From positions 1 through 43,458 of the forward strand of contig CAIUXE010000027.1 in assembly GCA_903902965.1 (NCBI GenBank): DNA of 43,458 nucleotides, read 5' to 3'. Under the pieces are notes generated by a model, which searched no databases, was not told the origin of the DNA, and saw only the letters and a list, made by a program, of their open reading frames with translations. Within the stretch, counting starts at the first letter, position 1, and each line of letters opens with the position of its first letter. Below are positions 1 through 43,458 of the stretch, one piece after another. The position numbers and the translations under genes were made by a program. Source of the stretch: an uncultured Actinomycetes bacterium (GTDB lineage: Bacteria; Actinomycetota; Actinomycetes; Nanopelagicales; Nanopelagicaceae).

Positions 1-1
1 G

Positions 2-418
2 GATTCTGCTGCTTTGTATCCACCTAAGAAATTCTTTGGTGCTGCGCGAAATATTGAAGATGGTGGATCGCTAACTATTCTTGCAACTGCCCTTGTCGAT
101 ACCGGTTCAAGAATGGATGAAGTTATTTTCGAAGAGTTTAAGGGAACTGGAAACATGGAACTTAAACTTGATCGACGTTTAGCTGATAAGCGCATCTTCC
201 CAGCTGTTGATGTTGATGCATCTGGTACTCGTAAAGAAGAAATTCTTATGGGTGCCGAAGAGTTAAACATCACTTGGAAATTGCGTCGAGTTTTGCACGC
301 ACTTGATTCTCAACAAGCGTTAGAACTTCTGCTTGAGAAGATGAAGGGCACCAAGTCCAATGTGGAGTTTTTGATGCAAATCCAGAAGACCACAGTCGGG
401 CCTACAAGCGAGGTTTAA
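2..418 (+). CDS. rho: Transcription termination factor Rho, C-terminal part (5' truncated by window edge)
   Basis: Open frame from base 2; [58 protein letters not shown] matches the Rho C-terminal ATPase region. Confidence 0.96.
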
Positions 419-428
419 GCGCAATTGC

Positions 429-456
429 TACCGCCCCTAGAGGGGCGGTATCCTTT
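429..456 (+). terminator. Rho-independent terminator downstream of rho
   Basis: Perfect inverted repeat TACCGCCCCT-AG-AGGGGCGGTA followed by TCCTTTT. Confidence 0.85.
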
Positions 457-525
457 TCACCTCTGGTTCACGACGATCTCGAAAGAGGGCGCCGACCCAG
501 CCCCATCAAGTAATTGGAGTAAGTA

Positions 526-738
526 ATGAAGGCAGAGATCCACCCATCATATGAAGCAACAAATGTGACTTGCAGTTGCGGCGCATCTTTTCAAACTCGT
601 TCGACAGTTTCTTCCGGAGCGATTCACGTAGATGTTTGCTCAGTGTGTCATCCTTTCTACACCGGAAAACAGCGCATCCTTGATACCGGTGGACGTGTAG
701 CTAAATTTGAAGAACGCTTTAATAAAAAAGCCAAGTAA
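526..738 (+). CDS. rpmE: 50S ribosomal protein L31 (zinc-binding type)
   Basis: 70 aa; CSCG and [12 protein letters not shown] motifs; follows rho. Confidence 0.96.
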
Positions 739-750
739 CTACTTTTAAAC

Positions 751-797
751 GGCCGTACTCATCTCGCCTTTGGCGAGCTTGGGTGCGGTCTTTTTAT
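751..797 (+). terminator. Probable intrinsic terminator after rpmE
   Basis: Imperfect long stem GGCCGTACTCATCTCGCC-TTT-GGCGAGCTTGGGTGCGGTC followed by TTTTTATT. Confidence 0.8.
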
Positions 798-853
798 TGG
801 AGTTACCTAAATTGATTGCTAGAAAAGAAAAAGATTGAGAGGCAGGTGCGAAG

Positions 854-1945
854 ATGGCGAAAGAAATTACAGAACGTTTCACCACTGCGCTAGAGATGCT
901 TGCCGAGCATGCTGAAATTGAAACATCACTTGCCGATCCTGGAGTTCACAACGATCCAAATCGAGCCCGTCAATTAAGTAAGCGCTATTCACAACTTGGT
1001 CCAATTGTTGCCGGTTATCGCGCATGGCATGCGGCAGAGGATGATTTAACAGCAGCAAGAGAGTTGGCAGTTGAAGATCAATCTTTCGCAGCTGAACTTC
1101 CAGCACTTGAAGAGTTTGCAGCAGCAGCAGCAACAAAGTTAGAGGAGTTGTTGCTACCTCGAGATGCAAATGATGATCGAGATGTAATTATTGAAGTGAA
1201 AGCTGGTGCCGGCGGAGATGAATCAGCGCTATTTGCTGGAGATCTTTTGCGCATGTATATGCGTTATGCGGAAAGACAAGGTTGGAAAACTGAGTTAATT
1301 GACGCAACTGAAAGTGATCTTGGTGGATACAAAGATGTCTCAGTTGCCGTTAAAGCTAAAGGGGTTGCTGAGCCAGGCCGTGCTCCATTCGCCAGACTTA
1401 AATTTGAAGGTGGAGTCCATCGAGTGCAAAGAGTTCCTGAGACTGAATCTGCGGGCCGGATTCATACATCAGCCGCTGGCGTATTGATTCTTCCTGAAGC
1501 AGATGAAGTAGATGTTGAACTTAATATGAATGATGTGCGCGTTGATGTTTACCGTTCAAGCGGTCCTGGAGGACAGAGCGTTAATACAACAGATAGTGCG
1601 GTTCGTTTAACACATGTACCAACAGGAATTGTTGTTTCTTGTCAAAATGAAAAATCTCAATTACAAAATAAGGAATCAGCACTTCGAATTTTGCGCGCTC
1701 GATTGCTCTCTGCCGCACAAGAAGCACAAGATGAATTAGATTCAGCGCAACGCAAAAGCCAAGTAAGAACCGTAGATAGAAGTGAGCGAATTCGTACTTA
1801 TAACTACCCTGAAAATCGTTTGAGTGATCACCGAATTAATTTCAAATCAAACAATCTGGAGTCAGTACTTGATGGCGACCTAGAGCCAGTTATTCAAGCA
1901 TTAATTGATGCAGATAAAGCAGCTCGATTAACCGCATCTGAGTAA
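854..1945 (+). CDS. prfA: Peptide chain release factor 1
   Basis: GGQ motif in [22 protein letters not shown]; full-length 363 aa. Confidence 0.97.
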
Positions 1946-1946
1946 C

Positions 1947-2795
1947 ATGCCTGAGGTAAAGCAACTTCTATTAGAGGCTGAAACAATCCTCGCATTAGCG
2001 AAAATCGAAAACCCCAAATTAGATGCCCAAATATTACTTTCAGAACTCTTGCAGATTTCACGGACGGAATTGCTACTTCAATCTGAGGTAACTCTGGAAC
2101 AAGCTACGATTTTCAATAATCAGATAAAGCAAAGATGTGATCATCGGCCAATTCAATACATAACTGGAGTTGCTTACTTTCGATATCTAACTTTGCGAGT
2201 TGGCGAAGGCGTTTTAATTCCACGTCCGGAAACGGAGGGATTAGTTAGTGGCGTTATTGAAAAAATTAACGAAGCAGATCGTCCAATAAAGTTGATTGAC
2301 TTGGGATCTGGCTCTGGAGCAATTGCATTAGCGGTGGCATATGAGATTCCAGATGTGAAAGTTATTGCAGTAGAAAACAGTGAAGCTGCATTACTTTGGC
2401 TTAGGAAAAATACGGATTTAGTAGCACCACACGTTGAAGTTATTTCAGCTGATGTGAATGATTTTGTGGTGGCTGAAAAAGTAAATTTTGTCACGGCCAA
2501 TCCGCCATATCTGCCGCAGGCCGAAATACTTCCGACGGAAGTGGAAGATTTTGAACCATCTGCAGCACTACGAGGTGGTGGAGATGGAATGGAAATCCCA
2601 AATCAATTCATCTTATGTGCCGCCAGAATTCTAAAAAGTGGTGGATATTTTGCAATTGAACATGGGGAGCACCAAGGGGAGTCAATTAAAATTGCGCTTA
2701 ATTGCTACTTCACTGAAGTAACGGTTCACTATGATTTAACAGGGCGTCCTCGCTGGACGAGTGCGATGAGAAATGGTTTGGAGGTTAGTAACTAA
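1947..2795 (+). CDS. prmC: Peptide chain release factor N5-glutamine methyltransferase
   Basis: NPPY motif, LDLGSGSGAIALAVA-type SAM motif, adjacent to prfA. Confidence 0.95.
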   Translation: MPEVKQLLLEAETILALAKIENPKLDAQILLSELLQISRTELLLQSEVTLEQATIFNNQIKQRCDHRPIQYITGVAYFRYLTLRVGEGVLIPRPETEGLVSGVIEKINEADRPIKLIDLGSGSGAIALAVAYEIPDVKVIAVENSEAALLWLRKNTDLVAPHVEVISADVNDFVVAEKVNFVTANPPYLPQAEILPTEVEDFEPSAALRGGGDGMEIPNQFILCAARILKSGGYFAIEHGEHQGESIKIALNCYFTEVTVHYDLTGRPRWTSAMRNGLEVSN

Positions 2796-3428
2796 ATGTC
2801 AGACAGATTATTAACATCAGAGCCACAAACTATTATTGAAGCACTAACCCACATTCGTGCAGGCGGAGTAATCGCAATCCCGATTGAAAACTCATACGTC
2901 TTTGCTGCAGATGCATTTAATAGAAGTGCAGTTGAATCCTTGCATCTGATTAGAGATGACCCAGAGGATCAAGCTGCATCTGTGATGGTTCCAAGCATCA
3001 CTAGCGTTCGTGGATTAACTGCCGCGTTAAGTGAAGAAGCATTAATGTTGGCCGAAAATTTCTGGCCTGGAAAATTATTTTTACAGTTGAAATCAAATCG
3101 ATCTCTAACTTGGGACTTGGGCGATGGCGGTTCCTTAAATCAATTCATGGTCCGCGTTCCAAATAATAATTTTGCAATCGCATTACTTAAGGAGACCGGA
3201 CCGCTTGCAGTGGCAAGTGCTGGACTATCTGGCCGGCCAGCCCTACGCGAGCCAGGTGAGATCAACGAGGTTTTCGGCAGCGTTATTCATTTAATATGCG
3301 ATGACGGCGCACTTGACCTAGCTTTAGGTTCAACTGTGGTCGATGCCACAGCATTCCCTCACCGAATTGTGCGTGAGGGCGAAGTGACAAATTCGCAGCT
3401 CCGCGCGCTCTGCCCAACATTGGTCTAG
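2796..3428 (+). CDS. Sua5/YrdC/TsaC-family protein (divergent L-threonylcarbamoyladenylate synthase)
   Basis: [37 protein letters not shown] and [10 protein letters not shown] align with YrdC, but substrate motifs are degenerate; conserved prmC-glyA position. Confidence 0.85.
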
Positions 3429-3469
3429 ATCCCGTTCTAGGCTATGGCCTCTACCCGCCAGGAGGATCG

Positions 3470-4750
3470 ATGAGCTCAACTGCATCAAGCAAAGACCACG
3501 CATATTACGGTGCAAGTTATTCTGATTTAGAAGCCCAAGATCCAGAGATTGCTGCGATTTTACAATCTGAGCTTGCGCGCGAACGGCGTGGTTTGCAATT
3601 AATTGCAAGTGAGAATTTTACATCTCCTGCTGTGTTGGCAGCTCTTGGTTCCACTCTTTCAAATAAATACGCAGAAGGCTATCCGGGCAAGAGATATTAC
3701 GGCGGCTGCGAAGAAGTAGATAAAGCAGAAATAATTGGTATTGAACGGGCAAAAACTCTTTTTGGTGCAGAGCATGCAAATTTGCAACCACACTCAGGCG
3801 CAAGTGCGAATATTGCGGTGTATCAAGCATTTACAAAACCTGGCGACACAGTACTTGCAATGTCTTTACCTCACGGCGGACATTTAACTCATGGTTCGAA
3901 AGTAAACTTCTCTGGCAAATGGTTTAACGTTGAGTCGTACGGTGTACGTGAAGATAATGAATTGATTGATTACGACGAACTTCGTGATCTTGCTATTAAA
4001 CATAAACCAAAGATGATTTGTTCTGGTGCAACCGCTTATCCAAGTTTGATTGATTTCAAAACAGTTCGAGAAATTTGTGATGAAGTTGGTGCCATCATGT
4101 GGGTTGACGCAGCTCACTTCATCGGTCTTGTTGCAGGCAAAGCAATTCCATCACCTGTTCCATATGCAGATGTAGTTTCATTTACAACTCATAAAGTTTT
4201 GCGTGGACCTAGAGGTGGAATGATTCTTTCAAAAGCAGAACATGCCGCCGCAATTGATAAATCTGTATTCCCAGGAATGCAAGGCGGTCCAATCATGAGC
4301 GCTGTTGCTGCTAAAGCTGTAAATCTAAAAGAATGCGCCACTCCTGAATATCAAAAATATGCAAAAGATGTGATCGTGAATGCAAAAGCACTTGCAGCTG
4401 CTTTAGTTGAAGAGGGAATGCGAGCAGTTTCAGGTGGAACTCAAACACATCTTGCTCTAATCGATGTTCGCGCACTTGGCGTCACTGGTAAAGAGGCCGA
4501 TGAAAGATGTGGTGCTGCCGGAATTACATTGAATAAGAATTCAATTCCATATGACACGCTTGCACCATCCGTTACAAGTGGAATTAGAGTTGGAACTCCA
4601 TCTGTCACGACCCAAGGCATGGGAACACAAGAAATGAAATCGATTGCTTCACTTATTTCTAGAGCAATCACTAAGCCAGAGAGTGCACAAGCAATTTCAG
4701 CCGAAGTCGCACAACTCTGCAAAGCCTTTCCTGTTTACCCAGAAAACTAA
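3470..4750 (+). CDS. glyA: Serine hydroxymethyltransferase
   Basis: [51 protein letters not shown]; strong SD CAGGAGGATCG upstream. Confidence 0.97.
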
Positions 4751-5862
4751 TGCGCGAGCATCTCTTAGTTCTATTTTTAACAGCTGCACTGACTTACCTA
4801 TTTACTCCACTTGCCGAAAAAGCAGCACTGCGGTTCGGGGCTATCGCATACGTGAGAAATCGTGATGTTCATACCACTCCGACTCCACGCTGGGGTGGAT
4901 TAGCAATTTGGTGTGCCATTGCAATTGCAATTGGAGTTGCAAATCAACTTCCGTTGTTGCACAAAGCATTTGCACAAACCGGGCAGATCACGGGAATTGT
5001 TTTAGCTAGTGGAATTGTCTTATTACTCGGCATGGCAGATGATCGTTGGGGCCTAGATGCAATTACTAAATTGGCCGGACAATCTATAGCCGCAGGAGTA
5101 TTACTTCTTAATGGTGTGCAACTTCTGTGGCTACCTATTAATGGAATAACAACTCTGCCAAGTTCGCTAGGTCAGCTGTTAACGATTTTAGTAATTTTAG
5201 TTTCTATAAATGCAGTTAATTTTGTGGATGGCCTAGATGGTTTAGCTGCTGGGATCGTTGGGATTGCCGCAGTTGCCTTTTTCTCATACGCATACTTACT
5301 TTCAGTCGTGTACAACTTTGATCGAGCTGGAGCACCGTTGCTCATAACGGCTGTCATTGTTGGAGCGTGTATTGGATTTTTACCGCACAACTTTTATCCA
5401 GCGAGAATTTTTATGGGAGATTCGGGATCAATGGTTTTAGGTTTGTTGCTTGGAGTTGCTGCCATAACTTTGACTGGCCAAATAGATTCAAATGCTATTT
5501 CTGCACAACAACTTGCACCAACTTTGCTTCCAATAATGCTTCCTTTCGGAGTTTTAGCAATTCCATTAATCGATTTAATTTTGGCAGTAATCAGAAGAAC
5601 AAAAGCTGGCCGGTCACCATTTGCTCCCGATAAAGAACATTTGCATCACCGAATAATTACTTTGGGGCATTCGCAACGTTCGGCAACTTTTCTTTTGTAT
5701 CTCTGGACATTTTCATTTGCAATGCCGTTAGCGGCATCTGCATTCATTCCATGGCGATTCACTTTGTTGGTTTCGTTATTTTTTATAGCGCTGTCATTAT
5801 CTTTCACAAAATATCCTTTTTTGTATCGGAAACTTAAAGTTGGAGTTTTAAAAAATATATGA
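4750..5862 (+). CDS. Undecaprenyl-phosphate N-acetylhexosamine-1-phosphate transferase (glycosyltransferase family 4, MraY/WecA-like)
   Basis: VRNRDVHTTPTPRWGGLAI, NAVNFVDGLDGLAAG, FMGDSGSMVLG, DKEHLHHRI; multi-TM. Confidence 0.93.
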   Translation: MREHLLVLFLTAALTYLFTPLAEKAALRFGAIAYVRNRDVHTTPTPRWGGLAIWCAIAIAIGVANQLPLLHKAFAQTGQITGIVLASGIVLLLGMADDRWGLDAITKLAGQSIAAGVLLLNGVQLLWLPINGITTLPSSLGQLLTILVILVSINAVNFVDGLDGLAAGIVGIAAVAFFSYAYLLSVVYNFDRAGAPLLITAVIVGACIGFLPHNFYPARIFMGDSGSMVLGLLLGVAAITLTGQIDSNAISAQQLAPTLLPIMLPFGVLAIPLIDLILAVIRRTKAGRSPFAPDKEHLHHRIITLGHSQRSATFLLYLWTFSFAMPLAASAFIPWRFTLLVSLFFIALSLSFTKYPFLYRKLKVGVLKNI

Positions 5863-6251
5863 AGCATTACTCGAGAATTCTTTTAAATGGAGCTGCAAAG
5901 CCAGCTGCAATAACCGCATTGCTTGGAACAGCTTTAACAACTTATATAAATGGAGTAAAAGGATTTATCGCGGGAGTAATTGCTTCAACTTTGGTAGTTG
6001 CCTTCTTCCTGGTTCACCTTTTGTTGGCAAAAGCCACAGCGACAATGGACCCCCGTGCGACTTATGCCATCGTGATGGCCTCATACTTTTTGAAAGTGCT
6101 GGTTATGGTGGTTTTCTTGGTGGTGATCGGTAATTTCGATCTAGATCGGCACTCTTTTGCTGCCGTGGCTCTTGGGGTTACCCTTGGCTGGCTGGCCGGC
6201 GAAGTTCGGGCATACCTGAAGCTAGGAGGTGGCTATGGCAGTTCACGATGA
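5859..6251 (+). CDS. ATP synthase protein I-like membrane protein
   Basis: Four TM segments, immediately upstream of F0F1 genes, 4-bp overlap with the preceding CDS. Confidence 0.65.
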   Translation: MKHYSRILLNGAAKPAAITALLGTALTTYINGVKGFIAGVIASTLVVAFFLVHLLLAKATATMDPRATYAIVMASYFLKVLVMVVFLVVIGNFDLDRHSFAAVALGVTLGWLAGEVRAYLKLGGGYGSSR

Positions 6252-6426
6252 GGGCGCTTTTTGGTCAATCTTCGGTTACCTGCTTTCCGGATTAGTTATT
6301 TGGGGCGGCATTGGCCATTTTGTTGATCGCTGGATGGGAACCCATCTCTTCTTCCCGGGTGGATTGCTACTGGGCATCTCATCCTCCTTTTATTTGATCT
6401 GGATGCGGTTCATTAAAGCCAAGTAA
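6235..6426 (+). CDS. AtpZ/AtpI-family small membrane protein
   Basis: MAVHDEGAFWSIFGYLLSGLVIWGGIGHFVDRWMGTH; ATG 6235 preceded by AGGAGGT. Confidence 0.65.
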   Translation: MAVHDEGAFWSIFGYLLSGLVIWGGIGHFVDRWMGTHLFFPGGLLLGISSSFYLIWMRFIKAK

Positions 6427-6448
6427 TCGGACTCACCCCTGCCTCGTT

Positions 6449-6477
6449 TTGCCTCTACGGGCTACACCCTCTAAGTT
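6449..6477 (+). promoter_or_regulatory. Candidate sigma70-type promoter for atpBEFHAGDC
   Basis: TTGCCT - 17 bp - TAAGTT in the 112-bp gap before atpB. Confidence 0.3.
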
Positions 6478-6544
6478 TGGGCGCGAAAGTCCCCGAAAAC
6501 AGCAGTACAAGTTTTTTACCCTGTGATTTCTGAGGAGTTTGATT

Positions 6545-7324
6545 TTGCTAACTGAGACGCTGCTTTCTGGTGAGTTTGAGCCACCAAGTGCCGCTGACTT
6601 TCAATTCGCACCAATTTTTGGTGACAGCATTCTTTTTTCAAAACCTGTTTTCTTAGTAGCTCTTTCAGTAATTTTAATTGCATCTTTTTTCATCATTTCT
6701 GCACGCAAAGCAGCCATCGTCCCATCGAGGTTGCAATTTGCCGGTGAAGGCGTTTACTCATTTGTTCGCAACAGCATTGGTCAAGATGTAATCGGACCAG
6801 AGTTCATGCGCTTCGTACCGTTCCTTTTCACCCTTTTTACCTTTGTTCTCTGCAATAACCTTTTTGGAATTATTCCTTTTCTTCAATTTCCAAGTATGTC
6901 TCGAATTGGTTTCCCTATAGCGCTGGCAGTATTTACTTACGTTGTCTATCACTACGTCGGAATCAAGCACCATGGATTAAAGAAGTATGTAAAAGATATT
7001 TGCTTCATGCCAGGTGTTCCAAAATGGATTTATGTAATTTTGACTCCGGTCGAGTTTGCAACTTACTTCATTGTAAGACCAGCAACGCTCTCGCTCCGGT
7101 TGTTCGCAAATATGTTTGCTGGCCACTTACTTCTCCTAGTTTTTACATTAGGTGGCGAGCATCTATTAGCAAGCACGATCTTCCTTAAGATATTAAGTAT
7201 TTTTTCTTTTGGTTTCGCTGTTGGATTATCATTTTTTGAATTTGGTATTGAGTGTCTGCAGGCTTATATCTTCACTTTACTTACAGCACTTTATATCGCA
7301 GGCGCTTTAGCAGATGAGCACTAA
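6545..7324 (+). CDS. atpB: F0F1 ATP synthase subunit a
   Basis: PATLSLRLFANMFAGHLLL and FGIECLQAYIFTLLTALYIAGAL; likely TTG start 6545 with SD GAGGAG (ORF track start 6539). Confidence 0.95.
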   Translation: MLTETLLSGEFEPPSAADFQFAPIFGDSILFSKPVFLVALSVILIASFFIISARKAAIVPSRLQFAGEGVYSFVRNSIGQDVIGPEFMRFVPFLFTLFTFVLCNNLFGIIPFLQFPSMSRIGFPIALAVFTYVVYHYVGIKHHGLKKYVKDICFMPGVPKWIYVILTPVEFATYFIVRPATLSLRLFANMFAGHLLLLVFTLGGEHLLASTIFLKILSIFSFGFAVGLSFFEFGIECLQAYIFTLLTALYIAGALADEH

Positions 7325-7384
7325 TTAACTAACAACTAGATTTGGCTAGAGGTTCCTCTGGTCATTACGTGAAAGGAAAGTGAA

Positions 7385-7591
7385 ATGACAGGCACAATGG
7401 CTATCGTAGGTTTCGGCCTATCAACCATCGGACCAGGTGTCGCAACCGGTCTGGTTTTCGCCGCATACATCAATGGAATTGCTCGCCAGCCTGAGGCTCG
7501 TGGACTACTCCAACCAATTGCATTCCTTGGCTTCGCACTTGCAGAGGCTTTGGCTTTGATTGGTCTAGTACTCGCATTCGTATTGAAGTAG
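7385..7591 (+). CDS. atpE: F0F1 ATP synthase subunit c
   Basis: 68 aa; [32 protein letters not shown] and [17 protein letters not shown]. Confidence 0.97.
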
Positions 7592-7635
7592 AGCGCGACC
7601 GAAGATATTCACTAGGTATTTAGAGATAGAGGTAG

Positions 7636-8178
7636 ATGATGATCGTTCACAACTTAGTTTTAGCAGCTGCAGAAGAGGTTAAAAGCCCCGTAATTCCGCA
7701 GGTTGCTGAAATCATCGTTGGATTAGTCGCATTCTCTTTACTCTTCTTGTTACTACGCGCAAAGGCAGTGCCAAAGTTTGAACAGGCATTCCGCGAGCGC
7801 ACTGATGCGATCCAAGGTGGAATTGAACGCGCCGAAGCCGCTCAACAAGAAGCAGCATCAGCGTTGGCCTCTTATAAGGCGCAACTTGCTGATGCAAAAG
7901 GTGAAGCACAAAAGATGCGTGAAGAAGCGCGCGTTGAAGGTGCTGCGATTATTGAAGAGATGCGTACCAAAGCTCAAGATGAGGCTAGCCGCATTACCGC
8001 CGCTGCTCGATCATCCATTGAAGCTGAACGCGCTCAAGCGATGAACTCACTAATGAACGAAGTCGGCGCAATTGCAACTGCTCTTGCATCGAAAATTGTT
8101 GGAGAATCTCTTGATGATCAAGTACGTCAATCTCGCGTAGTTGATCGTTTCCTTGTTGATTTGGAAGGATCCAAGTAG
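7636..8178 (+). CDS. atpF: F0F1 ATP synthase subunit b
   Basis: One N-terminal TM then a long Ala/Glu-rich helix; operon position. Confidence 0.94.
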   Translation: MMIVHNLVLAAAEEVKSPVIPQVAEIIVGLVAFSLLFLLLRAKAVPKFEQAFRERTDAIQGGIERAEAAQQEAASALASYKAQLADAKGEAQKMREEARVEGAAIIEEMRTKAQDEASRITAAARSSIEAERAQAMNSLMNEVGAIATALASKIVGESLDDQVRQSRVVDRFLVDLEGSK

Positions 8179-8180
8179 TT

Positions 8181-9014
8181 ATGAGTTTGATCATGAAGGG
8201 AAGCAGCCGTGCCTCGTTTGCGAGTGCGCGCGCTAGTTTAGATAAGCATTTGCAAGGAGCTAATACTGCTCAAGCAACTGCGCTATCTAGCGAGCTTTTT
8301 CTAACTCTTCATGCACTCGATTCATCGATTGCACTTCGACGTGGATTAACAGATCCATCAAGAAGTGGTCAAGACAAAGTTGCTCTTGTTGATCAATTAG
8401 TTTCAAAGCACATTGGTGCAGCAACACTTGAATTGTTACATTCAATGGTTGCTTCGCGTTGGTCTTCACCTATAGATCTATCAGATGCAATTGAATGGTT
8501 AGCGGTCGAAGCGCAGGCGGCAGCAGCAGATGCTGACGGAACCCTGGATCGCCTCGAGGAAGAACTTTTCCGCTTCGGAAGCATTGTTGCTGCAAACCCT
8601 GAGTTGCGCAGCACACTTGCAAATCGCACAACCACAACTGGAGTATTGAAGAGCGCCTTGATAACTGACCTACTCTCCAATAAAGCTGCTCCTGCAACTC
8701 TTGCATTGATTTCAGTTCTTGTGGATCATCCACGTGGACGCAATCTAGAAGCAGGATTAAATCATTTTGCTCAAGCAGCATCCGAACGTCGCAATCAAGT
8801 TATTGCACACGTTAAGAGCGCTACTTCCATGAGCGATGCGCAAGTAAGCCGTTTGAGTGCTGCACTTGCAAAACAAGTTGGCAGAAATGTACGAATAAAT
8901 GTAGAAGTTGATAAGGGTGTCGTAGGCGGAATTTCTATTCGCTTTGCTGATGAACTTATTGATGGGACCGTTGCAAGTCGTTTAGCAGAAGCAGGTCGTA
9001 GACTCGTAAGTTGA
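8181..9014 (+). CDS. atpH: F0F1 ATP synthase subunit delta
   Basis: C-terminal VRINVEVDKGVVGGISIRFADELIDGTVASRL; operon position. Confidence 0.94.
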   Translation: MSLIMKGSSRASFASARASLDKHLQGANTAQATALSSELFLTLHALDSSIALRRGLTDPSRSGQDKVALVDQLVSKHIGAATLELLHSMVASRWSSPIDLSDAIEWLAVEAQAAAADADGTLDRLEEELFRFGSIVAANPELRSTLANRTTTTGVLKSALITDLLSNKAAPATLALISVLVDHPRGRNLEAGLNHFAQAASERRNQVIAHVKSATSMSDAQVSRLSAALAKQVGRNVRINVEVDKGVVGGISIRFADELIDGTVASRLAEAGRRLVS

Positions 9015-9089
9015 GTCGAAAACTAAATTAAAGAAAGCAGCAACTGTGTTTGCGCAAAGTGTGCGAGCACCTATTAGAAGGAGAAGTTG

Positions 9090-10727
9090 ATGGCCGAGCT
9101 TACGATCCGACCAGAGGAGATTCGCGACGCGCTCGCGAAATTCGTTGCCTCATACGCCCCAGGTGCGGCTGCTCGCGATGAAATCGGAACTGTCACCGAA
9201 GCCGGCGATGGAATCGCACGTGTTGAGGGGCTTCCTTCAACGATGACAAATGAACTTTTGCAATTTGAGAACGGAACTTTAGGTCTTGCATTGAACCTTG
9301 ATGTTCGCGAGATCGGTATCGTTATTTTGGGTGAGACTGGTGGAATTGAAGAAGGAACTACCGTTCGCCGTACCGGTGAAATTCTCTCTGTTCCAGTAGG
9401 CGATGGATTCCTTGGTCGCGTAGTGGATCCATTGGGCCGACCAATTGATGGCAAAGGCGAGATCAAAGCAGAAGCTCGTCGTGCATTAGAAGTTCAGGCA
9501 CCTTCGGTTGTGGAACGTCAACCTGTTAAAGAGCCAATGCAAACTGGTATTAAAGCAATTGATGCAATGACCGCTATTGGTCGCGGACAGCGTCAGTTGA
9601 TTATTGGTGACCGTCAGACTGGAAAAACAGCTGTTGCGATTGACACCATTATTAACCAACGCGCAAACTGGCAATCTGGAGATCCAAAGAAGCAAGTTAA
9701 ATGTATTTATGTTGCGATTGGTCAAAAAGGTTCATGTTTGGCCTCTGTTCGCGGAGCACTTGAAGAAGCTGGCGCAATGGAATACACCACAATCGTTGCT
9801 TCTCCTGCATCAGATCCAGCTGGATTTAAATACTTAGCTCCATACACCGGTTCTGCAATTGGTCAGCACTGGATGTATGCCGGACAACATGTATTAATTG
9901 TTTTTGATGACCTTTCAAAGCAAGCAGAGGCTTATCGTTCGGTCTCACTTCTTCTTCGTCGTCCACCAGGTCGTGAAGCGTACCCAGGAGATGTTTTCTA
10001 CTTACACTCACGTTTACTTGAGCGTTGCGCAAAACTTTCAGATGAGTTGGGTGCCGGTTCAATGACTGGACTTCCAATCATTGAAACAAAAGGTAATGAC
10101 GTCTCTGCGTTTATTCCTACAAACGTTATTTCGATTACTGATGGTCAGTGCTTCCTTGAAACCGATCTATTTAACGCAGGCGTTCGTCCTGCAATTAACG
10201 TAGGTATTTCTGTTTCTCGTGTAGGTGGATCAGCACAGACAAAAGCAATCAAGAAGATTGCGGGTCGTTTGCGTCTTGATCTTGCTCAGTACCGCGAACT
10301 TGAAGCTTTCGCTGCATTCGGTTCTGATCTTGATGCTGCATCGAAAGCACAACTTGAGCGCGGTGCGCGAATGGTAGAACTTTTGAAGCAGGGTCAGTAC
10401 AGCCCGTTCTCAGTGGCCCAAGAAGTTGCATCAATCTGGGCTGGAACTACCGGAAAGCTAGACAAGATTCCGGTCGCTGACATTCGTCGTTTCGAAGCTG
10501 AGTTCTTAGAGTTCTTAGCTCGCGATCGCAAAGCTGTGATTGATGTTATCGAAACTACTAAAGAGTTAACCGATGACACCGTCGCAGCCCTAACCGAGGC
10601 AATCACTGCATTTACTGATCGCTTTGTATCTTCAGAGGCAAAAGCTTTGGAAGAAAAAGCGGCAGCAGCATTAACTGGTGAAGGTGCAGAACAGATCACT
10701 CGTTTTGTTCCACCTGCAAAGAAGTAA
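9090..10727 (+). CDS. atpA: F0F1 ATP synthase subunit alpha
   Basis: [18 protein letters not shown] Walker [21 protein letters not shown] 9090 with AAGGAG. Confidence 0.97.
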
Positions 10728-10788
10728 ATCAAATTAAATTGAAATTTAACGTAGAGATGAATGAGTTGAAGGGAGGTAGAGGCTAGCA

Positions 10789-13129
<2,341 letters not shown>

Positions 13130-13130
<1 letters not shown>

Positions 13131-13381
13131 TGCCACTCAACGTTGAAATCGTCTCACCAGAGAAGCGCATCTTCTCTGGTGAAGCGAGCATGGTTTCGGC
13201 CAGAACTCTTGATGGTGATTTAGGAATTTTGCCTGGGCATACTTCTTTGCTCGGAGTTTTAGTTGACGGCGAAGTAAGCATCAAAGCACTAGATGGAACT
13301 GCGACAACTTTTACAGTTCACGGTGGATTTTTGTCAGTAAATAAAGATCGAGTTTCAATCTTGGGTGAGAGCGCCGAATAG
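13130..13381 (+). CDS. atpC: F0F1 ATP synthase subunit epsilon
   Basis: VEIVSPEKRIFSGEASMVSARTLDGDLGILPGHTSLLG; GTG start overlaps atpD stop. Confidence 0.95.
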
Positions 13382-13417
13382 TCAGAATAGTTTAAGTTGT
13401 TGAATTAGTAAGAACTG

Positions 13418-14710
13418 TTAAACCCGCGTTATATCTGCACCTAACGATCGCAACTGTTCATCAAAATTTGGATAACCACGATCAATATGAAACGCATCTT
13501 CAATAATTGTGGTGCCATCACTAACTGAAGCTGCAAGAACTAAAGCAGCCCCTGCGCGAATATCTGTTGCTGCAACTGGGGCACTCGATAACCGTTCTTT
13601 TCCGCGTACAAATGCGTGATGGCCATCTGTTGTGACATCTGCTCCAAGTCGCATAAGTTCATTTACAAACATAAATCGGCCTTCAAAAACATTTTCAGTG
13701 ATCATTGCAGATCCTTCAGCAATAGCATTTAATGCAATAACCATTGGTTGAAGATCCGTTGGAAATCCAGGATAAGGAAGCGTGACAACATCTACCGCCT
13801 TAGGCCGAGATTCCATATGTACTCGAATTCCATCATTCGTCGTAGTGACCACTGCTCCCGCAAGCACTAATTTATCTAGCGGCAATTCAAGATCTTCTGG
13901 TCTTGCTCCAACAATCGTGATGTCACCTTTTGTCATGGCCGCAGCAAATGCCCAAGTTCCAGTAACAATACGATCGGGAATTGCAGTGTGATCGACCGGC
14001 TTTAAAGTTTTTACACCAGTAATTTTCAAAGTTGGGGAACCCAAGCCCTCTATTTTTGCTCCCATGGCAATTAACATTTGTCCAAGATCAACGATATCTG
14101 GCTCGCGGGCAGCGTTATCGATTACGGTAACTCCACTTGCGAGCACCGATGCAGTCAATAGATTTTCAGTAGCACCCACACTTGGAAAATCCAAATAAAT
14201 TTCAGCACCGACTAATCCATTTGGTGCAGCAGCAATCACAAATCCATGTTCATTTGATATCACAGCGCCAAGTTGTTCTAAACCTTTAATATGAAAATCT
14301 AAACCTCGTGAACCAATTGCATCTCCACCTGGTAGTGCAACTTCAGCTAATCCAGTTCGAGCCACTAATGGTCCAAGCACATTTATAGATGCCCGCATTT
14401 TGCGCACTAAGTCATAATCTGCACGGTGATTCAATTCATTTGGAATAGTCAAAGTGATGATTGCTGAATCGATATCGTGCGTAAAAGTTGCTCCGAGTCG
14501 AGCTAGTAATTCACCCATGATCTCAACATCGGCAATTGCTGGGATATTGCGCAAGGTATGAACCCCGGGCGCCAAAAGAGCGGCTGACATCAACTTCAGG
14601 ACTGAATTCTTAGCACCGCTCACTGTGACGGTGCCAGCCAGCCTGGCCCCACCGCGCACCTGAATCCGGCCAGAATTGAGCTGTGATCCGGGCTCAGTGG
14701 TTGGTTTCAC
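13418..14710 (-). CDS. murA: UDP-N-acetylglucosamine 1-carboxyvinyltransferase
   Basis: [33 protein letters not shown]. Confidence 0.96.
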
Positions 14711-14755
14711 AGGGTTGATGTTACGGGAACTCCACAGCCCTAATAGGCTTAGCGG

Positions 14756-15328
14756 ATGGTTAACTTGACGCGTATTTATACAAAAACCGGCGATGACGGC
14801 ACTACATCCCTAGGCGATATGAGTCGTACATCTAAAAACGATCCGCGGCTTGAAGCTTATGCCACTGTCGATGAAGCCAATTCAAGTATCGGTGTGGTTA
14901 TAGCGATGGGCAAAGTTAGTGAAGAAGTCGGCAAGTTACTTATTAGAGTCCAAAATGACCTTTTTGATGTTGGTGCAGATTTATGTACGCCAGTCATTGA
15001 TTCACCAGCTTTCGAACCATTGCGAATTTTAGAGTCGCAAGTTGCTTATCTCGAAGAGCAGATTGATAAATTTAATGGAGAGCTAGAACAACTTCGCTCA
15101 TTTGTACTTCCAGGAGGAACGGCAGCGGCTGCACTTCTACATGTAGCAAGAACTGTCACTCGCAGAGCAGAGCGTTGCACTTGGGCAGCGATTCATGCAT
15201 TTGGTGGCGGTGTAAATCCAACAACGGCTAAATATCTAAATCGCTTATCTGATTTGCTTTTTGTATTAGCAAGGTATGAGAATAAAAAGATTGGTGATGA
15301 ACTTTGGGTGCCAGGAGCAAATAGATAG
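14756..15328 (+). CDS. Cob(I)yrinic acid a,c-diamide/cob(I)alamin adenosyltransferase, PduO type
   Basis: [57 protein letters not shown]. Confidence 0.95.
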
Positions 15329-15332
15329 TTAG

Positions 15333-16001
15333 TTACTGGTCCGCAGGAGTTTGTGTTTCAACTTGAGGGACTGTTGGCAGATCACTCATAAATTGATCTG
15401 ATGGAACCTGTCCTACGACAGGACCCCTGATACACGTGGTGACAATGTGGTTTATTTCAGAGTTATTTTCAAGTGGCTCTTCACTTATTAAAAAGTACGT
15501 AGCAACAATCTTGCCTTTACTGCCTTTCCGCAGTGAAATTAAATTTCCCAACGATTCTCCATTGTATGTAAGAACTTTAGAGGTAAATTGCCAAGCACTA
15601 CATTTTTCTTCCGAAGCCACCTGAATCACCGTGCAAACAAATTGTTTACAAGCCATTACATCGGCTGCAAGTGCACTCTTTGAGGTGAGAAGTGCTATCA
15701 ATTCTTTCTCACTCTTTGGTGAAGAGTAGTAAATTCCGTTACTTAATTTAAATCCTTTAGGGGGCCATACTGCTTTAGGAATCGGAATTGGTTTAGCTGT
15801 TTTGCGTACTCTTTTCTTTGCCGGTTTTTTCTTCACGGCTTTCTTCTTTGCCGGTTTTTTCTTTATTACCGGCTTTTTTGTTGCTGATGAACTCTTTTTT
15901 TGATCGGGTGAAGGTTTTGTTACTGCGTTAGCGGAAAGTGATCCGAAGGAAAGTGCGAGTACCAGCAATACTCGAAGTGCCAGCAAACTTATTTCTCCCA
16001 C
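15333..16001 (-). CDS. Secreted hypothetical protein with Lys/Pro/Ala-rich linker after a signal peptide
   Basis: N-terminal hydrophobic signal LLALRVLLVLALSFGSLSANA then KKKPAKKKAVKKKPAKKRVRK; no family recognised. Confidence 0.7.
   Translation of the reverse strand: MGEISLLALRVLLVLALSFGSLSANAVTKPSPDQKKSSSATKKPVIKKKPAKKKAVKKKPAKKRVRKTAKPIPIPKAVWPPKGFKLSNGIYYSSPKSEKELIALLTSKSALAADVMACKQFVCTVIQVASEEKCSAWQFTSKVLTYNGESLGNLISLRKGSKGKIVATYFLISEEPLENNSEINHIVTTCIRGPVVGQVPSDQFMSDLPTVPQVETQTPADQ
15814..15863. repeat. 20-bp direct repeat (TTCTTTGCCGGTTTTTTCTT), two copies 30 bp apart
   Basis: Identical copies at 15814-15833 and 15844-15863 encoding the KKKPAKK motif. Confidence 0.9.
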
Positions 16002-16786
16002 CGAAAAGTCTTAAGTGCTAAGAAGAATCCAGCTACTGACCAAGCGCCTAGTAACAAAGCAATTTTCCCAAGTTCCCAACTACCAGCTACTTCTTGGGCT
16101 GCAAATGAATCAGGGAGGAATACTGCGCGCATGCCTTGAGTCAGCCACTTGAGCGGAAAGATTGCGGCAAAATTTTGCATCCAGGTTGGCAGTTGGGTGA
16201 AAACAAAGAAAACCCCGCTGAAGAACTGCAAGATGATCACGATAGGTGAGACCACAGCCGATGCTCCACGACCACTTTTTGGAACAGAAGAAAAGGCAAT
16301 ACCAAGCAATGTAGAACTGATTAATCCAAGCAGCATTACCCAGATGAAAGTCAGCCAATGTGCACCATCTGAAGGAAGACTTATTCCATAAAGCAGGACG
16401 CCAAAAATTAACAGCAAAATAACTTGAATACTCATACTCACAAATACCAATATTATTTTTCCAATAAAGTATGAAGAGGCGGGAGCTGGAGTTCCGCGCA
16501 AGCGCTTGAGAGTTCCATCATCACGTTCCATCGGAATTGTTATCGCTAATTGTTGGAATCCAGTATTTACTAAACCTGAAGCGATCATTCCTGCCACAAA
16601 ATACTGACTAAAAGTTACGCCAGGTGCAATTTCATCTTTAAAAACTGAACCAAAGATCAGCAACAATAAAACCGGAAATAGCAATGTGAAAACTACGGAT
16701 TCGCGTTGTCTGAAGAATTGCTTTAACTCTAAAAATCCGCGACTAACTCCGATTTTTAAAGTGCTTGGTAGTTTTGATTGGCTCAT
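15989..16786 (-). CDS. ABC-2 type transporter permease
   Basis: Six TM segments, LFPVLLLLIFGSVFKDE, PLKWLTQGMRAVF; overlaps ATPase gene. Confidence 0.9.
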   Translation of the reverse strand: MSQSKLPSTLKIGVSRGFLELKQFFRQRESVVFTLLFPVLLLLIFGSVFKDEIAPGVTFSQYFVAGMIASGLVNTGFQQLAITIPMERDDGTLKRLRGTPAPASSYFIGKIILVFVSMSIQVILLLIFGVLLYGISLPSDGAHWLTFIWVMLLGLISSTLLGIAFSSVPKSGRGASAVVSPIVIILQFFSGVFFVFTQLPTWMQNFAAIFPLKWLTQGMRAVFLPDSFAAQEVAGSWELGKIALLLGAWSVAGFFLALKTFRWEK

Positions 16787-17637
16787 ACTTTTTCACCAAT
16801 CATTTCAAGATAAATATCCTCAAGGTTTGGTCTGCTCACTGAAAGGTCCTGAATCTCTCCACCTATACGCACACTCAACTGATTTACAAATTGAGTGGGG
16901 GAATCAGTTAACTCTAAATTACTTTTGCCATTCTCACTCCAACTCACTCGTGCTTTTGCTCGGGCACGCCCGCCAAGTAAAGTCGGTGTAGAAACTTCAA
17001 GAATTTTGCCGTCGGTCATTACCGCCAAGCGATCAGCAAGAGCTTCAGCCTCATCCAAATAATGCGTTGTCATCAAAATTGTGGTGCCATCACTTTTGAG
17101 TTGACGAATCAAATCCCAAAACGCACGTCTTGCTTCGGGGTCAAATCCAGTCGTTGGTTCATCTAAGAAGAGCAGCTCAGGGTTACCTAAAATTCCCAGT
17201 GCGACATCCAATCTACGGCGCTGCCCACCTGAAAGTTGTTCACCTTTTGCTTTACGTTTTTCATTCAATCCAACTGCATTAATGACTTCATCAACATTTC
17301 TTGGATGAGAGTAATAACCTGCGAAGTGCGAGATTGCTTCTTCGACAGTTAAATCCGCTGCATCTTTAGTGGATTGCAAAACTATGCCGATCCGATTTCT
17401 CCATGCCCTTACATCGGTATCGGCTGGGTCCACTCCAAGAACAGAGACCGAACCACCATCTCTGTATCGATAACCCTCAAGAATTTCGACCGTTGTCGTT
17501 TTTCCGGCACCATTTGGCCCAAGCAAAGCGAAGATCTCGCCTTTTTTAACGTCAAGGTCAATCCCAGCTACTGCAACATGGTTTGAGTAACTCTTCAAGA
17601 GTCCGCGGACTTCGATAGCGGAGGAATTTGAACTCAT
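16783..17637 (-). CDS. ABC transporter ATP-binding protein (drug/exporter type)
   Basis: GPNGAGKTTTVEIL, LSGGQRRRLDVALGI, LLFLDEPTTGFDPEARR; ATG at 17637 (MSSNSSAIEV) preferred over the ORF-track start. Confidence 0.94.
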   Translation of the reverse strand: MSSNSSAIEVRGLLKSYSNHVAVAGIDLDVKKGEIFALLGPNGAGKTTTVEILEGYRYRDGGSVSVLGVDPADTDVRAWRNRIGIVLQSTKDAADLTVEEAISHFAGYYSHPRNVDEVINAVGLNEKRKAKGEQLSGGQRRRLDVALGILGNPELLFLDEPTTGFDPEARRAFWDLIRQLKSDGTTILMTTHYLDEAEALADRLAVMTDGKILEVSTPTLLGGRARAKARVSWSENGKSNLELTDSPTQFVNQLSVRIGGEIQDLSVSRPNLEDIYLEMIGEKV

Positions 17638-17705
17638 GATCCCTACTTTGCCACATCGGTAAGTCGGGGGGTAATCCTGATTCAAAAATAGGCAAGAATT
17701 AGAGT

Positions 17706-18020
17706 GTGAGCCCTCGTAAACACCGCCGCGCCCCTAGTGGGGCTAGTGGGGCTAGTGGGGATGATGGGGAGCGGGAATTGAATCCATCCAACGAAACGGT
17801 TGAAGATGGTTACCGAGTTAGAAGAATTACGGGCTCTAGTTCAAGCAAAGTTTATCGTTGTCCAGGTTGTGATCAAGAAATTCGCATGGGCACACCACAT
17901 GTTGTTGCTTGGGTTGAGGATGATGCAGAAACCAGACGCCACTGGCATACACCTTGTTGGGAATCACGTAATCATCGGGCGCCAAAAATTGAGCGAACTC
18001 GCAATGCCCCGCGATATTAA
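17706..18020 (+). CDS. Conserved actinobacterial small protein with CxxC and HWHTPCW motif
   Basis: YRCPGCDQEIRMGTPHVVAW...RRHWHTPCWE; GTG start. Confidence 0.75.
   Translation: MSPRKHRRAPSGASGASGDDGERELNPSNETVEDGYRVRRITGSSSSKVYRCPGCDQEIRMGTPHVVAWVEDDAETRRHWHTPCWESRNHRAPKIERTRNAPRY
17734..17760. repeat. 9-bp tandem repeat CTAGTGGGG x3, in frame
   Basis: Three perfect contiguous copies encoding SGA/SGD units. Confidence 0.95.
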
Positions 18021-18040
18021 TTTATTTATCAGTAAATAAC

Positions 18041-19519
18041 TTAGCCAATACTTTTTCCATGTAGGAATTTTACAATTCCAGTAATGACTTTATCTGCTCG
18101 AGCAGTTCTGTTAAATGTAGTGAACTTTAGAGGTAACTGAAAATAAGGTTTTACAACGGAGCGCGGATAAGTAAATTCGAGCAGTCCTTCTGCTCCATGA
18201 ATCCGTCCCATTCCGCTGTTTTTTACTCCGCCAAAAGGTAGTGATGCGATAGCAGCGAAAGAGATTACTGAATTTATTGAAACCATTCCACATTTAAGTT
18301 GAGAAGCAATTTCATGACCATGGTGCTTAGACCAAACAGCAGCAGCTAAACCATATGAGGTTGCGTTAGATCTTTGTATTGCTTCATCCATGTTCGGAAT
18401 ACGGTTCACAATTAATACTGGCCCAAATGTTTCCTCAGTTATCGCCGGCGAGGATTCGTCTACTTCGCAAATAATCACAGGATCAACAAAAGGTTTATGA
18501 ACTGAACTAGAGCCGCCAACGATTGCTGAGCCACCATCATGTAGTGCACTGTCAATGTGCGACTGAATTATCTCTAACTGGCGAGGCATAGTTGCCGGTC
18601 CATAATTAAGACCTGCGGAAATTGATGTTGCTTTAATTTTTAGCAATTCAATGAATTCATCAGCAATTGCTTCGTGAACATAAACTCGTTCTGCTCCGAT
18701 ACAAGTTTGACCACCGTTTGACATCCCAGACCACAATGTAAATTCAGCAGCTAAATTTAAATTTGCATCCTTATCAACAATTACTGGATCTTTACCGCCA
18801 CATTCGAGCACAAAGGGAATCATTCGTTCTACGCAAGTTGCAGCCACTTTTTTTGCAGTAATTGTTGAACCGGTGAATGAAATTTTATCGACTCCACGCA
18901 TTGCTGAAGTTAAAAACTTTCCAGTATCAGGCAAGCCCGGAATTACAGTTAATAGATCATGCTCGGGGTGCACTTCACGTAAAGTCGCTTCAAGCCAAAT
19001 TGCAACGGCTGGCGTGTACTCACTTGGTTTAAATACAACGGTATTTCCTGCAGCTAATGCGTAGGAAATTGAGCCCATCGGAGTAAAAATTGGATAATTC
19101 CACGGTCCAATAACGCCAACAACACCAAAAGGAGAGCGCTCAACTTGAGCAGACATATTCGCCATGAGCAATCCGGGGGAACGTTTAGTGGTTTTCAGGT
19201 AGAAACTAGCTTTACGTGCAGCCCACCCAAGATGTCCGATGGCAAGTGAAGTTTCAAGTTTGGCATCGCTAAATGGTTTGCCAGTTTCGGCAGAAACTAA
19301 TTGAGCACCCTCATCAATACGTTTTGTTAAAAGTTGATTCCACGCCAAAAGAATTTTCCGGCGACTATGGGCACTTTGTGAAGCCCACCAAATTTGAGAT
19401 TCACGAGCGCGGTCAATAGCTTCTTGTACCTGAGTGGCGGAAGTATTTGGATAATTTGCAAAAACTACGCCACTTTCGGGGTGGTGGCTCGCAAAAGTTG
19501 CATCTGTGGTTTGTGACAT
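18041..19519 (-). CDS. Aldehyde dehydrogenase family protein (succinate-semialdehyde dehydrogenase-like)
   Basis: IGPWNYPIFTPMGSISYALAAGNTVVFKPSEYTP, FTGSTITAKKV, ECGGKDPVIV, NGGQTCIGAERVYV. Confidence 0.92.
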   Translation of the reverse strand: MSQTTDATFASHHPESGVVFANYPNTSATQVQEAIDRARESQIWWASQSAHSRRKILLAWNQLLTKRIDEGAQLVSAETGKPFSDAKLETSLAIGHLGWAARKASFYLKTTKRSPGLLMANMSAQVERSPFGVVGVIGPWNYPIFTPMGSISYALAAGNTVVFKPSEYTPAVAIWLEATLREVHPEHDLLTVIPGLPDTGKFLTSAMRGVDKISFTGSTITAKKVAATCVERMIPFVLECGGKDPVIVDKDANLNLAAEFTLWSGMSNGGQTCIGAERVYVHEAIADEFIELLKIKATSISAGLNYGPATMPRQLEIIQSHIDSALHDGGSAIVGGSSSVHKPFVDPVIICEVDESSPAITEETFGPVLIVNRIPNMDEAIQRSNATSYGLAAAVWSKHHGHEIASQLKCGMVSINSVISFAAIASLPFGGVKNSGMGRIHGAEGLLEFTYPRSVVKPYFQLPLKFTTFNRTARADKVITGIVKFLHGKSIG

Positions 19520-19598
19520 TTGCTAATCATCTCAGTTCAGCGCAAGTTTTACCGGTAAAAGTGTAAATTCATTAACTTAGTTAGCGCATAATTAGGGA

Positions 19599-20318
19599 AT
19601 GGCCGAATTGATCAGAGCAAGTACGGTGCTCCCAGCTGATCGTGAGCAATTCAAATTATTGACCTCTGACGGCTTAAATTTGGTTGCTGAAATCGCAAGG
19701 CCACTGAAACCTATTAATACGAGTGCCGGAGCATTAATCATGCTGCACCCTCTGCCCACGGCCGGAGGAATGATGGATAGTCACATCTACCGTAAAGCCG
19801 CGGCGCGCTTGCCCGAGTTGGCAGATTTAACAATTTTACGTTTCAACTCTCGCGGTACTGAAAGTGAAGCTGGTCGCAGTGACGGTCACTTCGAAAATGG
19901 TGATGGTGAGGTGCATGACGTACAGGCAGCAATTGATTTTGCAGCAACTAATTGCGGCACTCAGAATCTTTGGGTAGTTGGCTGGTCTTTCGGAACAGAT
20001 TTAGCACTTCGTCATGCAAGAGATCCGCGAGTTAAAGGGTTAATTTTGCTTAGCCCTCCATTGCGCACCGCAAAAGTGAGCGATCTGGAATGGTGGGCAA
20101 AGGACGGTCGTCCAGTGATTGCCCTTGTCCCAGAGTTTGATGATTACTTGAAACCAAATGAAGCAGTAATCGCTTTTGAACCACTAACTCAGATTGAAAT
20201 CATTCCAGTCGATGGAGCTAAACATCTTTGGGTGGGCGAGCCGTATGTTTATCGAGTTTTAAACGAGATTACTAAAATTGTAAATCCTACAAAAGCGCCA
20301 TTACCTACAGAGTATTAA
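19599..20318 (+). CDS. Alpha/beta hydrolase
   Basis: LRFNSRGTESEAGRS, VVGWSFGTDLALRHA nucleophile elbow, GAKHLW. Confidence 0.88.
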   Translation: MAELIRASTVLPADREQFKLLTSDGLNLVAEIARPLKPINTSAGALIMLHPLPTAGGMMDSHIYRKAAARLPELADLTILRFNSRGTESEAGRSDGHFENGDGEVHDVQAAIDFAATNCGTQNLWVVGWSFGTDLALRHARDPRVKGLILLSPPLRTAKVSDLEWWAKDGRPVIALVPEFDDYLKPNEAVIAFEPLTQIEIIPVDGAKHLWVGEPYVYRVLNEITKIVNPTKAPLPTEY

Positions 20319-21403
20319 CTTCTTTCAGCACGTGGGAAAACAACCTCTTCTAAAATCAAAATAACTGCAGCAGCAACTGGAACTGCTAGCAAACCGCCAA
20401 CTAATCCAAGTAGTGAAGTTCCAATTAATGCTGAAACTATGGTCACTATTCCGGGTATTGATAGAGATCTCTTCATAATTCTTGGCGCGATAATGTAATT
20501 TTCAATTTGTACGTAAGTAAGGTAAAAAATAAAGGCAACTAAACCAGTTGTCGGAGTTTGGGCTGTGGCCACAATCGTAAAGATAGATCCGGCAATAAAG
20601 TGTCCCACTAGTGGAATTAGAGCAGCAACAAATACCACCATGGCAATTGAAGTGGCATATGGAATTCTGAGTATTTCTCCGGCCGCAAACATCACTAGTG
20701 CTGCTAGGGCAGAAATAGAAACTTGGCTTCCAACAAAAGTTCCAATACGAGAGATGATTGCATCAGAGATATTTGCAATTCGATCACGTCTAGAAGCGGG
20801 TGCTAAGCGGTAGGCGATTTTTGTTATCTGTGGAAGTGAACTTAAAAAGTAAAGAGTTAGCACGATAATAGTTAACGCCGAGAATGCCCCAGATAATACT
20901 GATTTTCCAACGCCAACAATTCCACCAAAAGCTGTCAATACAAATTTTCCATCTTTAATCCAGAGCTGCAATTTACTTTGTAAAGTATCGATAATTCCAT
21001 ATTGATCATTTAAATGCGCGATAGTTGGATTTTTAGTTAAGTTATTTAATAACTCTGGAGAGGACGCAATTAATTGATTGCTCTGTGAAATGATCGGTGG
21101 AATAACTAAATATCCAAACAGAATTACAAATCCAATTACGCAAGCAAATATGACAGCAACAGCATTTGACCTTTTTAATCCACGTCGCCTAATTGCTTCA
21201 ACTGCAGGATTTAATCCCATAGCCAAAAACATCGCTACAACTAGCAGTACGAAAACTTGACTTACTGATGACAAGGCACGCATCAGAGTTAATGCACTCA
21301 ATGCCCCAAGAGCCGCTAAAAAACCAAAGTAAAAGGGATGGCTTTGATTAAAGGGAGCGCCAGGCTCTCCAAACGAACGATCTGAAGCAGATTTTGAGGC
21401 CAT
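20315..21403 (-). CDS. AI-2E family transporter
   Basis: Multi-TM; LVGHFIAGSIFTIVA, TYVQIENYIIAPRIMKRSLSIP, LVGGLLAVPVAAA; start MASKSASDRS at 21403 removes the overlap with 21451 gene. Confidence 0.9.
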   Translation of the reverse strand: MASKSASDRSFGEPGAPFNQSHPFYFGFLAALGALSALTLMRALSSVSQVFVLLVVAMFLAMGLNPAVEAIRRRGLKRSNAVAVIFACVIGFVILFGYLVIPPIISQSNQLIASSPELLNNLTKNPTIAHLNDQYGIIDTLQSKLQLWIKDGKFVLTAFGGIVGVGKSVLSGAFSALTIIVLTLYFLSSLPQITKIAYRLAPASRRDRIANISDAIISRIGTFVGSQVSISALAALVMFAAGEILRIPYATSIAMVVFVAALIPLVGHFIAGSIFTIVATAQTPTTGLVAFIFYLTYVQIENYIIAPRIMKRSLSIPGIVTIVSALIGTSLLGLVGGLLAVPVAAAVILILEEVVFPRAERS

Positions 21404-21450
21404 GAAGGTGAGTTTAACTCCCGTTAACTTAAATAGGCGAGAATGTAGCC

Positions 21451-22671
21451 ATGGCGTTGACAATTCTAGGTTCTGGAGAAGAGATCGCCTTACTGACCTC
21501 TTTGCCATGGGAACTCCCATTAGAGCAATGGGAAGAAGAGCCAGAACTTGGCGCACAGCGCGGAATCTCGCGGCATGTAGTCCGACTAGTAAATGTAGGC
21601 ACGCCTGAAAAAGCAGAAGTTTTTGCAGTCAAAGAAACTGTCCCTGAATTCGCAAAACGTGAATATGCTCATCTTCGCGAACTGGCAAATAGATCCGCGC
21701 CATCAGTTGAGCCAATTGCAGTTGTTGACGGACGCGAAAGTGCAACAGGGGATCCACTTCCAGCAATTATTGTTACTCGATATCTGCCATTCTCGCTTCC
21801 TTACCGAATCATTTTGACGCGAAATGTAACTCCACATGAAATTGAAACTATGGGAAGCGCGTTATCTCTTTTGTTAGTTCGTTTACATTTACTGGGATTT
21901 TGGTGGGGGGATTGTTCACTTTCAAATACTTTGTTTCGCCGCGATGGAGATGGTTTTGCTGCTTACTTAGTAGATGCAGAAACTGGAGAGTTTCAGGATC
22001 ACCTATCTAATGGTCAGCGTGAGCATGATTTAGAGATTGCACTATTTAATGTGGCAGCAGAGTTAGATGATTTAGCATCAGGTGGATTATTGCATCCAGG
22101 TATTGATCCAATCCGATCAAGTGAAGCGGTCGTTAAGCGCTATCGCAGACTTTGGGCGATGTTGAAAGAAAAACAAGAGTTAGATCCGAAAGATCGCAAA
22201 GCAGTTGAACGAGCTATGCGCGCCTTACAAGATTTAGGTTTTGCTGTGGAGGAAGTTTCAGTTTCACTTGATGGGGCTAAGCAAGCTTTAATTTTCCAGC
22301 CAAAATTGGTTGCTGCCGGTTATCACCAAAACCGTTTACGAAATTTAATTGGGTTAGAAGCAGAGGAGTTGCAGGCAAAACGGATCTTGGCCTCATTTGA
22401 TAGATATCGCGCGCGTGAATCAACACCACTTCCGCCAGAGCGTGAAACTGCAAGAAAATGGCAACGAGAAATATTTAATCCAATTATGAGCTCTATGCCT
22501 GATTCATTGCGTGGAAAATTGCCACCGGCGCAGTTATTCCATGAAGTACTTGAACATCGTTGGTTCCTTAACGAACGTGCTGGTGAAGATGTTGGTTTAC
22601 CAACAGCTGCGGCATCATATTTTGCAGATGTTTTGCCGGGAAGACTTGATTACAACGCACTCAGACTTTAA
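21451..22671 (+). CDS. DUF4032 domain-containing protein (LPS-kinase-like fold)
   Basis: LGFWWGDCSLSNTLFRRDGDGFAAYLVDAETGE; HRWFLNERAGEDVGLPTAAASYFADVLP. Confidence 0.85.
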   Translation: MALTILGSGEEIALLTSLPWELPLEQWEEEPELGAQRGISRHVVRLVNVGTPEKAEVFAVKETVPEFAKREYAHLRELANRSAPSVEPIAVVDGRESATGDPLPAIIVTRYLPFSLPYRIILTRNVTPHEIETMGSALSLLLVRLHLLGFWWGDCSLSNTLFRRDGDGFAAYLVDAETGEFQDHLSNGQREHDLEIALFNVAAELDDLASGGLLHPGIDPIRSSEAVVKRYRRLWAMLKEKQELDPKDRKAVERAMRALQDLGFAVEEVSVSLDGAKQALIFQPKLVAAGYHQNRLRNLIGLEAEELQAKRILASFDRYRARESTPLPPERETARKWQREIFNPIMSSMPDSLRGKLPPAQLFHEVLEHRWFLNERAGEDVGLPTAAASYFADVLPGRLDYNALRL

Positions 22672-22694
22672 AGGCTTTAAGGACTTCAGAAAAG

Positions 22695-23150
22695 TTACTT
22701 CGCTTGCACAAGTTCTATAAGTACTCCACCACAATCTTTTGGATGTAAGAAATTAATTAGTGCTCCTTGCGTTCCAACTACTGGCGCTGGATTTAATACT
22801 CTAATTCCGAGATCAAGTGCTGCATCCATAGCGGCCTGCAGATCTTTTACGGTTAGTGCTAGTTGCTGAATTCCAGGTCCATTTTTACTTAAGAACTTTC
22901 CGATTGGTGATTCAGGGGTTAATGGGGCCAATAATTGCAAAGTTGAGTTACCAGTATTACCGATAGAGAGTATCGCTTCATGCACCCCTTGTTGAGAATT
23001 AATTTCTTGGTGAATCAATACAGCGCCGAAGGTATTTTGATAGAAAGTAATTCCCTCGTTTAAATCTGCAACAGCTACACCCACATGGTCAAAACCTAAA
23101 ATCCCCGGAATGTTAGGGATGATCGGGGGTTGACTCGCAAAAGCGTTCAT
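22695..23150 (-). CDS. mce: Methylmalonyl-CoA epimerase
   Basis: GFDHVGVAVADLNEGITFYQNTFGA, HPKDCGGVLIELVQ; likely start MNAFASQ at 23150 (alternatives 23168, 23258). Confidence 0.9.
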   Translation of the reverse strand: MNAFASQPPIIPNIPGILGFDHVGVAVADLNEGITFYQNTFGAVLIHQEINSQQGVHEAILSIGNTGNSTLQLLAPLTPESPIGKFLSKNGPGIQQLALTVKDLQAAMDAALDLGIRVLNPAPVVGTQGALINFLHPKDCGGVLIELVQAK

Positions 23151-23170
23151 AGCGTCGTATCGTGTCATAT

Positions 23171-23947
23171 GTGAGTCCAGACCCGGCTTTTGATGGCGAA
23201 GCGATTGCTCGTGGCGATATTCAGCTAGATATCGGCACCCTTGCAAAAGCAATTTCATGGGTTGAAGATGGCGGGAAATTGCCCGACCTCTTTCTGGATG
23301 CTGGCAAAGCGAAAAGCCAGACGATCGGCATAACCGGTTCGCCTGGAGTTGGTAAATCCACTCTCACCTCCGCATTGGTAAAGGCGATTCGCAAAGCTGA
23401 TGAATTAGTTGCAGTGTTGGCGGTAGACCCGTCTTCGCCAATTACTGGGGGAGCTCTACTCGGTGATCGAATTCGAATGCAAGAGCACTATTTGGATGAT
23501 GGGGTTTACATCCGATCAATGGGTTCGCGGGGGCATCTAGGTGGATTGGCCGCAGCCACCCCACAAGCAATCGCATTGGTCGCGAATGCTGGTTTCACTG
23601 AAATTATTGTTGAAACTGTTGGGGTTGGCCAAAGTGAAGTTGAGATTATGAAGTATGTGGACACTGTAATTGTCTTATTGGCACCTGGAATGGGTGATGG
23701 AGTTCAAGCAGCTAAAGCTGGCATCTTGGAAATCGGTGATATTTACGTAATTAACAAAAGTGATCGAGATCTGGCAGGGGCCCAATCTGTGGCAACTGAA
23801 TTAGCTAAATCAATCGAATTATCACCACGTGCTGATGGTTGGAAGCCAGAAATCTTGATTGCATCTGCGCAAGAAAATATTGGGATTAATGAGATTTTAG
23901 CCGCAGTCGAAAATCATCGTAAATGGCGCAAATCGGTGGCAAGATAG
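23171..23947 (+). CDS. meaB: Methylmalonyl-CoA mutase-associated GTPase MeaB
   Basis: ITGSPGVGKSTLTSALV, VLAVDPSSPITGGALLGDRIRMQEH, VETVGVGQSEVEI; GTG 23171 (or 23162). Confidence 0.95.
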   Translation: MSPDPAFDGEAIARGDIQLDIGTLAKAISWVEDGGKLPDLFLDAGKAKSQTIGITGSPGVGKSTLTSALVKAIRKADELVAVLAVDPSSPITGGALLGDRIRMQEHYLDDGVYIRSMGSRGHLGGLAAATPQAIALVANAGFTEIIVETVGVGQSEVEIMKYVDTVIVLLAPGMGDGVQAAKAGILEIGDIYVINKSDRDLAGAQSVATELAKSIELSPRADGWKPEILIASAQENIGINEILAAVENHRKWRKSVAR

Positions 23948-23951
23948 CAAG

Positions 23952-24878
23952 GTGAGTATTTCGGGTGGATTGCCGCAGCAATTTAACCGAGCGATAGATC
24001 TAAGCGCATTAGCTGCCAAAAAGACACCACCCCAAGATGCAGTAAGCGCAGGTGGTAGCGCTCGCCGTGATGTTGATGAAAACTCACTTGTAAAAGAGAT
24101 TATTCCTAGTTCAAAACAAGTTCCAGTCATTTTAGTTGTCTGGTCACCTCGAAGTGAAGAATCTCAATTATTGGTGCAAGGGCTAGAGGCGCTACATCGC
24201 AAACATAACGAAGCATCACAAAGATGGTCGTTGGCGGTATTAAACGCTGATGCCCAGCCGGCTGTTGCTCAAGCATTGCGAGTTACCACAATTCCAACAG
24301 TGATGGCAATCATTGCTGAACAAGTTGCACCGTTATTTGATTCGATGATTCCTCCCGATCAACTTGAAGTTGTCTTAAACAAAGTTGTAGAACTTGCCGC
24401 CGAACAAGGCGTAACTGGAATTTCAAACGGCATTCCAAATGAACAAGTAATTCCAGATGATCCTGATTTATTAATTGCAGACCAGGCTTTAGAAGATAGT
24501 GATTTTCAAGGCGCGATAACTTCTTTTGAAAAAGTTTTAGCACGTAAACCTGGAGACGCGGAAGCAACGCAAGGATTAGCAAATGCAAAATTGTTATTAC
24601 GAACTTCGTTGGCAGATGCAGAATCAGCAAAGGCCGCAGCACTTGCTCAACCAGATGATGCAAAAGCTCAAGCGCTAGCTGCAGATTTCGAAATTTTATC
24701 TGGACAGGCAGAAGCGGCATTAGATCGGTTGATTAAATTTATTTCAGCAAATTCAGGTGGACAAAGCGCGCAACGGGACATCGCTCGCACTCATCTTTTA
24801 GAACTTTTCCAAAATTTTGCCCCCACCGAACCCATCCTGATCGCAGCCCGTTCAGCCCTATCGAGAGCCCTGTTCTAA
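23952..24878 (+). CDS. Thioredoxin-fold/TPR co-chaperone (YbbN/CnoX-like)
   Basis: PVILVVWSPRSEESQLLVQGLEAL...VNADAQPAVAQALRVTTIPTVMAI then C-terminal TPR-like helices. Confidence 0.85.
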   Translation: MSISGGLPQQFNRAIDLSALAAKKTPPQDAVSAGGSARRDVDENSLVKEIIPSSKQVPVILVVWSPRSEESQLLVQGLEALHRKHNEASQRWSLAVLNADAQPAVAQALRVTTIPTVMAIIAEQVAPLFDSMIPPDQLEVVLNKVVELAAEQGVTGISNGIPNEQVIPDDPDLLIADQALEDSDFQGAITSFEKVLARKPGDAEATQGLANAKLLLRTSLADAESAKAAALAQPDDAKAQALAADFEILSGQAEAALDRLIKFISANSGGQSAQRDIARTHLLELFQNFAPTEPILIAARSALSRALF

Positions 24879-24879
24879 T

Positions 24880-26058
24880 ATGCAAATAACTAAAACCTCC
24901 CGCCGTTTGTTCGCACTTCTATATTTCACCTTTGGACTGAGCATTATGAGCTGGGTTCCAAGGTTCTCGGAGGTAAAAGCGAACCTTGGATTGAGTAACG
25001 GCGAATTCGGAACAATCATTAGTACTGGTGCATTTGGAGTTTTCTTTTCGCTATTAATTATTGGTCACGTAGTGCATGCATATGGTGTTCGAATTGTTTT
25101 ATTAATATCAGGAACATGGATGTGCGTTGCGATTGCGGCAATCACCTGGATCACCAGTCCGGTTTACTTTTTCTTACTTAATATGACAATTGGTGGAAGC
25201 ATCTCTGCTTTCAATACAGCGATTACCGCACAGGCAATTGCAATGGAGAAAGAGTTAAAGCGCACTTATCTTCCTAAAATGTCAGCTTTTTTTGCAGTGG
25301 GAAGTTTAGCAACTACTTTACTAGCCGGTATTGCCGCAAAATTCGTATCAGTACAAATTCATACTGGAATAGTTATAATTTTTTCACTATTTTTGTTTTT
25401 TTACATTGTAAAAAAACTAACACCAATTCTAGTTCCGGCGAATAAGAGCGATTCAGCCAGAGATGCGATTAGATTCGCGCAGTTTTTCACCTCATTTAAA
25501 ATTGATTGGCTAGTGAACCTAGGCTTGCTATTTGGCTCACTCCTTGCGTTCTCTACCGGAGATTGGGCTTCAATTTATACTCGTGAAGAGCTTGGTTTAT
25601 CAAAATCCTTGGCAGTAATTCCATTTTTTATCTTCACCATTGGCATAGTTGTCGGCCAACTTCAATACGCAAAGTTTGAAAAGAAATATTCAATGGTGAG
25701 ATTAGTAAAATGGGGTGGAGTAATAGGTGGCGTTGGTATGGCTATCGGAACCGTAACCGGCCGATGGTTATCTGATTATTCAACTTGGGGTGGTGTTGGC
25801 GTAGCAAGCGTCGGATTCATAATTGGCGGACTGGGTTGTTCTTTTATTGGTTCTATATTTGTTTCACAAGCAACTAAACGTTCTAAATTGCCGCCGAGTG
25901 TTGTAATAGCTCAATTAAACGCAGTAAACACATTGATTGTTTTCGTGGCAAAAACGATCGTTTCACTAACTGCACAATTCACATCAGTAACAGTTGCGTT
26001 GTTGGTGCCTTGCACACTGCTCTTCTTTACTGGAGCATTTTTACGTAAAGAGAGCTAG
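24880..26058 (+). CDS. MFS transporter
   Basis: 12-TM-like hydrophobicity, FGLSIMSWVPRFSEVKANLGLSNGEFGTII. Confidence 0.85.
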   Translation: MQITKTSRRLFALLYFTFGLSIMSWVPRFSEVKANLGLSNGEFGTIISTGAFGVFFSLLIIGHVVHAYGVRIVLLISGTWMCVAIAAITWITSPVYFFLLNMTIGGSISAFNTAITAQAIAMEKELKRTYLPKMSAFFAVGSLATTLLAGIAAKFVSVQIHTGIVIIFSLFLFFYIVKKLTPILVPANKSDSARDAIRFAQFFTSFKIDWLVNLGLLFGSLLAFSTGDWASIYTREELGLSKSLAVIPFFIFTIGIVVGQLQYAKFEKKYSMVRLVKWGGVIGGVGMAIGTVTGRWLSDYSTWGGVGVASVGFIIGGLGCSFIGSIFVSQATKRSKLPPSVVIAQLNAVNTLIVFVAKTIVSLTAQFTSVTVALLVPCTLLFFTGAFLRKES

Positions 26059-26078
26059 AAAGAGATTCAAAAAGAGAG

Positions 26079-28805
26079 TTAGCCAGATCCTTCAGTGTTG
26101 CCTGGATCTGCGGCCATGATGTCGTGCAGTGTGTATTTATCTAGTGCCGCTCTAAGAGTTGCAACCTGGACTTTTCCTTCACGAACAAGTGCAGCCAAAG
26201 TGGCAACCACTATTGATTCTGCATCAACACGGAAATGTCGGCGCAACGCGCCTCTAGTATCAGATAAACCAAAGCCATCAGTTCCCAATGAGGTAAATGG
26301 ATTAGCTACCCAAGGAGCTACTTGGTCTTGAACTGCACGCATGAAATCACTTACTGCGATCACCGGTCCAACACTGCCCGCTAATTTTGTGGTGATGTAA
26401 GCAGTGCGAGGGGATTCCGGGTTCATCATGTTGTGGCGATCTACTTCTAGCCCATCACGACGCAATTCGTTCCAAGAAGTAACTGACCAAAGATCGGCGG
26501 CAACTCCCCAATCCTCAAGAAGTAATTTTTGAGCTTTAATCGCCCAGTTAACTCCAACACCTGATGCCAAAAGTTGAGCATTTAAATCTCGCTTTTGCCC
26601 AGCAGCTTGATATTTGTAAATTCCACGGACAATTCCATCGGTATCTACATTTTCTGGTTCTGCTGGTTGCACATAAGGCTCGTTGTAAATGGTGATGTAG
26701 TAATAGATGTTTTCACTATTTTCACCATACATCCGGCGCAATCCATCTTTAACAATGTGTCCAACTTCGTATCCAAAAGCTGGATCATAAGCAACTACAG
26801 CTGGATTTGTGGAAGCGAGTAAGTGTGAATGACCATCTTCATGTTGCAAACCTTCACCATTCAAAGTTGTTCGGCCTGCGGTAGCACCCATCACAAATCC
26901 ACGGCAAAGTTGGTCAGCCGCAGCCCAAAATGCATCACCAGTTCTTTGGAAACCAAACATTGAGTAAAAGATATAAATCGGAATCATTGGCTCATCATGT
27001 GTTGAGTAAGAAGAACCAACGGCGGTGAAGGATGCAACTGATCCTGCCTCATTAATTCCTTCATGCAAGATCACGCCATTTGTTGCTTCTTTATAGGAGA
27101 GCATCAATTCGCGATCTACTGAAATATATTTTTGACCATGTGGGGAGTAGATCTTCATAGTTGGAAAGAGTGAATCCATTCCAAAAGTTCGGGCTTCGTC
27201 GGGAATAATCGGAACGATTCGCTTGCCCAATTCAGGGACTTTAACAAGATCTTTCAACAAGCGAACAAAGGCCATAGTTGTGGCAACTTCTTGGGCACCT
27301 GATCCACGTTTTACAGATTCGTAAGTCTCATCAGGAGGTTGTGGCAATGCACGGGATGCATTACGGCGATGTGGCATAGAGCCGCCAAGTAATTGACGTC
27401 GTTCCATCATGTACTTGTACTCAGGTGAATCTTTGCCTGGGTGGTAGTAAGAGGGAGTTTTTGGATCGAGTTGCTCATCCGTTAATGGAATTCCTAAGCG
27501 ATCTCTAAATTCGCGCAAATCTTCTAGAGTCATTTTTTTCATTTGGTGCGTTGAATTTCGAGCTTCGAAATGTGAACCCAAAGTCCAACCCTTAATGGTT
27601 TTCGCAAGAATTACAGTTGGCTTACCATTTTTTTGTGTAGCAGCAGAATACGCCGCATATAGCTTCTTATAATCGTGACCACCACGTTTCAAATTCCAAA
27701 TCTTTTCATCACTCCAGTTGGCAACCATTGCTGCAGTTCGTGGATCGCGCCCAAAGAAATTTTCACGGATGAATGCGCCATCTTCGGATTTGAATGTTTG
27801 AAAATCGCCATCTGGAGTTGAATTCATTAAATCAAGTAATGCACCTTCGCGATCTTGAGCAAGCAACTCATCCCATTCGCGACCCCAGACAACTTTTAAT
27901 ACATTCCAGCCAGCGCCACCAAAGATAGATTCCAATTCTTGAATAATTTTTCCATTGCCACGAACCGGACCATCAAGTCTTTGCAAATTACAGTTAATAA
28001 CAAAAACTAAATTATCTAACCCTTCACGCCCAGCAAGAGACAATGCGCTAACGCTTTCTGGCTCATCCATTTCACCATCACCAAGAAAAGCCCAAACTGT
28101 TTGTTCGCTTGTATCTTTTATTCCCCGACCATGTAGATAACGGTTGTAACGAGCTTGGTAAACCGCATTGATTGGACCAAGTCCCATTGAAACCGTTGGG
28201 AACTCCCAGAAATCTGACATCAATCTTGGATGAGGATAGGAAGAAAGCCCTCCACCTTCATGAGATAACTCTTGGCGGAAGCCATCCATCTGATGTTCAG
28301 TAAATCGTCCTTCTAAAAATGCACGCGCATACATTCCAGGACTTGCATGTCCTTGATAAAAAATTTGATCTCCGCCGCCTGGGTGATTTTTGCCGCGGAA
28401 GAAATGGTTAAAGCCAACTTCATAAAGTGATGCAGATGAAGCATAAGTAGAGATGTGTCCGCCAACTCCGACACCTGGTCGTTGTGCGCGGTGAACAGTT
28501 ATCGCGGCGTTCCATCTAATAAATGCACGAATTCGTCGCTCGAGCGCTTCATCGCCTGGAAACTCTGGTTCAAGGTGTGGGGGAATAGTGTTGATGTAAT
28601 CAGTAGTACGAAGATTAGAAACAGAAATTGATTTCTCGTGTGCATGTTGTAACAAACTTAATAATAAGTATCGGGCTCTAACTGGTCCGCCAGTTTCTAG
28701 TGCCGCATCGAGAGATTGATGCCATTCAGCTGTTTCTTCTGGATCGATATCAACAAGTTGGTCGATTAGTTGAATATCTGCAGCTCCGGGCACCTTCTCA
28801 TCCAT
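26079..28805 (-). CDS. aceE: Pyruvate dehydrogenase (acetyl-transferring) E1 component, homodimeric type
   Basis: [55 protein letters not shown] 28805 preceded by AGGGAGAAAAGC. Confidence 0.97.
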
Positions 28806-29014
28806 GCTTTTCTCCCTACGTTTAATCACTGGCCCGTACTTATTGGGCCACCAGAAAGTATTCTCCCCCTTTTTTGGCAATAGGTCACATTCACCCCTAT
28901 TTCAGCATTTTCTTGGCTTTTCACCCAAAAGGACTTGCCAATCCCCGCTTCGGGTAGTGGACTACTCCTGTTGAAACCAGCGGCACAACGTCGCTACCGA
29001 TCGAAGGGATGTGA

Positions 29015-29422
29015 GTGAGCAGCACGGGGATGATTACCCGGTTGGGTATCAGCGCAGGTGACCTAATCCTTGAGATTGGGGAAGACAGTGATTGTGATCA
29101 AGAATTACGCAAAGAAATTTTCGCAACTTCCGGAAATCAACCAGTTGGTGATGACGATGGTGAAGTTGTAGATGTTGTACTTCTTTGGTGGCGAGAAGAG
29201 GACGGCGATTTAGTAGATGCGCTCGTTGACTCTTTAACTTTTTTAGCAGTGAATGGCGTCATCTGGTTATTAACTCCCAAAATGGGCAGACCAGGACATG
29301 TCGAACCAAGTGATATTCAAGATAGTGCCCCAACTGCAGGTTTGGCACAAGCATCATCTTTCGCAGTCAGCGCCGATTGGAGCGCAACCAAGTTGATGGC
29401 TCCGAAGGCAGGACGCCGCTAA
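29015..29422 (+). CDS. DUF3052 family protein
   Basis: LGISAGDLILEIGEDSDCD...DDGEVVDVVLLWWREEDGDLVDALVDSL; divergent from aceE as in other actinobacteria. Confidence 0.9.
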   Translation: MSSTGMITRLGISAGDLILEIGEDSDCDQELRKEIFATSGNQPVGDDDGEVVDVVLLWWREEDGDLVDALVDSLTFLAVNGVIWLLTPKMGRPGHVEPSDIQDSAPTAGLAQASSFAVSADWSATKLMAPKAGRR

Positions 29423-29499
29423 AGCCTTTAAGATGTAATTAGCGCTTAACTTTTCAACTTCTTCATCTCAATAAAAATCAATCAAATAGGGAGTATCAA

Positions 29500-29961
29500 A
29501 TGAGTTCACCAGCCGTCGGTTCAGTTGCGCCAGATTTTGAATTAACAAATCAGCATGGGCAGAAAGTTTCACTGGCTTCTTTCCGCGACAAAAAAAATGT
29601 CGTAGTTCTTTTTTATCCTTTTGCATTTTCTGGAATTTGCACTGGCGAACTTTGTGCACTTCGCGATGATTTAGCGCCATTTCAAAATGATCAAGTTGAA
29701 TTGCTAGCAATTTCTTGCGATCCGATGTACTCACTTAAAGCATTTGCAGATGCAGAGAAATATGAATTTTCATTACTTGCTGATTTCTGGCCACATGGTG
29801 AAGTAGCCAAAAAATATGGCGTATTTCAAGACGAGCGTGGCTTCTCAACCAGAGGAACTTTCATCATCGATAAAAGTGGGGTTATCTGCTGGAGCGTAGT
29901 AAATGGTCCAGGGGAAGCACGCGATGTTGCTGCATATAAGGCGGCTTTAGCAGCCATTTAA
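29500..29961 (+). CDS. Peroxiredoxin (AhpE/bcp-like)
   Basis: FYPFAFSGICTGELCALRDDL peroxidatic Cys motif. Confidence 0.93.
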   Translation: MSSPAVGSVAPDFELTNQHGQKVSLASFRDKKNVVVLFYPFAFSGICTGELCALRDDLAPFQNDQVELLAISCDPMYSLKAFADAEKYEFSLLADFWPHGEVAKKYGVFQDERGFSTRGTFIIDKSGVICWSVVNGPGEARDVAAYKAALAAI

Positions 29962-29983
29962 GTCGGCTAGACTTTGCGGCGTT

Positions 29984-30058
29984 GGGTGGTTAGCTCAGTG
30001 GTAGAGCGTCTCGTTTACACCGAGAATGTCGGGGGTTCGAAACCCTCACCGCCCACCA
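29984..30058 (+). tRNA. tRNA-Val (anticodon TAC), CCA encoded
   Basis: Cloverleaf: acceptor GGGTGGT/ACCGCCC, anticodon stem TCTCG-TTTACAC-CGAGA, T-loop GGTTCGAAACC, encoded CCA. Confidence 0.96.
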
Positions 30059-30112
30059 ATATTTATAAATAGGGTCGGTTTTAGGTATTAAATAAATCGC
30101 AAATACGGCGAG

Positions 30113-30937
30113 ATGGCGAGTAATTCTATGAAAGCTAGCGAGCTAGTAGATCTGCTTAATAAGCGTTACGACCCCACTGCGGCTGAGATTTGGGACCGAG
30201 TCGGTGTGGTCTGCGGTGATTTAAATAATGAAGTTAAGAAAATTTATTTCTGCGTCGATGTTCTTCCTGCAACGGTTTCAGAGGCGATTGCTTGGAACGC
30301 CGATTTCATCATCGCTCATCATCCACTTTTACTTCATGAGTTAGCAGAAGTTCTAGAGGGTGAACCACCGATCGTTATTGCCCCATGGAAAATTGCACTA
30401 AAAGATAGATTAATAAGTGAAGGAATTGTTTTATTAACTGCACATACAAATGCAGACAAAGCAACACCCGGAGTAAGTGATGCACTTGCTCGCGCACTTG
30501 GCATAACAAATTTAACCCCGCTTCCTGGTGATATCGGACGCGTTGGAACATTGCCTGAAGCGATTTCGTTAAAATATTTTGCAGCAAAAGTAAAATCTAT
30601 TTTGCCAATTAGTAAAGCTGGAATCCGTGTTTTTGGAAATCCAGAACAAATCATTAATCGAATTGCGGTTTCTGGAGGATCCGGAGATCATCTTTTAGCG
30701 GAAGTTCGAAGTGCAGATGTTGATCTATATCTGACCGCTGACCTTCGCCATCACCCAGTAAGTGAAGCTATTGAAAGTGGATCACCGGCTTTGATCGATG
30801 CCGGACATTTTGCCACTGAATGGCCATGGTTAAATCAAGCCGCAACCCTTTTGGCTCAAGATCTAGCAAGCGGCGGGTACGCTTCGGTTGAGATGAAGAT
30901 TTCAACACTGTCAACGGACCCGTGGAGTTTTTCATGA
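30113..30937 (+). CDS. Nif3-like dinuclear metal centre hexameric protein
   Basis: WDRVGVVCGD, DFIIAHHPLL, TAHTNADKATPGVSDALA, DAGHFATEWP. Confidence 0.92.
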   Translation: MASNSMKASELVDLLNKRYDPTAAEIWDRVGVVCGDLNNEVKKIYFCVDVLPATVSEAIAWNADFIIAHHPLLLHELAEVLEGEPPIVIAPWKIALKDRLISEGIVLLTAHTNADKATPGVSDALARALGITNLTPLPGDIGRVGTLPEAISLKYFAAKVKSILPISKAGIRVFGNPEQIINRIAVSGGSGDHLLAEVRSADVDLYLTADLRHHPVSEAIESGSPALIDAGHFATEWPWLNQAATLLAQDLASGGYASVEMKISTLSTDPWSFS

Positions 30938-31677
30938 AGGCAACGCCCGAAGATCAACTTCACTTACTTGATTTACAAAAAGTCGATGCAGAGATTGATT
31001 TACTGAATCACAAAGCAAAAAACCTTCCAGAGCATTCGCAAATCGCAGAACTTGAAGCTTTGAAGCAAAGCACCGATAGTGAACTTGGGTTAGTTTCAAT
31101 TGATGAAGCCGATGTGAAACGTGAAGTTGCAAAAGCTGAAGCAGATGCAGAACAAGTACGGACTCGCAAAACCCGTGATGAAGCCCGACTCGCATCTGGC
31201 CAAGGCTCTGCAAAGGATCTAGAACACTTACAGCATGAATTAGTCTCTCTCACTCGTCGGGTAAATGATCTTGAAGAGATCGAATTAGAAATTATGATGC
31301 GTCTTGATGAGATTACAAACAAGGCAAATGAGTATCGAGCCGTAATTTCCGATGCCGATGCAAAGTTGGAAGTATTAACTGCTGCTCGGGATAAACAGTT
31401 AAGTGAATTAGCGCTTAACGTGAAAAATCTAAAAGAAGAAAGAGCGATGATTGCTGGAAAGATTGCGGCAGAGTTTTTAGCACTTTATGAAAAATTACGC
31501 GCTAGCAATGAAGGCGTAGGTGCTGCGGCGATTATTCGTAAACGGTGTACTGGATGTCACTTAGATTTAACTGCGATTGATGCCGAAAAGTTCAAGCTAG
31601 CTCCTGCAGATGATGTACTGCGTTGTGAGGAGTGTCGCCGAATTCTGATTCGCACTGTTGATTCTGGACTTATTTAA
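30934..31677 (+). CDS. Coiled-coil protein with C4-type zinc ribbon
   Basis: C-terminal CTGCHLDL...LRCEECRRILIR; ATG 30934 in ATGA overlap with upstream stop. Confidence 0.9.
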   Translation: MKATPEDQLHLLDLQKVDAEIDLLNHKAKNLPEHSQIAELEALKQSTDSELGLVSIDEADVKREVAKAEADAEQVRTRKTRDEARLASGQGSAKDLEHLQHELVSLTRRVNDLEEIELEIMMRLDEITNKANEYRAVISDADAKLEVLTAARDKQLSELALNVKNLKEERAMIAGKIAAEFLALYEKLRASNEGVGAAAIIRKRCTGCHLDLTAIDAEKFKLAPADDVLRCEECRRILIRTVDSGLI

Positions 31678-32765
31678 TGGCCCGCGAATTAATTATTGAA
31701 GCCGATGGTGGCTCTCGTGGAAATCCTGGACCTTCAGGTTTTGGAGCAGTTGTAAAAGATGCAAAAACCGGAGCAGTATTACGAGAGATATTTGAATTTA
31801 TTGGAATAGCAACAAACAATGTTGCCGAATACAGTGGATTAGTCGCCGGGTTAACTGCGGCAAATGAGATTGATCCTGAAGCGCAAATTCATGTAAGGAT
31901 GGATAGCAAGTTAGTAATTGAACAGATGTCAGGACGTTGGCAGATTAAGCACCCAGATATGCGAATCCTTGCTGCTCAAGCCCGAAAAGTTCATGCGCCA
32001 AACTTAGTTAAATACACGTGGATACCACGCGAAGAGAATTCAGCAGCAGATCATTTAGCAAATAGAGCAATGGATGGGGCTGTTACTCCAAACGCTGATC
32101 CTTCTCAACAAGTTAATTTCATGACTGAGCGTTTAACTTCTGGCGAAGCGGCCACAACTTTTTACTTCGTGCGCCATGGAGAAACAGTGCTAACAAATAG
32201 TCGAGCATTTTCAGGAGCTAACGGCACTAATCCTTCGCTAAACGAAATCGGATTTACCCAAGCAGAAAATGTCGGTCGCGAAATCGCCAAAATTAAACCA
32301 GATGTCTTAATTGCATCCCCTATGTTGCGAACGAAACAAACTGCGGAAGCGATTAGTAAAGCTACCGGATTGAGTGTTGAAGAGGATTCGACCTGGCTTG
32401 AGTGTGCATTTGGTGATTGGGACGGGTTTACTTTTCAAGAGATCAAAGCAAAATTTCCTGTCGAAGCCCAACTCTGGCTTAACTCATCTGGTTATGAACC
32501 ACCTAATGGTGAATCATTTGATGAAGTGGGCGAGCGTGTGGATGCAGCAATTGATTACGTTGCCGCAAAATATGAAGGTAAAAAAGTTTGCGTAGTGACT
32601 CACAATGTTGTGATTCGAGAGATAGCCAGAATTACATTAATGGCTCCGGGTGCAGCTGTGTTTCATTTAGATGCAGCGCCTTGCTCAATCACTACTTTGT
32701 CTGTTTGGCCAAGTGATGGATTGCGGATATTGCGAACGTTTAGCGAAGTGGGGCACCACCGATGA
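31677..32765 (+). CDS. Bifunctional RNase HI / histidine phosphatase (Rv2228c-like)
   Basis: IEADGGSRGNPGPSGFGAVV RNase H motif; FYFVRHGETVLT phosphatase motif. Confidence 0.93.
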   Translation: MARELIIEADGGSRGNPGPSGFGAVVKDAKTGAVLREIFEFIGIATNNVAEYSGLVAGLTAANEIDPEAQIHVRMDSKLVIEQMSGRWQIKHPDMRILAAQARKVHAPNLVKYTWIPREENSAADHLANRAMDGAVTPNADPSQQVNFMTERLTSGEAATTFYFVRHGETVLTNSRAFSGANGTNPSLNEIGFTQAENVGREIAKIKPDVLIASPMLRTKQTAEAISKATGLSVEEDSTWLECAFGDWDGFTFQEIKAKFPVEAQLWLNSSGYEPPNGESFDEVGERVDAAIDYVAAKYEGKKVCVVTHNVVIREIARITLMAPGAAVFHLDAAPCSITTLSVWPSDGLRILRTFSEVGHHR

Positions 32766-33523
32766 AAAATACTGATCAAAATTTCTTAATAGGCAAGAAA
32801 GTTATGATCACAGGCGCGGCAAGTGGCATTGGCAAATCATGTGTAATTACGTTTGTTGAAGCAGGTGCTGATGTATTGGCCGTTGATTCAAATCCACAAA
32901 CCCTCGAGGAGTTAGCGAAAGAGATTAAGGTAACGACAAAAGTTGCTGATCTGAGTACTCCCGAAAAACACTTTCCAGATAATTTAGAGATTGATATTTT
33001 GATTAATAACGCAGGAGTTCAACATGTTGCACCGATCGAAGAATTCCCACTAGCACAAGCAGATTTAATGTTTTCGTTGATGTTGCGGACTCCGTTTTAT
33101 CTAACCCAAAAGGTTCTCCCACATATGTACGCCAAAAAATGGGGGAGAATCATTGGAATCTCAAGTATCCATGGCCATATCGCATCTCCTTACAAATCCA
33201 TATACACAACGGTTAAGCATGGACTTGAAGGCTTAACGAAAGTAACTGCACTTGAGGGTGGCCCGCATGGAGTTACCGCAAACACTATTGCCCCTTCATA
33301 TGCACGCACTGCTTTAGTTGAAAAGCAGATTAAATCGCAAGCAGATATAAATAACCTTTCTGAAGCACAGGTAGTTGATGAAATCATGTTGGCACCATCT
33401 GCGATAAAGCGCTTGATCGAACCAGAAGAGATAGCCCAACTCGCGCTGTACCTATGTGGTCCTTATTCAAATTCAATAAGTGGTTCCTCTTTTGGAATTG
33501 ATAATGGATGGACTGCTCGGTGA
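32762..33523 (+). CDS. SDR family oxidoreductase, 3-hydroxybutyrate dehydrogenase-like
   Basis: ITGAASGIGKSC, NNAGVQHVAPIEEFP, GISSIHGHIASPYKSIYTTVKHGLEGLTK. Confidence 0.88.
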   Translation: MKNTDQNFLIGKKVMITGAASGIGKSCVITFVEAGADVLAVDSNPQTLEELAKEIKVTTKVADLSTPEKHFPDNLEIDILINNAGVQHVAPIEEFPLAQADLMFSLMLRTPFYLTQKVLPHMYAKKWGRIIGISSIHGHIASPYKSIYTTVKHGLEGLTKVTALEGGPHGVTANTIAPSYARTALVEKQIKSQADINNLSEAQVVDEIMLAPSAIKRLIEPEEIAQLALYLCGPYSNSISGSSFGIDNGWTAR

Positions 33524-35421
33524 AAAGACCCACTTGGGTGCCAGGTGCAGATAGCGGTGTGGCACTAAAGAAGTTTTTTGAAATAGTTGAAGTCAAATAT
33601 CAGATAAAAGATTTAAGAGAATTACAACAGTGGTCTGTAGACCATTCAGATCAGTTTTGGTCTGAAGTTTGGGATTTCTTTGGGGTAATTGGAGAAAAAG
33701 GGGAACGCACTGAGATTCCAAGTAAATTACCCGAAGCAAATTATTTTCCTGATGCGAAGTTAAGCCATCTCGAAAACCTCTTATCTGGTGGCGGCGGAGT
33801 ATCTGTCGTTAAAGAAGCGGATATCGAAAATTTAGGCGAAACTCTGAGTCACAAAGAATTAGTGAATATGGTTTCAGCTTTAATTAACACTTTTAATAAA
33901 CAAGCAATTAGCGAATCTGATCGGGTAGTTGCAATTCTTCCGGTTGGAATAGAAGTATTAGTTACTACATTGGCTGGTTTTGGAGTCGGAGCAACAGTTG
34001 CTACCGCATCTCCAGAGTTTGGTGCCGATGCGATCCTGTCACGTTTTTCTCAACTCGAACCAACAGTCTTAGTCTTTAGCAATTCTTACCCTTGGCAAGG
34101 TAAAGAGTTAGATCGCAGTCAGATGGTGGCAGAAGTTGCGAAAGCTCTTCCCTCGCTTAAATTAATCATCGGATTAAGCGAAAACAATGAATTGTCAAAC
34201 GCAGTTTTATGGTCCGCCGCAACATCAGAATCCAAGGAAGCCAGTTTTGCAAAAAGAAATTTTGATCACCCTGCATATGTCTTGTTTACGTCAGGAACTA
34301 CTGGTGCGCCAAAAGGTTTATTGCATCGAAGCGGTGGGGTTTTGCTTAAGCATCTAGTGGAAATGAAATTACATTGTGATATCAAGGCTGGTGATCGTGT
34401 TTGTTTTTATACGACTACCGGTTGGATGATGTGGAATTGGGAGCTATCCGTTCTTGCCACGGGAGCAGATCTAGTTTTATTTGATGGAGCACCGACATTT
34501 CCAGATTCACTGCGCTTATTTCATTTTGCGCGAGAACAGAAATTAACTCACCTTGGACTTTCAGCTAGGTTATTAGATTTGATCCGCGAACAACACCCTG
34601 ATTTAAAAGTTTTAGGTGGCTTACCTGAATTGAGAGTCATTATGGTTACTGGCTCTCCACTTTCTCAAGTAACAGCGCAATGGTTGAGTGATCAATTTGA
34701 TGGCAAAGTTTTGATTTCTCCATTCTCGGGCGGAACAGATTTGGTCGGTTCATTTATGGGGCCAAACCCTTTGCTTCCTTATTTCGCAGGTCAGATGCAA
34801 GGCGCATTACTTGGCATGAATATTGATTGTTGGGATGAGGATGGGAATCCTTCTGAAGAGAATCAAGTGGGCGAATTAGTTTGTAAATCCCCATTCCCAA
34901 CAGTCCCTCTTGGTATTTGGAAAGATCAAGGCGGGCAACGTTTTAAAGATGCGTATTTTCATCGTTGGGAAAATATCTGGGTACATGGTGATTTAGTATC
35001 GCGTACACCAGAAGGCGGATATGTAGTTCATGGCAGATCTGATGCAACGCTAAATGTTGGTGGAGTTCGTATCGGCACAGGTGAGATTTATTCGGCACTT
35101 ACTTCACTGACTGATATTTCTGGAGCGCTTGCCTTCACTCAGCCATGGAATGGTGATGAGCGGATAGTCCTATTAGTTGTTGCTCCTAAAATTACAGATC
35201 AGGAAAGTTACATTAAACAAATCAGAACAGAAATTAGGAGTAATTGTTCTCCGCGGCACATGCCCGCAGAGGTCTTCTTTGTATCGGATTTACCAAGGAC
35301 TTTTAATGGAAAATTAGCGGAGGTGGCGGTCGCGGATCTAGCGCACAAGCGAAAGATTCGAAATCTGGGATCCCTCTCAAACCCCGATATTTTGCTAGAA
35401 ATCGGTCAATTTCTTCAATAA
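33520..35421 (+). CDS. Acetoacetate-CoA ligase (acetoacetyl-CoA synthetase)
   Basis: YVLFTSGTTGAPKGLLH, TTTGWMMWNW, SPFSGGTDLVGSF; GTG 33520 in GTGA overlap (ORF track start 33508). Confidence 0.92.
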   Translation: MKRPTWVPGADSGVALKKFFEIVEVKYQIKDLRELQQWSVDHSDQFWSEVWDFFGVIGEKGERTEIPSKLPEANYFPDAKLSHLENLLSGGGGVSVVKEADIENLGETLSHKELVNMVSALINTFNKQAISESDRVVAILPVGIEVLVTTLAGFGVGATVATASPEFGADAILSRFSQLEPTVLVFSNSYPWQGKELDRSQMVAEVAKALPSLKLIIGLSENNELSNAVLWSAATSESKEASFAKRNFDHPAYVLFTSGTTGAPKGLLHRSGGVLLKHLVEMKLHCDIKAGDRVCFYTTTGWMMWNWELSVLATGADLVLFDGAPTFPDSLRLFHFAREQKLTHLGLSARLLDLIREQHPDLKVLGGLPELRVIMVTGSPLSQVTAQWLSDQFDGKVLISPFSGGTDLVGSFMGPNPLLPYFAGQMQGALLGMNIDCWDEDGNPSEENQVGELVCKSPFPTVPLGIWKDQGGQRFKDAYFHRWENIWVHGDLVSRTPEGGYVVHGRSDATLNVGGVRIGTGEIYSALTSLTDISGALAFTQPWNGDERIVLLVVAPKITDQESYIKQIRTEIRSNCSPRHMPAEVFFVSDLPRTFNGKLAEVAVADLAHKRKIRNLGSLSNPDILLEIGQFLQ

Positions 35422-35426
35422 ATCCA

Positions 35427-35455
35427 TTGACGTGGACCTTTCCGGCACCTACCGT
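35427..35455 (+). promoter_or_regulatory. Candidate promoter of the GAF-LuxR regulator gene
   Basis: TTGACG - 17 bp - TACCGT, followed by SD CGGAGGGG and GTG start. Confidence 0.45.
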
Positions 35456-35478
35456 TCCCCTTACTCGGAGGGGTTAAA

Positions 35479-36357
35479 GTGCCAGATCACATAGCTTCTA
35501 ATGCTCAATTAGTGGGTCTGCGTGCAATAAAAGAATTTAACGAGGGTGTTGAGCCAGAAAATTTTTATCACACTTCTCATTTGCTCTGGATGATTGAATG
35601 GTTGAACAAATTGGGACATGGAGCCCCAGATTCTAGAATGTTACAAACCTTAATTTTAAGAAGCCCAAGTTATTTAGGGTTGCGAGCAATCTCAATTATG
35701 ATAATTGATGAAAATGATCAAGCTCGTCATTTTGCAGCACATGGATATCCAACCGAAGCAATAAAATTGCAAAATATTTATACTACTATCGAGGAAAAAT
35801 TGCCTTCAGTAGATGCAATGCTCACCGGCAAAGCAGTTTTCCTTGAATCAAGAAAAGAATTAGATTGCTATAGCAGTTATTTGCGTGCCTGGATTTCATA
35901 CATCCCTTGGATGAATTCACTAATGGCTTTCCCTCTCGTAAATCAAGAGCGCTTGAGTGGATCAGTAGTTTGGTCTTTTGATAACGATCACGCAATGGAT
36001 GACTTTGGTCGACAGTTATTTACTTCATTAAGTTTGATAGTTCAATCTATGATGTTTCAAGAGTTTGAGTCGAATAGAAATACAACTGGCTTAAGAGATG
36101 CCGGCAGAGTAGATAATTCGACCAATCTTCAGGAGTCGAATGATTTACAAAAGAAATTTCATATGTCAGATCGCCAGTTATCTATTGCAAAAATGATTGC
36201 TGATGGTTTAACAAATCGGGAAATTGCTAAGACTTTAAACTTTAGTGAATCAACTGCTCGTTATGAAACCATTAAAATATATGAAAGGCTGCAAGTAAAA
36301 AATAGGGCTCAAGCAGCGGCCATGGTTCGCTCGTTGTTTAGTATGTTGACAACCTAA
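35479..36357 (+). CDS. LuxR-type HTH transcriptional regulator with GAF-like N-terminal sensor domain
   Basis: C-terminal MSDRQLSIAKMIADGLTNREIAKTLNFSESTARYETIKIYERLQVKNRAQAA; N-terminal GAF-like region. Confidence 0.85.
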   Translation: MPDHIASNAQLVGLRAIKEFNEGVEPENFYHTSHLLWMIEWLNKLGHGAPDSRMLQTLILRSPSYLGLRAISIMIIDENDQARHFAAHGYPTEAIKLQNIYTTIEEKLPSVDAMLTGKAVFLESRKELDCYSSYLRAWISYIPWMNSLMAFPLVNQERLSGSVVWSFDNDHAMDDFGRQLFTSLSLIVQSMMFQEFESNRNTTGLRDAGRVDNSTNLQESNDLQKKFHMSDRQLSIAKMIADGLTNREIAKTLNFSESTARYETIKIYERLQVKNRAQAAAMVRSLFSMLTT

Positions 36358-36365
36358 TTTTTCAA

Positions 36366-37940
36366 CTAGAAACGAATAACCTTCCCCGCTAATTTCCCTG
36401 TGTGCAAGCCATCTTTAATGGCAAATTCACCATTTACAATAACGTGTGGAATTCCAATCGGATATTGTTGAGGTTGTTCATAAGTTGCTAAATCACGAAT
36501 TTCAAGTGGATTAAAGACCACCAAATCAGCTCTATTGCCAGCTTTAATAGTTCCACGATCTTTTATTCGAAGTTTATTTGCCGCTGCTTGTGTGGAAATA
36601 TGTATAGCTCTTTCAAGGGAGATGCCAGATGCACCCGTGTAACCGTTCAGCAATCTCGGGTAACAACCATACGAACGAGGATGTGGGCTTCCGCTTCCAG
36701 TTACGCCATTTGGATCTAAAGATTGTCCGTCGGATCCAACGATTGAACGCGGATGTGCATAAACAGATTTGACATCGCTTTCAGCGCGGCCAAATGCAAT
36801 TATCCCGAGAGCGTTGCCCATGTCGCCCAGCAAGTCCAGAGCAAGAATATCTGGCTCAATCGACAGCGATTCAGCTATATCTGAAATTTTTCGTCCAATT
36901 AAATCTTCTCTGCCAGATATTACGTTTGCAATTTGAATGTTAGACCAAATAACTTCACTTTCAATCCAATGAGAAATGATCTTTGTACGGGCAGATTTAT
37001 CTTTCATTCGATCCCGCATAACTGAATCTCCACCCTCTTGAGCCCAATATGGAAGAAGTTGGGTTAGGGGACAATTCCCAGCAATGTACGGGTAAACATC
37101 TGCATCCACTTCAAAGCCATCTTGATTTGCTTGGTCTAAAAGTTCTAATGCACGTGAGACAGAACCCCAATTGCGTTTTCCAAAAGTAACGAGATGAGAA
37201 ATTTGAGTCCGCACTCCAGTTGCTCTCGTGACGCTAAGCAACTCGTTCATAGATTTCATCAAGTCGTCCCCATACTCACGCATGTGACAAGCAAAAATTC
37301 CGTCAAATTCCTTTACAACAGTTGCAAGACCAATGAGTTCTTCCTGTGAAGCATATGAAACAGGGGAATAGTTCAATCCAGTTGAAAAACCAAATGCGCC
37401 GGCACTCATATTTTCCCGTAACAACTCTTGCATCTTTTTTATTTCTTGTGGAGTTGCTGGATCTTTTCCAAAACCAACTACAGAAGCATGAATTGGAATA
37501 TGTCCAACAAGAGTTGCAACATTTACTGAGGTCCCAGATTTCTCCAACACCTTTAGGTATCCCGCTAGGTCAGTCCAGTTCCATTTGATTTCTGGGTCCA
37601 AATCCAAATATGCCACCGCAGCTCGAAGAAGATCACTTGCTTCTCCAACTGGATTAGGTGCTACACCGAAACCGCAATTACCAATTACCTCAGTTGTAAT
37701 ACCTTGTCGAATTTTGCTTTGGGCAAGTGGATTAGAAAGCAAAGTTAAATCGGAATGAGTGTGAATATCTATAAAACCGGGAGCCAAGATGAGATTTGTT
37801 ATGTCAATAACTTCATCAGCACTTACATCAATATTGCCAACTTCGACGATCTGGCCCTCTTTAACAGCTACGTCAACTCTGGCTAAAGCCGAACCAGTTC
37901 CATCGGCAACTAGGCCACCTTTAAAGAGTTTTTGAATCAA
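36366..37940 (-). CDS. N-acyl-D-amino-acid deacylase (D-aminoacylase) family amidohydrolase
   Basis: APGFIDIHTHSDLTLLSNP, TEVIGNCGFGVAP, CHMREYGDD, GSDGQSLDPNGVTGSGSPHPRSYGCYPRLL. Confidence 0.9.
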   Translation of the reverse strand: MIQKLFKGGLVADGTGSALARVDVAVKEGQIVEVGNIDVSADEVIDITNLILAPGFIDIHTHSDLTLLSNPLAQSKIRQGITTEVIGNCGFGVAPNPVGEASDLLRAAVAYLDLDPEIKWNWTDLAGYLKVLEKSGTSVNVATLVGHIPIHASVVGFGKDPATPQEIKKMQELLRENMSAGAFGFSTGLNYSPVSYASQEELIGLATVVKEFDGIFACHMREYGDDLMKSMNELLSVTRATGVRTQISHLVTFGKRNWGSVSRALELLDQANQDGFEVDADVYPYIAGNCPLTQLLPYWAQEGGDSVMRDRMKDKSARTKIISHWIESEVIWSNIQIANVISGREDLIGRKISDIAESLSIEPDILALDLLGDMGNALGIIAFGRAESDVKSVYAHPRSIVGSDGQSLDPNGVTGSGSPHPRSYGCYPRLLNGYTGASGISLERAIHISTQAAANKLRIKDRGTIKAGNRADLVVFNPLEIRDLATYEQPQQYPIGIPHVIVNGEFAIKDGLHTGKLAGKVIRF

Positions 37941-38395
37941 CTCTTTATCCGGAAAATGGCATCCACTTCAACAGGGCTGTTCAGTGGCAAGGATTTCACG
38001 CCAATAGCGGTACGGGTATGAGATCCGCGCTCAGGGCCAAAAACATTCAAGATAACTTGGCTTGCGCCATGAGCTACAAGGTGTTGCTCTGAAAAATTAT
38101 CGGCGCTGGCCACGTAAATACCTAGACGTACTACGTACTCAATTTTATCTAGTGATCCAAGTTCTTTTTGAACCGATTCCAATACATTTACCGCGCATTG
38201 CCAAGCGCATTCTTGGGCTAGCTTCATATCTACTTCACGCCCAACAAGTCCAGTGGCGAGCATCGCGTCACCTCGTTTTGATACTTGACCGGAAGCATAA
38301 AAATTCTTCCCCATATATCTAATTGGAGCCAAAGTTATAGCGAATGGCGCATCAGGTGCCTGGCTCAAATTCTTCAACTTATCATCTGGGTTCAT
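37937..38395 (-). CDS. RidA family protein
   Basis: FYASGQVSKRGDAMLATGLVG...YVVRLGIYVASADNFSEQH...GSHTRTAIGVKSLPLNSPVEVDAIF; overlaps downstream gene by 4 bp. Confidence 0.88.
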   Translation of the reverse strand: MNPDDKLKNLSQAPDAPFAITLAPIRYMGKNFYASGQVSKRGDAMLATGLVGREVDMKLAQECAWQCAVNVLESVQKELGSLDKIEYVVRLGIYVASADNFSEQHLVAHGASQVILNVFGPERGSHTRTAIGVKSLPLNSPVEVDAIFRIKS

Positions 38396-38493
38396 TTCAA
38401 TTCTCCTGTCAAAAATAAATTTGCCTTGCGAGGAGTATGCCTGAAAATTTACGTCGATTCCAGAGTTTCAGGCGGTGATTAAGGATATTTTTA

Positions 38494-38528
38494 TTAGTAT
38501 TTTAGTTAGTATTAATTAGATATTTTAG
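38494..38528. repeat. AT-rich direct repeats in divergent intergenic region
   Basis: TTAGTATTTTAG (38494-38505) and TTAGATATTTTAG (38516-38528), with an additional TTAGTATT at 38506-38513. Confidence 0.7.
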
Positions 38529-38553
38529 AGTTTTAAATCTAGACAGAAAGATT

Positions 38554-38559
38554 TATGCT
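38554..38559 (+). promoter_or_regulatory. Candidate -10 element for a leaderless M20 transcript
   Basis: TATGCT followed by 6 nt and the ATG at 38566; no SD visible. Confidence 0.4.
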
Positions 38560-38565
38560 CTTGAA

Positions 38566-39720
38566 ATGGCAAATCCGATGCAAGTTAATCGCAAAAGTTT
38601 ATTAAGCCTGGCGAAAGATGTAATAAGTTACCAAACAGATCGAGATAACGAAGGTGCTCTCGCTCAGTATCTGGCAGATCGTCTTAGAAGTAATGGATTA
38701 CAGGTTCATGACGAAGATGTTGTCGCCGGTAGGCCAAATGTTATTGTCCGGGTCCCTGGCAGAGATTCTTCTCAACTTCCATTGGTAATAAATGCACATA
38801 TGGATGGTGCTTATCACTTAGGTGGCTGGTCACGAGATCCACTCGAAGGTTGGATTGAAGGAGATAAGTTATTTGGCGCTGCCGCTTCGGACATGAAAGG
38901 CGGTTTAGCTTCGATGGTTGCTGCTATCGAAAGTGCAGCTAAAGATAAATCATTACCAAGAGACATTATTTTGCACGCCGTTATGCACCACGACACTGTT
39001 GGATTGGGTGCTAAATATGTTTTAGCATCCGAAGGGCCATTTGAAGGTTTTGGAATTTGTGGAGAACCGACAAATATGGGGGTCGTTTATACGCACGGAG
39101 GGGCCGTAAAATTCAAGATAACCGTAACAGGCAAAGCATCACATATCTCCAGAATTGAAGATGGCGTTGATGCACTTAGTGCCGCCGTGGCAATTTATTC
39201 AAAAATTCCACAAATCAAATTGACACACAAAAATCATGAAGTACTTACTGATCTCCCTAGAGTATTAGTTGGAGTTTTGAATGGCGGAATTGCTGCAGGA
39301 TGTATTGCTCCCGAAGCGTCCATGTTGGGTGACGTGCGAACTCTTCCTGATATGACTCGTGAAACTGTTTACGATGATCTTAAAAAATTAGTAGACGAAT
39401 TTGCTGTCGATGGTTGCACTTATAAGATTAAATTAACAGCAGTACAAAAATCTTTCGTCGGGAAAAAAGAGAGTACATTAATGACAGCACTCAGTAATTC
39501 TTACAAAAAAGTCAGGGGAAGTGAAATAGAAGTAATCACAAAAATGCCTACACAGGCATTTGTTACAGACACCGCTGATATGTCAGCGATAGGACTTGAA
39601 GCATTGGTATTTGGACCAGGTGATTGGAAGTATTTGCCTGATGAGTTTATTTCTATAAAAGATATGGGTGATGCTGCCCAGATTTATTTAAATACTGCAT
39701 ACGAATTGCCGTTGAGATAA
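38566..39720 (+). CDS. M20-family metallopeptidase/deacylase-like protein with altered active-site motifs
   Basis: INAHMDGAYHLGGWSRDPLEG, AASDMKGGLASMVAAI, GICGEPTNMG, DTADMSAIGLEALVFGPGDW. Confidence 0.88.
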   Translation: MANPMQVNRKSLLSLAKDVISYQTDRDNEGALAQYLADRLRSNGLQVHDEDVVAGRPNVIVRVPGRDSSQLPLVINAHMDGAYHLGGWSRDPLEGWIEGDKLFGAAASDMKGGLASMVAAIESAAKDKSLPRDIILHAVMHHDTVGLGAKYVLASEGPFEGFGICGEPTNMGVVYTHGGAVKFKITVTGKASHISRIEDGVDALSAAVAIYSKIPQIKLTHKNHEVLTDLPRVLVGVLNGGIAAGCIAPEASMLGDVRTLPDMTRETVYDDLKKLVDEFAVDGCTYKIKLTAVQKSFVGKKESTLMTALSNSYKKVRGSEIEVITKMPTQAFVTDTADMSAIGLEALVFGPGDWKYLPDEFISIKDMGDAAQIYLNTAYELPLR

Positions 39721-39722
39721 AA

Positions 39723-41351
39723 ATGGTTATTGGATTTGTAAGTGATGAGATGTTCATCGCAATTGCAGATGCACAATTAGAGTTTAAGAAAATAACAGAT
39801 GGAACTCGAATTGAAGCGCGATCAAGTGCTTCAGGTGCAGTTAATCTTGATTTAGCGCCGGGTGAATATGAGGTAGCTCTTGCTCATCCAAATTTCGGGT
39901 CAAAAATTTCAAAAGTTAATATTTCTAGAAATATGGAGCCACATCAATTTCGATTAATGTCTAAGTCTTTAGTTGGTTACATCTGGCCTAAGTGGAGTCG
40001 GAGTGGCGACGTCGGTGAAATTCGATTTTCCGCTCATGAGCCAGTGGAAATTTCGCTATGGCGTTATGGATGGGAAAAAGAGTTCATTCGCGATATCGGC
40101 AGGTTCGCAGCTTCTGCCCCCTCTGGAGACTCCCAAACATTGCCCGATGGTGACATATCCAAAATTGGTGTGAAGTGGAACCACGAACGTTTTGATTATG
40201 CGCCTGATCTCGAGGCGTTAAGTGTTACTGCTCCAGAAAAAAGTGGTCTTTATTACTTTCACATGAAATCTTCCAGTGGCGAGACTTTTTCATTCCCTTG
40301 GATTGTTGCACCTGGGAAAAAGGTAAAAGAAAAAGAGATTGCAATTCTGACTTCCAATATTTGCTGGAATGCATATAACGATTGGGGTGGACGAAGTAAT
40401 TATGTTGCAGCAAATAAGCTGCCCGATGCGCCAACAGTTTCTCCAACCCAATCATCACCTTGGTTCAGACCAACAGGGGCGATTTGGTGGGTGGGAAATT
40501 CATTTGAGCCTTTATCTTTTGATCGGCCCGAACCAGTTAACAGCGAAGAACTTGAAAGCAAAATCACAGACCCAATTAAACGAATTGGTTCAGAGCATGT
40601 AGCTGCTGGAGAATGGCGATTGCTAGGTTGGATGGAAAAAGAAAAATACGAATATGACCTTTATTCCGAGAACCAATTTGATATTGGCGAATTAGATTTA
40701 GAAAAATACAAAGTTTTAATCCTGAGTACTCACCCTGAGTACTGGACGATAAACATGTATGAAAAATTAAAGGATTGGGTACAAAACAAGGGAGGAAAAC
40801 TACTTTACCTTGGCGGTAATGGCATCAACTGTAGTGTTGATCTAAATGATGATGAAATGACTGTTCACAATATGGACCTGTCAGATTGGTTGCCGCACAG
40901 GGCTTACAGCGGTGAAGGTGCATTAATTCCAAGCAGATTCGGTATTCGCCATGAAGTAGAGAGCTCTTTGTTAGGAGTTGTAATGAGCTTTGCCGGGATG
41001 GGCACTGGCGCACCATATGAAGTGATAGATGTTGATCATCCGATATTTACAAACACCAAATTAAAAAATGGAGATAAGTTTGGATTTAAATCTCTAGTCT
41101 CGCGTTGCCCAGGTGGTGCTTCCGGTCATGAAACCGATAAACGCGATTCAAATACTCCAGCTAGCACCAGATTGCATGCACGGGGATTAAATGGAGAGGG
41201 AGCCGGTGCCGAATTGGTAACTCTTGAAACTAACAGTGGCGGAGTAGTAATTAGCGTCGGATCTATCAATTGGACTGCATCTCTTCCTGTAGATGACCAA
41301 GTCGCATTAATCACCCGTAATGCACTGGAATTTGTATTAGGAAGACTTTAA
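39723..41351 (+). CDS. N,N-dimethylformamidase large (beta) subunit-like protein
   Basis: AILTSNICWNAYNDWGGRSNY, VLILSTHPEYWTINMYEKLKDWVQNKGGKLLYLGGNGINCSV resemble the DmfA2 C-terminal domain; N-terminal beta-sandwich-like region. Confidence 0.8.
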   Translation: MVIGFVSDEMFIAIADAQLEFKKITDGTRIEARSSASGAVNLDLAPGEYEVALAHPNFGSKISKVNISRNMEPHQFRLMSKSLVGYIWPKWSRSGDVGEIRFSAHEPVEISLWRYGWEKEFIRDIGRFAASAPSGDSQTLPDGDISKIGVKWNHERFDYAPDLEALSVTAPEKSGLYYFHMKSSSGETFSFPWIVAPGKKVKEKEIAILTSNICWNAYNDWGGRSNYVAANKLPDAPTVSPTQSSPWFRPTGAIWWVGNSFEPLSFDRPEPVNSEELESKITDPIKRIGSEHVAAGEWRLLGWMEKEKYEYDLYSENQFDIGELDLEKYKVLILSTHPEYWTINMYEKLKDWVQNKGGKLLYLGGNGINCSVDLNDDEMTVHNMDLSDWLPHRAYSGEGALIPSRFGIRHEVESSLLGVVMSFAGMGTGAPYEVIDVDHPIFTNTKLKNGDKFGFKSLVSRCPGGASGHETDKRDSNTPASTRLHARGLNGEGAGAELVTLETNSGGVVISVGSINWTASLPVDDQVALITRNALEFVLGRL

Positions 41352-41444
41352 GAGGTTGCAAAGCCTGAAATTTCGCATTTTAATTGAAAGTTTTATTGTT
41401 AAAAGTAGTAGCAAGTTTATTGGCCTTCATGTAAGACTGAGCCC

Positions 41445-42566
41445 ATGACATCATCCGCTGTTAAAGCCACCATTAAATCTATTCAAACTCTAAACGTTGA
41501 TCCAATTGTGCACCCATCTCTTGTTGTACAGGGATCGAGTGGAACACATGATCATTCTAATTTTCTAATTGTAAAAATCATCCTGTCCTCAGGCATCGAA
41601 GGAATTGGAGAAGTCAGCGGAACTCTTGGCTGGAGTGGAGAAGACAGCGGAACAGCCGAGCATGCAATCAGAACAGTGCTTATGCCAATTTTAATTGGCC
41701 AATCAATTTCACCAGTAGAGAACTTGCTTTCAAAAGTAGAGATTGCATTGGCGGCTAGCCCATTTACAAAAGCCGGTGTGGCAACCGCACTTTGGGATGC
41801 TTATGCCCGATCACTAGATATAACAATGGCAGATGCACTTGGCGGAGCAATTCGAACTGAGGTGCCAATTAAATTCTCATTAAGCGGTGACAAAGCAAGA
41901 ATTAAGCATGTGTATGAAGCTGCGACCAAAATGGGTTTCGGAGCATTTAAATTAAAAATTGGTAAAGATCCAGTCGATGACGGTGACCGTTTTGCATATG
42001 CCAGGCAACTTGTGGGCAAAGATACTTTCCTTGGAACCGATGCAAATACCGGCTACCGCAGATCTGAAGCGCGACTTGCTGTCTCGCTAATGAGAGAACA
42101 CAACCCAGCTTTTCTAGAGCAACCAGTAGCTGCTGGGGATTTGCAAGGAATGCACGAATTAAAAGAGTTGGGAATTCCAGTTGTTGCAGATGAGAGTGTT
42201 TTCACGCTAGATAACTTAGTTGCGGTACTTCGCGCAGAGGCAGCGGATGTTATAAGTATTTATGTAGGCAAGAGCGGCGGCCCTTCTCGAGCTGTGGAAA
42301 TGGGAAGAATTGCAGATGCATTTGGGTTGGATTCGGTAATCGGATCAAATGGTGAATGTGGTGTCGGAGCAGCAGCCCAACTTCAAGTTGCTTGCGCAAT
42401 GCCCGGATTATCTATGCGTTTTCCGTCTGACATCATCGGTGAGTATTACTACACCGCAGGAATTATTGAGACTCCGCTAAATAGTGACGGACGTGTCGTT
42501 CACTTGCCGGACGCTCCCGGACTTGGGGTCGTATTGAAGCCTGAACTAAACGCAAAATTCAAGTAA
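41445..42566 (+). CDS. Mandelate racemase/muconate lactonizing enzyme family protein (enolase superfamily)
   Basis: GAFKLKIGKDP KxK motif, GTDANTGY, AFLEQPV, VVADESVF, GKSGGP. Confidence 0.88.
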   Translation: MTSSAVKATIKSIQTLNVDPIVHPSLVVQGSSGTHDHSNFLIVKIILSSGIEGIGEVSGTLGWSGEDSGTAEHAIRTVLMPILIGQSISPVENLLSKVEIALAASPFTKAGVATALWDAYARSLDITMADALGGAIRTEVPIKFSLSGDKARIKHVYEAATKMGFGAFKLKIGKDPVDDGDRFAYARQLVGKDTFLGTDANTGYRRSEARLAVSLMREHNPAFLEQPVAAGDLQGMHELKELGIPVVADESVFTLDNLVAVLRAEAADVISIYVGKSGGPSRAVEMGRIADAFGLDSVIGSNGECGVGAAAQLQVACAMPGLSMRFPSDIIGEYYYTAGIIETPLNSDGRVVHLPDAPGLGVVLKPELNAKFK

Positions 42567-42627
42567 AAAGGTACTTGTTCATTTAGGTAACAAATTGTTT
42601 TAATACTATGAATACCAAGTACCTTTT
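42566..42627. repeat. 12-bp perfect inverted repeat (possible terminator or regulatory stem-loop)
   Basis: AAAAGGTACTTG (42566-42577) and CAAGTACCTTTT (42616-42627), with inner TTCAT/ATGAA extending the stem. Confidence 0.75.
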
Positions 42628-42781
42628 CACAACAGCACAAATATTAATACTTTGATCAATTATTTGGTCATTTTAGTGCTACCCCTAATCCAAATATTCG
42701 CATACCTTTCAGCAAACTTCATCAACAGGTAGCGCGGGTCGTCTTCGCTTCCTAAGTGAGCAATCCTCAAAGGGGGAATGT

Positions 42782-43458
42782 ATGCAAAGAGTTATCCGGA
42801 AAGGTTTAGCAGTCGGCCTAGCAGCGGCGTTAGCCTTAACCCTTTCTTCAATTTCGCCAGCTGGTGCAGCAACGAAGAAACCTGTTGCCAAACCTGCTGC
42901 AAAGAAACCTGCAGCTAAGCCTGCGGCAAAACCAGCAGCACCTGCAACCCCAACCGTGCTTCGTATGACGCGCATGGGTGACTGGTCAAATGCTTTCGGA
43001 CCAAGTCGAAATAGCTCTGGTACCGATCATCTTGTCAACTTTTTACTATTTAATAACTTAGTTAAAATCGCAAAAGATGAAAAAACTATTTTGCCTGATT
43101 TAGCAACTAAGTGGACAATCTCGAAAGATGCGAAGAAATTCACATTCGAACTTCGTAAAGGCGTCAAATTCAGCGATGGCTCAACATTTGATTCTGAAGA
43201 TGTTGCCGAAACAGTTGGTTTCAACTGTCGCATGAACGTTAAAAACTACATTGGTTACGCACCTGCATTGTGGGAAGCGGTAGATGGTTGTGCTGACTTA
43301 AACACTAAGCTCACCGGAGTGCCATCAGGCGTTAAAGTAATTGATGCTTACAATATTGAGATCAATCTTACAAAAGGAAATGCAGTTTGGTTAAGAGGAA
43401 TGACTGATGCTGTGTATTCAATCATTCCAAAAGAAGTTCACTCAGGACTAACATTCAA
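42782..43458 (+). CDS. ABC transporter substrate-binding protein, family 5 (peptide/nickel type), 3' truncated
   Basis: MQRVIRKGLAVGLAAALALTLSSISPAGAA signal, PDLATKWTISKDAKKFTFELRKGVKFSDGSTFDSEDVAETV; open to window end, absent from the ORF track because no stop is present. Confidence 0.92.
   Translation, partial: MQRVIRKGLAVGLAAALALTLSSISPAGAATKKPVAKPAAKKPAAKPAAKPAAPATPTVLRMTRMGDWSNAFGPSRNSSGTDHLVNFLLFNNLVKIAKDEKTILPDLATKWTISKDAKKFTFELRKGVKFSDGSTFDSEDVAETVGFNCRMNVKNYIGYAPALWEAVDGCADLNTKLTGVPSGVKVIDAYNIEINLTKGNAVWLRGMTDAVYSIIPKEVHSGLTF

Follow-up and report, generated by a model that had tools for sequence, protein, structure and literature searches.

A contig end of a freshwater actinobacterium carries part of a larger, rare, conserved gene cluster, a putative route for amide import and catabolism

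What do seven neighboring genes at the end of a contig from a freshwater actinobacterium do together? The window, meaning the whole stretch of DNA that was analyzed (43,458 nucleotides), is the complete contig C27 of MAG G000 (1.55 Mb, 210 contigs, 89% complete). The original prediction was that the genes beyond position 35427 form an uncharacterized catabolic island for amides or N-acyl-(D-)amino acids. We found that Pfam and profile matches support each of the seven families as it had been named, although the GAF domain of the regulator is supported only weakly (GAF_2, 23.7 bits, under the 28.6-bit cut-off). The genes, the control region, and the left boundary are as follows.

33508..35421, + strand: acetoacetate-CoA ligase (AACS; NF002937, 650.9 bits, cut-off 639), left boundary, outside the island count
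35479..36357, + strand: LuxR-type regulator (GerE, 45.8 bits; weak N-terminal GAF)
36366..37940, - strand: DAA, D-aminoacylase-fold amidohydrolase (Amidohydro_3, 89 bits)
37937..38395, - strand: RidA-family protein (Ribonuc_L-PSP, PF01042, 36.9 bits)
38396..38565, no strand: 170-bp control region separating the divergent RidA and M20 genes
38566..39720, + strand: variant M20 protein (Peptidase_M20, 57 bits; M20_dimer, 46 bits)
39723..41351, + strand: DMF, dimethylformamidase (DMFase)-like protein (DMFA2_C, 168 bits; N-terminal CarboxypepD_reg-like domain)
41445..42566, + strand: MLE, enolase-superfamily enzyme of the MLE subgroup (MR_MLE_C, 152 bits; MR_MLE_N, 53 bits)
42782..43456, + strand: SBP, SBP_bac_5 solute-binding protein (72 bits; frame open at the contig end)

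Because the window is an entire contig that stops within the SBP gene, the cluster was cut by the assembly. The ORF coordinates confirmed a 4-bp overlap between RidA and DAA (37937-37940) and a spacing of 2 bp between M20 and DMF. These genes had been read as two divergent operons around one control region. The divergence holds, whereas the count of two is a minimum, because 93 bp separate DMF from MLE and 215 bp separate MLE from SBP; from these gaps, SBP probably has its own promoter. The luxR gene is convergent with DAA and lies outside the shared control region, and LuxR is a candidate regulator of the island. The 170-bp region itself contains only short inverted repeats. To the left of 35427 lie a gene for a 3-hydroxybutyrate-dehydrogenase-like SDR and the acetoacetate-CoA ligase gene, with housekeeping genes beyond them, and the sole tRNA of the window, at 29984, is away from the island border. 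PADLOC returned no match.

A perfect 11-bp inverted repeat, AAAGGTACTTG (42567-42626), was considered as a control element and rejected because it is not conserved in G002, a genome of the same genus. Its copies are 38 nt apart directly behind MLE, and it also occurs in one contig of G003, another genome of this genus. The ~140 bp upstream of the SBP start codon (42640-42781) are near-identical in G000, G002, and G003 and are more conserved there than the DNA immediately preceding them.

We found that the contig end belongs to a larger set of about 20 genes that is rare and conserved. The original prediction had covered only a part of this cluster. The proposal to follow the contig rightward in search of ABC permeases was borne out, as permeases and ATPases were found in same-genus contigs and in Dactylosporangium. 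In G002 (L079), DMF-MLE-SBP is followed by two permeases and an ATPase, and SBP has a full length of 565 aa. By sequence, SBP would head a DppABCDF-type importer. The sister contig C39 of G000 carries, in order, a partial permease B gene, C, D, F, two tandem DMFase-like genes, AH2a (Amidohydro_2), a U32-like gene, a creatininase-like gene, an FmdA/AmdA-like gene, AH2b (Amidohydro_2), and a cut MLE gene. Beyond AH2b, G002 has the full gene cut in C39 (MLE2), an RraA-like protein gene, and a third enolase-superfamily gene. C39 and the relatives' copies therefore add two DMFase-like, one creatininase-like, one formamidase/acetamidase-like, two Amidohydro_2-like, one U32-like, two further enolase-superfamily, and one RraA-like gene. 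We infer that C27 and C39 are joined by the SBP and permease B genes; the ~1.6 kb in between, which would hold the remainder of SBP and the beginning of permease B, did not turn up in the assembly. The tandem DMFase-like genes of C39 (L076, 4821-8098) overlap and are sisters in the tree, far from the window copy.

DMF is present in three of the five genomes of the window's genus. Both G002 and G003 carry DMF-MLE, SBP-B-C, and sister clusters. G002 has two copies of the D gene that differ by 6%, which may reflect either a second copy of the transporter or a mixture of strains. LuxR adjoins AACS in G002 and is missing from that place in G004, and the DAA region matches G003 with 83% identical DNA. 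No DMF-like gene was found in G004 at the search threshold. There, homology to the window ends at 35433, and two genes of the C39/C25 type, one creatininase-like and one MLE-like, come next. This supports a single island site behind the acetoacetate-CoA ligase gene with variable content. At 496-2659 of its contig C104 (L107), G004 thus has a reduced island at the same site behind AACS, with only these two genes. One contig of G003 (C223; L109, 2-334) looks chimeric, with a PIG-L-deacetylase-like start fused in frame to an MLE end.

The original prediction would have fallen if the neighborhood were confined to one strain. Parts of it recur in two further MAGs of the genus and in Dactylosporangium sucinum, which belongs to another actinobacterial order. 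The D. sucinum contig (L001, NZ_BMPI01000046.1) carries the equivalent genes in one 16-kb cluster, in which MLE2 and M20 share a strand and the run SBP-B-C-D-F-DMF-AH2a-U32-like-creatininase-like-FmdA-like-AH2b-MLE occupies the opposite one. Protein identities range from 31 to 70% (AH2b, 70; MLE, 62; DMF, 61; M20, 58 [57.7]; FmdA-like, 57; U32-like, 56; creatininase-like, 54; ABC subunits, 43 to 50; AH2a, 40; SBP, 31). A class-III aminotransferase gene directly follows MLE on this contig, and one is also near MLE in another actinobacterial genus. We found no match to DAA, RidA, or LuxR in the D. sucinum cluster. This counts against their original inclusion as cluster members and suggests that they are possibly accessory genes outside the conserved core. 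Among 25 DMF homologues placed in a tree, the window and D. sucinum proteins form a fully supported pair, apart from Planctomycetota and from the two copies of C39. M20 was found at E < 1e-60 in only 1 of 251 sampled genomes of the Dactylosporangium family, that of D. sucinum. This makes it likely, on sequence distribution, that the cluster was transferred horizontally.

At the class level, DMF was detected at E < 1e-40 in 8 of 396 genomes, namely, the window's genome plus seven that all belong to one other genus. Those seven (L089 to L095) have a separate DMF-MLE-DppABCDF arrangement, which in L089 also includes DHDPS-family and class-III aminotransferase genes. DppABCDF also lies beside a DMF-like gene on a Haloferax plasmid and a Microvirga plasmid. 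On the former (Haloferax gibbonsii pHGLR3; L088, 10889-21126), which belongs to a haloarchaeon, the DMFase-like gene is annotated merely as a carboxypeptidase-like domain protein; its neighbors encode an ABC importer of the Dpp type, an M81 metallopeptidase, an aminotransferase, and TPP enzymes. In plasmid searches, the M20 query gave only 26 to 28% matches and the creatininase-like query gave none. Of the 12 genomes with a strong AH2b copy, 7 have a DMF-like gene no more than 10 kb away from it, against 0.05 expected from random placement; the count includes Dactylosporangium, and shared ancestry makes the probability only indicative. The DMF-AH2b pairing recurs outside Actinomycetota, in Planctomycetota and Gemmatimonadota, and an MFS transporter gene adjoins or is near DMF in five planctomycete loci. 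One planctomycete locus, L030 (DAA, M20, D-2-hydroxyacid dehydrogenase, DMF, MLE, and HpcH aldolase), was considered as an independent copy of the window set and rejected because its M20 is of another subfamily; the resemblance is suggestive at most. The U32-like gene was likewise rejected as a stand-alone marker, since many actinobacteria have homologues without the rest of the cluster.

The DMFA2_C domain of DMF scored 167.6 bits (curated cut-off, 27 bits). Its only sequence matches among solved structures were N-acetyl-(R)-β-phenylalanine acylase and dimethylformamidase, which are both amidases. These two also came first when the predicted DMF model was ranked by fold (Foldseek, E = 5.6e-19 and probability 1.00 to 6lve; next unrelated match, 6.5e-7). 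The model is of moderate confidence (pLDDT, 71.8; below 50 at 217-273). In Paracoccus DMFase, Tyr399 and Glu521 are iron ligands and His519 is nearby (PMC7686228). We found that Y218, H337, and E339 of DMF align with Y399, H519, and E521 and are invariant in 17 homologues. The second Tyr ligand of DMFase, Y440, falls in an alignment insertion or loop, where the pLDDT of the DMF model is below 50. DMF, flanked by gaps of 2 and 93 bp, has no small ORF for a partner subunit (~15 kDa) next to it.

DAA retains the metal residues H60, H62, C89, H219, and H249 and the catalytic residue D404. In the D-aminoacylase family, Lys254 and Ser291 (PpOngB numbering) are strictly conserved (PMC12017989); they hold the carboxylate and acetamide in all characterized relatives. 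In DAA, these anchors are replaced by V251 and N289. The M20 protein has both the catalytic and the dimerization domains (PF01546 and PF07687), and H78, D80, D109, D143, and E167 occupy the usual ligand positions. Two residues with known roles in DapE, the general-base Glu and the last metal His, are replaced in M20 by H142 (HHD for xEE) and Y356, respectively. The M20 protein of Dactylosporangium has the same HHD and Tyr substitutions, which are thus a conserved subfamily feature rather than a mutation. At least one of the "hydrolases," M20, may therefore be nonhydrolyzing, judging from the loss of the canonical base. A structure prediction for M20 from two sequences had a pLDDT of 39.5, too low for use. 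The catalytic set of MLE is complete (K169xK171, triad D199/E225/D249, and second Lys K276), and the protein fits no curated subfamily (197 bits versus the 335-bit cut-off of the best model). The changed residues of DAA and M20 weaken the assignment to N-acyl-D-amino acids, and we no longer favor that part of the original prediction. Its broader claim, an uncharacterized, conserved catabolic cluster with several amide-hydrolase families, was upheld.

We propose that the island is an uncharacterized import-and-catabolism route for an amide compound, possibly a cyclic amide (lactam), of which the window holds the left part; we put the probability of this at roughly 0.55. The amide or lactam reading follows from the combination of an importer, several amide-bond families, MLE enzymes, and an aldolase-like protein. 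The analysis showed the gene content, its conservation, the fold, and active sites that are conserved in part; from these we infer the order of steps, the class of chemistry, the direction of import, and regulation by LuxR. The DppABCDF-type ABC importer would bring the compound in, and amide hydrolases of several folds (Fe-type DMFase-like, creatininase-like, FmdA/AmdA-like, Amidohydro_2, and D-aminoacylase fold) would open and strip it. MLE-subgroup enzymes would then abstract the α-proton from the carboxylate product, leading to isomerization, racemization, or elimination. An RraA-type aldolase, perhaps with transamination, would deliver the product to central metabolism, and RidA would remove enamine or imine intermediates. 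Pfam names such as creatininase and formamidase are no proof of amide substrates, and FmdA-like and Amidohydro_2 proteins include nonamidases. The enzyme families are known, and their active sites are partly altered.

Known chemistry might account for the locus, as scavenging of N-acyl-D/L-amino acids or dipeptides behind a dipeptide importer, with a D-aminoacylase, an MLE acting as N-acylamino acid racemase or dipeptide epimerase, and an M20 deacylase. Such a two-enzyme route of racemase and deacylase is established in the N-succinylamino acid racemase pathway. The family names and the Dpp-type importer fit, and MLE resembles the L-Ala-D/L-Glu epimerase 1jpm (E = 8e-38). We nonetheless consider scavenging improbable. 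DAA and M20 lack the residues named above, and MLE, far under its subfamily cut-off, aligns as Pro-Ser-Asp where dipeptide epimerases have Asp-x-Asp on the eighth strand. The creatininase-, FmdA-, and DMFase-like genes would also be left unexplained. A narrower reading, that DAA-RidA is an ong-like module for oxidized amino sugars unrelated to the remainder, seems very improbable to us. Among solved structures, PpOngB (9kb1, E = 1e-69) is the closest to DAA, and the deacetylase OngB and the RidA protein OngD of the ong cluster share one operon and are both required for growth on GlcNAc1A (PMC9537276). However, the margin of PpOngB over D-aminoacylases is ~3 bits, the anchors that OngB shares with D-aminoacylases are replaced, and position 298 is apparently Leu rather than the Gln of OngB. 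No OngC-like deaminase, KdgK (KDG kinase), or hexosaminidase was found in the island, and neither OngC nor KdgK was among the scanned genes of the window or sister contig.

The seven genes could also belong to two independent modules that are merely neighbors, LuxR/DAA/RidA on the left and the conserved M20-DMF-MLE-ABC cluster on the right, a division that we hold to be doubtful, with the odds clearly against it. It would explain why the first three genes have no match in the Dactylosporangium cluster, and the 170-bp region could carry separate promoters. Against it, LuxR (in G002) and DAA (in G003) occur in genomes that both carry the DMF cluster, and two planctomycete loci (L027 and L030) have a DAA-family gene no more than 10 kb from DMF, although the family may be common there. 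That the island is an assembly artifact or MAG contamination is scarcely credible. The MAG is fragmented and one G003 contig looks chimeric, yet in G002, too, the left-side synteny continues into the island at 35427, GC is 0.42 on either side of the border, and a cultured strain has the same genes grouped on one contig (L001).

If the island is an amide or lactam route, a large dedicated set of genes in a freshwater actinobacterium with a small genome, which a cultured actinomycete of another order also has but which is otherwise sparsely distributed, would point to a real, unrecognized environmental amide. The large, nearly uncharacterized DMFase-like family, with its many Planctomycetota copies, would gain a role beyond solvent breakdown. 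We advance more tentatively, with odds below even, the idea of a new, horizontally moving pathway in which a DMFase-type iron amidase, a rewired M20 protein, and MLE enzymes successively process a natural lactam or amide, taken up by the importer, for which no pathway has been described. In the literature, we found no described pathway joining dimethylformamidase with creatininase or with the wider cluster set. The pathway is directly testable, because the Dactylosporangium contig derives from strain JCM 19831.

Compared with known systems, M20 shares with DapE/ArgE-type deacylases the two-domain architecture with its dimerization domain and His78, Asp109, and Glu167, and differs from them, as does its Dactylosporangium counterpart, in the lost base and in the Tyr for the last His. 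MLE keeps the KxK motif, the Asp/Glu/Asp triad, and the second Lys of the muconate/chloromuconate cycloisomerase-like MLE subgroup but, by score, lies outside the subfamily. DAA has the fold and metal ligands of D-aminoacylase, N-acyl-D-glutamate deacylase, and OngB, and it differs from all three in its anchors. As in the ong system for oxidized chitin (PMC9537276), a D-aminoacylase-like enzyme and RidA share an operon in a catabolic setting; in place of OngC, KdgK, and OngA, the island has an ABC importer and many other amidases. DMF resembles DMFase (Paracoccus DmfA2, 6lvb) and N-acetyl-(R)-β-phenylalanine acylase (8huy) in its DMFA2_C domain, its fold, and the Tyr399/His519/Glu521 set of the mononuclear iron site. 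It differs in being ~540 aa long rather than ~770, in having no adjoining small-subunit gene, in its N-terminal CarboxypepD_reg-like domain, and in its linkage to AH2/MLE genes and an ABC importer.
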